Assembly: GCA_963718745.1 (NCBI GenBank)
Contig: OY970370.1
Coordinates: 372,001 to 436,000, forward strand
DNA: 64,000 nucleotides
Direction: 5' to 3'
Source: Fermentibacter sp963718745 [NCBI: Candidatus Fermentibacterota bacterium]
Lineage (GTDB): Bacteria; Fermentibacterota; Fermentibacteria; Fermentibacterales
A program made the translations under genes and the position numbers. Shown in pieces: positions 1-64,000 of the stretch (positions are counted from its first letter, which is position 1; each line of letters begins with the position of its first letter). Under the pieces are notes generated by a model. It had not been told where the DNA came from. It did not search any database and saw nothing but the letters and a program-made list of their open reading frames with translations.

Positions 1-993
1 CAGGATGCCCAGCCTGAGCCCGGCACCGGCGGTGAAGGACCCCTCGGAGGAGCCGAGTCTGAGTGCGACGCGGTCCCTGACGAGGATCTCCGTTCCGAAG
101 TGGGTGTCGAGGCTGACTGCTCCGACGTGATACTGCGCGGAGTACTTCCGCCCTTCGAACCTGAAGTCGCCGTCGGCCGAGAGGGTCACGACGCTTGCGA
201 ACCTTCCCAGATTCCATGAGGTCGATGCACCGAGCTTGGCGGTCGGCAGAACGCTCTCGTTGCTGCCTGTATCCCAGAAGACATGCGTTCCGACTGCATC
301 CTGCAGATTCAGTCCCATGGCGAATACATCGCTCGGGGTCCACCTGACTCCTGCGTCGAGACCCACACCGAAGGCGCTGTGGTCGAGAAGCGTGCGCTGT
401 ACGACCTTGAAGCTCGCGCCGACCGACACCTCGTCGGTCACCGGCCTGGCCCAGGAGAGGTACAGGGCATAATCGACCGCGCTCCCCCAGGAGATGCGAC
501 CCTCGTCATATATCAGTTCCTCGCCCGGATCCCACTGTCCGTTGTTCTCGGTACCGCCGGGGTTGGTCGATGGGTCGTAGTCGTCGTTGCCGGAGTCCCC
601 CGGGACTCCAGCCCCGTCCTCGCCTGCTACGCCGTCCGAGCCCGTGTCGAACCACTCGAGATCGGTAGTGTCGGCGATATCGCCCGCGTCGGTCCTGAAG
701 AGGCTGGCGGCGACCGCCGACGACCCGTAGGGCTGGGCGTAGGCGAGGTAGTCATACCTTACCAGCCCGCCGAATCTCTCGGAGTGCATCAGCTGCGCCT
801 CCCTCCCGGGAAGCGCGACGAGTCCCGCCGGATTCCAGTATGCTGCAGTGGCGTCGTCGGCCACCGAGCAGAACGCGCCGCCCATGCCCAGGGCTCGCGC
901 ACCAGCTCCCACGTACATGAACTCGCCGGCATACTTCGCCGCCGCAGCCGGAATCGTCGCGATGAGAACCAGGCCACAGGCGATCAGCTTCAT
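1..993 (-). CDS. PorV/PorQ-like (UPF0164) outer-membrane protein, C-terminus beyond window
   Basis: The reading frame stays open for 331 codons from an ATG at 993 to the window edge, so the C-terminus is missing. The first ~20 residues (MKLIACGLVLIATIPAAAA) form a Sec signal peptide. The mature start has the family pattern GAGARALGMGGAF followed by DDATAAYWNPAGL, typical of UPF0164/PorV-like beta-barrel proteins. PorV partners type IX secretion in Bacteroidetes, but many non-Bacteroidetes members have no known role, so function here is open. The region around residues 110-150 is Gly/Asp/Asn rich (EDGAGVPGDSGNDDYD), perhaps an exposed loop. Its ATG overlaps the stop of the upstream PilZ gene by 4 nt (ATGA), so the two are probably translated together. 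Confidence 0.8.
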   Translation of the reverse strand, partial: MKLIACGLVLIATIPAAAAKYAGEFMYVGAGARALGMGGAFCSVADDATAAYWNPAGLVALPGREAQLMHSERFGGLVRYDYLAYAQPYGSSAVAASLFRTDAGDIADTTDLEWFDTGSDGVAGEDGAGVPGDSGNDDYDPSTNPGGTENNGQWDPGEELIYDEGRISWGSAVDYALYLSWARPVTDEVSVGASFKVVQRTLLDHSAFGVGLDAGVRWTPSDVFAMGLNLQDAVGTHVFWDTGSNESVLPTAKLGASTSWNLGRFASVVTLSADGDFRFEGRKYSAQYHVGAVSLDTHFGTEILVRDRVALRLGSSEGSFTAGAGLRLGIL

Positions 994-1340
994 CTCCTGT
1001 CTCCCATCCGCGTCCCGGAGACGAGTTCGGCGATCAGCGCCCTGTGCTCGTCGAGGATGCTGGTGAAGAACATCCCTATGCCGAAAGAGCCGTCTGAGAG
1101 CTTCTCCTCGCGTATCACGACCGCCCTCGCGGGGATCACGTACTCGTCGTCCAGCCTCAGGACCAGGTCGACCCTGGTCAGCTCTCCGAGCTTGTCCCTG
1201 GAATTGCAGTAGATCCCGGAGGCGCTCAGGTTGAGAGCGGTCACGGGGAGCACGGGCATGTTGTCTATGTTGATGCTCACCCCGAGGTCAACCCGCGCGC
1301 GCGGGCTGCTCCGACGATCGCTCTCGACTGTGTCAGGCAT
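990..1340 (-). CDS. PilZ domain protein (putative c-di-GMP receptor)
   Basis: A 116-residue single-domain protein. The N-terminal RRSSPRARVD supplies the RxxxR motif, and NLSASGIYC supplies the [D/N]xSxxG motif; together these bind cyclic di-GMP in PilZ proteins. No membrane segment or second domain is visible, so it would act in the cytoplasm as a small adaptor. ATG at 1340 is preceded by GGAGG at a good distance; a GTG just upstream (1343) is less likely. It overlaps the downstream PorV-like gene by 4 nt. A diguanylate cyclase that could make its ligand lies at 59980-60909. Confidence 0.8.
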   Translation of the reverse strand: MPDTVESDRRSSPRARVDLGVSINIDNMPVLPVTALNLSASGIYCNSRDKLGELTRVDLVLRLDDEYVIPARAVVIREEKLSDGSFGIGMFFTSILDEHRALIAELVSGTRMGDRR

Positions 1341-1408
1341 CACCGACCTCCATCAGATCGGAATCGAAGCTAGCTCCGGTCCCATCCGCTGTCAACGACG
1401 GAGCTGGT

Positions 1409-1849
1409 TCAGGATGCGGACTGGACGGCTGCCGGAGCAGCCTTCGCCTGCTCGAACAGGTCTCGCACTTCCCTCTTGTTCAGCTCTACAAGGGTGAGGA
1501 CTCCGAGGATCGTTCCGAAGGGCATGAAGAAGCACGCGAGTGCAGCCGCCACGGTGCACAGGTTGAGATTCCTCGTCCTGTGGATGTTGCGGCCCGCGAC
1601 AAACATCAGCACCGCGACCGTGGCTATCACCAGGACGCCGACCAGGCCGATGCCGCTGAATACCAGCCCGAGTATCATGGGAGGAGCCTCGGAGACCCCC
1701 TTCGGCGATTCGAACAGTGCGGGCGAGAGGCTTATGAGCAGACCCATGCCCATGTAGAGGAGCGGAATCATCGAGAACAGCGCGACGAATCCTCCGAAAA
1801 CGTAATGGAAAACGCCCAGTATCCTGAGATTGGTGTCCTCGTATGTCAT
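1409..1849 (-). CDS. small multi-pass membrane protein, function unknown
   Basis: 146 residues starting MTYEDTNLRILGVFHYVFGG. Hydrophobic stretches at about residues 10-42, 60-90 and 100-120 suggest four membrane helices, followed by a short charged tail (VELNKREVRDLFEQ). The pattern of an N-terminal 'NLRILGVFHYVFGG' and a HRTRNL loop resembles a widespread family of uncharacterised membrane proteins found next to DUF4190/DUF4870-type genes. A longer reading frame upstream exists but antisense overlap and lack of a better start favour ATG at 1849. It heads a group of small membrane-protein genes at 1.4-4.0 kb. Confidence 0.6.
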   Translation of the reverse strand: MTYEDTNLRILGVFHYVFGGFVALFSMIPLLYMGMGLLISLSPALFESPKGVSEAPPMILGLVFSGIGLVGVLVIATVAVLMFVAGRNIHRTRNLNLCTVAAALACFFMPFGTILGVLTLVELNKREVRDLFEQAKAAPAAVQSAS

Positions 1850-1927
1850 GACCCGCCTCTCCCGCTGGATTCCAGGCCAACTAGTCCGCCTGGAGATTTT
1901 TCGTAATATATGGCCGTGGTCGTGGAG

Positions 1928-1956
1928 TTGACACCACTCCGGCCATACATGACAAT
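1928..1956 (+). promoter_or_regulatory. predicted sigma-70-type promoter for the 2066 gene
   Basis: A perfect -35 box TTGACA (1928-1933) is followed after 17 nt by GACAAT (1951-1956), four of six matches to TATAAT. The downstream ATG is at 2066, giving a leader of about 100 nt. Prediction from sequence only. Confidence 0.5.
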
Positions 1957-2065
1957 ATCCTGTCCGAAGGTGGATGGTTCCCGTTCCGTGGAGGGCGTCC
2001 CGCACCGGCGGGAACGCACGAGATGGGAGGCGCGGCAGTACCGCGCTCGATTCGAAAGGGGCACG

Positions 2066-2392
2066 ATGGATCCGAACTACACTTTCACGCAGCAGGAGAT
2101 CGACGAGGGCAAGACGATGGCCGGAGTCGCCTACATCACCTGGATAGGGCTTCTGATTGCCTACCTGACCAGCAAGGAGAACAGGTTCGTGCTCTACCAC
2201 TGCCAGCAGAGCATTGTGAACTGGGTTCTGCTGTTCATCCCCTTCCTCGGTTGGGCCGTCCATGTGGTCTTTGTCATCATCGGAGCCCTCAACGGCTTCG
2301 GCGGCAAGGCAGTTCCTCTGCCCATCATCGGCAAGTTCGGCTTCAAGCTGAACATCCTGAAGCCGGATCAGGCCGCGGGTCCGCAGGCGTAG
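2066..2392 (+). CDS. DUF4870-like small membrane protein
   Basis: 108 residues. The pattern GKTMAGVAYITWIGLLIAYL, then FVLYHCQQSIVNWVLLFIPFLGW and a final amphipathic third segment matches the layout of DUF4870/Tic20-like small membrane proteins (three helices, with the short loop TSKENRFVLYHCQQ between helices 1 and 2). ATG at 2066 is chosen because GAAAGGGG lies 5 nt upstream; the frame stays open further upstream without a ribosome site. A strong hairpin terminator follows the stop. Role unknown. Confidence 0.65.
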   Translation: MDPNYTFTQQEIDEGKTMAGVAYITWIGLLIAYLTSKENRFVLYHCQQSIVNWVLLFIPFLGWAVHVVFVIIGALNGFGGKAVPLPIIGKFGFKLNILKPDQAAGPQA

Positions 2393-2408
2393 AATCTCTG
2401 CGAAGCAC

Positions 2409-2443
2409 GAGGGGCGGGGCTCAGGCCCCGCCCCTCTCTCTTT
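2409..2443 (+). terminator. rho-independent terminator
   Basis: A perfect 12-bp GC-rich stem (GAGGGGCGGGGC, 2409-2420, with its complement at 2425-2436), a TCAG loop, then the T-rich run TCTCTTTA. It ends the + gene at 2066-2392 and may also serve the convergent gene at 2453-2986. Confidence 0.85.
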
Positions 2444-2452
2444 ACCCGCACT

Positions 2453-2986
2453 CTAAAGCCAGCTCATCACACCATCCGCGACCGAACCGTGCGCGCCGCA
2501 CGGGCAGGAGACGGTGTACCCGGAATCATCCGCGTCGAGTATGACGTCGGTACCGCAGGAGGGGCAGGACAGGCCGGCTCCCGCTTCCATCAAGCCGGCC
2601 GAGGTGAGTTCGGGGAGCGTCCCGTACCTGCCGTACTTGCCGATGAACACGGACTCTGCTGACGCAACGGCCCTCATATGCGACTGGCAGGTGGCTTCCT
2701 CGATGAACTCCCCTGCCTCACCGGCACCCTTCACCGCACACGATGCGCAGCCCACGCCCAGGACGGAAACGGCGAAAACCGGAGCCAGGATCGAGAGCAC
2801 GATGCCGAGGACCCCGAATGCGGCGTTCCTTTCCCTTGTGGCGAGCGAGATGATCCCGAGGACGATTCCGACAAGCGGAATCCAGAAGAAGCACAAGGAG
2901 AGGATTCCGAGCGTGTTGCGCCTGGAGCGCCCCGGATCCCCCGCTGATGCCCCGTCCGTCGACTGCATGACCTGCTGATCCGTCAT
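2453..2986 (-). CDS. DUF4190-type membrane protein with C-terminal zinc-ribbon-like Cys motif
   Basis: 177 residues. After a short polar N-terminus the segment GILSLCFFWIPLVGIVLGIISLA, a NAAFG loop and a second helix form the two-helix hairpin of DUF4190 proteins. The C-terminal half (about residues 90-177) has a helix resembling type-IV-pilin-like soluble parts (AVASAESVFIGKYGRYGTLPEL) followed by CPSCG and a CPCG pair, which looks like a metal-binding ribbon. The combination of membrane hairpin and Cys ribbon recurs in several genes of this window. Role unknown. Confidence 0.6.
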   Translation of the reverse strand: MTDQQVMQSTDGASAGDPGRSRRNTLGILSLCFFWIPLVGIVLGIISLATRERNAAFGVLGIVLSILAPVFAVSVLGVGCASCAVKGAGEAGEFIEEATCQSHMRAVASAESVFIGKYGRYGTLPELTSAGLMEAGAGLSCPSCGTDVILDADDSGYTVSCPCGAHGSVADGVMSWL

Positions 2987-3038
2987 CCTGTCCCCGCTCC
3001 TCCTTCCCGATCCGCTCGAGACGAATGCACGAGCATTT

Positions 3039-3470
3039 TCAGCCGAGTTTTCCCGAGACTCCCGACACCTGGACCCAGAAGACGACCCAGCAGATCAGCG
3101 CAGCCGTCCCCGGGATGAACCCGACGTACGGGACCCAGGAGAACAGCGACAGGATGCAGAATGCGAGCCCGACGCCCCGTCCGGGCATGCTCTCGACCCC
3201 CGAAAGGTTCCTGGAGCGGACCTCTGCATCTAGCGACTCGCTGACCTTGAGGACGACTATGAAGTTCCAGATGAAGGAGAGCATCGGGATCAGGTTGAGC
3301 CAGACCAGCCCGGGGTCCAGCCCCCGGTTGCCCGGTGAGCACCGGGAAAGGGCTTTCTGCATGGCCGCGAGATAGAGGAGGTAGGGTATCAGGAAGGCGA
3401 CCGCCAGGGCGCCGACCACGGACAGGAAAGCCACACTGCGATACATGTCGTAGCTGCCGAATCCATACAT
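3039..3470 (-). CDS. small membrane protein, paralogue of the neighbour at 3544-4020
   Basis: 143 residues with about four hydrophobic segments. Shared blocks with the next gene upstream are clear: LAAMQKALSRC versus LATMQKALGRC, then GLVWLNLIPMLSFIWNFIVV versus GLVWLSLVPVFNLVWDFVVV, and a C-terminal VVFWVQVSG versus IIFWVKIAR. The two are therefore a tandem duplicate pair about 70 nt apart. Similar proteins occur in Bacteroidetes as uncharacterised membrane proteins. No catalytic motif is visible. Confidence 0.6.
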   Translation of the reverse strand: MYGFGSYDMYRSVAFLSVVGALAVAFLIPYLLYLAAMQKALSRCSPGNRGLDPGLVWLNLIPMLSFIWNFIVVLKVSESLDAEVRSRNLSGVESMPGRGVGLAFCILSLFSWVPYVGFIPGTAALICWVVFWVQVSGVSGKLG

Positions 3471-3543
3471 CAGAATCCGATCCTCCCCGGCAGTCCGGAT
3501 CGGGCCGGACGGCCGACCCGCCGGAGATTCCCTCCGCCGGCCA

Positions 3544-4020
3544 TCAGTTCACGATTTCCGGCGCAGCGGCCGGCTCGGGAGTCGTAGAGAGCAGCCTGGA
3601 CGCCCGGGCGATCTTGACCCAGAAGATTATGAAGCAGATTGCGAGCCCCAGTCCGACGAAGATGTTGACTATCGGGATCCAGATGAAGAATGCGAGCAGG
3701 CAGAAGACCAGTCCCAGGCCGAGCCCGGTGTCTGCCGCGTCCGGCGGGACGCCCCTGCGCTTCAGCTCGTTCCCGACGCTCGAACTCGTCGAGCCCACAA
3801 CGACGAAATCCCAGACCAGGTTGAAAACGGGGACCAGACTCAGCCATACCAGACCCGGGCTGATGGTCCTCCGGCCGTACGGACAGCGGCCGAGGGCCTT
3901 CTGCATCGTAGCGAGGAAGAAGACCCTGGGCAGCAGGAGGATGAGCGAAAAACCAAGGAATATCGCAAGGCTTTCGGCGTCTCCCGCCGGGTCGATACTG
4001 TCCGGAATCTTGTAGAGCAT
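3544..4020 (-). CDS. small membrane protein, tandem paralogue of 3039-3470
   Basis: 158 residues starting MLYKIPDSIDPAGD; ATG at 4020 has GGAGG about 10 nt upstream. Hydrophobic segments lie near residues 18-38, 62-80, 98-120 and 120-140. It carries the same MQKALGRC, GLVW and FWVKIAR blocks as its neighbour. A long in-frame extension upstream (antisense to glgB) is not credible. Function unknown. Confidence 0.6.
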   Translation of the reverse strand: MLYKIPDSIDPAGDAESLAIFLGFSLILLLPRVFFLATMQKALGRCPYGRRTISPGLVWLSLVPVFNLVWDFVVVGSTSSSVGNELKRRGVPPDAADTGLGLGLVFCLLAFFIWIPIVNIFVGLGLAICFIIFWVKIARASRLLSTTPEPAAAPEIVN

Positions 4021-4218
4021 CTGCGAGGTCCCTCCGTTCCCGGGAGAACCCGTCTCCCGCCGTGTCGCGATCCGATCGGATGCACGGTTATCTCCGGCAA
4101 CCGTCCCCGGTGTCAAGAACCCCCGGAGGGCTCTCGAGTGTTCCGGCTCCGCCACAGGCCTTATACTCCGGTCTGTCCCGTTCGGACAGCGGCCCCGGGT
4201 CCCTGGATGGAGGGTGCG

Positions 4219-6438
4219 ATGGCGAAGCCAACTGTCATGAACGGCCTCGAGATCCGGTCGATCATACGCGGCGAACTCGCCGATCCCTTCAGCCTCCTCG
4301 GCATGCACTGCCTGGGCGGGTCCGGCCCGGCCCCCCTCGAGATCCGGACCTTCTGCCCTGCGGCATCCTCGGCATGGGTCGTCCGGACCGACGGGTCTCC
4401 CGAGCCGATGGCTCTCGTACATCGGGACGGACTCTTCGTCTGGGCGTCCTCCGGCCCCGCCATGCCGTCGGCCTACCTGCTCCGCTTCGAGACTGCGGAC
4501 GGATCCTCGTGGACGACCGAGGATCCATACTGCTTCCTCCCCCAGCTCGGAGAGCTGGACCTCCACCTCTTCAGCGAGGGCACTCACCTCCGCATGCACG
4601 ACGTCTTCGGAGCCAGACCCTGGAGGGCCGGGAGCGTCGACGGGGTGCTGTTCTCGGTCTGGGCTCCGAATGCGTCGGTGGTCAGCGTCGTGGGGAACTT
4701 CAACGGATGGGACAGGCGGAGGCATCCCATGCGCTCCAGGGGGTCGTCCGGGATCTGGGAGCTGTTCGTTCCGAGGATCCTGGAGGGTGAGATGTACAAG
4801 TTCGCCGTCACCGGGCGTGACGGCATCGTCCGGGAGAAGGCCGACCCGCTCGCCTCCCGGTACGAGATGAGGCCCCGGACGGCTTCCGTCGTCTCCGGTG
4901 AATCCCGCTACGAATGGCGCGACGGTGACTGGATGACCAGGAGGGCCGCCTCGTCCCCGTTCTGCTCACCTCTTTCGATATACGAAGTGCATGCCCTGTC
5001 CTGGCGCAGACCGGGCGACGACAGGCTGTTCCTCCAGTGGCGGGAGCTCGCCTCATCGCTCGTTCCTTACGCGGCCGGCCTCGGATTCACCCACATCGAG
5101 CTCCTGCCCGTGATGGAGCACCCCTTCGACGGCTCATGGGGATACCAGACGCTCGGATACTTCGCCCCCACGAGCAGGCTGGGCTCTCCTGAAGATTTCG
5201 CGTTCTTCGTCGACACGGCGCACGAGGCCGGTCTGGGCATAATCCTGGACTGGACGCCCGCCCACTTCCCCTCCGATGCCCACGGCCTGGCATGTTTCGA
5301 CGGGACTTCGCTCTACGAGCACGAGGATCCCAGGCTGGGCAGGCATCCGGACTGGGGGACCCTCATCTTCAACTACGGCAGGAACGAGGTGAGGGGATTC
5401 CTTACTGCGGCGGCCCTCGCCTGGTTCGACCGCTTCCACGTAGACGCTCTGAGAGTCGATGCCGTAGCGTCGATGCTCTACCTCGACTACTCGAGGAAGC
5501 AGGGCGAGTGGGTCCCCAACCGCGAAGGCGGAAGGGAGAACCTGGATGCGGTGGAATTCATCCGCCACCTCAACGAGAAGGTCCACGGCCTCCACCCCGG
5601 AGCCTTCACGATAGCAGAGGAAAGCACTGCCTGGCCGGGCGTCTCGCGCCCTGTCTGGGACGGGGGTCTCGGCTTCTCCTTCAAATGGAACATGGGCTGG
5701 ATGCACGACACCCTGAGATTCCTCGAACAGGACCCCATCTACAGGAAGTTCAGCATGAACGAGCTGACCTTCTCCCAGCTCTACGCATACAGCGAGAACT
5801 TCGTCCTGCCGCTCTCGCACGACGAGGTCGTCCACGGCAAGTCGAGCCTCCTCGGCAAGATGCCCGGCGACGACTGGCGGAAGTTCGCCAACCTGAGGCT
5901 CCTGCTCGCATATCAGTGGGCCCACCCCGGGAAGAAGCTGCTCTTCATGGGCTGCGAGATCGGACAGCGATCCGAGTGGAACCACGACTCCGAACTCGAA
6001 TGGGCTCTGCTGGAGCATGCTCCGCACAGGGGGATCCAGTCGCTTGTGCGGGATCTGAACACGCTTCTGCGGGAGAAACCGGCCCTGCACGAGATGGACC
6101 ATGACCCCGCAGGCTTCCGCTGGGTAGACTTCCACGATGCCGATCACACTGTGGTTTCGTTCAGGAGGGTCGACTCCCGGGGCGGAAGCGTGCTCTGCGT
6201 CTTCAACTTCACGCCCGAGCCCAGGAGCGGCTACAGGATCGGGGTTCCCGGAACCGGATTCTACAGGGAACTGCTCAATACGGACTCTTCGACCTATTCG
6301 GGCGGTGGCCTGGGCAACCTCGGAGGCGTCCAGTCGGAACCGGTTCCCAGCCACGGTATGAGCCGCTCTCTGCTCCTGACGCTTCCTCCGCTTGCAGCGC
6401 TGTTCTTCGAGAACCGCGAAGAGGCTGGCTCCCGATGA
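4219..6438 (+). CDS. glgB: 1,4-alpha-glucan branching enzyme
   Basis: 739 residues, the usual length for GlgB. It transfers alpha-1,4 glucan segments to form alpha-1,6 branches in glycogen. An N-terminal early-set/CBM48 region (SVWAPNASVVSVVGNFNGWD) precedes a GH13 barrel. The catalytic triad is visible: nucleophile Asp414 in ALRVDAVASM, acid/base Glu467 in IAEESTAWPG, and Asp535 in LSHDEVVHGKS. The family signature GSWGYQTLGYFAPTSRLG is close to the canonical GYQ motif. ATG at 4219 is chosen because GGAGGG precedes it; ATG at 4207 is an alternative. No other glycogen genes are adjacent. Confidence 0.96.
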   Translation: MAKPTVMNGLEIRSIIRGELADPFSLLGMHCLGGSGPAPLEIRTFCPAASSAWVVRTDGSPEPMALVHRDGLFVWASSGPAMPSAYLLRFETADGSSWTTEDPYCFLPQLGELDLHLFSEGTHLRMHDVFGARPWRAGSVDGVLFSVWAPNASVVSVVGNFNGWDRRRHPMRSRGSSGIWELFVPRILEGEMYKFAVTGRDGIVREKADPLASRYEMRPRTASVVSGESRYEWRDGDWMTRRAASSPFCSPLSIYEVHALSWRRPGDDRLFLQWRELASSLVPYAAGLGFTHIELLPVMEHPFDGSWGYQTLGYFAPTSRLGSPEDFAFFVDTAHEAGLGIILDWTPAHFPSDAHGLACFDGTSLYEHEDPRLGRHPDWGTLIFNYGRNEVRGFLTAAALAWFDRFHVDALRVDAVASMLYLDYSRKQGEWVPNREGGRENLDAVEFIRHLNEKVHGLHPGAFTIAEESTAWPGVSRPVWDGGLGFSFKWNMGWMHDTLRFLEQDPIYRKFSMNELTFSQLYAYSENFVLPLSHDEVVHGKSSLLGKMPGDDWRKFANLRLLLAYQWAHPGKKLLFMGCEIGQRSEWNHDSELEWALLEHAPHRGIQSLVRDLNTLLREKPALHEMDHDPAGFRWVDFHDADHTVVSFRRVDSRGGSVLCVFNFTPEPRSGYRIGVPGTGFYRELLNTDSSTYSGGGLGNLGGVQSEPVPSHGMSRSLLLTLPPLAALFFENREEAGSR

Positions 6439-6457
6439 TATCGGAGGAGGTCCATCC

Positions 6458-6787
6458 ATGCCCGGAGATACTGCTCCCAGGGCGTGGATCGGCACGCTGC
6501 TGGCGGATGTCCGCTTCCCCGGAACCCGCACCCTGAAAGACAGGAGGGGGGAGCTGCGCTCCCTCCAGGACAGGCTCCGCAATCTGGGCTTCTCCGTGGC
6601 CCAGACCGGTCCCGCCGACCTGCCCGCACGCGCCTGGATCGCTGCGGGCTGCGTCTCCAGCACGCTCACCGGAGCCAGGATTATGATCGAGTCGGCCAGG
6701 GAGGTCCTCGGGGGATGCGCAGCCGAACTCGGAGCGGTAGAGACGTGCATATCCCTTTTCGATCCCGGCATGGAGGACAGCCAGTGA
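6458..6787 (+). CDS. DUF503 (YlxP-like) protein
   Basis: 109 residues. The opening [27 protein letters not shown] and the later [12 protein letters not shown] match the small DUF503 family, whose members often sit near translation or ribosome-maturation genes and whose biochemical role is unknown. ATG at 6458 has a strong GGAGGAGG site. The stop overlaps the GTG of the next gene by 4 nt (GTGA), implying co-translation with the YjbQ protein. Confidence 0.75.
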
Positions 6788-7200
6788 AATCCCACAGGAA
6801 AGAGCTATGGTTCGACATCCCGGCCAGGAGGGGCTTCGTCAACATCACGCCCCTGGTGACCGAGGCAGTCCGGGAAAGCGGAGTGCGCGAGGGCCTGTGC
6901 CTCGTGAACGCCATGCACATAACTGCCAGCGTGTTCGTGAACGATGACGAGAGCGGGTTGCACGGGGACTTCGACGAATGGCTCGAGAAGCTGGCTCCGC
7001 ACGATCCCGTCTCTTCGTACAGGCACAACAGGGGCGAGGACAACGCCGATGCACACATGAAGAGGCAGCTGATGGGCCGCGAGGCCGTGCTGGCCATCAC
7101 GGACGGCGCGCTGGACCTGGGTCCCTGGGAGCAGGTCTTCTATGGCGAGTTCGACGGCCGCAGGAGGAAGCGCGTCCTGGTGAAGATCATCGGAGACTGA
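6784..7200 (+). CDS. YjbQ/UPF0047 family protein
   Basis: 138 residues with a GTG start inside the preceding stop. The family pattern is complete: GFVNITPLV, then [41 protein letters not shown] and [16 protein letters not shown]0047/YjbQ is annotated as a secondary thiamine-phosphate synthase-like enzyme because E. coli YjbQ shows weak activity of this kind; its physiological role is not settled. The conserved His residues (MHIT, YRHN, DAHM) form the metal/phosphate site of the family. Confidence 0.85.
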
Positions 7201-7229
7201 AGGGCTTTCGGACACCAAGGAGGTGGGGA

Positions 7230-8492
7230 ATGACAGACGGTAGCGTGTTCTTCTATCTGTCCGATCTTCTGGGCCGGAAGGTCCGGTCGGAGGACGGGAC
7301 CTTCTCGGGCAGGCTTGTTGATCTTGTCGCGTCGTTCTCCGAGAAGTTCCCCGAGATCGAGGGAGCACTCTTCTCCACGCCGAAGGGCGCGGTTCAGCTC
7401 CGGATGGATGCAGCTCTGTGCGGAGCGCTTCTCGAGAAGCGGAGCATCGCGGGACGGGTGGAAACGTCGGAGGCCGGACGCGACCCCCGCAAGCTCCTGC
7501 TCCGCAAAGGCATGCTGGACAAGCAGGTCGTGGACGTAAAGGGCGCGAAGGTCGTTCGCGTCAACGACATCCATCTCCTGGCCCACTCCGGCAGGATCTT
7601 CCTGGTCCACGTCGACATCGGGCTCACCGGGCTGGCCAGAAGGCTCGGCATGGAGGGCGGCATGAGGTTCCTCGCCTCGGTCCTCGGCAGGAGGATGAGG
7701 AACGAGCTCGTATCCTGGAAGTACGTGCAGCCCCTGCCCCTTCCCGGGAACGAGCCCGTCAAGCTGACCCTCAGGCAGGAGCAGCTCAGGCAGCTCCATC
7801 CGGGAGAGATAGCGGACATCATCGAAGAGCTCGATCCAGGCGAGAGGCTGGCCATGGTCCGGTCGTTCGACGCGGAGCAGGTCGCCGATGTCCTGGAGGA
7901 GGCCGAAGATACTGTACAGGCTGCGATAATGCAGTCCCTCGACACTGCGACCGCCGCGGACATCCTCGAGGAGATGGAGCCCGCGGCAGCAGTCGATCTC
8001 GTCGAGATGCTGCCGGAGCACACCCAGCAGGACATCATGGCCGAGATGGAGGACGAGGAGAGGGCTCAGATAGAGAGGCTCTCGCAGGCCGGAGAGGACA
8101 CGGCGGCCTCGATGATGACCGTCGATTTCCTCACCTGCCCGGTCGAAGCCACCGTCGCGGAGGCCAGGAGGATTCTGGAGGAGAGGGTTTCCGAAGTCCA
8201 GTTCATAGGGTACATGTACTGCCTGGACGGGGGGCAGGGCAGGCTCTCGGGCGTCCTCTCACTCCGGCATCTGCTCCACTCGGATCCGGAGACGCCCGTC
8301 GCGGAGCTCATGAACAGACGTCTGACCACTCTCCGCCCCGATGACGACCTGGACGAGGTGGCCGGACTCTTCATGAAGTTCAGGCTTCACGCCGTCCCGG
8401 TGGTCGACGAGCGCGGAGGCATCGACGGGATAATCACTTTCGAGCACGCGTTCGACGAGCTGCTCCCGAGGTTTGCGAAGCTTGCCGGCTGA
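7230..8492 (+). CDS. cytosolic PRC-barrel / MgtE N-domain / CBS-pair protein (putative metal-sensing regulator)
   Basis: 420 residues with no membrane segment. Two PRC-barrel-like units (about residues 5-75 and 85-150; LSDLLGRKVRSEDGTFSGRL and LDKQVVDVKGAKVVRV) precede an MgtE_N-type helical superhelix (about 190-300; HPGEIADIIEELDPGE, ATAADILEEMEP) and two CBS domains (about 300-415; VTxSxxS-like strands ending in VPVVDERGGIDGIITF). In MgtE these N and CBS domains form the Mg2+ gate, but here the MgtE channel is absent. The gene overlaps the NRAMP-like transporter gene that follows, so the sensor probably works in trans on that transporter (inference). GGAGG precedes ATG 7230. Confidence 0.8.
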   Translation: MTDGSVFFYLSDLLGRKVRSEDGTFSGRLVDLVASFSEKFPEIEGALFSTPKGAVQLRMDAALCGALLEKRSIAGRVETSEAGRDPRKLLLRKGMLDKQVVDVKGAKVVRVNDIHLLAHSGRIFLVHVDIGLTGLARRLGMEGGMRFLASVLGRRMRNELVSWKYVQPLPLPGNEPVKLTLRQEQLRQLHPGEIADIIEELDPGERLAMVRSFDAEQVADVLEEAEDTVQAAIMQSLDTATAADILEEMEPAAAVDLVEMLPEHTQQDIMAEMEDEERAQIERLSQAGEDTAASMMTVDFLTCPVEATVAEARRILEERVSEVQFIGYMYCLDGGQGRLSGVLSLRHLLHSDPETPVAELMNRRLTTLRPDDDLDEVAGLFMKFRLHAVPVVDERGGIDGIITFEHAFDELLPRFAKLAG

Positions 8493-9741
8493 CAGGACGG
8501 TGGCGAGGCGCAGTCCGGGGCTCTTCAGGAGGGTTGCGCTCTTCCTGGCGGTCATGGGTCCGGGGATCATCACGGCCAACGTGGACAACGACGCAGGCGG
8601 GCTGGCTACCTACAGCCAGGCAGGCGCCCAGTTCGGGCTCAGGCTCCTGTGGCTGATGATCCCCATGACCATCTTCCTCGTGATGGTCCAGGAGATGGTA
8701 AACCGGATGGGAGTGGTCACCGGAAAGGGTCTCTCCGACATGATCAGGGAGAGATTCGGGGTCAGGATCACCTTCACCCTGATGGTTCTGATAGTGATCA
8801 CCAACTTCGGCAACATCATGGCAGAATTCGCGGGAGTGGCCTCGGCTGGCCAGATACTCGGCCTGCCCCCCTCGATCGGCATCCCGATATGCGCCGCGCT
8901 CGTCTGGCTGCTTGTCACAAGAGCCAGCTACAGGTCGGTCGAGAGGGTCTTCCTCGCCGCCTGCATCTTCTATCTCGCCTACCCCATCACGCTTTTCATA
9001 GTCGAGCCGGACGCCGGTACGATAGCCGAAGCCTTCGTGAAGCCCGACATCGACTTCTCGGGCGCGTTCGTGGTGATGGCAGTCGGCCTCCTCGGGACGA
9101 CGATAGCCCCCTGGATGCAGTTCTACCAGCAGGCCTCCGTGGCCGAGAAGAACATCCCCGTCAAGGACTATGCCTACTCGAAGCTGGATACGATACTCGG
9201 GTGCGTGGTAGTGAGCCTCGTGGCCTCCTGCATAGTGATAGTCTGCGCGGAGAAGCTGCACGCCGCGGGAATAGCGGTTGACAGCGCCGGGGATGCCGCG
9301 CGCGCACTCGAACCGCTGGCGGGAAGGCTCAGTTCCTACCTCTTCGCCTTCGGTCTGCTCAACGCCTCTGTGTTCGCAGCCAGCATCCTGCCCCTGTCGA
9401 CCTCGTACACCGTCTGCGAAGCCTTCGGGTGGGAATCGGGGGTGGACAGGGACTTCTCCAGCGCACCTCAGTTCTATGTGCTCTACACGGCACTCCTGGT
9501 TCTCGGAGCGGGCGCCATGCTCATCCCGGGGGTGCCCTTCATGAAGGTGATGTTCTGGTCGCAGGTCGTGAACGGGCTGGTCCTGCCGGTCGTTCTCGTA
9601 TTCATGCTCGTTCTCGTCAACGACCGCTCCCAGATGGGCGATCACGTCAACAGCAGGTTCTACAACGCGATATGCATCTGCGTGATAGCGCTCATCGCCG
9701 CGGTCAGCCTCGCGATGCCGGTCGCCATGGTCCTGGACTGA
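8473..9741 (+). CDS. NRAMP-family divalent metal transporter (VDNDAGG subgroup)
   Basis: Up to 422 residues with about 11 membrane helices. TM1 reads MGPGIITANVDNDAGGLATY, where classic NRAMP proteins have DPGN; TM6 reads LLGTTIAPWMQFYQQ, without the usual metal-binding Met of the MPH motif. Both changes suggest a substrate other than classic Mn/Fe, perhaps Mg2+ as in NRAMP-related Mg transporters; this is inference. Start is uncertain: TTG 8473 overlaps the upstream gene by 20 nt, GTG 8500 lies just after its stop, and neither has a good ribosome site, which fits translational coupling to the PRC/MgtE-N/CBS gene. Confidence 0.88.
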   Translation: MRSLPADRTVARRSPGLFRRVALFLAVMGPGIITANVDNDAGGLATYSQAGAQFGLRLLWLMIPMTIFLVMVQEMVNRMGVVTGKGLSDMIRERFGVRITFTLMVLIVITNFGNIMAEFAGVASAGQILGLPPSIGIPICAALVWLLVTRASYRSVERVFLAACIFYLAYPITLFIVEPDAGTIAEAFVKPDIDFSGAFVVMAVGLLGTTIAPWMQFYQQASVAEKNIPVKDYAYSKLDTILGCVVVSLVASCIVIVCAEKLHAAGIAVDSAGDAARALEPLAGRLSSYLFAFGLLNASVFAASILPLSTSYTVCEAFGWESGVDRDFSSAPQFYVLYTALLVLGAGAMLIPGVPFMKVMFWSQVVNGLVLPVVLVFMLVLVNDRSQMGDHVNSRFYNAICICVIALIAAVSLAMPVAMVLD

Positions 9742-9762
9742 CCTGACTTGACTGGTGCGCCT

Positions 9763-9790
9763 GGAACAAGCGCGGCCGGATCCGGTATAT
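9763..9790 (+). promoter_or_regulatory. possible ECF-type promoter upstream of the sigma-factor gene
   Basis: GGAACA (9763-9768) followed after 16 nt by GTATAT (9785-9790). A GGAAC -35 element is the hallmark of promoters read by many ECF sigma factors, and autoregulation of the downstream sigma gene would be typical. The match is short and could be chance. Confidence 0.3.
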
Positions 9791-9827
9791 GCTCTGAGAA
9801 GCGTTACAACAGACTCCGGAGGGTGAT

Positions 9828-10421
9828 GTGGCTGTCAGACTCGTGAGAGGTCGCCAGAAGGTGCGTGACGAGAGGACCGATTCGGACCTCATGTGCGCAC
9901 TGTGCAAGGGCGACGAGGCTGCTTTCTCGGAGATCATCCGCAGGTTCCAGGGACCGGTCTATTCGCTCCTAATCAGGATGCTCGGAAACGAGGACGACGC
10001 CGAGGAGATGCTCCAGATAACCTTCTGCCGCGTACACCAGTACCGGGACCACTACGATCCCGAGAGACCGCTCGTCACATGGATCTTCACCATCGCGAGC
10101 AACCTGGCGAAGAAGGAATGGCGCAGGAGGTCCCACTGGATGCAGGTTCCCGAGGATACGGTGAACCTCACCAGCCCGGTGAACACCACACCCCATTACG
10201 AATCCGGCAGGAGGGAGCTTCGCGCCTCCCTCGAGGAAGCCATCAACAAGCTGCCTGTGCACTACCGCGAGCCGTTCCTGCTCCGGGAGGACCAGCAGCT
10301 GACATATGAAGAGATATCGGAAGTCCTCGGCGTGAGGATCGGTACGGTCAAGTCGAGGATCAACAGGGCCAGGGCGCAGCTGAGGGAATCCCTGAGCGAA
10401 GCGTGGGAGCGTTGGCGATGA
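9828..10421 (+). CDS. ECF (RpoE-like) RNA polymerase sigma factor
   Basis: 197 residues. Region 2 is seen as DLMCALCKGDEAAFSEIIRRF through MLGNEDDAEEMLQITF, and LVTWIFTIASNLAKKEWRRR is the end of region 2/linker. Region 4 (LPVHYREPFLLREDQQLTYE, then EISEVLGVRIGTVKSRINRA) is a clear helix-turn-helix for -35 recognition. It directs RNA polymerase to a stress or envelope regulon. GTG 9828 follows GGAGGG by 4 nt. The stop overlaps the anti-sigma ATG by 4 nt, the usual arrangement for a sigma/anti-sigma pair. Confidence 0.92.
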   Translation: MAVRLVRGRQKVRDERTDSDLMCALCKGDEAAFSEIIRRFQGPVYSLLIRMLGNEDDAEEMLQITFCRVHQYRDHYDPERPLVTWIFTIASNLAKKEWRRRSHWMQVPEDTVNLTSPVNTTPHYESGRRELRASLEEAINKLPVHYREPFLLREDQQLTYEEISEVLGVRIGTVKSRINRARAQLRESLSEAWERWR

Positions 10422-10867
10422 AGTGCAATGATGCTCTCGTTCTGATGGACAAGGTACTCGACGGCCGATCCGGACCGGAGGAGGAGCAGGTTCTGCACTT
10501 CCACATCTCGGGCTGCCGTTCCTGCAAGCGGACGATGCAGATGAACAGGGATATCTCGAAGGTGTTCAGGGAGATATCCAGACCCGAGCCCCCCGCCGAC
10601 CTCGAAGAGCGCGTGAGGGCTCGTCTGGCCGCACTTGAGTCCAGACCCCGTCCCAGGTTCCGCAGGAGGTACGCCTTCGCGCTGCCCTTCGTCGCCGCCC
10701 TCCTGATCGCCCTTGGTCTTACCCTGGGCGGAGGGAGCGGGCAGATTCAGAACACTATCGATTCGGCGGTCGACAAGGCTGCGGATGTGGGCGAACCGTG
10801 GAAGCACGATGTCACCACCCCCCCGCTGACCGCATACATCAGACCCGCAAGCCTGGTCACGTTCTGA
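10418..10867 (+). CDS. zinc-binding (zf-HC2 type) transmembrane anti-sigma factor
   Basis: 149 residues. The N-terminal cytosolic part has the HxxxCxxC motif HISGCRSC of ZAS anti-sigma domains, preceded by the usual DKVLDGRSGPEEEQVLHFH helix. One membrane helix (about residues 84-106, YAFALPFVAALLIALGLTL) follows the RPRPRFRRR basic stretch and leaves about 40 residues outside. It should hold the ECF sigma factor encoded just upstream until a signal arrives. The ATG lies within GATGA of the sigma stop. Confidence 0.85.
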   Translation: MKCNDALVLMDKVLDGRSGPEEEQVLHFHISGCRSCKRTMQMNRDISKVFREISRPEPPADLEERVRARLAALESRPRPRFRRRYAFALPFVAALLIALGLTLGGGSGQIQNTIDSAVDKAADVGEPWKHDVTTPPLTAYIRPASLVTF

Positions 10868-10871
10868 CGCG

Positions 10872-11741
10872 ATGATATGGTCGACAGCACTGGCTGCGCT
10901 GCTTGCGGCCGGGACGGTCTTCCCCCCGGTGGTGACGATCCGTCGTGAGAGGGTCCCGGGAGTAACCGAGCTCTCGACCGGCGTAGCAATATCCGAAAGG
11001 CACGTGGCGGCCCTCAGTGCGTTCACCGGGCTCGAGGCCACCTCCTTCGTCGAGTACGACGGCAGCCTCTACGAGCCGGACACCATCTACATCTGCCCCG
11101 ATCTCGGCATTGCGGTTCTCACGTTCGGCAGCTCCATCTTCGACGAATTCTCCGAGCCGGAGAGCCGGGTGCCGGACATCGGCGAATCCCTGACGCTCGT
11201 AGGCCAGGGCATATCGGGCATGATTTCCATATCGGGCCGCGTCGTGAGGCATTACGACGACGGCGCCCTGCTCCTCTCCGCCCCGAGGATGGAGGGGCTG
11301 ATGGGCGCCTGCGCATTCGACGGCGAAGGCCGTCTGGTCGGGCTCGTTACGGGAGTGGTCACAATCTCTCCGCAGAACGTCTCGGCCACCTCGATCGACT
11401 ATCTCGCAGTGCTGCCCACTCAGATGTGGTACATCTGGGCCGGGCTCGCCATGGAGGGCTCCCCGAGGAACGACGTCCCCTTCGGGATAACCGCGACTTC
11501 GTGCGCCTCCAGCCAGGCGGACGACCGCCCTGCAGGCGTCCTGGTAGTCGCCGTCGACACCGGCAGCATCGCGGACAGGTGCGGCCTCAGGCCGGGCGAT
11601 GTCATAACGATGGTCGACACCGTCAGGACCTATCATCCCGAGGCTGTCCGAGGCCTCCTGATGCAGACCCGTGACAGCCTCGACGCCGAGGTCTGGTCCC
11701 GGGGCTCGAGCCGATTCATCTCCCTCCCTCCGCTGAACTGA
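10872..11741 (+). CDS. HtrA-like pseudoprotease with C-terminal PDZ domain
   Basis: 289 residues: signal peptide (about 1-18), trypsin-like fold (about 30-190) and PDZ domain (about 200-285; GVLVVAVDTGSIADRCGLRPGDVITMVD). The fold order matches HtrA/DegS, but the expected His site reads ERHVAALSAF instead of TNAHVV, and the expected GNSGGP serine loop reads GLMGACAFDGEG, so His and Ser appear lost; only the Asp region (PDLGIAVLTF) is retained. It follows the anti-sigma gene by 4 nt, where DegS-like proteases or sensors might be expected. It may bind misfolded envelope proteins or the anti-sigma factor rather than cut (inference). Confidence 0.7.
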   Translation: MIWSTALAALLAAGTVFPPVVTIRRERVPGVTELSTGVAISERHVAALSAFTGLEATSFVEYDGSLYEPDTIYICPDLGIAVLTFGSSIFDEFSEPESRVPDIGESLTLVGQGISGMISISGRVVRHYDDGALLLSAPRMEGLMGACAFDGEGRLVGLVTGVVTISPQNVSATSIDYLAVLPTQMWYIWAGLAMEGSPRNDVPFGITATSCASSQADDRPAGVLVVAVDTGSIADRCGLRPGDVITMVDTVRTYHPEAVRGLLMQTRDSLDAEVWSRGSSRFISLPPLN

Positions 11742-11760
11742 CCCCTGCAGATCCATCCCC

Positions 11761-11783
11761 GCCCGGTCTCTGAGGAGACGGGC
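11761..11783. terminator. possible bidirectional terminator hairpin
   Basis: GCCCG(G)TCTC and GAGACGGGC pair around a TGAG loop between two convergent genes (stops at 11741 and 11803). No strong T-tract follows, so the call is tentative. Confidence 0.4.
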
Positions 11784-11802
11784 TATCTCCGCTGGCGGAG
11801 GA

Positions 11803-12141
11803 TTATCCGAGCCTGCTGATCAGCAGCAGGGCGGAGAGGACGAGGACGATCCAGACGGCTGCCACCAGGGCGATCCCGGCCATGCGCAGACCGGGGGATC
11901 TTGCCGCGGACCCGGCGGCCCTGGCCCTGCACTCCTCCATCACCTCTCCCGGGATCAGCTTCACTGCAAGAGCGAAACCGAGGGGGATCAGCAGAAGGTC
12001 GTCCAGGAGTCCGATCACCGGGATGAAGTCCGGGATGAGGTCGATGGGGCTCAACGCGTAAGCTGCCGTCAGGCCCGCGACGACCCTGGCATACCAGGGA
12101 GTCCGGGGATGGACGAATGCCCTGGCGAGGGTCTCGGTCAT
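11803..12141 (-). CDS. YkvA/DUF1232 small membrane protein
   Basis: 112 residues. The DUF1232 core is complete: [20 protein letters not shown], then [20 protein letters not shown]. One further C-terminal helix (about residues 85-108) follows. Members are small membrane-associated proteins without a firm function. ATG at 12141 is preceded by AAGGA. It is the last gene of the seven-gene minus-strand run that contains the radical SAM module. Confidence 0.8.
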
Positions 12142-12155
12142 CACGATCAGATCCT

Positions 12156-12872
12156 TCACCTGCAACCGCGTAGGAACCTCCTGCACTCCACGCAGCCTGG
12201 CACGAGGAGCCCGAGCAGGTTCCAGAAGTCCTGGCCGTGCCCCCTTATCCTCAGGTGGCAGAGCTCGTGTGCGATCGTGTACTCCACGATCCGGCCGGGG
12301 AGGCGCGAGAGCTGGCTGTTGAGCGTGATCCTGCCCTTCGGGCTGCAGCTCCCCCACATCGTCTTCATCTCCCTGACCCTGACACCGGAGGATCTTGCGC
12401 CGAGGATCGGGGCGAACCTCTCCTCGCACGCGTGGAAGCTCTCTACCAGCTCTGCGTCCAGGAACGCACGGAGAGCCTCCTCCACGTCTCCGCTCGTGGC
12501 ATGGGAGGGGGCATGGACCCTGAAGACAGGGCCGGGCTCGATCTGGACGCGGTCGATGAGTTCGAACCCGACCACCAGGCGCTTCCTGTCCGCCCTGTGG
12601 ATGAACTCGGCACCTCGCTCGACGAGTTCTCCGATCGGCGGGAAAGGCGGTTCGTCAGGTGCATTCGAGGTCTTTTCCGAAACTTCGCCGAGCTTGCGGA
12701 CGATCCATGCCCGGTTCAGGGCTGCGAATTCGTGCGCGTGGCGCTCCGCCGCCCTCCACGGCAGCACCACCTCGACCCGGCCTGACATGACCCGGATGCT
12801 CAGACGGCGGGCGCGCCTGCTCCGCCTGACCTCGTACTCGAACCTGGTTTCCCCCACCTTCAGAACTGGCAC
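12156..12872 (-). CDS. YgjP-like zinc metallopeptidase (DUF45/M48-related)
   Basis: 238 residues. The zinc site [16 protein letters not shown] (HExxH plus third His) and the preceding [16 protein letters not shown] block define the YgjP/DUF45 (WLM-related) family of cytosolic predicted metalloproteases. The N-terminal half ([16 protein letters not shown]) is also typical. GTG start at 12872 without a strong ribosome site. It follows the GNAT-like gene closely on the same strand; whether it trims the radical SAM substrate upstream in the operon is only speculation. Confidence 0.85.
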
Positions 12873-12910
12873 GGGATCATCCGATCAGCCTCCGGCCCCG
12901 GTGGGACGAG

Positions 12911-13651
12911 TCACTCGAAACTGTGCACCATCCAGCAGTTGGGATCTTCATACCTCCCCGAGTCCGACTCGAGGTCGATCCGCACCGGCTGGAGAGCACC
13001 AGGCACCACGTAACTCCCGCTTCCCGGGAAATCCATCCCCGTCCATTCCCGCCACTGTGCAACCGAGCCCTCCACGGCGAGAGTGCCCGGCGCTATCGAG
13101 ATCATCACGGCCCCCATCCGTTCATGGATCCTGAGCCAGGGGTCGAACAGGGAGCCGTCCAGCCTCCTCCAGGCCGAGTAGCTCTCCATCGGGATCAGCG
13201 GATAGAGGCTCTTGAGCACGGGTCTCACGGGAGCGACGAGGCGGTGGCAGGAGTTATCCGAGGCAAGCCTCCTCATCTCCACGAGGACGGTCTCGCTGAG
13301 GCTCCTGCCCCGCAGAGCCGGATCGACCATCACGCCGAGTGCCGCAAAAGTGTTCGGGGCTTCGCCCGAGCGCATCAGGTCGAGGGCACGCCCGATCACG
13401 CCGTCGATCGACCGGGGCAGATCCCGGTCGCTTCCGTCCCACGACAGAGGGACGCAGTGGCCGACCGCCGCGAGGGATCCATCCGGATCGATGAGCAGAA
13501 GCTGGAACCGGGCGAACTCCTCGAACAGGCAGTGCCATCGGCCGACGTTTCCATGAAGGAGGAACAGGGGCCATGAGAGCGCACTGAGCCTGTCGACCAT
13601 CGGCCTGCACCCGGGCTCCTCCTCGAAAGTCCGGAAACCCCCGGTCCTCAT
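12911..13651 (-). CDS. GNAT-like acyltransferase
   Basis: About 246 residues. The central stretch TFAALGVMVDPALRGRSLSE resembles motif A of GNAT acetyltransferases (V-x-x-x-x-R-G-x-S), followed by a helix and the DPWLRIHERMGA and WREWTGMDFP blocks found in a family of GNAT-fold proteins often linked to lipid or acyl-group metabolism. The substrate is unknown. The ATG overlaps the methyltransferase stop by 3 nt (ATGA); ATG 13660 is an alternative. Confidence 0.65.
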   Translation of the reverse strand: MRTGGFRTFEEEPGCRPMVDRLSALSWPLFLLHGNVGRWHCLFEEFARFQLLLIDPDGSLAAVGHCVPLSWDGSDRDLPRSIDGVIGRALDLMRSGEAPNTFAALGVMVDPALRGRSLSETVLVEMRRLASDNSCHRLVAPVRPVLKSLYPLIPMESYSAWRRLDGSLFDPWLRIHERMGAVMISIAPGTLAVEGSVAQWREWTGMDFPGSGSYVVPGALQPVRIDLESDSGRYEDPNCWMVHSFE

Positions 13652-14349
13652 GCTCCGCATACCGCCCAGACCACCGGCAGGGTGATCTCCACCGGGTGTG
13701 CGCCCCATGCGTCCGGACCAGCCGGATCGGTTCCGTGCCCCAGCACGCCCTCCAGGAAGAGCGGATCCAGTTCCCGCGTGGATATGGCGGCCCCGGAGTG
13801 GAGCAGACGCAGCCCCGCGCCTGTGAGAGCGTCCCGAAGCCTCCCGGCGAGCCGTGTGTTGAGCCCGTCGTGCTCCATCCTGCCGCGGAGCAGGTCGAGG
13901 CAGCCCTCCGATGTCGCGCTCGCGGCATTCCAGTCGTACTCACCCATTACAGCGAGCCTCCCACCCGGACGGAGACAGCCGGCGAGGCCGGAGAGGAACC
14001 CTTCGGGATCGGCAAGTTCGAGCAGCACGTGAGACAGGAGGATAATCCCGGCTCCGGGGAAACGGCATCTCTCGAGATCGCAGACGACGGTCTTCAATCC
14101 CGGCACACGCTCCCGCGCAAGCCCCAGAGCTTCTTCGTCCCTGTCGAACCCGGTCAGCGAGGCCCCGGTCAGCGGCGCGACCTCTCTCATGATCAGGCCG
14201 GTCCCGCATCCGGGTTCGATTATGCTCCCGGACCGCCTCAGAGGAATGAGACCGTATATGAACCTGCGCAGCCGGGCCGTCTCCTCGAACTGCCTCCTGT
14301 AGACTGCGTCCCTCGCCTCGAGCGGCAGGTCGTACCAGGTTCCTCTCAC
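13648..14349 (-). CDS. class I SAM-dependent methyltransferase
   Basis: 233 residues. Motif I SIIEPGCGTGLIMREV, the acidic end of beta-2 (GFDRDEEAL), DLERCRFPGAGIILLSHVL and the LRPGGRLAVMGEYDW post-motif define a Rossmann-fold methyltransferase. The N-terminal WYDLPLEARDAVYRRQFEE is typical of methyltransferases of the UbiE/Methyltransf_11 sort. GTG start 9 nt after the radical SAM stop. Its place directly behind the radical SAM/SPASM gene suggests either a second modification of the same substrate or simple co-regulation. Confidence 0.85.
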   Translation of the reverse strand: MRGTWYDLPLEARDAVYRRQFEETARLRRFIYGLIPLRRSGSIIEPGCGTGLIMREVAPLTGASLTGFDRDEEALGLARERVPGLKTVVCDLERCRFPGAGIILLSHVLLELADPEGFLSGLAGCLRPGGRLAVMGEYDWNAASATSEGCLDLLRGRMEHDGLNTRLAGRLRDALTGAGLRLLHSGAAISTRELDPLFLEGVLGHGTDPAGPDAWGAHPVEITLPVVWAVCGA

Positions 14350-14358
14350 TTCGTCGGC

Positions 14359-15690
14359 TCAGGGATTGGAGAGCATGTCGGGGCAGGCGATCCCCGCGTC
14401 ACCCGTCGAGAGGGGGCACCCACCCCCGCAGAGCGCCGCATCGCTGCAGTCTCGACATCCCTCCGGGAGCCAGTCCCTTTCCCGGATCGAGCGCATCAGG
14501 GGTGAATTATAAATACTGTCCCAGGGATCCTTGAGTATGTTTCCTGCTATCTTATAGTAACTCTGGCAGGGAATTACGCTTCCGTCAGGTTCGATGCAGA
14601 TATTGTACTGTCCCGCAGTGCACCGCTTGGGGCCCAGCCCCAGACTCACAGGATCCAGTTCACAGTAGCGGGTGGGAGAATACCAGATCATCCGGAGCCC
14701 CAGCCGCCCGGCTTCCTCGCTGATGCCTCCGAGGAGGGGCTTCGTCTCGTCAGGGCCGAGCTCGACTCCCGACCCGGGACCCCTGCCGCTGTGGATGATG
14801 CTGTTCACGGCAAACGCCTTCAGGCCGAGGCCCGCGAGGAACGCGGGCAGCCTGGCCGCGCCTGCGGCGTTCCTGCGGGTGAGGGTGGTGTTGGTGATAG
14901 CGTAGAGCCCCGCCGCAACTGCATTCCGCAGGCCCTCGACCGTCGCGGCGAATGATTCCGCCTGCGTCATCCCGTTGTGGACGGACTCGTCCGCCGATTC
15001 GAGGGTGACCTGAACGTAGTCGAGTCCCGCCGAAACCAGCGAATCGAGATAGGAACGGTCCGCGAGCCTCACACCGTTCGTGAGCAGGCCCGCCACCATG
15101 CCCAGGCTCTCTGCATGGGCTATCAGCGCAGGGAGATCGTCCCTCAGGGTGGCCTCGCCCCCGGTGAAGGCTACGTGGGGTACTCCGTTGTCCCACAGGG
15201 TGCCCATCGCCTTCCTCCACTGGTCGGCGTCCATCTCCTCGCTCTGCCTGTCGCCGTTGTAGCAGTGCAGGCAGTCGACGTTGCACCGGTAGGTGAGCGC
15301 CAGATCGGCCCTGAAGGGCGCCTCGACCGGCACCGAGAATGGTTCCAGGCGGTCGAGCCCCAGGAACTCCACGGGGCAACCCTCGCTCTCCGCAGAGAGT
15401 GCATCCAGCACGCGCGCAACGGCCTCCAGATCGGAACCGGCCTGTCTCCTGCCGGTTCTGTACCTTCTCGTGATAAGCCTGATCGCTTCCCCGGGCCTCG
15501 TCTCCTCGAGAAGGAGCCAGGCGATGTCGCACGCGGTGCGGTTCAGATGGACGATCTTCGAGGCGTCTATGGACATTACCCCGCCTCCGTCCCTGCCGAT
15601 CCTGAGGTGTATCCGTCTCGAGCCGCGCCTGTAGTGGTGGAGCCCTGCGGGGGCGATCGCGTCGGGAGGAGCCATGGAGAAGAGCTTCAT
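14359..15690 (-). CDS. radical SAM/SPASM protein with PqqD-like (RRE) N-terminal domain
   Basis: 443 residues. Residues about 20-100 (HLRIGRDGGGVMSIDASKIV, HLNRTACDIAWLLLE, EAIRLITRRY) look like a PqqD-type recognition element. The radical SAM motif is CNVDCLHCY (Cys136, 140, 143), followed by AFTGGEATLRDDL. The C-terminus is a SPASM domain with about eight Cys (357, 365, 375, 412, 415, 421, 425, 436; GCRDCSDAALCGGGCPLS) for auxiliary FeS clusters. This architecture is that of peptide-modifying enzymes such as PqqE and sactipeptide maturases. Its ATG overlaps the stop of the membrane protein with the Cys-Ala tail by 4 nt, so that tail is the natural candidate substrate. Confidence 0.9.
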   Translation of the reverse strand: MKLFSMAPPDAIAPAGLHHYRRGSRRIHLRIGRDGGGVMSIDASKIVHLNRTACDIAWLLLEETRPGEAIRLITRRYRTGRRQAGSDLEAVARVLDALSAESEGCPVEFLGLDRLEPFSVPVEAPFRADLALTYRCNVDCLHCYNGDRQSEEMDADQWRKAMGTLWDNGVPHVAFTGGEATLRDDLPALIAHAESLGMVAGLLTNGVRLADRSYLDSLVSAGLDYVQVTLESADESVHNGMTQAESFAATVEGLRNAVAAGLYAITNTTLTRRNAAGAARLPAFLAGLGLKAFAVNSIIHSGRGPGSGVELGPDETKPLLGGISEEAGRLGLRMIWYSPTRYCELDPVSLGLGPKRCTAGQYNICIEPDGSVIPCQSYYKIAGNILKDPWDSIYNSPLMRSIRERDWLPEGCRDCSDAALCGGGCPLSTGDAGIACPDMLSNP

Positions 15691-17303
15691 CTCCCACCTC
15701 CGGCACAGGCGCAGGCACAGCCCGCGCAGGCGCAGGCGCAGGCGCACGACGATCCGCCGGACCTGCCGCCGCCCGACCTGGTCGTGGAGACGGGAATCGG
15801 GTTCGTGACGGCCGTGACGCCGCTCGCGAGCGAGGTGAAGGACGAGACAAACCCTCCGGCGGCGGACTCCAGGGAGCCCGCGATCCTCGAGCAGGCCTGA
15901 ACCATGTTCACGCTGCCCTGGCCCGTCATCAGCCTGCCCGCACCCTGCGGATGCAGGACGGGGATCGGGAACACCGCGGTGCCAGGCAGCCTCCCGAGTC
16001 TGGAGTCGAAGTCATCGTCCATCATCATCCACTGGAGGTTGTCGCTGAGAACCGCCCCGACGGCTTCGGGCGTCCCCGCACCGGCGGCGGTCCTCCATGC
16101 GGAGGAGATAATCGACCTGTAGTACTCCCTCGTCTCCTTCGCCGAGAAACCGGCCATCTTCTCCTTCAGCTCCTTCACCATCTTCACGAAGGCCAGCCGG
16201 AGCTTATCGGGGTCCATGGACGATCTGCCCGGCGAATCGTCCTTCAGTGCGGCCAGGAAGTCCTTCTCGTACTCGTTCAGACCCTCCGGTTCAGGGGTGT
16301 TGCGCTTCATCGAGGGTCTGGCGCTGCCCTCCCCCCCCGCGGCCGGGATGTCCAGGTCCACTGCGCCCTTCAGGACCAGACCGTAGAGGATCAGAGCGGA
16401 GACCTTGTCCAGCTTCAGTTCCAGGAGCATCGCAGCCATCGGCGCGGTCAGCCCGCGCTTGATGCCAGTCCCTTCTACGCCCAGCCTGGGCGGCAGGTAC
16501 TCGAGCCTCCTGCTGCGGCCCTTCCGGATGGCCAGGAACATCAAGAGCAGGAAACCGACGGGGAAGACACCGCCGCAGATGGCCGGACAGGCGTTCTCGA
16601 ACCATGAGCGCGACGGGGGGCGCCAGCCGTCGTTCGGGTTGTAGGCAGTCGCGATCTCGCCGGTTATGAGGTCGGCCGGATAGGACACCCCCAGCCAGTA
16701 CTGGCTGGACATGTTCCTCTGGAAACGCCACTCGTAGACGACCCTTCCATCGTCGGAGACCCAGGCATCGGTGAACGGGAGCTCGTGGTGCCTTACGGAG
16801 AGAGAATCCGCGCCCTGCGGGAAGGCGAAGGTCACCGTGCAGTCGCTCTGCCCCTGCAGGCAGACCGGGTCGAACCATGTCGGGGAGAACTCTGTGGAGG
16901 CGAGAGCCGGATCGGAGGAGTCGCGGAAGGCCATTCCGGGATTGACCCCGGAAACTCTCAGGACAGCCGTCTCCCCCGGCATTATCCTGTTCTCGCCCAG
17001 CGGTATCTCCACTCCTATGGCTATGTACTCGGATGGCCTGATAGTCGTGAGCTGGACGCCGTCCAGTTCGGCTGCCACCGACTCTAGATCGTATCCCGCA
17101 GTGGGGAAGCCGATGTCCACTATGTCGATCGGATCCGCGCCGGGCTGGCATCTGATGGTCAGTTCATAGTAGATCTCGAGAGAGGCATAGGATGACAGGG
17201 ACAGGTTACATACATATTTCGGGATCTCGAACCTGTAAGTCTGAGCCGAGGCAGTGCCGGCGGCATATAGCGCCGATAAACAGCAAATGAAGCGGGCTAC
17301 CAT
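15687..17303 (-). CDS. DUF2207-like membrane protein with C-terminal Cys-Ala repeat tail (candidate radical SAM substrate)
   Basis: 538 residues. Signal peptide at 1-20 (MVARFICCLSALYAAGTASA), extracytoplasmic beta-rich domain about 21-235, one membrane helix about 240-259 (ICGGVFPVGFLLLMFLAI) followed by RKGRSRR, so the rest should be cytosolic. The part after the helix (YLPPRLGVEGTG, MAAMLLELKLDKVSALILYG, LNEYEKDFLAAL) follows the DUF2207 layout. The protein ends in a Ser/Gly linker and CACACACAGCACACAGGGR: seven Cys alternating with Ala. Synonymous codon changes (TGC/TGT, GCC/GCG) keep this peptide pattern. The stop overlaps the radical SAM start (ATGA), and the start overlaps the upstream zinc-ribbon gene by 7 nt. 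Confidence 0.8.
   Translation of the reverse strand: MVARFICCLSALYAAGTASAQTYRFEIPKYVCNLSLSSYASLEIYYELTIRCQPGADPIDIVDIGFPTAGYDLESVAAELDGVQLTTIRPSEYIAIGVEIPLGENRIMPGETAVLRVSGVNPGMAFRDSSDPALASTEFSPTWFDPVCLQGQSDCTVTFAFPQGADSLSVRHHELPFTDAWVSDDGRVVYEWRFQRNMSSQYWLGVSYPADLITGEIATAYNPNDGWRPPSRSWFENACPAICGGVFPVGFLLLMFLAIRKGRSRRLEYLPPRLGVEGTGIKRGLTAPMAAMLLELKLDKVSALILYGLVLKGAVDLDIPAAGGEGSARPSMKRNTPEPEGLNEYEKDFLAALKDDSPGRSSMDPDKLRLAFVKMVKELKEKMAGFSAKETREYYRSIISSAWRTAAGAGTPEAVGAVLSDNLQWMMMDDDFDSRLGRLPGTAVFPIPVLHPQGAGRLMTGQGSVNMVQACSRIAGSLESAAGGFVSSFTSLASGVTAVTNPIPVSTTRSGGGRSGGSSCACACACAGCACACAGGGR
15702..15746 (-). repeat. coding repeat for the Cys-Ala tail
   Basis: TGCGCC-type hexamers in tandem encode C-A four times, one Gly, then C-A three times. 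Codons vary at third positions (TGC/TGT, GCC/GCG), so the unit is kept as protein rather than as a perfect DNA microsatellite. Confidence 0.8.
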
Positions 17304-17653
17304 TTGGGAGCTTCCTCTACCTGATACTCGGACTTGCAGTAGGGACAGGTTATAAATACCGCACCTGCACGGACTGCGACATCCTTGGAGGCGAGCGCTC
17401 CGCCGCACTTGGTGCAGCTGATCTCCTGGAGCTTCACATCGCCGGAAAAATCGATCCTCTGGGTCGTACCGCCCGGGTTGTCCTGCTCTACGTGTTTCCG
17501 TCTGGACACGAACACGAGCAGGAAGATGCCCACTCCGCACATCATCCCGCCTGCGACGAGCCTGGGGACGGTTTTACCGTCTGCAGAGGCGACCATGAAC
17601 ACAAGACCGAGAAGAACGATGATCACCGATATCAGGATCGCGACTGCTCTCAT
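17297..17653 (-). CDS. small two-helix membrane protein with zinc ribbon
   Basis: 118 residues. Two membrane helices (about residues 4-24 and 32-50; VAILISVIIVLLGLVFMVAS and LVAGGMMCGVGIFLLVF) are followed by a cytosolic ribbon with two CxxC knuckles, CTKCGGAL and CPYCKSEYQ. It is the first gene of the radical SAM run and overlaps the DUF2207-like start by 7 nt. It may be a partner of that membrane protein, or help deliver metal or the substrate tail to the maturase (inference). Confidence 0.65.
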   Translation of the reverse strand: MRAVAILISVIIVLLGLVFMVASADGKTVPRLVAGGMMCGVGIFLLVFVSRRKHVEQDNPGGTTQRIDFSGDVKLQEISCTKCGGALASKDVAVRAGAVFITCPYCKSEYQVEEAPKW

Positions 17654-17795
17654 CGGGTAGTCCCCTTCCTGCCTGTCGGGATGACGTTGTGCGTACCCGT
17701 TAAGATAGGCCCCGCGCGCTCGAAAGGGGAAGATCGGTCAGATGCCCGTGAGGATGGCGCACAGGGAAGACCATCGGAAGGCAGAGCCCGGGATG

Positions 17796-18644
17796 TCAGA
17801 AACCGAAGAATCCGGCCATCAGCCGGACTGCAAGATCCTTGCCGAGGATCCTCACGGCCCAGTGCGCCTTCAGCGCGTTGCCCCCGACGACATGGATCAG
17901 CCGGGACCGCTTCGAGACTGTTGCCCGGTAGACGGCCCTCCCCACCTTCATCGGCGGGATCCCGAGGCTGCTGTCGATCCTCGAAATGACGCGGGCGTAG
18001 GCTTCGTCGACACGGGCATCCCCGCACGGCGGAAAGCCGTTCCCGGTCTCGTTGAAGCCCGTGTTCACGTTCCCCGGGCGGACTATGGATGCCTTGATGC
18101 GCCTGTAGGACATCTCCGTGTGGAGCGACTCGTAGAAAGCCTCCAGCCCGGCTTTCGAGGCTGAATAGAGCGAGGACATGGGGACCCCGACGCTGGCTGC
18201 TATCGAACTCACGCCCACTATCCTCCCTCCGTCCTCGATCAGCGGCAGAGCATCTCTGACCAGCAGGACATGGGATGTGAGGTTGTTCGACAAGACGCGT
18301 TCGACCTCCCCGTCAGTCAGGAAGGCCGCAGGCCATGTCCCGTGGACCCCTGCGACCGTGACCAGCGCCCGGAAGCGCCTGCCCTCGCGCCTGAAGCCTT
18401 CGAAGAGGTCTTCGACACCGGCCCTGTCCGTCATGTCCAGCCGGACCGGGGTCACTCCGGCCCCGCCCTGGAGCCCGGTGGAAACTTCTTCGAGCCTCCG
18501 CGCATCCATGTCCACGATGACGAGTTCCCAGCCGCCTGCATGGAAGAGGCGGGCCGCTGCGCTCCCGATTCCACCGGCCCCTCCGACGAGGAGGATGCTC
18601 CCCTTGACCGATGGCACGGCGATCCTCCCCCCTATGTGATTCAT
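17796..18644 (-). CDS. short-chain dehydrogenase/reductase (SDR)
   Basis: 282 residues. Rossmann motif VGGAGGIGSAAARLF, DMT/NAxG-equivalent region TVAGVHG, catalytic Ser (VSSIAAS) and YSASKAG (YxxxK) place it among classical SDR oxidoreductases. The substrate cannot be read from sequence; the C-terminal tail with KVGRAVYRATVSKRSRLIHV resembles SDRs acting on fatty-acyl or sterol-like substrates. The ATG overlaps the stop of the membrane protein upstream by 4 nt. Confidence 0.88.
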   Translation of the reverse strand: MNHIGGRIAVPSVKGSILLVGGAGGIGSAAARLFHAGGWELVIVDMDARRLEEVSTGLQGGAGVTPVRLDMTDRAGVEDLFEGFRREGRRFRALVTVAGVHGTWPAAFLTDGEVERVLSNNLTSHVLLVRDALPLIEDGGRIVGVSSIAASVGVPMSSLYSASKAGLEAFYESLHTEMSYRRIKASIVRPGNVNTGFNETGNGFPPCGDARVDEAYARVISRIDSSLGIPPMKVGRAVYRATVSKRSRLIHVVGGNALKAHWAVRILGKDLAVRLMAGFFGF

Positions 18645-19117
18645 CCGACAGCGCCCGGGCCGTCATGGCGATCCCGGGCCGTCCCGTCGCGACCGCTCCC
18701 CCTGTCAGTCCGGCCGCGCCGCCGGCCTGATTCCAGGAGGCGCCCGATCAGGAGCGGTCCGAAGAGGACGACGAGAAGGACTGCGACCCAGACCCTTCCC
18801 CTTGCCAGGTTGTAGTCGGCGAGCAGTCCGGCCCATGTGTTGTCGAACAGGAAGTGGCCTGCGAGGAACTCGAATGCGACCGTGAGAACCAGCCACAGGA
18901 CACCCAGGAAGACGAGTGCGCGGGTTCCCTGGAAGCCGGTCCACGGCAGCGTGAGCTTCATGAAAAAGAGGAAGGCGATGCATCCGGTCACGGTCCCTGC
19001 TACGTGGCCCGCCTGCTCGCCCAGCAGCGGCGTCAGGAGCGCGTTGCGCAGCCCGGCGTTCAGTATGGCGATGACGACCATGCCCAGCCACACGACCAGC
19101 GCCCTGGATATCTTCAA
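18641..19117 (-). CDS. multi-pass membrane protein, unknown function
   Basis: 158 residues from TTG 19117, chosen because GGAGGA lies 6 nt upstream and the first helix begins directly (KISRALVVWLGMVVIAILNA). About four membrane helices, with an NAGLRN loop after helix 1, a TLPWTGFQGTR loop, and LFDNTWAGLLADYNLARGR before the last helix; the tail is Arg/Asp/Gly rich. It overlaps the SDR gene by 4 nt, suggesting joint action or co-regulation. I do not recognise the family by name. Confidence 0.6.
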   Translation of the reverse strand: MKISRALVVWLGMVVIAILNAGLRNALLTPLLGEQAGHVAGTVTGCIAFLFFMKLTLPWTGFQGTRALVFLGVLWLVLTVAFEFLAGHFLFDNTWAGLLADYNLARGRVWVAVLLVVLFGPLLIGRLLESGRRRGRTDRGSGRDGTARDRHDGPGAVG

Positions 19118-19246
19118 GCCCGTTCCTCCCGCGAAGCCTGCATGCCCGACCGTCACAGGCTGGATAATCCCCTTCCGGGAAGCCTTCGGCAAGGGGCAGG
19201 GGAAGGTTCGCCGAGGTACAGGACATGCCAGCGCGGCCACATGGCG

Positions 19247-19786
19247 TCATCCGTCCCGGAGTCCCTGCCGATCCTCCCTGATCCTGGCGTACATGAACTG
19301 GTCCAGGATCAAGCCGTCCTTCACGACGTTCGAGCGCAGCCTTCCCTCGAGCGTGAAGCCCGCCTTCTCCAGCACCCTGCACGACCCGGCGTTGCCTGCG
19401 TATGGCTCGGCATATATCCGCAGGAGGCCGAAACTCTGGAAGCAGAAGTCCGAAAATTCCTTCACCGTCTCGGTCATGATCCCCATGCCCCAGAAAGGCT
19501 CCGCGAGCCAGTAGCCCATCTCCGCGGACAGGCCGTGGACATCCCCGCCGATCGAGATCCCTATCCCGCCGATCGCCTCCTGTGGCGTCGCGACTGCGAA
19601 CATCGTGACGGGATCCATGCTGCCTGTGCGGCGGATGAAGGCTTCGGCGTCGGCGATGGTGTAGGGGTGGGGAAAGGCGTCCCGGAGGTTGAGCCAGACC
19701 TTCCTGTTGTCGGCATAAAGCGCCAGCGCCCCGGCATCGGACTCGAGCCATGGCCGGATTGCTCCGAATGTTGTTTCGATCCTCAC
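19247..19786 (-). CDS. RimJ/RimL-type GNAT N-acetyltransferase
   Basis: About 179 residues. The family layout is clear: IRPWLESDAGALALYADN, a EMGYWLAEPFWGMGIMTETV acetyl-CoA pocket (motif A variant with WGMGIMTE), YAEPYAGNAGSCRVLEKAGF and EGRLRSNVVKDG. Such proteins acetylate ribosomal protein N-termini or small amines. GTG 19786 is favoured because homologous proteins begin just before IRPW; a start at 19822 is possible. Confidence 0.85.
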   Translation of the reverse strand: MRIETTFGAIRPWLESDAGALALYADNRKVWLNLRDAFPHPYTIADAEAFIRRTGSMDPVTMFAVATPQEAIGGIGISIGGDVHGLSAEMGYWLAEPFWGMGIMTETVKEFSDFCFQSFGLLRIYAEPYAGNAGSCRVLEKAGFTLEGRLRSNVVKDGLILDQFMYARIREDRQGLRDG

Positions 19787-20034
19787 TGCACATCCCGTCC
19801 TGGAACCGCCGCAGCCGCCCACTAATCAGCGATGGCACGGCGGCCCGACCGTGTTCAGTCGGAGCGCACACATCTATCCATCCGTCCGTCCGACGGAGCG
19901 CCCCGCCGGGGACGAACATGCTCCATCCGGCCTGCTCCGAGGTAACATACAGAAACGGCCGCCCGGTCTCCCGGACGGCCGTCTGGACAGCCTGTCAGGC
20001 GTGCGGAAGGAGATGATCTCCCGCTTTGTCCGGA

Positions 20035-21360
20035 TTACCGCCTCGTGCTGGGGCTCCTGCCTCCATGGAACGTTGTGCGCGCGCGGGGAGAGCTGGACGG
20101 CCTCGAGACGTTCCTGCCGAAGTTGGACGGAGCGGGCTGGAGGGAGCGGGAGGCCGCCTCCGAGTGGAAGCCGTGCTCCTTCTCGGCAGGCACGGACTCG
20201 CCCAGAAGGCGCTCGATGTCGCGCAGGCAGGCGCGCTCCTCGGCGCTGCAGAACGAGATGGCGTCGCCCGCTGCGCCTGCGCGCGCGGTCCGGCCTATCC
20301 TGTGGATGTATGTCTCCGCCTCCAGGGGGAGGTCGTAGTTGATCACATGGGAGATATCGTCCACATCGAGGCCTCTCGCGGCCAGGTCCGTGGCGACCAG
20401 CACCCTGCACCTCCCGCGCCTGAACTCCTCGAGCGACTGGGTGCGGGCGGACTGGCTCTTGTTCCCGTGTATGGCCGCGCCCTGTATGCCGTTGTCGGAC
20501 AGCTTCTGCACGACCTTGTTCGCGGTGTGCTTCATCCTGGTGAACACGAGTGCCTTGGATATGCCGGGATCGCTCAGGAGCGACACGAGCAGTGCGTCCT
20601 TGTTGCCCTTGTCCACGAAGAGGACCTTCTGTGTTATCAGCTCAACCGTGGGCTGCTCCGGAGAGACGGCTACCCTCACCGGGTCCCTGACCAGGGTTCC
20701 TGCGAGCTCGACGATGTCCTGCGGCATGGTTGCCGAGAAGAACAGGGTCTGTCGCTCGGAGGGGATGTGCGCGAGCACCTTCCTGATATCGGGTATGAAG
20801 CCCATGTCGAGCATCCGGTCGACTTCGTCGAGGACGAAGATCTCCACGCTCTCGAGGCGCACGTAACCCTGCCCCATCAGGTCCAGCAGCCTGCCCGGGG
20901 TGGCGACGAGGATGTCGATCCCGCGGCCGAGGGCGGCGACCTGCCGTGCCTGGTTGACTCCTCCGAAGATCACCGTATGGCTCAGACGCAGATAGCGTCC
21001 GTACGCCCCGATGCTGTCCCCGATCTGAGCGGCGAGCTCGCGTGTGGGAGCCAGGATCAGCGCACGGGGAGTACCGGCTGCCGGCCGGACGCGTACGGCG
21101 GAGAGCCGCTGCAGCATCGGAAGCGCGAATGCAGCGGTCTTGCCGGTTCCTGTCTGTGCGGTGCCCATGAGATCCCGTCCCGCCAGGAGGTGCGGGATGC
21201 ACTGCTCCTGGATGGGAGTCGGGATAGTGTAGCCCTCGGCTGCCACGGCCCGCTGTAGCTCGGGAATCAGCGTTCCGAATACGCCCCGGGGGGTCTCTGT
21301 CTTCATCTGGTTCGCGGGCTGCCTCGACGGCGAGGATGCCGCGTGTGCGTAATCAGTCAT
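20035..21360 (-). CDS. rhlE: DEAD-box ATP-dependent RNA helicase (RhlE type)
   Basis: About 441 residues. Q motif (TPIQEQCIP), motif [18 protein letters not shown], motif II as DEVD rather than DEAD, SATMP, and [24 protein letters not shown] are all present. The C-terminal tail is basic and Ser/Arg rich ([17 protein letters not shown]), as in RhlE-type helicases that remodel ribosome or mRNA structure, often in the cold. Start uncertain: ATG 21360 ([10 protein letters not shown]) or ATG 21369; a strong promoter about 190 nt upstream implies a long leader. Confidence 0.93.
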
Positions 21361-21724
21361 TTTCTCCATGTCCGGCTTGCTGTTACAGATCTCTACCCGC
21401 CGGACGCGTGGAGAAGAAAGGGCCGCACTAACGCGGCAGCGGGCAACTCGGCAGTGGTGCGGGGAATGCTCGCTCTCTGGTCGGAACACTCTTGGGGGAT
21501 GAGCGGAAGATTCCGCAGAAACCGTCGCAAGAGGGATTCTCAACGGTGGGATTATACGCTGTTCCCGACGGGAAGGCAACTATGGTCGTTCCTGAAACCG
21601 GAAACCCTCATCTAATGGTTCTTTGCGACATCAGGAGTTCCACTTCCGCCCCTGCCGCAGGAATGTGCCCGGCACCGGTCAGGACAGCACTCCGGCAGAG
21701 GCGGGCTTCATGCATGCGGCGCAC
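21361..21724. other. 364-nt intergenic region with promoter and leader of the helicase gene
   Basis: No credible gene. It holds a near-consensus promoter on the minus strand (21551-21579) and the resulting leader of about 180 nt before the helicase start. The rest, towards the DUF5661 gene, shows nothing I can name. Confidence 0.5.
21551..21579 (-). promoter_or_regulatory. predicted sigma-70 promoter for the DEAD-box helicase
   Basis: On the minus strand TTGCCT (21579-21574), a 17-nt spacer and a perfect TATAAT (21556-21551). The transcript would carry a leader of about 180 nt, as seen in cold-regulated helicase mRNAs of other bacteria. Confidence 0.65.
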
Positions 21725-21997
21725 TCATCGACGAGTCGCCCAGTACGCATCCGCCTCCTTCTCGAGACGGTCCAGGCGGGTGTAATAGTCCGGGTACTCC
21801 TTCAGATGCGCCCAGGCAATCCTGCCGGTCAGCATCAGGTCATCCCCCGTCACATCCGTTTCAGGGTCCCGTGCGCCGTGCTCGAGTTCGACTTCCAGAC
21901 CACGCCTGAACTGTTCGAGATCCACCGACGTCCAGACGACCCCCAGGGCCGTCCCCACGCGCTCCGCCTCATCTGCTGCCATCCTGCGGCTTCCCAT
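21725..21997 (-). CDS. DUF5661 family protein
   Basis: 90 residues. The family pattern is plain: ALGVVWTSVDLEQFRRGLEV, ELEHGARDPETDVTGDD, LMLTGRIAWAHLKEYPDYYT and RLDRLEKEAD. These small soluble proteins are of unknown role and are often found in metagenomic or phage-associated contexts. ATG 21997 has GGAGG 5 nt upstream; a longer frame to 22051 lacks a ribosome site. Confidence 0.75.
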   Translation of the reverse strand: MGSRRMAADEAERVGTALGVVWTSVDLEQFRRGLEVELEHGARDPETDVTGDDLMLTGRIAWAHLKEYPDYYTRLDRLEKEADAYWATRR

Positions 21998-22047
21998 GAG
22001 CCCCTCCTTCGTACATCGGTTCGCTGCATCGCCAGGTCGGACGTTCG

Positions 22048-22302
22048 TCACGAACCTGCCTTCCTGCAGTGCGACATGACGAGCTGGATCAGTGCAGCGA
22101 CCAGCCCGGCGACGAAAACGGCTGCTCCCGACCGGAACATGCAGGCTGCAGTATCTGCATGACGGGCATATCCGGCAGCGAGTTCCGGAGTCGGATCCTG
22201 GTACGGGATGCCCGCGAAGACGACGTCGTAGACGAAGCCCGCCAGGAGCAACATGAGCCCCGCCGCCATCGGTATCAGGGGCCAGAACCTTCTCAGATGC
22301 AT
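22048..22302 (-). CDS. small two-helix membrane protein
   Basis: 84 residues. Helix 1 at about 8-28 (LIPMAAGLMLLLAGFVYDVVF), an extracytoplasmic loop GIPYQDPTPELAAGYARHAD, and helix 2 at about 58-75. The loop with PTPE and the short Cys-containing tail (MSHCRKAGS) look conserved-protein like, but I cannot name a family. It lies just upstream of the DUF5661 gene on the same strand. Confidence 0.5.
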   Translation of the reverse strand: MHLRRFWPLIPMAAGLMLLLAGFVYDVVFAGIPYQDPTPELAAGYARHADTAACMFRSGAAVFVAGLVAALIQLVMSHCRKAGS

Positions 22303-22484
22303 CTCTTCGTCCTCTTCACATGATCAGACCGGCACTCCCATGGATGGAAGGATTCTACCCCTCCCCCGTCCGGTGGACAAGGAATCCCCCGCACGGCGGT
22401 CGGACCGGCCTGTCGCTGGCCCGAAGCGCCTCCGATGCCCATACTCCACATGAAGCCGGATCCTGGCAGACTGCCTGAACCCGG

Positions 22485-22507
22485 CGGACGGACATCGGGT
22501 CCGTCCG
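22485..22507. promoter_or_regulatory. inverted repeat in the leader of the 22550 gene
   Basis: A perfect 9-bp inverted repeat, CGGACGGAC and GTCCGTCCG, around a 5-nt loop. It lies 43 nt before the ATG at 22550 without a T-tract, so an operator or leader hairpin is as likely as a terminator. Confidence 0.35.
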
Positions 22508-22549
22508 GACAGACATCGGTTTAGATTCGCATGGGACTGGAGGATCCGG

Positions 22550-23164
22550 ATGAGCTGGCTTTCCGACAAGATCCGGAGGTGGGAGGAGTCCATCGACCGC
22601 CTGGCCGGGTGCGGAAGTGGCGCCCGGGTGACGGAGGGCTGGCAGATGCTGTCGAACGACCCGCCCTCTCTTGCGGAGTGGTCGGAAAAGGCGCAGGAGC
22701 GTCTGGCCATGGAGGTTCCGGACGAGGCGGCCAGGCGGTCCATCATGCTGGAGCGATCCTGCATCTTTGTCGAAGAGTTCGGAGATGCTGATATAGTCGA
22801 GCTCCAGAAGCTCTATACAGCAACAGGGAGCGCAGAGAAAGTAGTAGAGGCGATGCGGGATCACCCGGAACGCTTCGGCAAGCCATTCATCGACGGCGAT
22901 GCGATAATCGAGGTCCGGAACCCGCGCGACCCGGAGGCGTACGCCAGGGCCACGAATGACAGGGAGCGGCAGATCGCCGCCTGCTTCTGCCCGCTCGTCA
23001 GGGAGACGGCGAAACGCATCCCCCTGGACTACTGCTACTGCAGCGCAGGCTGGTACAGGGGCATCTACGAGGCGGTATTCGGACGAACGGTCGAAGTGGA
23101 AGTCGAGAAATCGCTGCTCGATGGTGACGACTGCTGCCGCTTCAGGATCAGGATCCCGTCGTGA
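22550..23164 (+). CDS. DUF6144-like / ATC-hydrolase-like protein
   Basis: 204 residues, cytosolic. The C-terminal half has a Cys-rich core: ACFCPLVRE, DYCYCSAGWYRGIYEAVFGR and SLLDGDDCCRFRIRI. This Cys-x-Cys...GW...DxCxF arrangement resembles the DUF6144 and L-2-amino-thiazoline-4-carboxylate hydrolase-like families, where the Cys residues bind a ligand or metal. The N-terminal half is helical with no motif I recognise. ATG 22550 is preceded by GGAGG at 8 nt. It stands alone on this strand. Confidence 0.55.
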   Translation: MSWLSDKIRRWEESIDRLAGCGSGARVTEGWQMLSNDPPSLAEWSEKAQERLAMEVPDEAARRSIMLERSCIFVEEFGDADIVELQKLYTATGSAEKVVEAMRDHPERFGKPFIDGDAIIEVRNPRDPEAYARATNDRERQIAACFCPLVRETAKRIPLDYCYCSAGWYRGIYEAVFGRTVEVEVEKSLLDGDDCCRFRIRIPS

Positions 23165-23414
23165 ACGAGACATGAACAGCATTTTCATCATGCTGTAGTA
23201 CGCGCTACAATCCGGCTATCCGGCATACTCTCACTTCTGAAGGCAGGGACTTAGCTCTACCGCGACTTGAACCACATGCAGAGACAGGGAATGGAGAACA
23301 CCATCCCCGCTATCAGGGATATGATATCTGGCGTTGATCAATTGCACTATCTAAAAAGTCATCACTATCATCTGGATTGATCCAGCTCATCGACAGGTCG
23401 ATCGGAAGGTGACA

Positions 23415-24551
23415 ATGGAAGCGGAATGCTCGATCTACATGTACAACGTCGGCAAGATCTGTTTCGTTCTGCTTTTCCTTGTCACCGGCTGCGGAGTTGA
23501 TGACGAGACCAGTAGTTGCGATATGAACTATTCACTTGAATCTGTTGATTCCATTGGCATTGAAGCAGGAGATCAGAAGCTGATGTTCGGTAACATCAGT
23601 GACGCCTGCATTCTCCGAGATGGCAGAATAGCTGTCGTTGACCGCGTATTCAGGACGGTCCGCGTATTCTCCCGATCAGGGGAGTTCATTGCAGAAATCG
23701 CCGGAACGGGAACCGGACCAAGGGAGTTTCTGGCGCCTCTCTTTATCTCTCCATGGAATTCAGGCTTGATGATGTGCTCGATAATGGGCATGAAGGAACT
23801 CTACTACGATTCGAACCTTGTCTGCACAGGCGAAGTGCAGTTCATCGATCCGACTATCCGCCCGGGATGCCCCGTTCGCATCCAGGCGGTTGATGACTCT
23901 CTCTACATAGGGGATACATTCTTCATCACCGTACTGAAAGACGGCGATTATGAGGGTGGCATGGAGGTTTCCCTCTGGAACGGCGTGAACAGGGTCAGAA
24001 CGTACCGGAGTAGAACTGCCGAGACCTTCAATCAGCTCACATTCCAGATCGATGCAAGGGTTCACTCCTTTTTCGATTCGGGAACCGGCAGGCTTTATTG
24101 GGCGGATGCCGCAGCCGATGACTACACTGTGCACTGCGTCGATGTCTCCACGGATTCTGAATGGGTGTTCGCGAGCCGTGAATGGGATCCGGTCTCGAAG
24201 CCTGACTCCATAATCCAGGAAGAGAGAGCGATGTACATCCGTTCATGGAACGAGGGCACCGGACATGATCCAGACTTCGAAGTCCCGGTAAATCCGTACT
24301 TTAACGCGATAGAGGGCATCGGAGTCGATTCGCTTGACAGAGTATGGATAAGGACCGGGCTGAACAGGGCTTCCGTATTCGACGTGTACGACCAGAGCGG
24401 TACGTTTCTCTTCGACTGCGCACTGAATGTATCGGACTGGCAGGATTGTGACGGCTGGGATGTTACGATCTGCCGGCAGGGCTTCCTCGCATTCCCAAGG
24501 AATCCGGAGTTGTTCCCGAAGGTGTACACGCTCGAAATCGTGGGTGAATGA
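23415..24551 (+). CDS. beta-propeller lipoprotein (6-bladed NHL-like)
   Basis: About 378 residues. A lipoprotein signal (ICFVLLFLVTGCG, lipobox LVTGC) leads into repeated beta-blade motifs such as LRDGRIAVVDRVFRTVRVFS, SGEFIAEIAGTGTGPREF and VDSLDRVWIRTGLNRASVFD, typical of the 6-bladed beta-propeller lipoproteins common in Bacteroidetes-like lineages. ATG 23415 follows GGAAGG at 5 nt. Base composition is visibly nearer 50% GC, unlike the neighbours, and codon choice includes more A/T-ending codons, suggesting recent acquisition. The ligand is unknown. Confidence 0.7.
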   Translation: MEAECSIYMYNVGKICFVLLFLVTGCGVDDETSSCDMNYSLESVDSIGIEAGDQKLMFGNISDACILRDGRIAVVDRVFRTVRVFSRSGEFIAEIAGTGTGPREFLAPLFISPWNSGLMMCSIMGMKELYYDSNLVCTGEVQFIDPTIRPGCPVRIQAVDDSLYIGDTFFITVLKDGDYEGGMEVSLWNGVNRVRTYRSRTAETFNQLTFQIDARVHSFFDSGTGRLYWADAAADDYTVHCVDVSTDSEWVFASREWDPVSKPDSIIQEERAMYIRSWNEGTGHDPDFEVPVNPYFNAIEGIGVDSLDRVWIRTGLNRASVFDVYDQSGTFLFDCALNVSDWQDCDGWDVTICRQGFLAFPRNPELFPKVYTLEIVGE

Positions 24552-25094
24552 CTTCCGGCTGATCCGGATTATCGCCGGACCGAAACGGCATTTTACCGCA
24601 GTTCTGTGGCCCATTACCATATAGAGTTTCAATTTGCATTTCGAGATCCAGATGATCAGTGATGTCGACTTGCCCGGAGTCTGAGTATCCAGCGACTGGC
24701 CCCTACGGAATGATATCCGTGTTATCGAGCGATACGGACGGTGATCATACGATTCGTTCGCTCCGTCGAAGTGATCGAATCGGCTTCCGAAGACGTTTTC
24801 ACCCGGGGTGGCGGGTGTCCCTTTCCGGAAAACACTTAAGCTTAACGTTCAAGTATTGATAAAGCGACAAAACAGTGTTTCTGCGATTCCAACATCATTG
24901 CGGCGCAATATTGTCAGAACCACGATACTTGCTTTTATTGACAAATACTGCGCAAATCCTGAAATCCCGATAGAGGATCCCCCGACTCCTGCCGTTCCGC
25001 TGACAGATGCCAGGATCGAGGTTTACGAGGATTTGGCACTGTCTGCAATCAATTTGGATGATTTCTCGTGCCACATCCCATCATCTGCATATTT
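24552..25094. other. 543-nt low-GC intergenic region
   Basis: It lies between the convergent ends of the beta-propeller lipoprotein gene and the zinc-ribbon membrane-protein gene. The stretch around 24810-24960 is the most A/T-rich of the window. An open frame at 24808-25209 does not look like protein. I see no RNA gene, transposase remnant or clear terminator. Confidence 0.4.
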
Positions 25095-25700
25095 CTACGG
25101 ATGCGGATACAGCGCGTGGAATTCCGGTCTGCCGGGGAGGTACAGGACGCACGCGGGACCGCCAGGCTGCAGAGTGGGAGGGTTCTGCGTGGACACGCTG
25201 TCCTCGTAGTCGATGCCGTCGAGCCTGAACCGGTACCTTATCGCCCACGGGTGCCGTCCGTTGATGCGGACCATGGTGTTCTCCTCGACGCTCTCGATCC
25301 GACCCTCGACAGGTTCTCCGTTCCTGAGCACTTCCACAACCTGCTGCGCGTGCCTGTAGCGTTTGGAGAGGCTTGCGAGGCCAAGGGCCAGCGAAATGCC
25401 CCCGAAGATGGCGAACGGGATCCCTACGAATGCGGTGATGATGCCCAACGTCAGGATTATGCCGACGAAGCTGAAGATGCCGCCGAGCATCGCGAAGACC
25501 ATCGAAACCACAGCCCGGCTGTCAGCCATCAGCAGGCGCCTGGCGTAGCTGTCGGCGATCTCGCGCGGCGCCGGCGGAGGCGTCACGTATGCACCTCCGG
25601 CCAGGGCCGCATCCATTCCGGCCGGAAGAGGCCCGCCGCATTTCTGGCAGCTGGATCGGAACTCGGCGTAGTTGGTGCCACACCATGGGCATGTGATCAT
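25095..25700 (-). CDS. membrane protein with N-terminal zinc ribbon
   Basis: 201 residues. An N-terminal ribbon (CPWCGTNY and CQKCGGPLP) precedes a Pro-rich linker and a pair of membrane helices at about 62-105 (VVSMVFAMLGGIFSFVGIIL, TLGIITAFVGIPFAIFGGIS). The C-terminal 80 residues form a soluble beta-rich domain (VEVLRNGEPVEGRIESVEEN, GRHPWAIRYRFRLDGIDY) like DUF3592-type domains. ATG 25700 follows GAGGAGG. Function unknown. Confidence 0.6.
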   Translation of the reverse strand: MITCPWCGTNYAEFRSSCQKCGGPLPAGMDAALAGGAYVTPPPAPREIADSYARRLLMADSRAVVSMVFAMLGGIFSFVGIILTLGIITAFVGIPFAIFGGISLALGLASLSKRYRHAQQVVEVLRNGEPVEGRIESVEENTMVRINGRHPWAIRYRFRLDGIDYEDSVSTQNPPTLQPGGPACVLYLPGRPEFHALYPHP

Positions 25701-25816
25701 ATCCGGCAGCCTCCTCGCGCATGACGCCCGGCAAGTCTCTCCCGATCCTTCGGGAAGGACGCGGATTCCCGCCTCTGGAGAGCCGGAATCCTTTCAGGAA
25801 CCGGCTGCAGGAAGAA

Positions 25817-25842
25817 GAGGCGGGGGCAGCCGCCCCCGCCTC
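25817..25842 (-). terminator. rho-independent terminator of kbl
   Basis: A perfect 11-bp stem GAGGCGGGGGC/GCCCCCGCCTC around a 4-nt loop, 20 nt past the kbl stop, followed on the minus strand by TTCTTCC. Confidence 0.75.
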
Positions 25843-25862
25843 GATCTCGAACGGCAGGAGGG

Positions 25863-27104
25863 CTAGATGACCTTGTGCTTCCTGCCGACCTTCACGAAGG
25901 CTTCGATGGCCTTGTCGATCTGTTCCTTCGAGTGGGCGGCCGACAGCTGCACCCTTATGCGCGACTGGCCCTTGGCCACCACGGGGTAGAAGAAGCCGAT
26001 CACGTAGATGCCCTCCGCCAGCATGTCCTTCGCGAATGCCTGAGCCACGGGGGCGTCGTCCGGCGAGAACTTCGTGAACATCATCGGGACGATCGCGTGG
26101 TCGCCCTTCAGTATCTCGAAGCCCTCCTCGGTCATGCGCCGGCGGAAGTACTTCTGGTTCCACTCCAGCTTGTCACGGAGTTCGGTGGAGCCGGAGAGGA
26201 GGTCGAGGACCTTCATGGTGGCGCCGACAACGGTCGGGGCTACCGTGTTGGAAAAGAGATAGGGCCTGGAGACCTGGCGCAGCCAGTCGATGAGAACGGC
26301 TCGACCGCTCGTGCAACCGCCGCTCGCGCCGCCCAGGGCCTTGCCGAACGTCGTGGTGATGAGGTCGACCTTGTCCATGACGTTGAAGTACTCGTGGGTG
26401 CCGCGTCCGGTCTTGCCGACGAAGCCGGAGGAGTGGCTGTCATCGACCATGACCAGGGCATCGTACTTCTCGGCCAGAGCACAGATCCTGTCCAGGGGGG
26501 CCAGATCGCCGTTCATGCTGAACACGCCGTCGGTGGCGATCATTCGGTACTTGCAGTTCTTCACTTCATCGAGCTGGAGCACACCCTCGAGGCCGAGCTG
26601 CTTCTTGTTGTCGAACTCGTATTCGCCCGGACCCATCTGGATGTGGGAGTAGACATAGCGCTTGGCCTTGCAGAGCCTCACACCGTCGATGATGGAGGCA
26701 TGGTTGAGCTGGTCGGCTATTATGGCGCAGTCCTGGTCCAGGAATGGCTCGAACACGCCGCCGTTGGCGTCGAAACAGGCCGCATACAGGATCGTGTCCT
26801 CGGTGCCGAGGAATTCGCTGACCTTTTTCTCGAGCTGCTTGTGGATGTCCTGGGTGCCGCAGATGAAGCGCACGCTGGACATCCCATAGCCCCGGTAGTC
26901 GACCGTATCCTTGGCCGCCTGGAGGACGGCAGGGTGGCTGGAGAGGCCCAGATAGTTGTTGGCGCAGAAGTTCAGGACCCTGCGGCCCCCCACTTCGATC
27001 TCGGCCCCCTGGTGGGACTCGATTATGCGCTCCTCCTTGTACAGCCCTTCCTTCTTCTTGCTCTCGATGAGTTTTGACAGGTCCTCGAATATCTTCCTGG
27101 ACAT
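25863..27104 (-). CDS. kbl: glycine C-acetyltransferase (2-amino-3-ketobutyrate CoA ligase)
   Basis: 413 residues. It converts 2-amino-3-oxobutyrate and CoA to glycine and acetyl-CoA, the second step of threonine breakdown. PLP-fold class II motifs are visible: [53 protein letters not shown] and the PLP lysine Lys255 in [14 protein letters not shown]. Slightly longer than the usual ~398 owing to extra residues near position 155-185. ATG 27104 has AGGAAGG upstream. The usual partner tdh is not adjacent. Related alpha-oxoamine synthases (8-amino-7-oxononanoate synthase) are an alternative but the match to Kbl is better. Confidence 0.92.
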
Positions 27105-27201
27105 CTCTTTCACCTTCCTGGACTGTGCTGTCTGGATTGCTCTGGAACCGACTGCTGACGCGGTAATCTACCCTCCGGGCAACCTCCCGGGGAGTGCGCA
27201 G

Positions 27202-27843
27202 CTATTCCACCCAGTCCAGCCTGACCCCGACCGGTTCCGGATAGGTGAACGTGCCGAAGGGCGTGTCGATCGACGGTTCGATCTCGAGCAGGAGCCTTCC
27301 CAGGTGGTCGTCGTCCCTGATGTCTCCGTCGATCCCTCCCACAGCCATCGCAAGGCTTATGAAATCGAGCGGATCGAGGAGCGAGAGCACCTGGACGGCA
27401 TCGAAACTGATGTCCAGGGGAAGTATGGTCGTAGTCGAGTCTCCCGGGACCTCGAAGGGATCGAGCCACTCTCCCGAGGCCACCCACGTGGTGTCGAACC
27501 CGGAGGATTCCTCGGGGTCGACGTAGAGGTCCCAGGGCATCGAGAGGATCGTGGCTGCGGCCAGCAGGAAGCCCGAAGAACCGTCGTTGGGGTTCCGGAT
27601 GCCGACGTTGAGAGTCATGTCCACGGGGACTTCACCCTGCGCCCAGCTGGATACCACCTGGAGGATCTGCGGGGCACCGAGCTCGGAGAGTTCGTCGAGC
27701 TCGATCCCGCAGACGGAGAAGTCGTCGGTGCTCTCCAGCCTGAAGGATAGATTCGCAAAGCCCAGCGGGTCGGTGATGCTGCACGAGCAGGCGGCAAGCG
27801 CAAGCGCGGCAGCGGGAATCGCGATGGACAATCTTGTCGGCAT
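27202..27843 (-). CDS. LEA14/WHy-like lipoprotein
   Basis: 213 residues. Lipoprotein signal with lipobox ALAAC at about residue 19. The mature part contains VPVDMTLNVGIRNPNDGSSG, a beta strand followed by an N-P motif typical of LEA14/Water-stress-hypersensitive-response (WHy) beta-sandwich domains, and later GDSTTTILPLDISFD. Such lipoproteins are periplasmic or outer-membrane bound with no firm role. Confidence 0.6.
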   Translation of the reverse strand: MPTRLSIAIPAAALALAACSCSITDPLGFANLSFRLESTDDFSVCGIELDELSELGAPQILQVVSSWAQGEVPVDMTLNVGIRNPNDGSSGFLLAAATILSMPWDLYVDPEESSGFDTTWVASGEWLDPFEVPGDSTTTILPLDISFDAVQVLSLLDPLDFISLAMAVGGIDGDIRDDDHLGRLLLEIEPSIDTPFGTFTYPEPVGVRLDWVE

Positions 27844-27924
27844 GTCTCCGCCTTTCGGTGTTTGTCGAATGTCTGTACCCGCATGGTCGATCCAGGTTCG
27901 AAACGGAACCGGTGAGCGTTCCCG

Positions 27925-29073
27925 TCAGAACCAGTGCCAGTTCACGGGCGCCCTCGCGGATACTGCGTCCCAAGCGGCAATCCGCATTATTTCGGCCTGG
28001 CCGGGCGTGATCCCGGCCGGTGCGTATCCGAGTCCTGCCGGGCTCTCTCCCGACAGGAGCGAATAGAATACACAGGCTGCGAGATAGGTCCCTGCAACCG
28101 TGGGGTGGCTCTGATCGTCCTCCCACAGGTCGAGGGAGGGATCGAGCGAGAGTGCATGGAGCCAGGCGATCCCCGCGGGGGCGACCGACGCATCCAGGTG
28201 AGCCCCCGCATGGTCGTAGGCGAGGGCCAGATCGACCATGGTCCGCCTGGCGTACTCCCTGGGCCATGTCATGAAGAAGCAGGCCTCCCCTCCCGCATCC
28301 GTGACCAGCGAGTCCAGGAGGAACGCGTACTCCCACATCAGATCGGGATCCTCGATGGGTCTCAGGCTCTGCTCCTGGAACACGACCAGATCCCAGTCTC
28401 CCGATCCGATAAGCATCCTGCAGGCGGGGTCCCCGAAGTGGTCCTCCAGCGTTGCGCCCCCCACGGCATACTCCCCGAAGCGCATCCCGGAACCCGGACT
28501 GCCGCTCGAGAAGAGTGAGTCCACCCCGGCTGCCATGCCGCCGTTCGCGAAGGTATAGCTGTTCCCCACGAACAGCACGGAGATGGGGTCGGGAGGATCC
28601 GGGAAGGTGCCCGTGAATGCTTCGATCCCGAAGGAGTCTCCGTTCACGTGGTATCCGAGATGGATCTTCAGTTCGAGGGCGTCCCCGGACGGTTCGGGAA
28701 ACGTGAAACCGAGGGCTTCCGATCCGCCGTCCCCGGTCTCCAGCAGGAGGAACGCCTCCTGGGGGGATGGATGATGGAAGGTCGCCGCTCCGTACGCGAT
28801 CGAGTCGCCCTGGAGCAGTTCACATGTGTCCGGGCCGGCTGCGATGCGGGCGGAGACGACCGACTGGGAGTCCGGATCCAGGAACGGCATGCAGTTCATC
28901 ACGAGTTCGATCTCCAGGTCGTATCCCCCTGGAGTATCCGAGGGGCCTGTCGTGCATGAAGCCGGACAGAGCAGCGCCAGAGCGCAGGAGAGGCCTGCCG
29001 CCGCTACGGCGATGCTCCCGTGCGAAGGCCTTGTTCCGGAACGGCTCCGCTCTCTCCGCACCGGGGCTCTCAC
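27925..29073 (-). CDS. SGNH-hydrolase-like secreted lipoprotein
   Basis: About 382 residues from GTG 29073, chosen for GGAGGGAG upstream. A basic N-terminus and hydrophobic stretch end in CPASC, a lipobox-like Cys. Residues to about 165 form an unassigned beta domain. The catalytic half begins ISVLFVGNSYTFANGG (block I, GNS in place of GDS), continues WDLVVFQEQSLRP and ends with the DDQSHPTVAGTYLAACVF block (D-x-x-H). These fit SGNH/GDSL-type esterases; the substrate (acetylated glycan or lipid) is unknown. It is divergent from the GT-C-like gene by 32 nt. Confidence 0.75.
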   Translation of the reverse strand: MRAPVRRERSRSGTRPSHGSIAVAAAGLSCALALLCPASCTTGPSDTPGGYDLEIELVMNCMPFLDPDSQSVVSARIAAGPDTCELLQGDSIAYGAATFHHPSPQEAFLLLETGDGGSEALGFTFPEPSGDALELKIHLGYHVNGDSFGIEAFTGTFPDPPDPISVLFVGNSYTFANGGMAAGVDSLFSSGSPGSGMRFGEYAVGGATLEDHFGDPACRMLIGSGDWDLVVFQEQSLRPIEDPDLMWEYAFLLDSLVTDAGGEACFFMTWPREYARRTMVDLALAYDHAGAHLDASVAPAGIAWLHALSLDPSLDLWEDDQSHPTVAGTYLAACVFYSLLSGESPAGLGYAPAGITPGQAEIMRIAAWDAVSARAPVNWHWF

Positions 29074-29105
29074 TGTGCTCTCCCTCCGGTTGTATCTTCC
29101 TGAGT

Positions 29106-30479
29106 ATGAGCAACACCCCCCGGCGCAACAATGGAGCGGTACTCGCCGCCGCAGCCCTCCTTGCCGCATCGCTGGGGGCGATCCTCGCCAGTCCGCCGTC
29201 CGCGCCCCTGGACGACACCTATATCCACCTCGTCTTCGGCAGGAACCTCACAGGCGGATCATTCATGGAGTTCAACAGAGGCGAACCCTCCACGGGGCTC
29301 ACGAGTCCCCTCTGGATAATACCCTCCGCTCTTGCGTCGATTGCAGGAAGCGGGGCGCCCGTCGTGCTAATGGCCATGTCCACCCTGGCCGCTTCGGCGG
29401 CTGTCCTCCTGTCGGGGAACGCCTCGTGGCTGCTCCTCCTGACGGGCCCTCTTCTCTTCCACGCCGCGAGCGGGATGGAGACCGCACTCGCTGCACTCCT
29501 CGCCATCGCGGTCACCTCGAGGCTGTCCCGTGGAGGAGGACGTGACCTGACCCTGGGGATGCTTCTCGCGCTCGCCGCCCTTGCCAGACCGGAGATGGCC
29601 GTTCTCTGCATACCTGCAGGCGCGGCCGTCCTCCGGAGGCCTTCCGCGCTCGCAGCCCGCCTGACGCCATGCGCCGCGGTCCTGGCGCTCTGGGCTCTCT
29701 GGAACCTCCATGCGTCCGGATCCGCGCTGCCTTCGACATTCTACGCGAAGACCGCCCGATGGGATTTCCAGGACCTGCCGGCTCTGGCCGCGAGGCTCCT
29801 CCTCTCAGCACCCCTGGCCCTGCCGGCGGCTGTCGCCGGTGCGGTCGTCTGGGCCCGGAGGAGGAACCCGGCGTCCGCCTGCATCGCCCTGCTCGCAGTC
29901 GCCGCTCTCGTCACCCAGCCCAACCGTTTCTCCCAGCTCAGGTATCACGTGCCGTGGCTCTGCGCCGCCATGCCCGCGGCGGAGTCCTGGCTCTCGGAGA
30001 GGACCGGGGCGGGGATGCGGAAGCTGCTTCGCACGGCGGCGATCCTCGCCATGCTGCCGGGCGCTCTGTTCTTCATGAGGCAGCGGATCGGGGCGGCAGG
30101 GGACGTCATGCAGCTGGATGTGAGACCTGCGATGCTCCTGGACTCGCTCTCCGAGCCCGGCGACGTGGTGGCCGCGGGGGACATTGGCGCCATCGCCTGG
30201 TTCTCGAGCCTCCGCATCATCGATCTGGACGGGCTCGTGACTCCACAGAGGCTTCCGGGGCCGGGCATGGAGGGATGGGGCTGGATCGGCCGGCGGGCGG
30301 AATGGCTCGTGGCGTTCCCCGGCCAGTACTCGGGTCTGGTTCGCGATGCGGGAGAGGATCTCTCATTCGTCGCCGGGTTCTCGAGTCCCTTCCCGGTCAT
30401 CTGCGGAGAGGACACGGTATCGATCTGGAGGATCAGTCGCTCCGGCCGGCCCTTTCAGCCAGGGTCAGAGCCCTTGTGA
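29106..30479 (+). CDS. GT-C-like multi-pass glycosyltransferase
   Basis: 457 residues with about nine hydrophobic segments. The loop after helix 1 reads PLDDTYIHLVFGRNL, the acidic Asp-Asp-x-Tyr loop of GT-C fold glycosyltransferases that use polyprenyl-phosphate sugars (PMT/ArnT/GPI-mannosyltransferase-like). The C-terminal ~100 residues are a soluble domain (GDVVAAGDIGAIAWFSSLRI, IDLDGLVTP) common in these proteins. ATG 29106 has no strong ribosome site. Its last 47 nt overlap the convergent slt gene. Confidence 0.7.
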   Translation: MSNTPRRNNGAVLAAAALLAASLGAILASPPSAPLDDTYIHLVFGRNLTGGSFMEFNRGEPSTGLTSPLWIIPSALASIAGSGAPVVLMAMSTLAASAAVLLSGNASWLLLLTGPLLFHAASGMETALAALLAIAVTSRLSRGGGRDLTLGMLLALAALARPEMAVLCIPAGAAVLRRPSALAARLTPCAAVLALWALWNLHASGSALPSTFYAKTARWDFQDLPALAARLLLSAPLALPAAVAGAVVWARRRNPASACIALLAVAALVTQPNRFSQLRYHVPWLCAAMPAAESWLSERTGAGMRKLLRTAAILAMLPGALFFMRQRIGAAGDVMQLDVRPAMLLDSLSEPGDVVAAGDIGAIAWFSSLRIIDLDGLVTPQRLPGPGMEGWGWIGRRAEWLVAFPGQYSGLVRDAGEDLSFVAGFSSPFPVICGEDTVSIWRISRSGRPFQPGSEPL

Positions 30480-32682
30480 ACCTCTGCTGCGAGAAGCCCT
30501 CGTATTCCGGATAGAGGAGCCTGTAGATCTCGTAGTTGGCGTAGACCTTCTCCACATAGCGCCTGGTCTCGTTGAACGTGATCCTGCAGAAGAAGAGGTC
30601 GTCCGGCAGCCATCCCGCGCCCCAGCGGCCGATCGCGTTGTGAGGCCCTCCGTTGTATGAGGCGAGGAGCTTCACCGGGCCTTCGACCGACGAGGCGACC
30701 CCGGAGAGATAGCAGATTCCGTACCTCAGGGATACGGCGGGTTCGAAGAGAGCGTCCGGTGAATAGTCAGCCCATCCCTGCTCCCCGGCGACATACTCCG
30801 AAGTGCTCGGGATCATCTGGATCAGTCCCCTCGCCCCAGCGGGCGAGTAGGCCCAGGGTTGGAACATGCTCTCCTGCCGAATGATGGACCAGACGAGGAC
30901 AGGGTCGAAACCATAGTCCGCACTCGTCTGGAGGACGAGTTCCGGCCAAGCCGCCGGATAGCGCAGCCTCCAGAGGTCGCGCGGCCATGGTTCCGGGGCG
31001 ATCGTCGAGAGCCGCCATCCCGCGTTCGGCATCCTTTCCCAGACGTCGTGCTCGATGTAGAGGAGAGCCATGCGACCGCCTCCCCCGACCTGCTCTTCTG
31101 CGACCTTGAATTCTGCCATGGCCCAGCGCCTCAGCCCGGCGTCCAGGAGGACGATCCCCCTGCGTGATGCGGCGACAGCAGGCGCCGGGGAGACGCCGTT
31201 GCGGCGCATCCAGGCTTCGAGGGGCTCGGTGCTGATTCCCGGCGAAGGGGGCGATCCCCCCAGCCTCGCCTGTGAGAACCGGGCGGGGAGCGATTCGGAG
31301 CCGAGCCTCGAGACCATCCTCAGAGTGTCCGCTCCTCCGGGCAAGTTGGCCTCCTCCAGGAGCAGACGTCCAAGGAGGTAGCGGGCGGACTGGGCGTATA
31401 CGCTCTCGCTGTTTCCGGATACGAAATCCGTCAGTTCGTTTTCGGCCTCCGCAGGCCTGCCCGTCTCGATCAGGCCGAGGCAGAGGAAGAAATGCGCGTC
31501 ATCCGAAGCCACGTTGCCCGGGAAATCGGAGAGCATACTGCGGAAATGGGGAATGGCCTCCCCCCATCTCCCGTACTCGGAAAGGATGCTCCCGCGGTAC
31601 CAGGGGATGTTCCCCCGCCTGGGGGATGCCGGGAATGCGGCCTCCCAGCGGTCCAGGACGGCGAGACCCGAGTCCGGGAGGCCGGAGCGGGCCAGGTCCA
31701 GCCCGAGGTACATGAGTGCGTTCTCTGCATCGCTCTCCGCAGGCCATCTGTCCAGATAACCGGACAGAAGGTCGCAGGCCTGACCGTAGAAACCGAGCCT
31801 GTCCCGTGTCCTCGCCGCGAGGTAGACCAGATGGGGCGGAGGATCTTCTGCGGATGAGGCGATTTCGTAAAGCTCGTTCCAGAGGCCCCCGGCATAGAAG
31901 GCGTCCGCCAGCGATGCGGCGAACTCCCTGTCCTGCATGAGTCTGGTGCGAAGGAGCAGCCATGCCGGCCTGTGGATGAAGCCTGCGGGCCAGAGTCTTA
32001 TGGACTCCGAGAAGGCGTCCTCCCATCCCTCGATTCCGCTCTCGTACCTGTAGAAGCCGAGCGCACCGAGGAGCCTCGAGCGCAACACGCTGTCCGCGGG
32101 CGGGACTCCCTGTCGCAGAGCGGTGGCCTCCGCGAGCATCCCCGAGCAGAGCAGCGATCTGTAGCGGATGAGAACGAGATCGTTCGACACGGTTCCGGGA
32201 AAGCTGTCACCTGCGAAGATCAGTGCTTCGAGAGCCTCGCGGCCCATGCCGGCGGAGACGAGGCTGTCGGCCAGGAGAAGGGCGGTGTACTCCGGCATGG
32301 GGATCCGCTCCTCCCGGAGCATGCCCATGATCCGCGGAGCAGCCTCCCTGCCGCCTGCGATCACTGCCAGCAGTGCATCGAGGGAGTCGGGCCTTTCGAG
32401 CAGGATGTCGGCGCACTGGAGGGACGGGCTTTCCAGCAGCAGGGCGGCCTCCCGGGCGTCCTGCAGCCTCTGCGGATCGGCGGGCTCGCGCAGCGAGGCT
32501 GCCTGCAGGAACCTGTCCGCCGCAGCCGCCGCCATCCCGTCCTCTACCAGTGTGAAAGCCTCTGCCTCGAGCACGGACGGGTCGCCGGGCGGGTTCCGGT
32601 CCTCCGGGCGCCCCTCCTCCACCGCACGGCACGAGACGGCGGACAGAAGGAGCGCCAGCATCTCGACGACGACGAGGCGCAT
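30433..32682 (-). CDS. Slt70-type lytic transglycosylase lipoprotein with TPR-like superhelix
   Basis: 749 residues. Signal with lipobox-like SAVSC at about residue 18, a long helical repeat region (about 40-560) similar to the U-shaped superhelix of Slt70, and a C-terminal GEWL/SLT domain (about 590-740) with VLVWSIIRQESMFQPWAYSP (catalytic Glu in RQES), ARGLIQMIPST and LLASYNGGPHNAIGRW. It cleaves peptidoglycan glycan strands to 1,6-anhydro products in the periplasm. It ends the four-gene run that starts with the MltD-like gene. Confidence 0.88.
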   Translation of the reverse strand: MRLVVVEMLALLLSAVSCRAVEEGRPEDRNPPGDPSVLEAEAFTLVEDGMAAAAADRFLQAASLREPADPQRLQDAREAALLLESPSLQCADILLERPDSLDALLAVIAGGREAAPRIMGMLREERIPMPEYTALLLADSLVSAGMGREALEALIFAGDSFPGTVSNDLVLIRYRSLLCSGMLAEATALRQGVPPADSVLRSRLLGALGFYRYESGIEGWEDAFSESIRLWPAGFIHRPAWLLLRTRLMQDREFAASLADAFYAGGLWNELYEIASSAEDPPPHLVYLAARTRDRLGFYGQACDLLSGYLDRWPAESDAENALMYLGLDLARSGLPDSGLAVLDRWEAAFPASPRRGNIPWYRGSILSEYGRWGEAIPHFRSMLSDFPGNVASDDAHFFLCLGLIETGRPAEAENELTDFVSGNSESVYAQSARYLLGRLLLEEANLPGGADTLRMVSRLGSESLPARFSQARLGGSPPSPGISTEPLEAWMRRNGVSPAPAVAASRRGIVLLDAGLRRWAMAEFKVAEEQVGGGGRMALLYIEHDVWERMPNAGWRLSTIAPEPWPRDLWRLRYPAAWPELVLQTSADYGFDPVLVWSIIRQESMFQPWAYSPAGARGLIQMIPSTSEYVAGEQGWADYSPDALFEPAVSLRYGICYLSGVASSVEGPVKLLASYNGGPHNAIGRWGAGWLPDDLFFCRITFNETRRYVEKVYANYEIYRLLYPEYEGFSQQRFTRALTLAERAGRSD

Positions 32683-32708
32683 GGCTACCCTGAAGGATGT
32701 CCCCGAAA

Positions 32709-34211
32709 TCAGCTCTCGGCCTTGTACGATGAGAGTTCCGACTCGAGGTCCGGGTTCCCTGGGTCCGCAGATGCCGCACGCTGCAACATCACAACCGCAT
32801 CGGCATGCCGGTCCAGAGCGGCAAGCGCCCTGGAGCAGGCCAGCGCAATGCGCGAGGAAGGCGCGGGATCATCTATGAACCGGGACAGAATATCAAGAGT
32901 GTCCCTGGGTCTCCCCGATTTGACGAAAAGCAATCCCAGGCCGGAGAGGGCGGGTTCCAGGAACGGATCCGCTACAAGCGCCTTTCGGAAGTTCTCCTCG
33001 GCATCCCGGATGTTTCCGGTGGCAGCCTCTATGTGACCGAGGTTCGCCAGGAGCTCGGGTCGGGTCGGGTCCAGCTCCATCGCGGAGCGGATCGAAGCGG
33101 CCGCCTCCTCGAGACGCCCCTGGTTGAAGTGGTGGATCGCCTCGTTGTTCAGATCGTCCACCTTCGACCGTGCGACGGCATCCCTGTGGGTCCTGAGGAG
33201 CCCGGCCATGTCGGCGAGGGACTTCTCCTGACCCTGCGCAGCCTCTCCGAGGGTTATCCGCATGTCGTCGAGGATCGCCTTCTGCGCTTCGAGCGTGCCG
33301 CCCAGCCCGGCTATCGCGGAAGCGGTCCTGGCGTCGAGTTCGGCCACCCTCGCGGAAATGCCTTCCTCGACAGCCTTCACCGATGCGGGAAGGGACGCGA
33401 CGCCGGCGGTGAGCTCGGTCAGCCCGGCCTGGACCGGGGAGATTCCCTCGACTGCGGCGGCGGACATCTGCTGGCTCATCATGGCTGGAGCCTCGGCGAG
33501 GAACCTGTCCAGCGACTCCAGCCGCGCCGGCAGATCGGCCGTCACCCCGGAGACCTCCCGCGAGGACTGGCCTATCTGGAGTACGGCCTGCAGCAGGGTT
33601 CCTATCCTCTCGTCCTGCTCGGAGAGCAGTTTGCATACGGCTTCGCTGCCGGAGCCGGCCTTCGCGACGAGTTTCTCGGTGGAACCTTCTATGGCCGTGC
33701 CTATCGAATCGGCCTTGCCTTCGATGGACTCCAGCCTGCGGACTATGGGATCTGCGAGCTGCGGGATGAAGCCGGCGCTCTCCGTCACTGCCTTCTCGAT
33801 CGACTCCATGCGGACCTCGAGCTGGGACAGCTTCTGAAGACCCGCCTCGAGAGGGGCGGTGAAGGCATCTGCGGAGAATGCGGGAACAGGTTGCGCTGCG
33901 GTCGCATCGACCGGAGCCGGAGCTGTCGCTGCGGGAGTCGCCGAGGCCTGCTGCACGGCGGAAACTTCACGAGCGGCGGATGCCTCGAGGGCGGCGATTG
34001 CCGAGGCCTGGAGGGTCTGCATGGCTTCGACCGCCTGGATGATCCTGTCGAGCCTCTCGAAGAGACCCTTCGAAACCAGATCCTCCAGGGCTTCCACCTT
34101 GCCCGAGATGGTCGCCGTCTGGCCTGAGATGTCGAACACGAGCTTCCCTATGCCGGTTACCAGGCTGCTGACGGAAAGCTCGGAAGGTGTCGTGCCGGCG
34201 TTTTCGTTCAT
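32709..34211 (-). CDS. coiled-coil and TPR protein
   Basis: 500 residues, cytosolic or at least lacking a signal. Residues about 1-330 form heptad-like helical segments broken by an Ala/Pro linker (about 95-120), reminiscent of coiled-coil or methyl-accepting-like helices. Residues about 340-500 hold TPR units, e.g. NNEAIHHFNQGRLEEAAASI, LLANLGHIEAATGNIRDAEE and PALSGLGLLFVKSGRP. ATG 34211 follows GGGGAAGG. Together with the 1201-residue TPR protein upstream it may form a scaffold; no enzymatic motif is visible. Confidence 0.65.
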   Translation of the reverse strand: MNENAGTTPSELSVSSLVTGIGKLVFDISGQTATISGKVEALEDLVSKGLFERLDRIIQAVEAMQTLQASAIAALEASAAREVSAVQQASATPAATAPAPVDATAAQPVPAFSADAFTAPLEAGLQKLSQLEVRMESIEKAVTESAGFIPQLADPIVRRLESIEGKADSIGTAIEGSTEKLVAKAGSGSEAVCKLLSEQDERIGTLLQAVLQIGQSSREVSGVTADLPARLESLDRFLAEAPAMMSQQMSAAAVEGISPVQAGLTELTAGVASLPASVKAVEEGISARVAELDARTASAIAGLGGTLEAQKAILDDMRITLGEAAQGQEKSLADMAGLLRTHRDAVARSKVDDLNNEAIHHFNQGRLEEAAASIRSAMELDPTRPELLANLGHIEAATGNIRDAEENFRKALVADPFLEPALSGLGLLFVKSGRPRDTLDILSRFIDDPAPSSRIALACSRALAALDRHADAVVMLQRAASADPGNPDLESELSSYKAES

Positions 34212-34236
34212 CGGGCGACCTTCCCCTCCCCCTGCA

Positions 34237-37200
34237 TCAAGCGGTTGAGATCGTACAGAGCCGGCCACCGCTCACGGCAGTCCCGCCCAGCTTCGGAACC
34301 AAGGATGCGTGCCTCGATCCCACGTATTGTTCCAGTGCGCTCCTGTCGGAGGCATACCCCGCCTCTCCGAGGGCCCAGTGCAGCCTGAGGAGCAGGGTAT
34401 CGTCGCCCGTCCTCCTGAATGCCTCGGCCCACGCGGCGATGGCTGCGTTCCGCCTCCCAAGCTTCCAGAGGGCCAGGGCCGCCAGATCGGATGCTTCCGG
34501 TCCCTCGCAGCCCTTCAGCGCTTCGAAAGCCTCGGAGGGCTTTCCGGAGGTTATGAGATCCCTGGCGACACCGACTCCGGAACCCTCCGCGGAGGCCCTT
34601 CTCTGAAGAAGACCCTGCCTCAGGAGACCGAGCATGCGGTTGTCCATCCCCGACCAGGCAGCCTCCGTCGCCTCGGCCAGCATCCCGGCCGAGACCAGCA
34701 GCTTGACCAGATCCTGTGACGGAGCAGTGGAGGAGGGACCATCCTTCCACTTCTCGTAGCCGGCGAGCGCGATGTCCTTCAGCATGGTACCCTCGCCGCC
34801 CATGCCCATGAGCATCTCGCCGAAGCCGAGCAGCCTGTCCACTTCGAGTCCTGAGGCCAGCACCGCGCCGGCCGCCGCGGAGACCTCGGCCGGAGCTGCC
34901 TTTCCATTGCGGAGGTCCACCCCCAGAGGACCTTCGATCGCCTTCTCTATAACCGAATGGTCCCGTACAAAGCTCCAGAACTTCGTCCTCTGCATCCGGC
35001 CCTCGAGGGTCTCGGTCAGCAGGCGCTCGGCCGCTGAAGTCCTCCAGGCGCCTATCCCGTCGCATGCGAGGCGTCCCATGACCTCCATCTCGAGGTCATT
35101 CATATCGTTGGATGCGAGTACGCCTGCGAGGTGCGACAGGGCCTCGTCGTCCCTGCCGGCCTGCCAGGCGGACATGACCTTGTCGGCCAGGATGCGGGAC
35201 AGTGGGATTGTAAGCCCCTGGCGCCTCCTCATCGTATCAGTGAACGAAGAAGCATTTCCGTTCGCAATCGCGCAGATCGCCTTGAGGGCGGGTCCGCCAC
35301 CCTTCCTCTGGAGGGCGACGTCCGCCTGCCCGGGATCCGCAAGCACCGCCTTGATGAGAAGGGAGTCCGGATCCATCTGCAGCTGATATCTGTCGGAGAG
35401 CTCGGCTGCGTACGCAAGGCATTGTCCCGATCCGCGCTCGTTCCCCCTGGTCTCGCAGATCGACGCTATCTCCACGGCCTTGCCGGCATCCATCTCGAGC
35501 ACCATCGAGGAGAAACGCCTCAGCCTGTCGAAATCGCCTGACTGGGCTGCAGATCTGACGAGCATCATGGGGGCGTCGACCATGCCGGGACTGGCCTTGG
35601 CGAGATGCTCCAGAAGCTCCGTCACCCCCTGGGAGGAGAGCACCGGCTCGAGCCAGGCGCAAGCCTCCGAGAAGCGTCCGTTGGTCGCGGAGGCCCTCGC
35701 CAGGAACATCCTGATCGCTGCTTCGTTCTGGCCAGGATTGTCGAGCATCATCTCCAGGACTCCGGAGGCGAGTCCACCCGTCCTCCTGTCCTCGACCACA
35801 GGCTCGAGCTGCACCAGACCCCCCGCCAGATCGCCGGCGGAGACGCTCCTGCAGAATCCGGCGAGACCCGTCAGGGCAGAATCCTTCACGTCCGCGTTCC
35901 CTATGGCGTCCCCTGCCAGTGCGAGCTTGCCCTCGGCGAGGAACGCCCTCAGGCGGAAGAGGATCTCCGCCGGGGGATCGCTCCAGGTCAGCCTCGAGAC
36001 CAGATCCATCCGCCAGATCTCGGAACCGCTGGTGCGGAGGATTATGTCGGCTGCAGTCTTTGCGGCTCCGGTGTCAGCGAAGATCGGGAGCAGAACGTCC
36101 AGGCTCAGGTTGGCCAGGGCGGAATCGGGGAGAATCGAGACCTGTCCCGCCACTGCAGGCGCGAGCACGGCGTCGGAACAGGCCTTGATGAGCCACTGGT
36201 CCGCAGTGGCATACTGTTCTCTGGAAAGAGCCGCCACCGCGCCGAGAAGCGCCTCCTGCGGAGTCCCGGGCTCGAATCCGGAGGAGAGCAGCTCGTCGGC
36301 CCGCCGGATGTGCAGGTTCGCCTCCCTGATCTCCTCGAGTCCCCTCTCGGGGACCGTTTCGCCTGAAAGAAGCAGGGAGAACCAGTCAGATGCGGCCTCC
36401 CCCTCCCGCCCGGCCACACCCCGGACCGATGCGCGCATCCTCCTGAGACCGGGAAACTGGTCCATGAGACCGTCGAACCGGCTGAGGACCTGTACGATGT
36501 CCTCCCTGGACTTCCTGTCCTTGCGGTCCTGGAGGTGCTGCATGGTGGCGGAGGCCTCCGACTCGCGCCCCTTCACCTGCATCGTCACTGCGAGGAGAGT
36601 AAGGACTTCGGCGCTGTTCTTGTCCTTCTGGAGGAGCTTCTGGACCTGCACCATCACCCATTCCGGATCGCGGTGGACAAGCCTGCAGAGAGCCTCCACG
36701 GCATCGGATACGGTGCCGCGCTCGACCATGAAATCCGCGAGCTTCCGCGAGATGATCCCGTCCCGGTCGAGACTCTCGTCCAGGAAGCCGGCTGCGATCT
36801 CGCCGATGGGGCTTGCGGCTGCGTCCTCGCAAGCGAATGCCTTCTCGAGGGAATCGAGGGCGCTTGTGTTCTCTCCCCGGTCCTTCTTGAACCTGGCCAT
36901 CAGCAGATGAGGCCTGGCGTTCGCGGAGGCCCTGGATACCATGTCCCTGAGAGCGGCTTCGAAATCGAGAGTCCGGTCACCCTCGTCGAACAGGCGCTCC
37001 AGCTCCCTCGACGCATCGTCGAAGCGCTCGGCTGACGAGAGGAGCCTGACGAAGTAGATGCGGCTCTTGTTGGTGAGGTCCAGTGGAATGAGGTCCTTCT
37101 CGACGACCGCGAGTGTCTGCGAGATTATCTCGGGTGGGGCGTCGAAGAGATCGGGGAGATTGCGGAGTGCGAGCTCGGCGTTCTCGAATGCAAGGTATAC

Positions 37201-37842
37201 CCGCACCAGGTACAGCACTCCGAGGGGATCCCTCTCGTCGCCCTTGCGTGTAGAGATCCAGTCGACGACCGACGGAATCCTCTCGTCCGCCCGCGCGGTC
37301 TTCTGTGCTGCCCTGAGGAGCGTGTCGAGGGACTCCTGCACCCTCCCCTTCCGGAACTGGGCCAGGCTCCATCCGACGAACCTGTCGATGTCGCCCTCCA
37401 GAAGCTTGTCGGCTGCGAATCGCTCGGCGCTCCGCGCACCAGCTTCCAGAGCCTCGAACAGCTTCGTCTCCGCCGACCTGTCGACACGGTTGAGCAGCTC
37501 CAGGGCGCCCGTGTAGTCGCGCTGCCGGAGCTTGATCTGCCACAGTGTACGCAGCAGTTCGAAGGAACGGGGGAAATCGGCCTGGCGGTCTTCGAGCAGC
37601 CTCAGGACCGGGGTGGCGAGGTCGCGGTGCAGCCTGATGATCTCCTCCCCCGCCCTGGCCGAGAGGTCGGGGTAGCCGATGTCCATCAGGAATGCGACAA
37701 GCTCCCTGGCGAGCTCCGGGGTCTCGAGGAGAACCTTGAGGTCCTGCTCGACCTTGGTTGCGGCCTGATCCACATTGCCCGAGTCGGCCATCGACTTGAT
37801 GACCTTGAAGAGCCTTCTCTGCTTGCTTTCGAAGAATGCCAT
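34237..37842 (-). CDS. very large TPR-like repeat protein
   Basis: 1201 residues with no signal peptide or membrane helix. Almost the whole length consists of alpha-helical repeats of about 34-40 residues (for example ALELLNRVDRSAETKLFEAL, LGVLYLVRVYLAFENAELAL, EVLTLLAVTMQVKGRESEAS), so it is probably a solenoid scaffold. The start MAFFESKQRRLFKVIKSMAD is basic. It starts 7 nt after the LysM transglycosylase stop and is followed 25 nt later by the coiled-coil/TPR gene. I know of no named family; function unknown. Confidence 0.6.
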   Translation of the reverse strand: MAFFESKQRRLFKVIKSMADSGNVDQAATKVEQDLKVLLETPELARELVAFLMDIGYPDLSARAGEEIIRLHRDLATPVLRLLEDRQADFPRSFELLRTLWQIKLRQRDYTGALELLNRVDRSAETKLFEALEAGARSAERFAADKLLEGDIDRFVGWSLAQFRKGRVQESLDTLLRAAQKTARADERIPSVVDWISTRKGDERDPLGVLYLVRVYLAFENAELALRNLPDLFDAPPEIISQTLAVVEKDLIPLDLTNKSRIYFVRLLSSAERFDDASRELERLFDEGDRTLDFEAALRDMVSRASANARPHLLMARFKKDRGENTSALDSLEKAFACEDAAASPIGEIAAGFLDESLDRDGIISRKLADFMVERGTVSDAVEALCRLVHRDPEWVMVQVQKLLQKDKNSAEVLTLLAVTMQVKGRESEASATMQHLQDRKDRKSREDIVQVLSRFDGLMDQFPGLRRMRASVRGVAGREGEAASDWFSLLLSGETVPERGLEEIREANLHIRRADELLSSGFEPGTPQEALLGAVAALSREQYATADQWLIKACSDAVLAPAVAGQVSILPDSALANLSLDVLLPIFADTGAAKTAADIILRTSGSEIWRMDLVSRLTWSDPPAEILFRLRAFLAEGKLALAGDAIGNADVKDSALTGLAGFCRSVSAGDLAGGLVQLEPVVEDRRTGGLASGVLEMMLDNPGQNEAAIRMFLARASATNGRFSEACAWLEPVLSSQGVTELLEHLAKASPGMVDAPMMLVRSAAQSGDFDRLRRFSSMVLEMDAGKAVEIASICETRGNERGSGQCLAYAAELSDRYQLQMDPDSLLIKAVLADPGQADVALQRKGGGPALKAICAIANGNASSFTDTMRRRQGLTIPLSRILADKVMSAWQAGRDDEALSHLAGVLASNDMNDLEMEVMGRLACDGIGAWRTSAAERLLTETLEGRMQRTKFWSFVRDHSVIEKAIEGPLGVDLRNGKAAPAEVSAAAGAVLASGLEVDRLLGFGEMLMGMGGEGTMLKDIALAGYEKWKDGPSSTAPSQDLVKLLVSAGMLAEATEAAWSGMDNRMLGLLRQGLLQRRASAEGSGVGVARDLITSGKPSEAFEALKGCEGPEASDLAALALWKLGRRNAAIAAWAEAFRRTGDDTLLLRLHWALGEAGYASDRSALEQYVGSRHASLVPKLGGTAVSGGRLCTISTA

Positions 37843-37849
37843 AGAGGTT

Positions 37850-39250
37850 CTACTCCGCAGCCCGGATAACCAGAACCTGACCGATTCTCAGGTTGTTTCC
37901 GGACATCGAGTTGAGAGCCTGTATCTGCTCGACTGCAACGTCGTAGTGCATCGACAGGTCCCACAGGGTGTCTCCCTGGACGACCGTATGCGTGACGCCG
38001 GAGCCTGCCGCTTCCGACGGGGGCGGACCGGAGACGGGTTCTGAACCGACCGGAGCGGTGCCCCTGAGAACTATCCGCTGTCCGGGGTGGATCACGGCGT
38101 CGCGGGACATGTCGTTCCACGCGGCGACCTCCAGAGAGCTCGCACCGACCGTCTGAGCGATGCCGCTCAGAGTGTCCCCCGACCTGATGGTGTAGTAGAA
38201 ATAGCCTTCGTTCTCGCCGCTGGCGACGTTCACCGGTACGGATTCGGGCTCCGGGAGGGAAAGCCTGGTGCCCGGGATGAGCGACGAACCCGGATTGGCT
38301 GCGGAAAGTGAAGCGGTTCCGACACCGAGCGAGGATGCGATCGACTCCCAGGTGTCGCCTTCGAGCACCGTGTACCCGCCCGTATCCATCGACCATGCGG
38401 CGGAATAGGCCTCTGCAGCGCACGAAGCTGGAACGATCATCTCCCATCCGTCACCGTACGACGGGGTCCTCTCCAGGAGAAACTCCCTGTTCAGCGAAAC
38501 GAGGCTGTCGGGGCGCACGCCTGCCGAGGCGGCGAGGAGCCTGAGATCCAGGCCGGGAGGCGCCCATATGACCGCCAGCGAATCTCCGGTCATCTCGACC
38601 GCCTGGTAGGCCCTCAGAGCATTGGCGAATCTCGGGACGAAGGAACGAGTCTCGCCGGGGAGATCCAGCGTCTCGACGGAGCCCTGGCTCCTGGCGGAAG
38701 CCCTGAGCACCGCGCCTTCGCCGCAGTTGTAGGCGGCCAGGGCGAGCCCCCAGTTCCCGAACAGGCAGTGCAGATAGTGCAGATACCTGGCGGCAGCCCG
38801 CGTAGCGGCTATCCATGAGTATCTCTCGTCGATCTCGGAGTCGATGCGGAGGTCGAGCAGCCGGCCGGTATCCCTCATTATCTGCCAGGGACCCGCGGCT
38901 CCGGCGCTCGAATAGACCCCCACCTGGTAGCTGCTCTCTATCCATGGCAGGGCGGCGAGCTCCTGCGGCACGCCCTCCTCCTGCAGAATCCTCTCCACCA
39001 GCCTGGCGATGCCGGTCGAGCCCGGGAACCGGTCCGACCTGTAGCTGACATCGCTCCTGTCCGCAAGCGTCATCGGGAATTCGGTTGAGGGCGCCTGCTC
39101 GACGGGGGACCTCGCACCACCGATCATACCCGTCAGCGGGACCACGGCGCCCTGGCAGCCGCTCCGGACTACCTCGGACCTCTCGTAATCGATTATCCTG
39201 GTGCCGGAGCAGCCGGAGGACAGTATCGCCGCGGACAGCACCGCTGCCAC
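37850..39250 (-). CDS. MltD-like lytic transglycosylase lipoprotein with three LysM domains
   Basis: About 466 residues from GTG 39250; the frame continues upstream but only antisense to asd. Signal with lipobox-like LSSGC. The GEWL domain includes LPWIESSYQVGVYSSAGAAG (catalytic Glu), PWQIMRDTGRLLDL and ALAAYNCGEGAVLRA, typical of MltD (family 1D). Three LysM repeats follow (YTVLEGDTWESIASSLGV, YTIRSGDTLSGIAQTVGA, HTVVQGDTLWDLSMHYDV), which bind peptidoglycan. The stop is 7 nt from the next gene. Divergent from asd by about 48 nt. Confidence 0.85.
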   Translation of the reverse strand: MAAVLSAAILSSGCSGTRIIDYERSEVVRSGCQGAVVPLTGMIGGARSPVEQAPSTEFPMTLADRSDVSYRSDRFPGSTGIARLVERILQEEGVPQELAALPWIESSYQVGVYSSAGAAGPWQIMRDTGRLLDLRIDSEIDERYSWIAATRAAARYLHYLHCLFGNWGLALAAYNCGEGAVLRASARSQGSVETLDLPGETRSFVPRFANALRAYQAVEMTGDSLAVIWAPPGLDLRLLAASAGVRPDSLVSLNREFLLERTPSYGDGWEMIVPASCAAEAYSAAWSMDTGGYTVLEGDTWESIASSLGVGTASLSAANPGSSLIPGTRLSLPEPESVPVNVASGENEGYFYYTIRSGDTLSGIAQTVGASSLEVAAWNDMSRDAVIHPGQRIVLRGTAPVGSEPVSGPPPSEAAGSGVTHTVVQGDTLWDLSMHYDVAVEQIQALNSMSGNNLRIGQVLVIRAAE

Positions 39251-39298
39251 AGTCCTGCGCAGACCATGAAAACACGCCGCCCTGGAGGGACGTTGCAG

Positions 39299-40267
39299 AT
39301 GCGATTCGGAGTAGTGGGCGCCACCGGACTTGTCGGGACGGAGATGATGAGGCTCCTCGTCGAGAGGATGGGGGTTCCGGCATCCGGGATCCTCGCGTTC
39401 GCATCGAGTGCTTCCGAGGGGAAGACCGTCGAGTGCGGGGGGGAATCCGTCCCTGTGGCCCGTTTCGACGGGAAGCTCGTGATGGACGGGGACTACCTGC
39501 TCGGTGCGACCTCCTCCGAGGCGGCGGCCGCCTGGGTGCCTTCCGCCGTCGCGCAGGGAGCCGTGGTCATAGACAACTCCTCGAGGTTCCGGATGGACGA
39601 GAGTGTCCCTCTCGTCGTTCCGGAGGTCAACATGGGATCCGTCCCGGAAGGCTGCAGGCTGATCGCCAATCCCAACTGCTCCACCATCCAGCTCGTCGTG
39701 GCACTCGCTCCCCTGGCTGCGGCCGCGGAGATCGAATGGGTTGCCGTTTCCACCTACCAGTCGGTCTCCGGAGCGGGCACTCCAGCTTTGCGGGAGCTCG
39801 AGAGGCAGGAGTCCGGGCTCTCCGACACCACGCCTGGCCTGATGTTCCACGGGAACGTCCTCACTTCGATCGGCGTGCTCGACGACGACTCCTACTGCGA
39901 GGAGGAGAGCAAGCTTGCAAGGGAGACCTCGAAGATCCTCGGACGGAGCTTCGGGGTGTTCCCCTCCTGCGCCAGGGTCCCCGTGCGCGTCGGTCACCTC
40001 GAGTCTGTGACCGTGCGTTTCAGGGAGCCCCTCGGCAGGGACCGGGTCTGCGGCATCCTCCGGAACGCGCCGGGAGTCGTCCTCTCGGAGGGCGGAGTAT
40101 CGCCCGTCGAGTGCGAGGGGACTTCCGAAGTCTTCGTCGGAAGGGTCAGGCAGAGCCCTCACGATGCATGCGTCGTGCAGATGTGGATTACAGCCGACAA
40201 TGTGAGGAAGGGCGCGGCCCTCAACGCGGTTCAGATCCTCGGATCGCTCCTCGGGAGAAGTCACTGA
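39299..40267 (+). CDS. asd: aspartate-semialdehyde dehydrogenase
   Basis: 322 residues. It reduces aspartyl phosphate to aspartate semialdehyde with NADPH, on the path to lysine/DAP, threonine and methionine. GATGLVGTEMMRLL binds nucleotide; the active-site Cys lies in NPNCSTIQ; SVSGAG and RVPVRVGH complete the family pattern. ATG 39299 is chosen because GGAGGG lies 9 nt upstream; the longer start at 39266 lacks one. No other lysine-pathway genes are adjacent. Confidence 0.93.
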   Translation: MRFGVVGATGLVGTEMMRLLVERMGVPASGILAFASSASEGKTVECGGESVPVARFDGKLVMDGDYLLGATSSEAAAAWVPSAVAQGAVVIDNSSRFRMDESVPLVVPEVNMGSVPEGCRLIANPNCSTIQLVVALAPLAAAAEIEWVAVSTYQSVSGAGTPALRELERQESGLSDTTPGLMFHGNVLTSIGVLDDDSYCEEESKLARETSKILGRSFGVFPSCARVPVRVGHLESVTVRFREPLGRDRVCGILRNAPGVVLSEGGVSPVECEGTSEVFVGRVRQSPHDACVVQMWITADNVRKGAALNAVQILGSLLGRSH

Positions 40268-40310
40268 CACAAATGGCCTCCGTGAAGGAACAGGATACCG
40301 GGCTCGGGAC

Positions 40311-40350
40311 GATCCGCCGGCGTGTGCGGAGGCTGCACGCCGGCGGTATC
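40311..40350. terminator. bidirectional hairpin between asd and the zinc-ribbon coiled-coil gene
   Basis: An 11-bp GC-rich stem CCGCCGGCGTG (40314-40324) with CACGCCGGCGG (40336-40346). It sits between convergent stops at 40267 and 40365, with a modest TATCC tail. Confidence 0.5.
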
Positions 40351-40364
40351 CTTCGCGACAGCTC

Positions 40365-41057
40365 CTAGAGATCCAGGTCGTCGTCCACCAGGTCGAAATC
40401 CTCGTCCAGGGGTTCCTCTTCGTCGAGTGAACTGCCGCAGTTCTCGCAGAAAAGCTTCTGCGGGGGGTTCACATGACCGCAGGAGGGGCACTTGGTCTCG
40501 GATCCGCCGGCGGTCTCGCCGATGCCTTCATCGATTTCCTCGTCGAGTTCGAGGTCGACCGGTTCCTCGACGGGAGCCTCCTTGGCGGCCTTGGAGGCCG
40601 AGGAGGACTTGCGGGCGGATGTTGCCTCGTCGACGTCCTTGAGAACCTTGTTGAGATCGCCCAGTTCGGAGCGGAGCTTCTCGAGCTCGGATCCGGTGCT
40701 GGCCCTCGAGTGCCTGGCCTCCTCGAGTTCGGAGCGGAAGGAGCCGTCGTTGGCGTCGTATTCCTTCAACTTCGCCCTGAGGTTGAGCTCGTCTACCTTG
40801 TCGCTCTCCTCGGTATAGCGCTTCTCCTTCTGGTCGATCTCCTTCTTGAGGTCGGTGACCTTGCCCTCGAGGGTTCCCCTCTCGGCGGATATGGCGCTGA
40901 GAACCTTGTCGAGCTGGTCCTGATAGTCCTGTCTGATCCTCTTGTAGACCCTCTCGTTCGTCTCCGCCTTCAGCTTCTCCAGATTGGCCAGCCTGTCGGC
41001 CAGTTCTGTTCTGCTGGACAGCAGATCCTGGATCTTCTCCTCAAGAACCTCCGCCAT
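40365..41057 (-). CDS. coiled-coil protein with C-terminal zinc ribbon
   Basis: 230 residues. Residues about 1-150 are a long coiled coil (EEKIQDLLSSRTELADRLAN, DQLDKVLSAISAERGTLEGK), followed by an acidic linker and a ribbon CPSCGHVNPP...CENCGSSL near 185-210, ending in an Asp/Glu-rich tail (EEPLDEDFDLVDDDLDL). ATG 41057 follows GAGGAGAT. The layout of coiled coil, acidic linker and zinc ribbon recalls small chromosome- or envelope-associated proteins, but I cannot name a family. Confidence 0.65.
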   Translation of the reverse strand: MAEVLEEKIQDLLSSRTELADRLANLEKLKAETNERVYKRIRQDYQDQLDKVLSAISAERGTLEGKVTDLKKEIDQKEKRYTEESDKVDELNLRAKLKEYDANDGSFRSELEEARHSRASTGSELEKLRSELGDLNKVLKDVDEATSARKSSSASKAAKEAPVEEPVDLELDEEIDEGIGETAGGSETKCPSCGHVNPPQKLFCENCGSSLDEEEPLDEDFDLVDDDLDL

Positions 41058-41176
41058 ATCATCTCCTCTCGAGGGACTGATGGACCTGCTGAAGCAGGCA
41101 GAGACTCACTCCTGTGTTTGTCCTCGTTCTGAACCGGCGACCAGGCCGTACGCCGGGTGTGTACTCAATATACTTT

Positions 41177-42172
41177 TTATCCCTGTGTCAAGGAGTGTAT
41201 GAGCCCGGCGAACACGGTGAACGGATCCCCGCCGGTTTTCAGAGACAGATCGGAGGAGGCCAGCAGCTCGGAGGCCTTCCAGATCGGAGGAGTCGAAGAC
41301 GCTCGCGCAGACGATACGAGCGATGCTGCAGAGGTGGAGGTGATGCCGAGCTCCCGTTCCACATCCTTCTGCCCTCCTCCGGCCGCCAGGACTGCTTTGG
41401 CCGTCTCGAGCTTCTCCCACTGTCTCTGGATGAGCGCCAGGAGAGCCACAGGCTCCTCGCCGGCCTGGATGAGCCTCCAGGCGAGTGAAAGCGCCCGCCC
41501 CCTCCCCCCGGCCCATATCTCGTCCGCGAGATCGAAGACCTCCGGATCCGCAAGCCCGGTGAGAAGACCGGCGAGCTCGGCGGGAGCCAGGGTCCTGCCG
41601 CCGGAGAAGATAGCGGCGCGGCTGACTGCATCGTCCAGCCTGGAGAGGCTTCCGCCCGCCCATGAGATGAGCATGTTCCTGCACCCTGAAGTCATGGGCA
41701 GCCCCCTCTCTCCGGCCAGCGTGTCGCACCAGCGCGAAAAGTCCCTCTCGAAAGGATCCCAGCAGATGAATGAGAGAGAGCCGGATATCTTGTCTATGCC
41801 TGCGTTGAAAGCACTTCTGAGGGAGGTGTCCGTGGACTCGACCAGGATGGAGTCGGCCCGGCCCGGGACGGAGGCGGCCGCGGTCAGCTCGCGCCGGACC
41901 GCTGCCGGGAACCTGTCGGCGTCGGACAGCCTCACGATCCTTCCCGGCGAGAAGAGAGAGGGTTCGTTCAGGAGCCTGGTGAGCCTTCCCGGCTCGGCAT
42001 CCTCGCAGGACATGGTCGCATACTCGTACTCGAGCAGACCGCAGAACCTCGAGCGGATCGCCTCCCTGATCCGGGACAGCTGCACCTGCTCCGTTCCGCA
42101 GACGAGGAACAGCGAACCAGGGCCGGCTGAAGCGATCCTCTCCATGTATCCTGAATAGGAGGCGACCTTCAA
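41177..42172 (-). CDS. holA: DNA polymerase III subunit delta
   Basis: 331 residues, the usual length for HolA. The delta subunit opens the sliding clamp within the clamp-loader. Typical blocks are SLFLVCGTEQVQLSRIREAI at the N-terminus, LFSPGRIVRLSDAD (for LFSxxRLVVL), GRTLAPAELAGLL and the C-terminal collar LIQRQWEKLETAKAVLAAGG. TTG 42172 gives the fuller N-terminus MKVASYSGYMERIA expected for the family; AGGG lies upstream. It ends 120 nt before the zinc-ribbon coiled-coil gene. Confidence 0.85.
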   Translation of the reverse strand: MKVASYSGYMERIASAGPGSLFLVCGTEQVQLSRIREAIRSRFCGLLEYEYATMSCEDAEPGRLTRLLNEPSLFSPGRIVRLSDADRFPAAVRRELTAAASVPGRADSILVESTDTSLRSAFNAGIDKISGSLSFICWDPFERDFSRWCDTLAGERGLPMTSGCRNMLISWAGGSLSRLDDAVSRAAIFSGGRTLAPAELAGLLTGLADPEVFDLADEIWAGGRGRALSLAWRLIQAGEEPVALLALIQRQWEKLETAKAVLAAGGGQKDVERELGITSTSAASLVSSARASSTPPIWKASELLASSDLSLKTGGDPFTVFAGLIHSLTQG

Positions 42173-42204
42173 TCTGCCCTGCCCTCTGCCCGCGGGAACG
42201 AGGC

Positions 42205-42233
42205 TTGCCCGATGATCCCTCCGCCCTTATTGT
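42205..42233 (+). promoter_or_regulatory. predicted sigma-70 promoter for the PpiD-like gene
   Basis: TTGCCC (42205-42210), a 17-nt spacer and TATTGT (42228-42233). The ATG at 42276 would give a leader of about 35 nt. Confidence 0.55.
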
Positions 42234-42275
42234 TGCGGATCACTCCGGACGGCGGACAACAATCGGGAGAAAACG

Positions 42276-44129
42276 ATGCTGACCTGGTTTCGAGACAACG
42301 CGAAGATATTCCTCATTGCCATCATTGTCACTTTCGTTGTGCTGATCTTCGTAGACTGGGGAACTGGCAGACTCCGCAACAATTCCACTGCGCTCGGTGC
42401 GATTGCCCGGGTCGACGGCAGGGACGTCCCTCCCGAGGAGTACGATGCCAGCATCACGAACGTCTACTCCAGGATAGAGGAGCAGATGCGCGCGGTCGGT
42501 CATCCCAACCCGGAGACGGAGCTTGCCGTGATGTCCGGCATGATCCAGGACGCAGCCTTCGACGAGATGATAGACAACCGGGTCAGGGACTCCTATCTGC
42601 GGAGGATCCACTGGGGCATGCCCGAGGGCGCGGAGGGGGAGGCCTACATCAGGGCCGTCCTCGAGATGATGGGCTCGACGGATGTCGACACCGCCTGGAG
42701 GCAGTTCTCGGAGACCCCCGGCTTCCAGTCCCAGTTCTACGAAAGCATGCTCCAGATGAGAGCCGTCATGTTCCCCGCCGCGGTGCGCATGCAGAACATC
42801 TCATCCAGGGAGGAGCTCTCGTTCCACGTCGCTTCCTCCTACATGCCGGTCTCGGCGCGTTTCCTGGCTTTCCGGTCCAGTCCCGACATCCCCGGCGATC
42901 AGCAGCTACGGGAGTTCTACGACGGACATCCCGAGCTGTTCACGTACCCGCCCAACGCCAGGGTCCGCTACGCCGTCGTCGCCATCCAGCCGGACTCCTC
43001 GGACATCGCCGCCTCTGCGTCGACCGTGGATTCCCTGGCCATGTCCCAGAGCACGCCGGACACCGTAGTGATGACCAGGGGCAACCTGCTCGCCTTCGCC
43101 ATGATCGACTCCCTGCCCCCGGACGGTACGCTCACGGGGGGCTTCATCGGTAACTCGCTGCGCGGATCCGGGATACCCAGCTCCCACAGGGTCAGGATCG
43201 TATCGGTCGTCCCGTTCGCAGGCGATCCCGGATCGCTCGAGGACACCGTGACGGTCCTGCACTGGGAATCGCCGGTCCTCCCCGGGCGCGATGCACTCTA
43301 TTCGACGCTGCAGGGTGTAGAGGACAACATCGGGGGCCTTCTCTCGGGCGACGTCCCGTGGAGCGACTCCCTCATGGTCATGGACTGGGGGGAGATCTAC
43401 GTCGAGGAGAACGGCGCCCTCCCGGAGGGGATCCCCGCCTCCATGACAGCATTCGCCCTGGATACGGCCTGGGTCGACTCTGTCGGACCCGTCTTCTTCT
43501 CCACGGGGTACAGGGGCGGCTACCCCGCTCTCATCGTGGCGAAGAGGCTCGAGAGGACCCTGGAGACCAGGCTGATCCCCTTCGAGGAGGCGCAGGCTTC
43601 AGGCGAGCTGCTGATGACCGCCTATTCCTCGATCGCCGCGGAGTCCTCCCTTGCTGTTGCAGGAAGGGCTCTCGAAGAGATGAGGACGACCGGTGTCTCC
43701 CTGGGTGTCTATGCCGAGGCCGAATCGCTCATGCTCGGCACCACGCCCGAGTTCTCAGCCGCGGATGTGCGGATCGCCTCGGTGAATGATCCGGATTCCT
43801 ATGGCGGCCTGCTTTCGAACCGGGAGTTCGCCCTCGCGGCCCTGACAGCACCCCTCCTGACCCCTATCGGCCCGTTCAGGACCGGAGGAGGGGCCATGAT
43901 AGCCGAAATCACCAGCAGGACCGAGCTGCCCATGCCGGCCGACCCTGCGGTGCTCGCACCGATGTATCTCGCAGTCCAGGGCCAGCACGGGACGGAAGCC
44001 GTCAGAGCCCTCCTCGACATCCTCAGGGGAGAGGCATCCGTGGAGGATCTCAGGGACGAGTTCGAACAGGCCCTCAGGGAGAGAAGGGATTCTCCACAGG
44101 AAGCTCCGGCTCTGCCGGCCGGGTACTGA
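42276..44129 (+). CDS. PpiD/SurA-like membrane-anchored periplasmic chaperone
   Basis: 617 residues. A short cytosolic start (MLTWFRDNAK), one membrane anchor (about 11-28, IFLIAIIVTFVVLIFVDWG), then a SurA_N-type helical region with ARVDGRDVPPEEYDASI and MIQDAAFDEMIDNRV, typical of PpiD. The middle (about 220-430) contains segments like parvulin folds (DSLAMSQSTPDTVVMTRGNL, GSGIPSSHRVRIVSVVPF), but the parvulin active-site residues are not clear, so isomerase activity is uncertain. ATG 42276 follows GGGAGA. It should help fold outer-membrane proteins. Confidence 0.75.
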   Translation: MLTWFRDNAKIFLIAIIVTFVVLIFVDWGTGRLRNNSTALGAIARVDGRDVPPEEYDASITNVYSRIEEQMRAVGHPNPETELAVMSGMIQDAAFDEMIDNRVRDSYLRRIHWGMPEGAEGEAYIRAVLEMMGSTDVDTAWRQFSETPGFQSQFYESMLQMRAVMFPAAVRMQNISSREELSFHVASSYMPVSARFLAFRSSPDIPGDQQLREFYDGHPELFTYPPNARVRYAVVAIQPDSSDIAASASTVDSLAMSQSTPDTVVMTRGNLLAFAMIDSLPPDGTLTGGFIGNSLRGSGIPSSHRVRIVSVVPFAGDPGSLEDTVTVLHWESPVLPGRDALYSTLQGVEDNIGGLLSGDVPWSDSLMVMDWGEIYVEENGALPEGIPASMTAFALDTAWVDSVGPVFFSTGYRGGYPALIVAKRLERTLETRLIPFEEAQASGELLMTAYSSIAAESSLAVAGRALEEMRTTGVSLGVYAEAESLMLGTTPEFSAADVRIASVNDPDSYGGLLSNREFALAALTAPLLTPIGPFRTGGGAMIAEITSRTELPMPADPAVLAPMYLAVQGQHGTEAVRALLDILRGEASVEDLRDEFEQALRERRDSPQEAPALPAGY

Positions 44130-44240
44130 TCCCCTTGCTCCCGCGCCGTCCCGCTCCCCGGGAACGGCCGGCGGACGATCCGTTCAACCGTTCGTGATGA
44201 TGAGACAGTGTCGGTCAGGTGAGCGACATGGAATGAATCC

Positions 44241-44271
44241 GGATGCCGGGTGCCTCGGGTACCCGGCATTC
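44241..44271. terminator. possible terminator hairpin downstream of the PpiD-like gene
   Basis: ATGCCGGGT and ACCCGGCAT form a 9-bp stem; TTCTTCG follows on the + strand. It lies between the convergent stops at 44129 and 44311. Confidence 0.45.
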
Positions 44272-44310
44272 TTCGTCACGGGGCCGGTCGTCGTGATGAT
44301 GCGACCGCGA

Positions 44311-45261
44311 TCATCCCCTCCTGCCCTCCCTGAAGAGGAGCACCAGGAAGAACGGCCCTCCCAGGATCGACATTACTATTCCGATCGGTATCTCGGCTGG
44401 TGAGGCCACGAGCCTGGAAACCACGTCGGCGAACAGCAGCACGATCATCCCGCCGAGGGCCGAGGCCGGGAGGAGGGTCCTGTTGTCCGATCCGGCCAGC
44501 CTCCTCATCACATGCGGGACGATGAGGCCGACGAATCCGACCGGACCCACCGCTCCCACGGCGCCCCCCGCCAGCAGGGACGATGCAAGCAGCAGCGCGT
44601 TCCGTTCCGCGGAGACATGCACGCCCCTCGATGCCGCCAGTTCGTCGCCCATCGAGAGCTGGTTCAGCGTTCCGGACCTGGGTAGGGCGACGAGCATTCC
44701 GACCACGGTGAAGGGGAGCAGGAAGAGGGGAACCGCTCCGTCCACGGCTGCGAGGTCCCCCATCATCCAGCGGACTATCTCGACAAGCCTCGATGCCGGG
44801 CTGAAGTACTCGAGGAGCAGCAGAAGCGACGCCCCGAGGAGGTTCACCGTGACCCCGGCGAGGATGAGCCTCGACGAGTCCTCTCCCCCGGCGGCCCTCG
44901 CCAGCGCCCAGACCACGAATGATGCCGCGAGGGCGCCGGCGCACCCTGCCCCGAGGAAGACTATCACGGGGAGCATGGGCTGCAGGATTATGAGGGCACC
45001 CGCCGCCAGACCCGCGCCCGCCGAGATTCCGAGAGTGTAGGGTGTGGCGAGCTCGTTCCTGAGGAGCCCCTGGAGCAGACATCCGGAGACTGCGAGGGAG
45101 GATCCCGCCAGCAGGGCGAGAGCGGTCCGGGGCAGCCTCAGGCGGAGCGTCAGCCAGTCGTCCGGGAAGCCCATCGGACCGCAGGACAGTGAAAGGACGA
45201 CCCCCAGGGCGAGCAGCGCCGCCAGGGAGATCCAGAAGACTGCCGATCCCCTGGTGTTCAT
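44311..45261 (-). CDS. FecCD/BtuC-type ABC transporter permease
   Basis: 316 residues with about nine helices. Family blocks: RLRLPRTALALLAGSSLAVSG, LLQGLLRNELATPYTLGISA (BtuC LAxPxxLGxSxGA-like), GGEDSSRLILAGVTVN and the coupling helix ASRGVHVSAERN. GPVGFVGLIVPHVMRRLAG completes the signature. It forms the channel for a B12, siderophore or haem-type importer with the ATPase and binding protein encoded just upstream. The ATG overlaps the ATPase stop by 4 nt. Confidence 0.92.
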   Translation of the reverse strand: MNTRGSAVFWISLAALLALGVVLSLSCGPMGFPDDWLTLRLRLPRTALALLAGSSLAVSGCLLQGLLRNELATPYTLGISAGAGLAAGALIILQPMLPVIVFLGAGCAGALAASFVVWALARAAGGEDSSRLILAGVTVNLLGASLLLLLEYFSPASRLVEIVRWMMGDLAAVDGAVPLFLLPFTVVGMLVALPRSGTLNQLSMGDELAASRGVHVSAERNALLLASSLLAGGAVGAVGPVGFVGLIVPHVMRRLAGSDNRTLLPASALGGMIVLLFADVVSRLVASPAEIPIGIVMSILGGPFFLVLLFREGRRG

Positions 45262-46040
45262 GCGCGCTCCTCGAGAAGCGGTATGACGGAGAAGCCTCCC
45301 CGGCCGTCGGGAACCACTGCGAGCTCGACCCCGAAGACATCACGGAGCACCTTGTCGGTGCAGACCTCCTGCGGCGAGCCGAACGACCTGCACGTGCCGC
45401 CGGAGATGGCCATCATGGTGTTGACGAACCTGCTCGCTATCCCGAGCTCGTGAGTGCTGGCCAGGATCGTGACGCCCATCGAGCCCAGGCGGTCCAGAAG
45501 CTTCCAGACGTCGATCTGATGCCTGAAGTCCAGCGAGGCTGCGGGTTCGTCCAGCAGCAGGAGGGCAGGCTTCTGGGCGAGGGCGGAGGCGAGCATGACC
45601 AGCCGCCTTTCTCCTCCGGAGAGTTCACAGAAGTGCCTGCCGGAGAGCCCGGATACTCCCGTGAGATCCATGCATTCTCGCGCCGTCGCGACATCCGATT
45701 CGCTGTCCGGGCTCCATGAGGACCTGTGCGGGTGCCTGCCGAGCAGGACGGTCTCCAGGACGGTGAGCCTCGAGTGGTGGTTGTACTCCTGAGGCAGGAA
45801 GGAAGTGAGCCTGGCGAGCTCCATCCTCGTCATACCCCCGCTGTCCATGCCAGCGATCAGCACCTCTCCCGTCCGCCTGATGCCCAGGTTGAGGATTGCT
45901 CTCAGGAGAGTGCTCTTCCCCGCTCCGTTGGGGCCGATTATCGCACAGACGTCCCCCCTGTCGAGACAGAAGGACACGCCGGAGAGGATCGGGGCATCCG
46001 AATATCCCGCCTCGAGATTCCTGACGGTCAGCTGCTGCAA
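45258..46040 (-). CDS. B12/siderophore-type ABC transporter ATP-binding protein
   Basis: 260 residues. Walker A GPNAGGKST-type GPNGAGKSTLLRAI, Q-loop PQEYNHHSRLTVLETVLLGR, signature LSGGERRLVMLASALAQ, Walker B LLLLDEPAASLD and H-loop STHELG. It energises the permease encoded next. TTG start at 46040, within the last codons of the binding-protein gene (13-nt overlap), implying coupled translation. Confidence 0.93.
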   Translation of the reverse strand: MQQLTVRNLEAGYSDAPILSGVSFCLDRGDVCAIIGPNGAGKSTLLRAILNLGIRRTGEVLIAGMDSGGMTRMELARLTSFLPQEYNHHSRLTVLETVLLGRHPHRSSWSPDSESDVATARECMDLTGVSGLSGRHFCELSGGERRLVMLASALAQKPALLLLDEPAASLDFRHQIDVWKLLDRLGSMGVTILASTHELGIASRFVNTMMAISGGTCRSFGSPQEVCTDKVLRDVFGVELAVVPDGRGGFSVIPLLEERA

Positions 46041-46858
46041 AGGGTGCCGAACCTCCGCGCGATGAGGGCGAGCCTCGAGCCGGGGATCATGATGAAGTCC
46101 TCGAATGCGAAGAGAACATGCTCCCCGGGAAATGCGGCCCGGCTCCAGAATTCTCTCTCCGATGCCGCTATGTCGGCGCTGTCCGCAGCCATGCCGGGGA
46201 AGAGATGGAGGATGTAGTCAGGCGAGAGGCAGACGACCCCCTCGACGGACACAGCCGGATAGGAGCCGGCCTCCGGAGCGAGAAGGTCCAGCCCGATCCT
46301 CTCGCAGAGGCCTTCGTACCAGGTCCCGTGTCCGGCCAGGGTCATCATCCCGTCTCCGGTCTCGTGCCAGACCACGACCACAACGGATGGGCCGGGGGCG
46401 CCGATCGATGTGCGGATCGAATCCATGGTAGTCTCCAGGTCCGCCCTGTATCCCGACAGGTCGGCCCCCCACCCGGCTTCGAGGGAGTCGGCAGCCGCCA
46501 TGACGTCCTCGAACGTGTCGAACGAGAACGAGTGGTACTCCGCGCCGATCAGCGTGCACAGCGCGCTCAGGTCGGGATTCCTTCCCACGGACATGACGTC
46601 GGTGGGACGGAGCATGACGAGCGCCTCGGTGGAAGGATCCAGATAACCCCCCAGCCTCGGGAGGGAATCGAGCTCGGAAGGCCAGGTCGTGTACCTGTCG
46701 ACTCCGCATACGAGGTGCCCTATGCCGCCTTCGCAGGCCAGCTCGACCAGGGAGGGTCCGAAGACCGCCAGCCGGGGCCCCGTCTCCCCCTGAGGCGCTC
46801 CACCCCGGCAGGAGCATGCCGACAGCGCGGCCAGGACCGTCAGATCACGAATCCTCAT
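46028..46858 (-). CDS. BtuF/FecB-type periplasmic binding lipoprotein
   Basis: 276 residues. Signal with lipobox-like LSACSC, then RLAVFGPSLVELACEGGIGH, LVCGVDRYTTWPSELDSLPR, LGGYLDPSTEALVMLRPTDV, the classic start of BtuF-like binding proteins. DSIRTSIGAPGPSVVVVVWH and SYPAVSVEGVVCLSPDYILH belong to the C-terminal lobe. Ligand likely corrinoid, haem or siderophore; sequence alone does not decide. The ATG lies 14 nt inside the end of the sigma-factor gene. Confidence 0.88.
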   Translation of the reverse strand: MRIRDLTVLAALSACSCRGGAPQGETGPRLAVFGPSLVELACEGGIGHLVCGVDRYTTWPSELDSLPRLGGYLDPSTEALVMLRPTDVMSVGRNPDLSALCTLIGAEYHSFSFDTFEDVMAAADSLEAGWGADLSGYRADLETTMDSIRTSIGAPGPSVVVVVWHETGDGMMTLAGHGTWYEGLCERIGLDLLAPEAGSYPAVSVEGVVCLSPDYILHLFPGMAADSADIAASEREFWSRAAFPGEHVLFAFEDFIMIPGSRLALIARRFGTLCSS

Positions 46859-48038
46859 TGCAGTCCTCCGGGAAGAGGATGCCTATCTCCTTGAGCTTCT
46901 GCAGGGCGCGTGACTCGAGCTGGCGCACCCTCTCCCTGCTCAGGTCCATCTCCCTGCCGATCTGGGCCAGGGTCACCGGTTCCGAACCGTCCAGACCGTA
47001 CTTCCGCAGGATTATCCTCTTCTCGCGGTCGTCCAGCGCCTTGAGCGCCTTGCGGATCCTCTCCTTCAGATCCCTCCGCACCGCATCGGACACGGCACCC
47101 CTCCCGGGAGGCGTCATGCTTATGAGGTCGTGTATCGTGGAATCCCCGTCCTCCCCGAGGCTCCGGTCGAGCGAGAGGGTCTCGAGAGATGACTGGTGAA
47201 CCGCGCGGAGCATCTCGAGGGTGACGCCTATCTCTTCGACGAGCTCCTCCTCCGACGGATATCGGCCGAGCTTCTCCAGGTACTGCTGCCTGACCCTCCC
47301 CATCTCCCCCTGCAGGATCGACGCGTGGGCGGGTATCCTGATCAGTCTCGCATTGCGCATGAGAGCCTTGAGGATGGCCTGGCGGATCCACCAGACCGCG
47401 TATGTGGAGAACCTGAATCCCCGGTGGAAGTCGAAGCGCCTGGCTGCTGCGATGAGACCCTCGCATCCCTCCTGGACGAGATCCATCTCGTCCACCGGGG
47501 TCAGCCTCCCGTATCTCCGGGCCCACTTCACCACGAGACGGATGTTGGCTTCGACCAGCCTCTCCAGGACTCCGGACTGCAGCTTCCTGGCCTGGTGGAA
47601 CCCGGCGGCGGCCGGGTCCTCCGGGGCATCGCCGCAGGGCTCCCCCGCGTATCTGGAATCGAAGACCGCCGTGCCTGCCTTCTCGATGAAAACCCAGTTC
47701 GGATGGACGGCGAGCACGGTCCCGGCTGTGAGGTCGCCTTCCGCCAGCCTGCACGCGAGGTCCAGCAATCCGCTCTTCCTGTCGTCGGGAAGGATCCCGT
47801 TCCGGATACCCCAGATGGTCCTGTCCACGACCTCGACAGGGCATTGTTCGCCGTTCGCGAGAGCCTTCAGGGGCTCCAGGAACGCTGCCCTGCCCTCGGG
47901 CGACGACAGGAGTGCCGACAGCATGCCGCTCCTGGCTTCGTCCATCCTCAGGGCAAGCTCGGCCTCGAGCTCGGGGGTCAGTACGGGAACGACGTCTATC
48001 GCCCTGTAGAAGAGAGTGCCGGAGCTGAAGTCAGGCAT
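46845..48038 (-). CDS. rpoD: group 1/2 sigma-70 factor (RpoD-like)
   Basis: About 397 residues. Region 1.2 is FYRAIDVVPVLTPELEAELA; an unusual insert of about 90 residues (position ~60-150) follows; region 2 is NIRLVVKWARRYGRLTPVDE, MDLVQEGCEGLIAAARRFDF and RGFRFSTYAVWWIRQAILKA; region 3 RIPAHASILQG; region 4 DREKRIILRKYGLDGSEPVT and DLSRERVRQLESRALQKLKE. dnaG lies just upstream, the order of the classic macromolecular-synthesis operon, which supports a housekeeping role, though the divergent 2.1 motif leaves an RpoS-like role possible. ATG 48038 overlaps the dnaG stop by 8 nt. Confidence 0.85.
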   Translation of the reverse strand: MPDFSSGTLFYRAIDVVPVLTPELEAELALRMDEARSGMLSALLSSPEGRAAFLEPLKALANGEQCPVEVVDRTIWGIRNGILPDDRKSGLLDLACRLAEGDLTAGTVLAVHPNWVFIEKAGTAVFDSRYAGEPCGDAPEDPAAAGFHQARKLQSGVLERLVEANIRLVVKWARRYGRLTPVDEMDLVQEGCEGLIAAARRFDFHRGFRFSTYAVWWIRQAILKALMRNARLIRIPAHASILQGEMGRVRQQYLEKLGRYPSEEELVEEIGVTLEMLRAVHQSSLETLSLDRSLGEDGDSTIHDLISMTPPGRGAVSDAVRRDLKERIRKALKALDDREKRIILRKYGLDGSEPVTLAQIGREMDLSRERVRQLESRALQKLKEIGILFPEDCNEDS

Positions 48039-49749
48039 CCCGCCCACCGTTTCGTGATGACCCGGAACCGAGATCGGACATCTCTCTCAGGATCGCCTTC
48101 CCTTCCTCCTCCCCGGCCTCGAGCAGCTGTGCCCTGAGTATGGCCAGCCTGTTTGCAGTCCTCTTCCTGGCAACCCTCGCACGAACGCGTTCCCGGTCGG
48201 ATTCCTCGAGCGGATTCTCGTCCGCAGCAACGGCGATCGAGGTGAAGAGAGACACGAGTTCCGGGGCGAGGTCCGAAACCCGTGGCCTCGGATCGCCGGT
48301 GGTGGCTGCGTCCTTCAGGGCGGAGAAAAGCCCTCTGGCCGCCTCCGATTCGAAGTCGCCCGGCTCCAGGAACGCGAGCAGATCCCTGTCGAGACCGCCG
48401 TCGCCGCCCGACAGGAGTGCCTTGAGGAGAGCGTTGTCGGTCCTGCCCGTGTTAGATGCCACGAGGGCTATCCTCGGGGGGACAGCCACCGGTTCGCTTC
48501 CCAGCTGTCCTTCGAGCGCCTCCATCGAGTAGCCGGTCATCTCGGAGATCCTTCTGAGCAGGGTCTCCCGCAGGATCGGCCCGGAGGCGCTGCCGGCGAG
48601 CGACAGAAGCCGCTTGACCGCGATGACCGATTTCCCGGAAGCCTCGATCCTCTTCCATCCCCCAGCCAGGGAGGCGGCGAAAGTGACAGGGTCGGAAGCG
48701 GTCTCGACCTTCCCGATGAAGGCGTCGATACCCCTCTGTGCGACGAAATCATCCGGATCGAGCCCTTCCTCCAGCTTCACCACACCGGGGTAGCAGCCCT
48801 CTGCGAGCAGTATCCCGCAGGCTTTGAGCGCAGCCTTGCATCCGGCGGCGTCACCGTCGTAGCAGATTATCACCCCTGGCGCGAGGGCAGCCAGCTGTCT
48901 CGCCTGAGCCTGGGTGATGGCCGTCCCGCACGTCGCAACGACACACTGGAGACCGGACTGGTAGAGCCTCGCGTGGTCGAAGTAACCCTCCACGAGGATG
49001 ACGGTCTCCACGTCCCTTGCCGCGCTCCTCGCCTCCGTGAAGCCGTAGAGGAGGTCGCCCTTGTGGTATACAGGGGTATCGGGTCCGTTGAGGTACTTGG
49101 GTTCCGTCCCGGAAATGGTCCTGCCTCCGAAACTCACGGTGCGTCCCCTCCTGTCCCTGATGGGGAAGAGGATCCTCTCGCGGAAACGGTCGTAGGTGGA
49201 TCCCGATCCGGAGGTGGAGGCAAGGCCTGCTTCGATGATCGTGCTCCCGGAGTAGCCGAGGCCGGACAGGTGTCTCGTCAGGACTCCGCCCGGAGGCGCC
49301 CACCCCACGCCCAGGCTCTTCACGGTCGACTGCGAGATCCCTCTCTCCTCGAGGTAGCTCCGGACAGGAGAGGCGGATTCCCTGCCGAGGCAGTCGACGA
49401 AGAAGGAGTGAGCCTCGGCGATCATCCTCCTGAGGTTCCCCCCGGGGTCCGCCGGAGCATCCCGGGAGACGTCTATGCCGTACTCTGCGGCAAGCTCCTC
49501 GAGGGCGTCCCTGAAGGAGATCCCCATGTAGTTCATCAGGAAGGTGAAGACGTCCCCTCCGGCACCGCATCCGAAACAGTGGAAAGCCTGCCTCTGGGGG
49601 GAGACATGGAAGGAGGGCGTCTTCTCCTTGTGGAAGGGGCACAGCCCCTTCAATCCGGAGCCGCTCCTTGCCAGCGTGACGTGCCGGCCTATGACGGCCG
49701 CTATGTCGGCGGCGTCCTTGACCCTTCCTGCGGCGCTTTCATCGTACAT
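48031..49749 (-). CDS. dnaG: DNA primase
   Basis: 572 residues. The CHC2 zinc finger CPFHKEKTPSFHVSP...HCFGCGAGG, the RNA-polymerase-like core (RILFPIRDRRGRTVSFGGRT) and the Toprim segment VILVEGYFDHARLYQSGLQC with CYDGDAAGCKAA are all seen. The C-terminal helicase-binding part (about 430-572) is short and divergent. It makes RNA primers for replication. mutS2 ends 16 nt upstream; rpoD-like overlaps its stop. Confidence 0.94.
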   Translation of the reverse strand: MYDESAAGRVKDAADIAAVIGRHVTLARSGSGLKGLCPFHKEKTPSFHVSPQRQAFHCFGCGAGGDVFTFLMNYMGISFRDALEELAAEYGIDVSRDAPADPGGNLRRMIAEAHSFFVDCLGRESASPVRSYLEERGISQSTVKSLGVGWAPPGGVLTRHLSGLGYSGSTIIEAGLASTSGSGSTYDRFRERILFPIRDRRGRTVSFGGRTISGTEPKYLNGPDTPVYHKGDLLYGFTEARSAARDVETVILVEGYFDHARLYQSGLQCVVATCGTAITQAQARQLAALAPGVIICYDGDAAGCKAALKACGILLAEGCYPGVVKLEEGLDPDDFVAQRGIDAFIGKVETASDPVTFAASLAGGWKRIEASGKSVIAVKRLLSLAGSASGPILRETLLRRISEMTGYSMEALEGQLGSEPVAVPPRIALVASNTGRTDNALLKALLSGGDGGLDRDLLAFLEPGDFESEAARGLFSALKDAATTGDPRPRVSDLAPELVSLFTSIAVAADENPLEESDRERVRARVARKRTANRLAILRAQLLEAGEEEGKAILREMSDLGSGSSRNGGRDA

Positions 49750-49764
49750 GGCCGGGAAGGAGTC

Positions 49765-52119
49765 TCACCCCCGGCCCCTGAGCACGGCGATCGTCACTCC
49801 CGTACCTCCTTCGTGCGGCTCCGCCATCGAGTAGGAGGACACACGCCTGTCCCTCTTCAGGAACTCCAGGACCGCCTTCATCAGGATGCCCTTGCCCTTG
49901 CCATGGATTATGCGCAATCTGAACAGGCCCGAGGCCGCGCAGGAATCGATCCTGACATCGAGTTCCCCGAGGGCTTCCTCCGAGGACATCCCCCTCATGT
50001 CTATCTCGTTGGAGACTGCAGTCATCGAATAGAAGGCAGGCGACTCGAGCGTACGCCCCCCTCCCCCCGGAGCCGGAGTCAGCTCGTCCAGGGGCTTTTC
50101 GACTCTGACGCAGCCGAACCGGACCACGGCTGCGCCCCCTCTGATATCCTCGACGATCCCCGAGCCCTTCCAGCCTTCGACGGATACGGAGTCGCCCGGA
50201 CCGATTCCCGCGCCGGACGACCGTTCCTCCACGGGCGGCTTCGGGGGGGGAGGCAGGGGGAGGTCCTTGGACAGCTCCCTGATCGCCCTCCTCGCCTCCT
50301 TCCTCTCCACCGGATCCGCACTCCTCAGGCGCGAGAGCATGGAGTCCGCCCTGGAGTTGATTTCCTTCAGACAATCCTCCGCCTGCCGCGCGACATCACG
50401 CTTCTGCCTGTCCGCATCCCTCTTCTGGATTTCGAGGAGCTCCTCCAGCTCGGCTCCGAGCTTCTCCGCATTCTCCGCAGTCCGCCTGGCCTCCGACCTC
50501 TCGAGTTCGAGGACCTGTATCTCGGACTCGAGCTGGGAGATGAGCCGGTCGAGCCTGAACGCGTCCTGCGACAGCCCAGAAGCCCTCTCCAGGAGAGGCT
50601 CGGGAAAACCCATCCTCCCGGCGATCTCGAACGTGAAGGACGATCCCGGCAGCCCGAACTTGAATCTGTAGTCCGGCGACAGCTCCGCATCGTCGAAGTT
50701 CATGCAGGCGTTATAGAAACCCTCGTGTGACGAGGCGAGCGATTTGAGCTGTCCGAGATGCGTGGTCGTAACGACCCTGGCGCCGCTGTCTGCGAGGCTC
50801 TCGAGCAGCACGGCCGCGAGCGCAGACCCGGTCAGGGGGTCCGTTCCGCCTGCAGGTTCGTCGATTATCGCGAGAGTGTGTTCGTCGGCGGTCTCGAGCA
50901 TCTCCAGCTCGTCACGGAGCCTTGCCGAATATGTGCTGAGGCGCTCCTGGAGGGACTGCCTGTCCCCTATCGAGACGAGTATCCTCTTGAAATGAGGCAG
51001 GGTGGACCCCGCCCCCGCGGAGGCGCCGAGGCCGCTCTGGCTGCAGCAGACGGCCAGGCCCAGAGTCTTGACCAGGACCGTCTTGCCTCCGGCGTTGGGC
51101 CCGCTGATGATCAGGACGCGCCAGTCGGAAGGCAGCAGGATGTCGTTCGAAACGGATTCTCCCGCGGGTATCAGCGGATGCCTTGCAGCGAGCAGACTTA
51201 CAGGTCCTTCCGAAGGGAAGCTCGTACCCGCCTCCAGGTGGAAGCGCGCCCTGGCGAATACCGAATCGAGGGTCATGGCCGCATCCGAGCCTGCGCGGAT
51301 CACGGGCGAGTTCTCCCTGAGCATCGAGGTCGCCTCGCGCAGGATCCGCCTCTCCTCCTGCTGCAGCTCGATCAGTGTCTCCTGCAGCCTGTTGCCGGAT
51401 TCCAGCAGCCCTGCAGGCTCGATGAAGACCGTGCCCCCCGAATCGGACCTGTCGTGTATCATCCCGGGCAGGGAGCCCCGTTTGGAGGCGATCATCGGGA
51501 TGACTACCCGCCCGTTGCGGATGGAGGGAGGCGCGTCCCTCGAGGCGCCTGTCGCGACCATCCTCTCGGAGATGCGTGCAGCCTCGCGGGAGATCGACTC
51601 CCTTATCCTGCCTGCATTCCGGGCGAGCCTCGACAGCAGTTCGGAGGCGTCCGGGGCGACCGTGCCCTCGGGCGTGGTTATCCGTAGCAGATGCCTCGTG
51701 AGGGGGGACAGATCGGGCAGCGCCGAGAGTGCGTCCGCCAGGACGCCTTCCGTCCAGGGCAGCCCGGTGCCGTCCAGCGAGGAGCGGAACTCGGAGAGGG
51801 AGGCGAGCGACTCGGCAGCCACCCTCATGATTCCTGGCTCCACGGCCACGGCTCCGCCTTCGAGCTGGTCGAGGATGTCGAACAGGGGATCCACGGCTCC
51901 GCCGGGCAGAGCAGCCCCTGCAGCCAGGAGTCCGGCTGCCTCGAGGGTCTCTTCTGCCAGCCTGCCCGCGTGGACGCTGTCTGCCGAAGGCTCCAGAGCC
52001 CTGACCAGGTCCGCCCCCCTGGAGCTCCCGGCCAGGCGTGCTACCCTGTCAAGTATCCTGTCGTACTCGAGCAGTGCGAGGTGCTTATCCATCTCCTGCC
52101 GCGGGAGCGGACGAGTCAC
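49765..52119 (-). CDS. mutS2: MutS2-type ATPase with C-terminal Smr domain
   Basis: 784 residues. Walker A LIISGPNAGGKTVLVKTLGL, Walker B LAIIDEPAGGTDPLTGSALA and HxLG-type TTTHLGQLKSLA define the MutS-like ATPase; a coiled-coil region follows (about 510-600), and the C-terminal Smr domain reads NEIDMRGMSSEEALGELDVR and LRIIHGKGKGILMKAVLEFL (H-G-x-G). MutS2 acts on recombination intermediates or collided ribosomes. GTG 52119 overlaps the dnaJ stop (GTGA). Confidence 0.93.
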   Translation of the reverse strand: MTRPLPRQEMDKHLALLEYDRILDRVARLAGSSRGADLVRALEPSADSVHAGRLAEETLEAAGLLAAGAALPGGAVDPLFDILDQLEGGAVAVEPGIMRVAAESLASLSEFRSSLDGTGLPWTEGVLADALSALPDLSPLTRHLLRITTPEGTVAPDASELLSRLARNAGRIRESISREAARISERMVATGASRDAPPSIRNGRVVIPMIASKRGSLPGMIHDRSDSGGTVFIEPAGLLESGNRLQETLIELQQEERRILREATSMLRENSPVIRAGSDAAMTLDSVFARARFHLEAGTSFPSEGPVSLLAARHPLIPAGESVSNDILLPSDWRVLIISGPNAGGKTVLVKTLGLAVCCSQSGLGASAGAGSTLPHFKRILVSIGDRQSLQERLSTYSARLRDELEMLETADEHTLAIIDEPAGGTDPLTGSALAAVLLESLADSGARVVTTTHLGQLKSLASSHEGFYNACMNFDDAELSPDYRFKFGLPGSSFTFEIAGRMGFPEPLLERASGLSQDAFRLDRLISQLESEIQVLELERSEARRTAENAEKLGAELEELLEIQKRDADRQKRDVARQAEDCLKEINSRADSMLSRLRSADPVERKEARRAIRELSKDLPLPPPPKPPVEERSSGAGIGPGDSVSVEGWKGSGIVEDIRGGAAVVRFGCVRVEKPLDELTPAPGGGGRTLESPAFYSMTAVSNEIDMRGMSSEEALGELDVRIDSCAASGLFRLRIIHGKGKGILMKAVLEFLKRDRRVSSYSMAEPHEGGTGVTIAVLRGRG

Positions 52120-53186
52120 TCCTTCTTGAAGTTGCGGGACCCGGCCAGCTCCCTGATGATCTTCTTCTCGGACGAACTGAGCTTCCTCGGGACATGGACC
52201 CCTATCCGGACGACGAGGTCGCCCCTGCCTCTCCCCTTCAGCCGGCCCAGGCCACCTCCCCTGATGCTCACGATGTCACCGGGCTGCGTCCCTGAAGGTA
52301 TCTCGATCCGTCTGCCGCCGCCCTCGACTTCGGGAATGTCGAAGGCCGCTCCCAGGACGGCTTCGGGGAAGCTGACCGTGAGTCGATAGACCAGGTTGTC
52401 GCCCTCTCGGACGAAGGGGGCATAGTCGACGCTCCTGACATGGAGGACCAGGTCGCCTGCGGTGGAGCCGCCGGGCTGGTTGCCCTGGCCTCTGAGCCTT
52501 ATCGCATAGCCTTCGGAGATGCCGGCCGGGATGTCCACGGAAATGGCCTTCTCAGAGGAGGCGGTGCCGTTCCCATGGCAGGCGTGGCACTTCTTCCTCG
52601 GGATCCTGCCTGCGCCTGAACATGCCGGGCATGCCGACACCGACTGGAACGTCCCCAGGAGGGTCCTCCTCGCGGTCCTCAGCCTGCCCGTCCCGGAGCA
52701 CTCCCGGCAGGAGTCGGATCCGGCAGCTTCGTCATGGCCGGTTCCCGAGCACTCCCTGCAGGGCTCGTTCCTCCTGACCCTTATCTCCCGCGGACCGCCG
52801 AGGGCGGCCTCACGAAGGCCCAGATCGACCGCGACCTCGATGTCGGAACCCCTGGGAGGGCCTCCGGCTCCCCCGAAGCCGCCTCCCCATCCGAACGCGT
52901 CCATGAAGGATCTTATCGCGTCGTCCATCCCGAAGCCTGCGAAGACGTCGGACATGTCCGGCCCGCCGTCCACCGTGCCGAACCGGTCGTACTTCGCCTT
53001 CTTGTCGGGATCGTTCAGTATCTCGTAGGCGAGTGTTATCTCCTTGAACCGCTCCTCGGCCGCCCTGTCACCGGGGTTCCGGTCTGGGTGGCACTCCATG
53101 GCGGCCTTCCGGTAGGCTTTCTTGATCACTTCCCTGTCGGCGTCCCGCGGGACGCCCAGGACTTCATAGGGATTCCTGGCTGTCAT
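52116..53186 (-). CDS. dnaJ: chaperone DnaJ
   Basis: 356 residues. J domain with the HPD motif (AAMECHPDRNPGDRAAEERF) and the end AYEILNDPDKKAKYDRFG; short Gly-rich linker (FGWGGGFGGAGG); four CxxCxGxG zinc repeats (CRECSGTG, CRECSGTG, CPACSGAG, CHACHGNG); then the C-terminal substrate domain with IPSGTQPGDIVSIRGGGLGR. It delivers substrates to DnaK. ATG 53186 has AGGAG 6 nt upstream. dnaK lies 82 nt upstream on the same strand. Confidence 0.95.
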   Translation of the reverse strand: MTARNPYEVLGVPRDADREVIKKAYRKAAMECHPDRNPGDRAAEERFKEITLAYEILNDPDKKAKYDRFGTVDGGPDMSDVFAGFGMDDAIRSFMDAFGWGGGFGGAGGPPRGSDIEVAVDLGLREAALGGPREIRVRRNEPCRECSGTGHDEAAGSDSCRECSGTGRLRTARRTLLGTFQSVSACPACSGAGRIPRKKCHACHGNGTASSEKAISVDIPAGISEGYAIRLRGQGNQPGGSTAGDLVLHVRSVDYAPFVREGDNLVYRLTVSFPEAVLGAAFDIPEVEGGGRRIEIPSGTQPGDIVSIRGGGLGRLKGRGRGDLVVRIGVHVPRKLSSSEKKIIRELAGSRNFKKE

Positions 53187-53268
53187 CAAACTCTCCTGAT
53201 TGATACCTTGAACGGCACCGTCCCGGCGGACGGGCTTTCGGACGGATGGGGAGGAACAGGCTCAAACG

Positions 53269-55140
53269 CTAGAGCTCATGCGGTTCTTCGGTGTTGTCCT
53301 CGAGGACGTACAGCTGGTCCTGGTCGTCCGCGCCGATCGAACTCGTGTCCAGGACCTCGATGAGCCGCGACACCTGGGTGACGAGATCGGCGGTCCTGCT
53401 GGTCTCCTTCGCGATGCGCACCCTGTCGGTCGTGTCCCTTGTCATCCGCAGGGAGACGAGCGCGGTCTCCAGCTCCTCCCAGGATTCCTTGTCATGCTGC
53501 TTCTTGGCGGCCTCGAGCACCCGCTGCGCGTCGTAGATGATCTGGTCGGCTGCATTGCGAGCCTCGACCAGCCTCATCCTCGACTTGTCGATCTCGGCGT
53601 TGGCCTCGGCCTCCTTCATCAACCTGTGGATCTCGTCCTCGGACAGCCCTCCGCTCGGATTGACGCGCATGGACTGGAGGCGCCCGGTGATGGCGTCCTT
53701 CGCGGAGACGCTCAGGAGCCCGTTGGAGTCGATCTCGAACGATACCTCTATGCGCGGCGCTCCGCGCTTCGCAGGGGGGATGCCCACGAGCTCGAACCGG
53801 CCGAGGCTCCTGTTGCCCTCCGCCAGCTCCCTCTCCCCCTGGAGCACGTGGATGCTGACGACCTGCTGGTTGTCGACGGCGGAAGTGAACATCCTGCTGC
53901 GCTTTATCGGAATCGGGGTGTTGCGCTCGACTATGGGCGCCATGACCCCCCCGAGCGTCTCGACGCCCAGCGTCAGGGGCGTCACGTCGAGGAGCACGAG
54001 GTCCTTCCTCACACCGGTCAGGACCGAGGCTTCGACAGCTGCTCCGATTCCGACGACCTCGTCGGGATTCACGCTGTGCGCCGGCTTCTGGTGGAAGATC
54101 TCCTCGACCACGCGCCTGACGAAGGGCATCCGCGTGGATCCACCGACGAGCAGCACATGGTCGATCTCCTCGGGGCGCACGGAAGCATCGTTCAGCGCCT
54201 TCTCCGAAGGCTCCCTGGTCTGTTTCACGAGGTCTTCTATCAGGCTCTCGAGGAGACCCCTCGTCAGAGAGATCTCGAGATGCTTCGGTCCGTCCTCGTC
54301 GGAGGCTATGAAGGGAAGGTTGATCGAAGCCTCCAGGACGCTCGAGAGTTCACACTTCGACCGCTCGGCCGCCTCCCTGATCCTCTGGAGTGCCACAGGA
54401 TCGTTCGACAGGTCGATTCCGTGCTCGCGCTTGAACTCCGATATGATCCAGTTCACGATCCTTGCGTCGAAGTCATCGCCGCCGAGCCTCGTGTTCCCGC
54501 TCGTGGCCATCACTTCGAACACCCCGTTGACCACCTGGAGGATGCTGATGTCGAAGGTGCCTCCGCCCAGGTCGTAGACGGCCAGCCTCTTCCTCTCGGT
54601 AGGCTCCATGAAGGCGAGGGCGGCGGCGGTAGGCTCGTTCAGGACGCGCCTGACCTCGAAACCGGCAATCCTCCCTGCAGCCTTCGTGGCCTCCCGCTGT
54701 ACCTCGTTGAAGTAGGCCGGAACGGTTATGACGGCTTCCGTGACCGGTTCTCCCAGGAACTCCTCCGCACGGCTCTTGAGCCTCTGGAGGATCATCGCCG
54801 AGATCTCGGGAGGGGTGAAGTCGCGGTCGAAGATGCGCACGACTGCATCGCCCTTGTCGTTGCTCCTGACCTCGTAGCTGACGTTCATGCGCTCGTTCGA
54901 GATCTCCTCGAACTGTCTGCCCATCAAGCGCTTTATACTCCAGATGGTGTTGCGTGGATTCGTGATGGCCTGCCTCTTGGCAACAAGGCCGACCAGCCGT
55001 TCGCCTTTCGATGTGAAGGCTACCACGGAAGGCATCACACGCTGCCCCTCGCCGGACGGGATGACGACTATCTCCCCGCCCTCGGCGACAGCCATGCAAG
55101 AATTGGTGGTTCCTAGGTCAATTCCGACGGCTCTGCCCAA
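53269..55140 (-). CDS. dnaK: chaperone DnaK (Hsp70)
   Basis: 623 residues. Nucleotide-binding domain: VGIDLGTTNSCMAV, IINEPTAAALAF-like VLNEPTAAALAFMEPTERKR, AVYDLGGGTFDISILQ and LVGGSTRMPFVRRVVEEIF; linker DLVLLDVTPLTLGVETLGG; substrate domain and lid follow, ending with an acidic tail. TTG start at 55140 with GGAGG 7 nt upstream. grpE and hrcA, common neighbours, are not present here. A strong promoter lies about 150 nt upstream. Confidence 0.96.
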   Translation of the reverse strand: MGRAVGIDLGTTNSCMAVAEGGEIVVIPSGEGQRVMPSVVAFTSKGERLVGLVAKRQAITNPRNTIWSIKRLMGRQFEEISNERMNVSYEVRSNDKGDAVVRIFDRDFTPPEISAMILQRLKSRAEEFLGEPVTEAVITVPAYFNEVQREATKAAGRIAGFEVRRVLNEPTAAALAFMEPTERKRLAVYDLGGGTFDISILQVVNGVFEVMATSGNTRLGGDDFDARIVNWIISEFKREHGIDLSNDPVALQRIREAAERSKCELSSVLEASINLPFIASDEDGPKHLEISLTRGLLESLIEDLVKQTREPSEKALNDASVRPEEIDHVLLVGGSTRMPFVRRVVEEIFHQKPAHSVNPDEVVGIGAAVEASVLTGVRKDLVLLDVTPLTLGVETLGGVMAPIVERNTPIPIKRSRMFTSAVDNQQVVSIHVLQGERELAEGNRSLGRFELVGIPPAKRGAPRIEVSFEIDSNGLLSVSAKDAITGRLQSMRVNPSGGLSEDEIHRLMKEAEANAEIDKSRMRLVEARNAADQIIYDAQRVLEAAKKQHDKESWEELETALVSLRMTRDTTDRVRIAKETSRTADLVTQVSRLIEVLDTSSIGADDQDQLYVLEDNTEEPHEL

Positions 55141-55282
55141 GATATGCCTCCGGATCTGGAGGAAGCCGCCAGGGCCCCCCTGGTGTCACTATCCATCGAC
55201 CCCGTAGACCCGGGATGCAGCAGCCGGGCTTGGTCCGGCGGACCCCCTCTGCCCGGATCATCCCACCGTCACCAGTTTGATA

Positions 55283-55311
55283 AAAGTATGCTATCATCAC
55301 GCCCTTGTCAA
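55283..55311 (-). promoter_or_regulatory. predicted sigma-70 promoter for dnaK, with overlapping inverted repeat
   Basis: On the minus strand TTGACA (55311-55306), a 17-nt spacer and TACTTT (55288-55283); the -35 box lies inside the last codons of mtnA. A TGATA-N9-TATCA inverted repeat overlaps the -10 region and could be an operator. No CIRCE element is seen. Confidence 0.6.
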
Positions 55312-56334
55312 CGACCTCATCGCCCTTTCCGGTCCCCCCCTCAGGACTCCTAGCTCGCAGATGAAGGCAGTGACCAGCCGGGCGGGAGTGACATCGAACG
55401 CAGGATTGTAAGTCGATACTCCTTCGGGAGTCATGCGGACGCCTGCGACCGAGGAGACCTCCGAGGGATCGCGCTGCTCTATCTCGATGGCACGTCCGTC
55501 CGGAGTGTCCGGATCGAAAGTGGTCAGGGGAGCTGCGACATAGAACGGCACCCCGGCCTCCCTGGCCGCCAGCGCAAGCGGGTACGTCCCGAGTTTGTTG
55601 GCAGTGTCCCCGTTCGCTGCTATCCTGTCGGCACCAGTGATGACCGCATCGATCCGGCCCGATGCGAGGAGCGAGGCCGCGGCCGAGTCCGGAAGCACGG
55701 TCACGGGGATGCCCGCCCTCGAGAGCTCCCAGGCGGTCAGCCGTGATCCCTGCAGGAGGGGTCTGGTCTCGTCGGCGAACGCCTCCGAGAGGAGCCCCCT
55801 GTCCCAGGCTTCGTAGAGAACGGCGAGTGCCGTACCGAGGCCCCCGGTCGCCAGCGCCCCGGCATTGCAGTGCGTCAGGACCCTCGCTCCGGGTTCGAGC
55901 AGGGCTGCGCCGTGCTCCCCCATCCGCCTCGAGGCCTCGAGGTCCGCTGCAAGCATTCCGTCGGCGCTTTCCAGAAGCTCGTCGAACAGCTTCTCCGATC
56001 CCTCGTGGCGCCGGCAGATCTCCGCCTGCGTGGAGAGCGCCCGGAACAGGTTGACGGCGGTGGGTCTGGTGGATGCGAGAAGTCTGATCGCCCCCTCGAC
56101 ACCCCCCCCGGATCCGGTTCCCAGAGCTTCGAGTCTGGCTGCCAGGGCGACTCCGTATCCGGCTGCGATGCCGATGGCGGGTGCCCCCCTCACGGCGAGA
56201 GATCGTATCGCGGAGGCCAGGGTTTCCACATCCCGGCATTCGAGGTAGCTCTCCACCCCGGGGAGGAGGCGCTGGTCCAGCAGGCGGATCGAACCATCCG
56301 ACCATCTGACGGTCTCGACGGGCGCGCAGGGCAT
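55297..56334 (-). CDS. mtnA: S-methyl-5-thioribose-1-phosphate isomerase
   Basis: 345 residues. It converts methylthioribose-1-phosphate to methylthioribulose-1-phosphate in methionine salvage. Motifs: VRGAPAIGIAAGYG, the catalytic Cys in THCNAGALATGGLGTALAV, and the catalytic Asp in GADRIAANGDTANKLGTY; PFYVAAPLTTFD follows. eIF2B-alpha-like paralogues are less likely. The ATG at 56334 touches the coaC stop (TGATG). Its end carries the dnaK promoter. Confidence 0.92.
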   Translation of the reverse strand: MPCAPVETVRWSDGSIRLLDQRLLPGVESYLECRDVETLASAIRSLAVRGAPAIGIAAGYGVALAARLEALGTGSGGGVEGAIRLLASTRPTAVNLFRALSTQAEICRRHEGSEKLFDELLESADGMLAADLEASRRMGEHGAALLEPGARVLTHCNAGALATGGLGTALAVLYEAWDRGLLSEAFADETRPLLQGSRLTAWELSRAGIPVTVLPDSAAASLLASGRIDAVITGADRIAANGDTANKLGTYPLALAAREAGVPFYVAAPLTTFDPDTPDGRAIEIEQRDPSEVSSVAGVRMTPEGVSTYNPAFDVTPARLVTAFICELGVLRGGPERAMRSLTRA

Positions 56335-56879
56335 CAGGCTCCCGTCCCGAGCGCTGCGAGGCAGATATCCAGGATATCCTCCGGCTCCATCATCCGCCCT
56401 TCTCCTACGGTTCCGCACGCGAGCGCTCCGGTTACCGGACCGGCGAAGACCACGCCTCTGGAAGCAAGCCTCTCGACGTTATCCCTGGTTGCCTGGTGCT
56501 TCCACATCCTGCTGTTCATCGACGGAGCGACCACGACAGGGCAGTCGCAGGCGAGGGCGGTCGATGAAAGCAGGTCGTCTGCGAGGCCCCAGGCCATCCT
56601 TGCGAGTATGTGAGCCGTCGCCGGGGCGATTATCAGGAGGGAGGCCGATTCGCTCAGAGTTATGTGAGGGATCGGATCGGCCGGCTGCGCCGGGAAGAGG
56701 TCCGTATGGACAGGTCTTCCGGTGACGCATGAAAGCTGCGCCGCGCCGACGAGCCTCGTCGCGGGAGCGGTGAGTATGCCTTCGACTTCGAAACCGCTCC
56801 TGCGGAGGAGCGAGGCCAGCGCGACACCCTTGTAGGCAGCCGCGCTGGATGTAATCCCCAGGATCACCTTCCGGGACAT
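56334..56879 (-). CDS. coaC: phosphopantothenoylcysteine decarboxylase (stand-alone CoaC domain)
   Basis: 181 residues, only the N-terminal flavoprotein half of the usual ~400-residue CoaBC. ILGITSSAAAYKGVALASLL, the conserved His of PHITLSESASLLIIAPATAH, APSMNSRMW (PxMN) and LACGTVGEGRM (conserved Cys) show an HFCD-family decarboxylase that would make phosphopantetheine with FMN. The CoaB synthetase half is absent and must be encoded elsewhere. Overlaps coaX by 16 nt. A UbiX/LanD-like peptide decarboxylase is an alternative, less supported reading. Confidence 0.8.
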   Translation of the reverse strand: MSRKVILGITSSAAAYKGVALASLLRRSGFEVEGILTAPATRLVGAAQLSCVTGRPVHTDLFPAQPADPIPHITLSESASLLIIAPATAHILARMAWGLADDLLSSTALACDCPVVVAPSMNSRMWKHQATRDNVERLASRGVVFAGPVTGALACGTVGEGRMMEPEDILDICLAALGTGA

Positions 56880-57646
56880 TCCAGCAGACCCTCCCTGCAT
56901 CTCCTGCCGACCTCGTTCACTCCCATGAGGGTGAGAGCCGGTATGACGACGAATGGAGTGCGGCAGACACCCGCGATCCCCTCGGCCCACCCTCCCGTTG
57001 CTATGTAGACGGCCCCCTCCCCCGCGAAGGGAGAGAGCAGCTCGACGAGCCGGTCCGCGGCTCCCGCCGAACCGAGCAGCACTCCCGACCGTACGGCCTC
57101 GGCGGTCGATCGTCCCAGCGGGCTCCCCGGCAGGTCCAGCTCCACCGGGTTGAGCAGCTCGGCCTTCCTGAAGAGTTCAGACGCGGCCGTGCCTATGCCC
57201 GGTGCTATGGCGCCACCCAGATAAGCCCCTCGAGCATCCAGCACATCGAATGTGGTTGCGGTTCCGAAATCGGCAACTATGGCCGGGAGGTTCCCCAGGA
57301 GGATCGCCGCGGCGGCGTTCGCTATCCGGTCCGGTCCGAGCTCCTCAGGCCGCGGATATTCGACCCTGATGCCGGATGTGCTGGCGCACACCTCGATCGC
57401 GTCGGTCCCGAGGTAGTCCCCTGCGGCCTTCTCCACACAGTGCCGCAGCTGCGGGACGACTGTTGCGAAAGAGAGGAATCCGGGGACATCGGAGTCGACG
57501 TGCGAGAGTACGGATTCCAGGAGCAGCCCCAGTTCGTCCGGGGTCCAGTGCCTGGTGGAGACCCTCCAGCTCCTCAGGAGATCCCCTCCGTCGAACAGGC
57601 CTATCGCCGTCTTGGTGTTGCCGATGTCGAGACAAAGGCTTGTCAT
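56864..57646 (-). CDS. coaX: type III pantothenate kinase
   Basis: 260 residues. ATP-binding CLDIGNTKTAIGLFD, the DFGTATTFDVLDARGAYLGG core, and GGAIAPGIGT define CoaX, the first step of coenzyme A synthesis. The conserved EELGPDRIANA (G-x-D-R) segment binds pantothenate. ATG 57646 follows GGGAGGCGCG and overlaps the nadC stop by 4 nt. coaC follows, so two CoA steps sit side by side. Confidence 0.93.
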   Translation of the reverse strand: MTSLCLDIGNTKTAIGLFDGGDLLRSWRVSTRHWTPDELGLLLESVLSHVDSDVPGFLSFATVVPQLRHCVEKAAGDYLGTDAIEVCASTSGIRVEYPRPEELGPDRIANAAAAILLGNLPAIVADFGTATTFDVLDARGAYLGGAIAPGIGTAASELFRKAELLNPVELDLPGSPLGRSTAEAVRSGVLLGSAGAADRLVELLSPFAGEGAVYIATGGWAEGIAGVCRTPFVVIPALTLMGVNEVGRRCREGLLECPGR

Positions 57647-58503
57647 CGCGCCTCCCAGTCGAGAGAGATGTCTGCGGCAGGGGCGGAGTGGGTCAGGCTG
57701 CCTATCGAAATCCCGTTCACTCCGGTTTCGGCCATCGCCCTGACCGAGCCAAGGTTCATGCCCCCGGACGCCTCGAGGTAGATGCCGCTGCCCTGCGCCC
57801 TCCGTACGGCCGCCCGGACCGCCTCCGGCCCCATGTTGTCGAGCAGGATCCTCTCGGGTCGCATCTCCAGGACTGGCTCGAGCTGATCCGGACGATCGAT
57901 CTCGACTTCCACGGGCACGCCGAGGTCCCTCGCGGCACGGACAGCCTCCGCGATCCCGTCCACCCCTCCGGCGGCGATCCAGTGGTTGTCCTTGAACATA
58001 GCCATGACGCGCAGATCGAATCGGTGATTGAAGCCGCCGCCGCACCTGACCGCGTACCTCTCCAGGGACCGGAGCCCCGGTGTCGTCTTCCTCGTGTCCA
58101 GTATCTCGACGCCGGTCCCCCGGACCGATTCGACGAACATCCTCGTGAGGGTCGCTATCCCGCTCATCCTGTTCAACAGGTTGAGCGCGGTCCTCTCCCC
58201 TCGCAGGAGGGTTCCGCAGGGTCCTTCCAGCCTGCCCGCGGGCGCACCTGCGCCGAGGAGCCCGCCCTCGCAGGCCGCCGATGTGATCTCGACGCCTCCG
58301 CCCAGCATCGAGAAGACCTTCTCGACGAGCATCCAGCCGCAGAGTACCAGTTCGGACCTGGCCACGGCGACCGCCCTTGCACGGGACATCGCGGCGGCTC
58401 CAAGAGCGGCGACCGAGGCATCGAACAGGGCCTCATCCTCGGCAAGGCCTCGCGAAACCACATCCGCCGCCACTGATTCGAGATCACTCCAGTCAGAGAC
58501 CAC
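57643..58503 (-). CDS. nadC: nicotinate-nucleotide pyrophosphorylase (quinolinate phosphoribosyltransferase)
   Basis: 286 residues. It joins quinolinate to PRPP to give nicotinate mononucleotide. ERTALNLLNRMSGIATLTR, DTRKTTPGLRSLERYAVRCG, GGFNHRFDL and KDNHW match the family; EVEIDRPDQLEPVLEM and LEASGGMNLGSVRAMAETGV follow. nadA and nadB are not adjacent. It overlaps the amidohydrolase gene by 11 nt. Confidence 0.94.
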   Translation of the reverse strand: MVSDWSDLESVAADVVSRGLAEDEALFDASVAALGAAAMSRARAVAVARSELVLCGWMLVEKVFSMLGGGVEITSAACEGGLLGAGAPAGRLEGPCGTLLRGERTALNLLNRMSGIATLTRMFVESVRGTGVEILDTRKTTPGLRSLERYAVRCGGGFNHRFDLRVMAMFKDNHWIAAGGVDGIAEAVRAARDLGVPVEVEIDRPDQLEPVLEMRPERILLDNMGPEAVRAAVRRAQGSGIYLEASGGMNLGSVRAMAETGVNGISIGSLTHSAPAADISLDWEAR

Positions 58504-59983
58504 TGATGCTCCCTTCGGGCAGGTTGTCGTCCGTGAAGACTACCCTGCCCCCTGCCATGGTGAGGAGGATTTCGAGCGAATCCAGTTCTTCCGACATGGG
58601 ATCCCCGTCGAGGATCACGAGGTCGGCCCTCCGCCCGGCTCCCATGGGCCGGGCTAGGTCCTCGAATCCCGAGATGCGGGCTGCGCCCAGCGTGTATGCC
58701 TCGAGCGCCGCTCGTCTGTCGAGTGAGAATTCCGGAACCGGATGCGACAAGGCCCCGGCGAGACCCCAGAGCGGCCCGAAGGGCATCCCGTCGCTGCCGA
58801 ATCCGAGATCGAACCCCGCCGAGCCAGGCAGGCTGAAGGGATTGAGCCTAGCGGCCGGACCTGCTCCGAGCCTCTGTGCGTACATCCCTCCCTCACCCTG
58901 CCATCGCCTTACGAAATTAGGCTGCATGCAGAACCTGTGGAGATCCCTCCTCCAGGCTCCCGGCCAGACCGGCTCCAGCTGCTCCGCATGCTCGACCCTG
59001 ACAGTCCCGGACTTTCCGTCCGTCCGCTTTTCGGCGGTCGCGACGCTGATCCTGCAGAGCTGCCCGAGTGCACGCGCGCCTATCGCATGGACCACCGGCT
59101 CGAGCCCTCTGCTCCATGCCTCCTCGATAGCATGGGCGAGCATGTCGTCCCCGAGCGCCAGGAAGCCTGACGAACCATCTGCGAATTTCCCGTCAACCGC
59201 GGCCGTACAGGCGCCCAGACCCCCGTCCAGGAAGAGTTTGGCCCCCCTGATCGAGAACCGCCCGGCACGGGACGCCTCGGGCCAGAGCGAGGTATCCGGA
59301 TCGAAAACGTTTATGGCAATGGAGATGTCGGGGTCGAGGATTTCCTCGATCATGCCGAGATGCCGAAGGGACTCGGTCGTGCAGACTCCGGTGACGCCGT
59401 TCGCGAACAACCTGCGCTGGGCGAACCCCAGGCCTTCCGCCACCTCGGAGCGGGACGGGGGGAAGAGGTCGAAAGCCTTAAGGACCGGGCCCTCGACTAT
59501 CACCGCGCTGCCTGGTCCGCCTGCCGTCTCCACGCCTCCCGGCACGGCGCTCCTCAACATGGAAAGCATAGCCGTGTTCACGAGGGCCGAGTGGCCGCAC
59601 ACCCTTCGGAGGAGGACGGGACGCAGACCGGAAATCGCGTCGAGTTGTGCGATGCCGGGGGGAGCATCGCCGTCCCAGCTGCTATCGTCCCATTTCTCGC
59701 CTCTCACGATGCTGCCGCCTCGAGCAATCCCACCGGCCAGGATCCCGAGGAGGTCGCCTGCGTTCCGGCAGCCGGAGAGATCGAGGCTGATCTCCTCCAT
59801 CCCCATCCAGAGAAGGTGGCAGTGGGCGTCGAAGAATGCCGGCATCACGTGGCAGCGGGGAGCGGGACCGTCTGCGGGGCGTATGGTCTCGATCACTCCG
59901 CCCCGGATGACGATCTCGCAGGGTCCTGCGGGCTCGAGGCCGTTTCCTCGCCAGAGAGAGGAGCACCGGAGGACGGTGCTCAC
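58493..59983 (-). CDS. YtcJ-like amidohydrolase (amidohydrolase family 3)
   Basis: 496 residues. The metal motif VMPAFFDAHCHLLWMGMEEI (HxH), RVCGHSALVN, FLDGGLGACTAAVDGKFADG, HAIGARAL and the late GFGSDGMPFGPLWG Asp are characteristic of the YtcJ/AmdH-type metal-dependent hydrolases. The substrate is unknown; its place next to nadC and CoA genes gives no direct hint. It overlaps the GGDEF gene by 4 nt. Confidence 0.85.
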   Translation of the reverse strand: MSTVLRCSSLWRGNGLEPAGPCEIVIRGGVIETIRPADGPAPRCHVMPAFFDAHCHLLWMGMEEISLDLSGCRNAGDLLGILAGGIARGGSIVRGEKWDDSSWDGDAPPGIAQLDAISGLRPVLLRRVCGHSALVNTAMLSMLRSAVPGGVETAGGPGSAVIVEGPVLKAFDLFPPSRSEVAEGLGFAQRRLFANGVTGVCTTESLRHLGMIEEILDPDISIAINVFDPDTSLWPEASRAGRFSIRGAKLFLDGGLGACTAAVDGKFADGSSGFLALGDDMLAHAIEEAWSRGLEPVVHAIGARALGQLCRISVATAEKRTDGKSGTVRVEHAEQLEPVWPGAWRRDLHRFCMQPNFVRRWQGEGGMYAQRLGAGPAARLNPFSLPGSAGFDLGFGSDGMPFGPLWGLAGALSHPVPEFSLDRRAALEAYTLGAARISGFEDLARPMGAGRRADLVILDGDPMSEELDSLEILLTMAGGRVVFTDDNLPEGSISGL

Positions 59984-60909
59984 CTGGCTCCCCCGCTCTC
60001 CCTCCGGCTGGCAACCTGCACCTGCATGAGCTCGAACACCTCTTCGCGGACGTCGAACTCGAAGAACGTGAACCTGCCCTGCTTCTCCACGGAGGAAACC
60101 TTGCCGGGGACCTCGAGCTGTATGAGGCCGCCACGGGGAGAAGCCTCAGGGACCATCTCCCTCACCCCGTCCTGGAAGACGATGTAGCGGGCCTCTATCT
60201 GCTGGGCGTCGTCGAGGGGGAACCATGCCTTCAGGATGAGCCTGCTCTTGTCGAAGACCGGGTTCTTGCCCTGGTATCTCACGCTCACGGTCTTGATCCG
60301 GGACTCCGAGTTGAGGAGGGGCGAGAACTCCACGGCCGTGTTGCGGCCGGATTCCTTGGCCTCGTAGAGCGCCTTGTCCGCCATCACGATAAGCTCGGCA
60401 CCCGTGACATCCTCCGTGCTGCAGACCCCGGCGGAGATCCTTACTTCGAGCTGGACGAACCCGTCCGTGGCGGATTCCCCGCCTGCCGGGAGGCAAGGGT
60501 CGTCAGCCCTGATCGAGAGTGGGCTGGACTCCACCAGGGAAACCATCCTCCGGGCCGCGGCAAGTCCCTCGGACCTGCTGAAGTTCGGGAGGAGAACCGT
60601 TATCTCCTCTCCCCCGTACCTGTACGCCTCGCCGCGGTACCGGACGCTTTCCCGGAGCAGGCGCGCGACATGGAAGAGGACCATGTCGCCTATCGCATGC
60701 CCCCATCTGTCGTTGAAGGCCTTGAAGTGGTCTATGTCGATCATTATCGCGGAGAGTGGAAGGCGTTCCATGGCAAGGAGCTTCAGGAGCCTGGGAAGAT
60801 CCTCGTCCAGAGCCCTGCGGGGAGGGAGTGCGGTGACGGCATCCATCTCCCCCTGACGGGGAAACCGGAGCCTGCCGCCGGAGTCGCCGAATCCTTCATC
60901 CATGGCCAT
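59980..60909 (-). CDS. GGDEF-domain diguanylate cyclase with unassigned C-terminal domain
   Basis: About 309 residues. DAVTALPPRRALDEDLPRLL, IMIDIDHFKAFNDRWGHAIG and YRYGGEEITVLLPN are GGDEF features; the signature is GGEEI, and SAGVCSTEDVTGAELIVMAD, KALYEAKESGRN completes the domain (to about residue 200). The last ~110 residues (RIKTVSVRYQGKNPVFDKSR, VSSVEKQGRFTFFEFDVREE) resemble a PilZ-like or other beta domain I cannot name. It could supply c-di-GMP to the PilZ protein at 990-1340. Start uncertain among ATG 60909, ATG 60903 and GTG 60942. Confidence 0.85.
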   Translation of the reverse strand: MAMDEGFGDSGGRLRFPRQGEMDAVTALPPRRALDEDLPRLLKLLAMERLPLSAIMIDIDHFKAFNDRWGHAIGDMVLFHVARLLRESVRYRGEAYRYGGEEITVLLPNFSRSEGLAAARRMVSLVESSPLSIRADDPCLPAGGESATDGFVQLEVRISAGVCSTEDVTGAELIVMADKALYEAKESGRNTAVEFSPLLNSESRIKTVSVRYQGKNPVFDKSRLILKAWFPLDDAQQIEARYIVFQDGVREMVPEASPRGGLIQLEVPGKVSSVEKQGRFTFFEFDVREEVFELMQVQVASRRESGGAR

Positions 60910-61008
60910 ACCGCCGAAGATAACCAGACGGAGCCCGACCACAACACCCGGCTCCGGGCTCAGGGCGCACGGACGGCCCCGGTTTCCTCCGGATGGAGGC
61001 CTGGGAAG

Positions 61009-61037
61009 TTGACACGGATGGCGGATGGGAGTACGGT
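61009..61037 (+). promoter_or_regulatory. predicted sigma-70 promoter for the lipoprotein gene at 61088
   Basis: TTGACA (61009-61014), a 17-nt spacer and TACGGT (61032-61037), which keeps the key T, A and final T of the -10 box. Confidence 0.45.
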
Positions 61038-61087
61038 AAGCATGCTGGCTGGTTTATCATGCCCGATCCGGGGGGAATGGAGGTATC

Positions 61088-61891
61088 TTGAAAAGGCTTC
61101 TCGCTCCGTTGACGATGGTGCTGATCCTGGTGTCCGCCTGCGGTGTCTCGCCGGAGGAACGGGCGGTCCGCGCCGCCTACAACGACCTGACCGACAACAT
61201 GGAATCCGGTGACTACGATGCCACTTTCGATGCGATGAGCTCAAACACCAGGCAGTTCCTCGACGAGCTGGCCGGAGCCCTCGAATTCTACGGGATGGGG
61301 ATGGGCGCCGACGGCAGGGAGCTCCTCTGGACCATGATGTCCGAAGTGGACATGTCCGACCTCTCCCGCGACATCCGGTCGGTGACGATCACCGGGAACA
61401 GGGCCGACGTTGTCACCGCGACACTCGAGGGTGACGAGACGACGACCTTCGTACTCGAGGACGGCGCCTGGAAGCTCGACTTCGAAGAGTTCATGAAGAG
61501 CGCGATGGACGAGGGCATGGCCGGTTCAGGTATGACCGTCGACGATCTCCTCGCACGCGAGGTGCCGGGTGATCTCGGCGGCGGCGGGATGGTCGAAGGC
61601 ACTGACTTCGAGGTCGGCACAGGGAGCTGCCCCGTCAGGATCACCAACGATCTCGGCAGCTGGGAGATCTGGTATGTCTACGTCAGCACCTCGGACCAGA
61701 CCGAATGGGGCGAGGACTGGCTCGGAGCCTCCAACATCCTCTCCCCCGGCAACACGTTGACTGTCAACGTCGGTCAGGGTACCTACGACATGATGGTCGA
61801 GGACGAGGACGGCGATACCTACAGCCTCTACGGCGTGGAGGTAGGCTCCTCGGGCTACACCTGGAATGTCTCTCTCTCAGACATGGACTGA
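61088..61891 (+). CDS. lipoprotein with C-terminal repeat-family domain
   Basis: 267 residues. TTG start chosen because GGAGG lies 5 nt upstream and the signal begins at once (MKRLLAPLTMVLILVSACG, lipobox VSAC). Residues about 25-150 form an NTF2-like/DUF4878-like fold (RAAYNDLTDNMESGDYDATF, VVTATLEGDETTTFVLEDGA). The last 85 residues (CPVRITNDLGSWEIWYVYVS ... GTYDMMVEDEDGDTYSLYGV) are one copy of the domain found three times in the next gene. Probably outer-membrane or periplasmic; ligand unknown. Confidence 0.7.
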   Translation: MKRLLAPLTMVLILVSACGVSPEERAVRAAYNDLTDNMESGDYDATFDAMSSNTRQFLDELAGALEFYGMGMGADGRELLWTMMSEVDMSDLSRDIRSVTITGNRADVVTATLEGDETTTFVLEDGAWKLDFEEFMKSAMDEGMAGSGMTVDDLLAREVPGDLGGGGMVEGTDFEVGTGSCPVRITNDLGSWEIWYVYVSTSDQTEWGEDWLGASNILSPGNTLTVNVGQGTYDMMVEDEDGDTYSLYGVEVGSSGYTWNVSLSDMD

Positions 61892-62005
61892 GATCTGATC
61901 CGGTATGGACACTGGATCACCCGAAAGCGATGATAGTTGCCAACGGCGCCCCGGGTGCTGTCGATTCAGGTAGACCGGTGCCAGACAACCTTTGATGGAG
62001 GGATG

Positions 62006-62902
62006 ATGAGAAGAGTCCTGTTGCTGCTTGCAAGCGCCCTAGTACTGATCGGGGCGGGCTGCGCCAAGACGGTGCCCATTACGATCACAAACTCTCTCGG
62101 CGATTATGACATAGCCCAGATCTACATCTATCCGACCACCCAGATAAGCCGCGGCGAAGACCTCCAGGTCGCCGACCTCGTCTCCGGCGAGAGCGCGATC
62201 TTCCAGTTCCTCCCCGGCACCTACAACATCCTTGTAATCGACCAGGATGACGACAGCTACTTCTTCGAGAACGTCACAGTCCCCAAGGAAGGCCTCGTCA
62301 AGGAGATCACCCTCGACGACCTGAACTGGGAGAATGTCCATGTCGGAACCGGCCACTACCCCATCACCATCACGAACAACCTGGTCGACTACGACCTGTG
62401 GTGGCTCTACGTCGACCCGACCGGCAACGAGTTCTCTACCGAGTACATGGATTCCAACATCATCTTCCCGGATGAGACCATCACCGTATGGATCGAGCCG
62501 GGCACCTACGACGTCCAGGTCATCGACGACACCGACTTCACCTACACCTACGAGGGCGTTGCCGTTTCCGAGACCGCCGGCGCGACTCTCTCCGTCAAGC
62601 CCGAGGACATCGACACAGTAAGGCCGATAGCCGTACCCGCCACTGTCACGGTCAGGAACGGCCTGGGCAGCTGGGACATCATGTATCTTTACATCGACAA
62701 GTCCGACGAGCCCTGGGGCGAGGACAGGCTGGGCTCCTCCATCCTCCTGCCCGGTGACTCCTTCGATGTCGAGATCACCACGGGTACCTGGGACATGAAG
62801 GCCGAAGACGTAGATGGCGACACCTACACGATCTGGCAGCAGGAAGTCGGTCCGGAGGGCTTCGTATGGGAAGTCACCCTCGACCAGATGGACGCTCAGT
62901 AG
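62006..62902 (+). CDS. lipoprotein with three copies of an unnamed repeat domain
   Basis: 298 residues from ATG 62006 (GGAGG 4 nt upstream; ATG 62003 also possible). Signal MRRVLLLLASALVLIGAGCA with lipobox IGAGC. Then three units of about 85 residues, each starting with ITNxLGDYD-type strands (VPITITNSLGDYDIAQIYIY; YPITITNNLVDYDLWWLYVD; ATVTVRNGLGSWDIMYLYID) and ending in a GTYD/GTWD turn and an acidic D-x-D-x-x-Y strand. The preceding lipoprotein carries one such unit. The beta-sandwich look suggests a carbohydrate or protein-binding role. Function unknown. Confidence 0.7.
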   Translation: MRRVLLLLASALVLIGAGCAKTVPITITNSLGDYDIAQIYIYPTTQISRGEDLQVADLVSGESAIFQFLPGTYNILVIDQDDDSYFFENVTVPKEGLVKEITLDDLNWENVHVGTGHYPITITNNLVDYDLWWLYVDPTGNEFSTEYMDSNIIFPDETITVWIEPGTYDVQVIDDTDFTYTYEGVAVSETAGATLSVKPEDIDTVRPIAVPATVTVRNGLGSWDIMYLYIDKSDEPWGEDRLGSSILLPGDSFDVEITTGTWDMKAEDVDGDTYTIWQQEVGPEGFVWEVTLDQMDAQ

Positions 62903-62924
62903 TCCGACCCCTTCGTCAGCAGGA

Positions 62925-62968
62925 GAAGCCCCCGGGAGACCGGGGGCTTCTTCTTTTCTTCTCTTCTC
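62925..62968 (+). terminator. strong rho-independent terminator
   Basis: A perfect 11-bp stem GAAGCCCCCGG/CCGGGGGCTTC (62925-62935 with 62940-62950) around a GAGA loop, followed by a long T-rich run TTCTTTTCTTCTC. It ends the two-lipoprotein transcript. Confidence 0.9.
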
Positions 62969-63011
62969 ATCCTGTCAGGGTTTCGCAGCTCCGCCCGTGC
63001 GCCTTTCTTCC

Positions 63012-64000
63012 TCAGGTCCTCCGCATCATCCGGACGAAGACGAGATTGACGGCCGCCACGGCAGCGGCCAGGGCGAACACCGACCAGGGACCCACGAAGG
63101 CCCAGAGGAGACCCGCCCCGACCGGCACCAGCATCGATACGGCGTGGTCGAGCGTGCCTCCCAGGCCGAGGGTCGGGACGATGTCTCCGCTGCATCTGGC
63201 TATCCTCGTGAGGTATGTGGTCCTCGCCATGCTGAGGGAGAAGAGCAGCTCGTCGAGTACGTAGAGCGAATAGAGTACGGCGAGTGCGCCTCCCCTTCCG
63301 AGGATCGAGGGAGCCGCGGCATAGCCCAGGCACATGCAGAAGACGAGCACCGACTCGACGGTCAGGACGGCCTTCTCGCCGTACCTGTCGATGAGGTCTC
63401 CGAAGAGAGGTTTCGAGAACAGTCCCAGGATGGCCGCGGCGCCCATGGCTATGGCGATGTCCTGGGCTCTCTGGTCGAACATGCTCACCAGGAGCCAGGG
63501 GGCGAAGGTCAGGAATATCTGCTTCCTCGCCCCGAACAGGATGGCGAGCATGTAGTAGAGCCTGTACTCCCTCCTCACGACGAACCTCTCGCGCAGCGCC
63601 ATCCTCCTGGCGCCGTCCTCCCTGTCTCCGGAGACCCTCGGTATCGCCATGGTCAGCACCGCTCCGAGCACGAGGATCAGGGCGCCGCTCGCGTAGGTGG
63701 CGGCGAACCCGCCTCCGGTCTTCTCCAGGACGATCCAGACGATACCGGTCCCGAGCATCAGGCCGGCAGACCGGTAGGCCCCCACGATGCCGAGGATCCA
63801 ACCCCTGCCCTTCTCCGGCGCCAGATCCATCGCGAGCGAATCTCTAAGCGGGACATACAGATGCATGCCTGCCGACCAGAGGATCATGCACGCCATGAAG
63901 ACCGCGAAGGAGGACCCGGCGAAAGCGAGAACGGCGAAACTCGCAACCCCGGCGGCGAAGCAGAGGGTGATCGCGCGCCCCCTGGCCATGCCTGCGACGA
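63012..64000 (-). CDS. MFS transporter, N-terminus beyond window
   Basis: At least 325 residues are visible and the frame is still open at the window end, so roughly the first two helices are missing (a full MFS protein has about 400 residues and 12 helices). Visible blocks include LRDSLAMDLAPEKGRGWILG, the loop-2/3-like RAGG region, and GDLIDRYGEKAVLTVESVLV (motif-A-like repeat in the second half). Ten hydrophobic segments are seen. Substrate unknown. Confidence 0.8.
   Translation of the reverse strand, partial: VAGMARGRAITLCFAAGVASFAVLAFAGSSFAVFMACMILWSAGMHLYVPLRDSLAMDLAPEKGRGWILGIVGAYRSAGLMLGTGIVWIVLEKTGGGFAATYASGALILVLGAVLTMAIPRVSGDREDGARRMALRERFVVRREYRLYYMLAILFGARKQIFLTFAPWLLVSMFDQRAQDIAIAMGAAAILGLFSKPLFGDLIDRYGEKAVLTVESVLVFCMCLGYAAAPSILGRGGALAVLYSLYVLDELLFSLSMARTTYLTRIARCSGDIVPTLGLGGTLDHAVSMLVPVGAGLLWAFVGPWSVFALAAAVAAVNLVFVRMMRRT

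What the first reader, a model, noticed from the sequence alone, without database searches (positions are those of the whole stretch)
14359..17653. Membrane protein with Cys-Ala tail overlapped by an RRE-radical SAM/SPASM gene: candidate new peptide-modification system
The DUF2207-like protein ends in CACACACAGCACACAGGGR, seven Cys alternating with Ala, predicted cytosolic from the signal peptide and single helix. Its stop overlaps the start of a radical SAM/SPASM protein with a PqqD-like N-terminus (ATGA), the architecture of peptide maturases that bind a leader and link Cys to neighbouring residues. Synonymous codon changes in the tail argue for selection on the peptide. Here the substrate would be the tail of a membrane protein, not a short free peptide. 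A zinc-ribbon membrane protein leads the operon and a methyltransferase follows.
Basis: partly seen in the sequence, partly recalled or inferred. Interest (0 to 1): 0.9.

Follow-up and report, generated by a model that had tools for sequence, protein, structure and literature searches.

The report
Enzyme-paired cysteine-alanine tail on membrane proteins
Many bacteria and archaea carry a membrane protein with a strange alternating cysteine-alanine tail, usually encoded beside one particular radical-chemistry enzyme, which points to a widespread and apparently undescribed system for chemically modifying the tail of a membrane protein.

Summary
On the minus strand the window holds an operon: zinc-ribbon membrane protein, DUF2207-like single-pass protein ending SSCACACACAGCACACAGGGR, radical SAM/SPASM enzyme with a PqqD/RRE-like N-terminus (ATGA overlap), methyltransferase. 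Such tails recur in many bacterial phyla and in archaea, including Asgard. In the 42 genomes of the window's probable phylum (Fermentibacterota) enzyme and tail occur in the same 25; in 201 Chloroflexota genomes in the same 12 (one further pattern match looks like chance). With the enzyme as query, 55 of 55 positive genomes in four phyla have a Cys-Ala tail (5 were seeds). A homologous protein with another Cys tail (ACHS repeats) is directly followed by a paralogous enzyme in 3 of 3 genomes found. TIGR04222 proteins with Gly-Cys tails sit beside MNIO enzymes in some genomes: a parallel, partly proposed in print. Best reading: a dedicated radical SAM maturase modifies the cytosolic tail. That the tail is the substrate is strongly inferred, not shown; the chemistry (Cys thioether most likely) and the role are open. 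No paper listed in nine searches describes this tail-enzyme system.

The parts
17297..17653 (-). Membrane protein with two predicted helices and a C-terminal zinc ribbon (CxxC...CPYC), 118 aa; first gene of the operon
   Evidence: homologue directly upstream of the tail gene in 30 of 46 type I tails with enough upstream sequence
15687..17303 (-). Tail protein, 538 aa: signal peptide, extracytoplasmic beta domain, one transmembrane helix, cytosolic helical domain, Cys-Ala tail
   Evidence: model of mean pLDDT 81.1 with beta strands between 25 and 209, helix 247-266, helices between 287 and 437; topology
15702..15746 (-). Cys-Ala core of the tail, CACACACAGCACACA (7 Cys), followed by GGGR and the stop
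   Evidence: In 45 type I proteins residues 522-524 (CAC) are invariant and 520, 521, 525, 526 are kept in 40, 40, 44 and 36; invariance of 529-537 follows from the search pattern
15687..15701 (-). GGGR-stop codons of the tail; GGAGGT there (15696-15701) also reads as a Shine-Dalgarno sequence 5 nt before the overlapping ATG of the enzyme
   Evidence: sequence read directly; role as a ribosome-binding site is inference
14359..15690 (-). RRE-radical SAM-SPASM enzyme, 443 aa; CxxxCxxC at C136/C140/C143; SPASM Cys 357, 375, 412, 415, 421, 425
15394..15645 (-). PqqD/RRE-like N-terminal domain of the enzyme (about residues 16-99)
   Evidence: four strands then three helices in a model of mean pLDDT 91.4; PF05402 22.6 bits, matched at E up to 0.01 by 24 of 56 family members
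13648..14349 (-). Class I SAM-dependent methyltransferase, 233 aa
   Evidence: PF08241 2.6e-12; homologue downstream in 16 of 27 type I tails with at least 3.8 kb of downstream sequence

Best explanation
A dedicated RRE-radical SAM/SPASM maturase modifies the cytosolic Cys-Ala tail of a DUF2207-superfamily membrane protein: a RiPP-like maturation carried out on the end of an anchored protein. SHOWN by sequence: the operon, the recurring tail across two domains of life, the pairing with one enzyme family, an intact active-site motif, the maturase fold (predicted), and a second tail class paired with a paralogous enzyme. INFERRED: the RRE-like domain docks on the stretch before the tail (the conserved F..xVTxxTNPxP region in type I, or the Gly-rich linker); the enzyme then works along the alternating Cys/Ala positions; the frequent Cys-(A/V/D)-(G/S)-Cys step makes a turn, so that two Cys-bearing strands face each other. 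The likeliest product is a set of Cys-derived C-S crosslinks (about -2.016 Da each), giving a rigid thioether hairpin that serves as a metal or redox element under the membrane together with the zinc ribbon, which is a neighbouring gene in many type I operons and part of the tail protein in some type II members. The methyltransferase and the Cys-less pseudo-radical-SAM paralogue in some lineages would be accessory subunits.
For: Co-occurrence (phylum names follow the titles of the seed loci): Fermentibacterota, enzyme in 25 of 42 genomes, tail pattern in 25 of 42 and the same 25 (Fisher p 4e-12); the two matches lie 1-52 nt apart in the 24 where both are on one contig. Chloroflexota: enzyme 12 of 201, pattern 13 of 201, both 12, enzyme only 0 (p 2e-18); the 13th, G203, does not look like a membrane-protein tail. 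Some SPASM protein is found in 103 of the same 201, 90 of them without the pattern, so having a SPASM protein does not explain it. Enzyme-only queries: phylum of L047 (Bacillota) 10 of 249 positive, 10 of 10 with tail; phylum of L050 (Bathyarchaeota genome) 8 of 200, 8 of 8 with tail. Tail-first: of 114 tails, 78 have an enzyme with CxxxCxxC within 2 kb on the same strand; 30 genomes chosen for a tail have one pattern match each and a strong enzyme match each, on another contig in 4. Fold: SkfB and SuiB first. Second tail class with its own enzyme.
Against: No modification was observed. 36 of 114 tails lack an intact same-strand enzyme within 2 kb in the sequence held: 14 have only a truncated or Cys-less match (L089 and L109 have an intact one on the other strand), 1 is a second copy in a locus with the enzyme elsewhere, 21 have none. 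Of the 21, 15 are cut by a record end on the side where the enzyme lies in their kin; L103, L105, L115, L116, L141, L142 are not; for L103, L116, L142 the enzyme is on another contig. The conservation of CACACAGGG in tail-first sets is by construction, since that was the search pattern. Linked co-occurrence shows functional coupling, not that the tail is the substrate. The tail is modelled as disordered (pLDDT under 50, residues 505-532), so hairpin and crosslinks are guesswork. A run of CxC motifs could bind metal unmodified. Type II enzymes lack three SPASM Cys that type I has (412, 415, 421), so the chemistry may not be uniform. Zinc ribbon and methyltransferase are not universal (30 of 46, 16 of 27).
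Confidence: 0.78

Rival explanations
1. The tail is the substrate, but the chemistry is not a thioether: for example epimerisation of every second residue to the D form (as recalled for polytheonamide-type epimerases), oxidation of Cys as by anaerobic sulfatase maturases, or C-C bond formation.
For: Strict every-second-residue alternation would suit a processive epimerase; anaerobic sulfatase maturases and the epimerase EpeE also appear among the structural matches (4k37-4k39, 8ai3/8ai4).
Against: The best matches are RRE-bearing crosslinking maturases (SkfB, SuiB; their RRE is recalled); many Cys in a row of alternations argue that sulfur takes part; a second tail class keeps the Cys but changes the spacing (ACHS).
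Confidence: 0.25
2. The tail is an unmodified metal-binding or redox element, and the radical SAM enzyme acts on another molecule in the same pathway (or receives metal or electrons from the tail).
For: CxCxC runs and a neighbouring zinc ribbon look metal-binding (sequence); the methyltransferase could act on a small molecule.
Against: The enzyme has the RRE-SPASM build of peptide maturases, and each of two tail classes has its own enzyme paralogue directly after the tail gene, as expected for enzyme and substrate.
Confidence: 0.1
3. The tail is a precursor: after modification it is cut from its anchor and released as a free peptide or cofactor, as with PQQ or mycofactocin.
For: Related maturases make such products (PqqE and mycofactocin maturase profiles match at 2e-33 and 5e-24, below their cut-offs). 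Type II tails carry a further C-terminal extension (AGCSxKDFY) that might be trimmed.
Against: I recognised no protease among the neighbour clusters of four or more loci printed (judged by eye); in type I the tail ends the protein within a few residues; a large conserved membrane body would be wasteful.
Confidence: 0.1
4. A low-complexity artefact of a DNA repeat or of GC-rich sequence.
For: Tandem Repeats Finder reports a 6-base repeat at 15702-15746.
Against: Both Cys codons and all four Ala codons are used; the backwards-read control pattern gives 0 matches in every genome row; the peptide recurs across two domains of life beside one enzyme family.
Confidence: 0.005

Closest known systems
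TIGR04222 membrane proteins with Cys/Gly-rich tails and their MNIO (DUF692, PF05114) enzymes (PMC12452194, proposed there in silico)
   Same: Membrane protein of a related superfamily, low-complexity Cys tail, RiPP-type oxidative enzyme next door. In L181 and L182 a TIGR04222 protein ending in GCGGCGG repeats is directly followed by a PF05114 gene. The cytosolic domain of type I tail proteins aligns with them (hhalign 83%).
   Different: Enzyme is MNIO, not radical SAM; the tail is Gly-Cys, not Cys-Ala, and is predicted periplasmic in that paper, whereas here it is predicted cytosolic. No relative of the L181/L182 MNIO among 10,193 ORFs of the 113 Cys-Ala loci, no radical SAM of this family in the ten short TIGR04222 loci.
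RRE-SPASM sactipeptide/ranthipeptide maturases (SkfB 6efn, SuiB 5v1q, 5why which I recall as CteB)
   Same: Fold aligned over 434-458 columns (gaps included) with SkfB and SuiB, so including the N-terminal domain; CxxxCxxC and SPASM; candidate substrate gene adjacent.
   Different: Known substrates are short free peptides (recalled); here a ~540-residue membrane protein. No named maturase model shown is met: best NCBIfam score 115.6 against a cut-off of 381.35 (PqqE).
QhpD-type SPASM enzymes that crosslink a protein subunit (recalled, not tested)
   Same: Radical SAM/SPASM enzyme making Cys thioethers in a protein, not a short peptide.
   Different: The substrate there is an enzyme subunit with Cys-to-Asp/Glu links; no Cys-Ala alternation, no membrane anchor (recalled).
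DUF2207 membrane proteins (PF09972/PF20990)
   Same: Signal peptide, beta domain, transmembrane helix, cytosolic domain and Gly-rich tail; profile match to a true DUF2207 protein (hhalign 90%).
   Different: The DUF2207 protein compared (L184) has a Gly-rich tail without Cys; the window protein does not reach the Pfam model.

Membership tests
RRE-containing radical SAM/SPASM peptide maturases | CxxxCxxC radical SAM motif | tested here: met
   C136, C140, C143 in the window enzyme and in 56 of 56 aligned rows, which were chosen as rows with the motif; PF04055 in 56 of 56
RRE-containing radical SAM/SPASM peptide maturases | SPASM domain with auxiliary-cluster Cys | tested here: met
   PF13186 at E up to 0.01 in 56 of 56. 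Cys 357, 375, 412, 415, 421, 425 in 38 of 38 type I enzymes; 412, 415, 421 absent in 18 of 18 type II
RRE-containing radical SAM/SPASM peptide maturases | RRE/PqqD-like leader-binding domain | tested here: met
   PF05402 at E up to 0.01 in 24 of 56, window 22.6 bits against a cut-off of 23.4, paralogue P0006 38.0 bits; model aligns over 434-458 columns with SkfB and SuiB. Binding itself untested
RRE-containing radical SAM/SPASM peptide maturases | Short free precursor peptide as substrate | tested here: not met
   The Cys-rich candidate is the end of a 538-aa signal-peptide and transmembrane protein
Sactipeptides/ranthipeptides | Cys thioether crosslinks in the product | not testable with these tools
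   Needs mass spectrometry
Named NCBIfam radical SAM maturases (PqqE, MftC, SkfB, StsB, HxsC, WgkB, GeoRSP and others) | Score above the curated cut-off | tested here: not met
   None of the 25 best of 72 matches reaches its cut-off, nor any of the 13 listed
DUF2207 (PF09972) | Score above the gathering cut-off | tested here: not met
   No match for the window protein; E up to 0.01 in 1 of 45 type I and 6 of 38 type II proteins. A homologue with the other tail class passes, 25.5 against 24.4
TIGR04222 | Score above the curated cut-off | tested here: not met
   No match for the window protein; weak match in 5 of 45 type I proteins, best E 3e-4
TIGR04222-MNIO tail system | Adjacent MNIO enzyme | tested here: not met
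   0 relatives of the L181/L182 MNIO among 10,193 ORFs of the 113 Cys-Ala loci

The most novel reading that the evidence does not exclude
DUF2207/TIGR04222-type membrane proteins form a general class of membrane-anchored RiPP-like substrates whose Cys-rich C-terminal tails are matured by dedicated enzymes: radical SAM/SPASM in (from memory) mostly anaerobic lineages of both domains, for Cys-Ala tails and, with a paralogous enzyme, for Cys-His ACHS tails; and MNIO enzymes for Gly-Cys tails elsewhere. The Cys-Ala version is old and shared by bacteria and archaea, including Asgard archaea, so its product is likely a widely used membrane-proximal metal or redox element and not a secondary metabolite.
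Probability: 0.55. Interest if true: 0.93.

Novelty: new variant of a known kind. Interest (0 to 1): 0.86.

Why it matters
Radical SAM maturases are known mainly for short peptides that become toxins or cofactors (recalled). A recognisably constant tail from gut clostridia to Asgard and methanogenic archaea, usually one copy per genome in the sets searched, suggests a basic function of a modified protein tail that no listed paper has looked for. It gives a ready test (one peptide, one enzyme, one mass shift), a function to look for in DUF2207-type proteins, and a possible oxygen-independent counterpart to the Cys tails proposed as MNIO substrates.

Tried and rejected
Reading the tail as a DNA repeat: rejected on codon use and the backwards-pattern controls. 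Filing the enzyme under a named maturase, or the membrane protein under DUF2207 or TIGR04222: cut-offs not met. Treating G203 as a tail without enzyme: its match lies in a GC-rich frame that does not look like a membrane protein (by eye). L192 and L194 first looked like enzymes without a tail; wider fetches showed the tail just beyond the flank. Viral contigs: of 30 pattern matches only L013 looks like the end of such a protein (98-aa partial frame ending CACACAGGGR), on a contig without the enzyme in the part held; L012 may begin inside a tail; the others look out of context (by eye). Eight viral contigs with CHSACHSACH-like pattern matches hold short repeat ORFs without the enzyme. Fold search of the tail protein gave beta-domain matches (M1 aminopeptidases, ribophorin-type subunits), of no use for function. 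Plasmid collection: no match to the tail protein. Neighbour clustering printed no further gene in more than 11 loci beyond enzyme, tail protein, methyltransferase and zinc ribbon (the 11-locus cluster is an ABC transporter that looks like background). Rows dropped before counting: L041, L042, L053, L063, L083 (pattern matches that are not tails, judged by eye). Type labels were set by tail length after CACACAGGG, so a cut type II tail (L043) counts as type I. The 'adjacent' count (89 of 114) includes Cys-less and truncated enzyme matches; one search separates them.
Full report
OBSERVATION. The minus strand of the window carries four tightly packed genes: a zinc-ribbon membrane protein (17297-17653), a 538-residue protein (15687-17303) ending SSCACACACAGCACACAGGGR, a radical SAM/SPASM protein (14359-15690) whose ATG overlaps the preceding TGA, and a methyltransferase (13648-14349). 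The window protein itself has no significant Pfam or NCBIfam match. No whole genome is held for the window. The enzyme's closest relative found is 75% identical in a genome of the phylum of L046, Candidatus Sabulitectum, which the taxonomy places in Candidatus Fermentibacterota, so the window most likely belongs there. Below, the phylum of a genome set is named after its seed locus; the genome tool itself tells no taxa.

THE TAIL IS REAL AND WIDESPREAD. They hold 119 matches; five are not tails (L041, L042, L053, L063, L083, dropped by eye) and 114 are taken as tails. The commonest cores are CACACACAGCACACA (25), CACACACACACA (14) and CAHSSCACACACACACA (11), each followed by GGG. Type I tails stop within a few residues of GGG; type II tails, mostly from Clostridia, go on AGCSxKDFYxT. 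Titles and tree labels of the loci name Chloroflexota, Fermentibacterota, Aminicenantes, Zixibacteria, Coatesbacteria, Planctomycetota (Pirellulales), Armatimonadetes, Krumholzibacteria, Bacillota, Heimdall- and Hodarchaeota, Thermoplasmatota, Bathyarchaeota and Thermoproteota. The search pattern fixes CACACAGGG, so the invariance of those nine residues in these sets says nothing. Independent of the pattern, in 45 type I proteins, 24-48% identical to the window's over the whole protein, the upstream residues C522, A523, C524 are kept in 45 of 45, A525 in 44, C520 and A521 in 40, C526 in 36. Cys codons are TGT 375 and TGC 396, and all four Ala codons are used: the peptide, not the DNA, is conserved.

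THE ENZYME GOES WITH THE TAIL. In 42 genomes of the window's probable phylum the enzyme is found in 25 and the tail pattern in 25, the same ones; the matches lie 1-52 nt apart in the 24 where both are on one contig. In 201 Chloroflexota genomes the enzyme is in 12 and the pattern in 13: both in 12, enzyme only 0, pattern only 1; that one (G203) looks like a chance match in GC-rich sequence. Distances in the 12 are 67-620 nt. Fisher p values are 4e-12 and 2e-18. As a control, a SPASM domain at E up to 1e-5 is found in 103 of the same 201 genomes, among them all 13 with the pattern; 90 have SPASM without the pattern. With the enzyme alone as query, 10 of 249 genomes of the phylum of L047 (Bacillota) and 8 of 200 of the phylum of L050 (a Bathyarchaeota genome) are positive, and all 18 have a nearby Cys-Ala tail, including variants the DNA pattern would miss, such as SSCACACACACASSGGCT and CACACAHGGAR. 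Together this is 55 of 55; five of these (G001, G002, G008, G010, G021) were seeds chosen for having a tail. The enzyme thresholds (1e-60, 1e-90, 1e-120) were mine, and the enzyme profile was built from tail loci; family members below the thresholds, such as the ACHS-type enzymes below, have another tail. Tail-first, 78 of 114 tails have an enzyme with CxxxCxxC within 2 kb on the same strand; 14 have only a truncated or Cys-less match there (two of these, L089 and L109, have an intact enzyme on the other strand), 1 is a second copy in a locus with the enzyme elsewhere, 21 have none in the sequence held. Of the 21, 15 are cut by a record end on the side where the enzyme lies in their kin (nine type II and the four with the GCACACACAGGGR ending upstream, L070 and L133 downstream); six are not: L103, L105, L115, L116, L141, L142. 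For L103, L116 and L142 the genome holds the enzyme on another contig; the other three were not looked up. Thirty genomes chosen for a tail each have one pattern match and a strong enzyme match, worst best-E 4.7e-137, in four cases (G018, G027, G028, G029) on another contig.

THE ENZYME. The 56 aligned enzymes were chosen as rows with CxxxCxxC. Type I enzymes keep Cys 357, 375, 412, 415, 421, 425 of SPASM in 38 of 38; type II enzymes lack 412, 415 and 421 in 18 of 18. The AlphaFold model of the window enzyme has mean pLDDT 91.4, with a four-strand, three-helix N-terminal domain. The best solved-structure matches are the RiPP maturase SkfB and then SuiB, aligned over 434-458 columns, gaps included, followed by BlsE, PqqE and the sactipeptide enzyme 5why. 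Pfam PqqD is matched at E up to 0.01 by 24 of 56 members. No named NCBIfam maturase cut-off among those shown is reached. Sixteen of 85 listed family proteins lack CxxxCxxC; they are probably inactive paralogues, 15 of the 16 in Chloroflexota loci and one in Armatimonadetes (for example L034:3182-4522). The enzyme tree largely follows phyla (12 changes for 13 groups, the least possible), which suggests mostly vertical descent; one long branch (L080) is uncertain.

THE MEMBRANE PROTEIN. The model (mean pLDDT 81.1) shows a signal helix, a confident beta domain (25-209), a transmembrane helix (247-266), a cytosolic helical domain (287-437) and a disordered tail. Simple hydropathy gives one N-terminal hydrophobic segment plus one transmembrane segment in 38 of 38 type II and 27 of 45 type I proteins; 15 of the 45 show two or more further segments, which I take mostly for amphipathic helices of the cytosolic domain but did not resolve. 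In the 30 type I proteins with one transmembrane segment the side after it is the more positive in 30 of 30 (28 of 38 in type II). So the tail is predicted cytosolic, least surely in the multi-segment members such as L037 and L076. Types I and II share the beta domain (hhalign 99.95%, E 4e-38). The family is linked to DUF2207 by profile comparison (with P0005 confirmed as DUF2207) and through a homologue that passes the DUF2207 cut-off.

PARTNERS. A homologue of the zinc-ribbon protein lies directly upstream in 30 of 46 type I tails with enough sequence, and a methyltransferase downstream in 16 of 27. In type II a zinc ribbon can lie inside the tail protein (L047 residues 295-319); Zn_Ribbon_1 is matched at E up to 0.01 by 10 of 38 members. 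The recurring link of tail and zinc ribbon is a clue to a metal-related role, no more.

A SECOND TAIL CLASS. Searching the 201 Chloroflexota genomes with the tail-protein profile found the same 12 genomes plus three partial matches. One is a frame that joins a kinase-like part, the beta domain and a further domain (L221). Two (L220, L222) are similar membrane proteins whose tails read ...ACHSACHSACVHDACHSAC..., each directly followed by its own radical SAM/SPASM gene. The L222 protein aligns with the family over 441 columns, and its enzyme is 35% identical to the window's with Radical_SAM, PqqD and SPASM above their cut-offs; L220 was judged by eye. With the L222 enzyme as query, 3 of 400 genomes match at E up to 1e-85: the source genome, the L220 genome and one new one (G1047), and 3 of 3 have the ACHS tail. 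Two tail classes with two matched enzymes are what an enzyme-substrate relation predicts, though the second class rests on three genomes.

A PARALLEL SYSTEM. TIGR04222 matches were found in 9 of 149 Planctomycetota genomes. Several end in GCGGCGG-type tails (L179, L181, L182). An MNIO-type enzyme lies in 4 of the 10 loci (L178, L180, L181, L182), confirmed by PF05114 in L181 and L182. The paper PMC12452194 (abstract and passages read) proposes from sequence that some such tails are MNIO substrates; in its main text 'radical SAM' occurs only in two reference titles and 'CACA' not at all. No relative of these MNIO enzymes occurs among 10,193 ORFs of the Cys-Ala loci, and no enzyme of this radical SAM family in the ten TIGR04222 loci.

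MECHANISM. Shown: pairing, recurrence, active-site motif; predicted: fold and topology. Inferred: docking by the RRE-like domain on the region before the tail; Cys-centred crosslinking, by analogy with SkfB and the sactipeptide enzyme 5why; a hairpin, because a short Cys-(A/V/D)-(G/S)-Cys or Cys-A-H-S-S-Cys step often separates two Cys-bearing arms (14 cores are an uninterrupted CACACACACACA and do not show it); a metal or redox role. That the tail is the substrate I put near 0.85; thioether as the chemistry near 0.5. The analogies to QhpD and polytheonamide epimerases are recalled, not tested.

NOVELTY. Nine paper searches list no paper on this tail-enzyme pair; two searches listed 20 of 107 and 20 of 141 papers, and only open-licence papers are held, so print elsewhere cannot be excluded. 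Apart from PMC12452194 I saw papers only as listings. The enzyme is of a known kind; the substrate (the tail of an anchored membrane protein), its spread over two domains and the matched second tail class are new as far as these searches show.

Noticed in passing
L220 and L222 (Chloroflexota genomes G166, G041); also L225 (G1047): DUF2207-type protein with a Cys-His tail (ACHSACHSACVHDACHS...) directly followed by a paralogous RRE-radical SAM/SPASM gene; G041 also carries the Cys-Ala system.
   Followed up: partly
L034:3182-4522 and 15 similar proteins listed: Second enzyme paralogue without CxxxCxxC, next to the active one in many Chloroflexota operons; possibly a substrate-binding partner.
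   Followed up: partly
L205:4446-6389 (minus) and L206: In L205 the tail-protein frame stays open into a TPM-domain protein (PF04536), while in L206 a stop separates them; a LemA-like gene lies nearby (LemA named from memory).
   Followed up: no
L181:524-1423 and L182:527-1402 (minus): MNIO genes (PF05114) directly after TIGR04222 proteins with GCGGCGG tails in Planctomycetota.
   Followed up: yes
L221 (genome G230): 900-residue frame joining a serine/threonine-kinase-like part, the tail-protein beta domain (no Cys tail) and a formylglycine-enzyme-like part (domain names by eye).
   Followed up: no
L013:5856-6152 (minus), viral-collection contig: Partial protein ending GGGGGGGCACACAGGGR on a contig of the viral collection, with no enzyme seen in the part held; perhaps host DNA.
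   Followed up: no
L227, L228, L230 (viral contigs): Short frames of ACNSACNSACHSACHSACHSASSKHNAY repeats without this enzyme family in the stretch held; unexplained.
   Followed up: no
window 15696-15701: The GGA GGT codons of the tail also read as a Shine-Dalgarno sequence for the overlapping enzyme gene.
   Followed up: no
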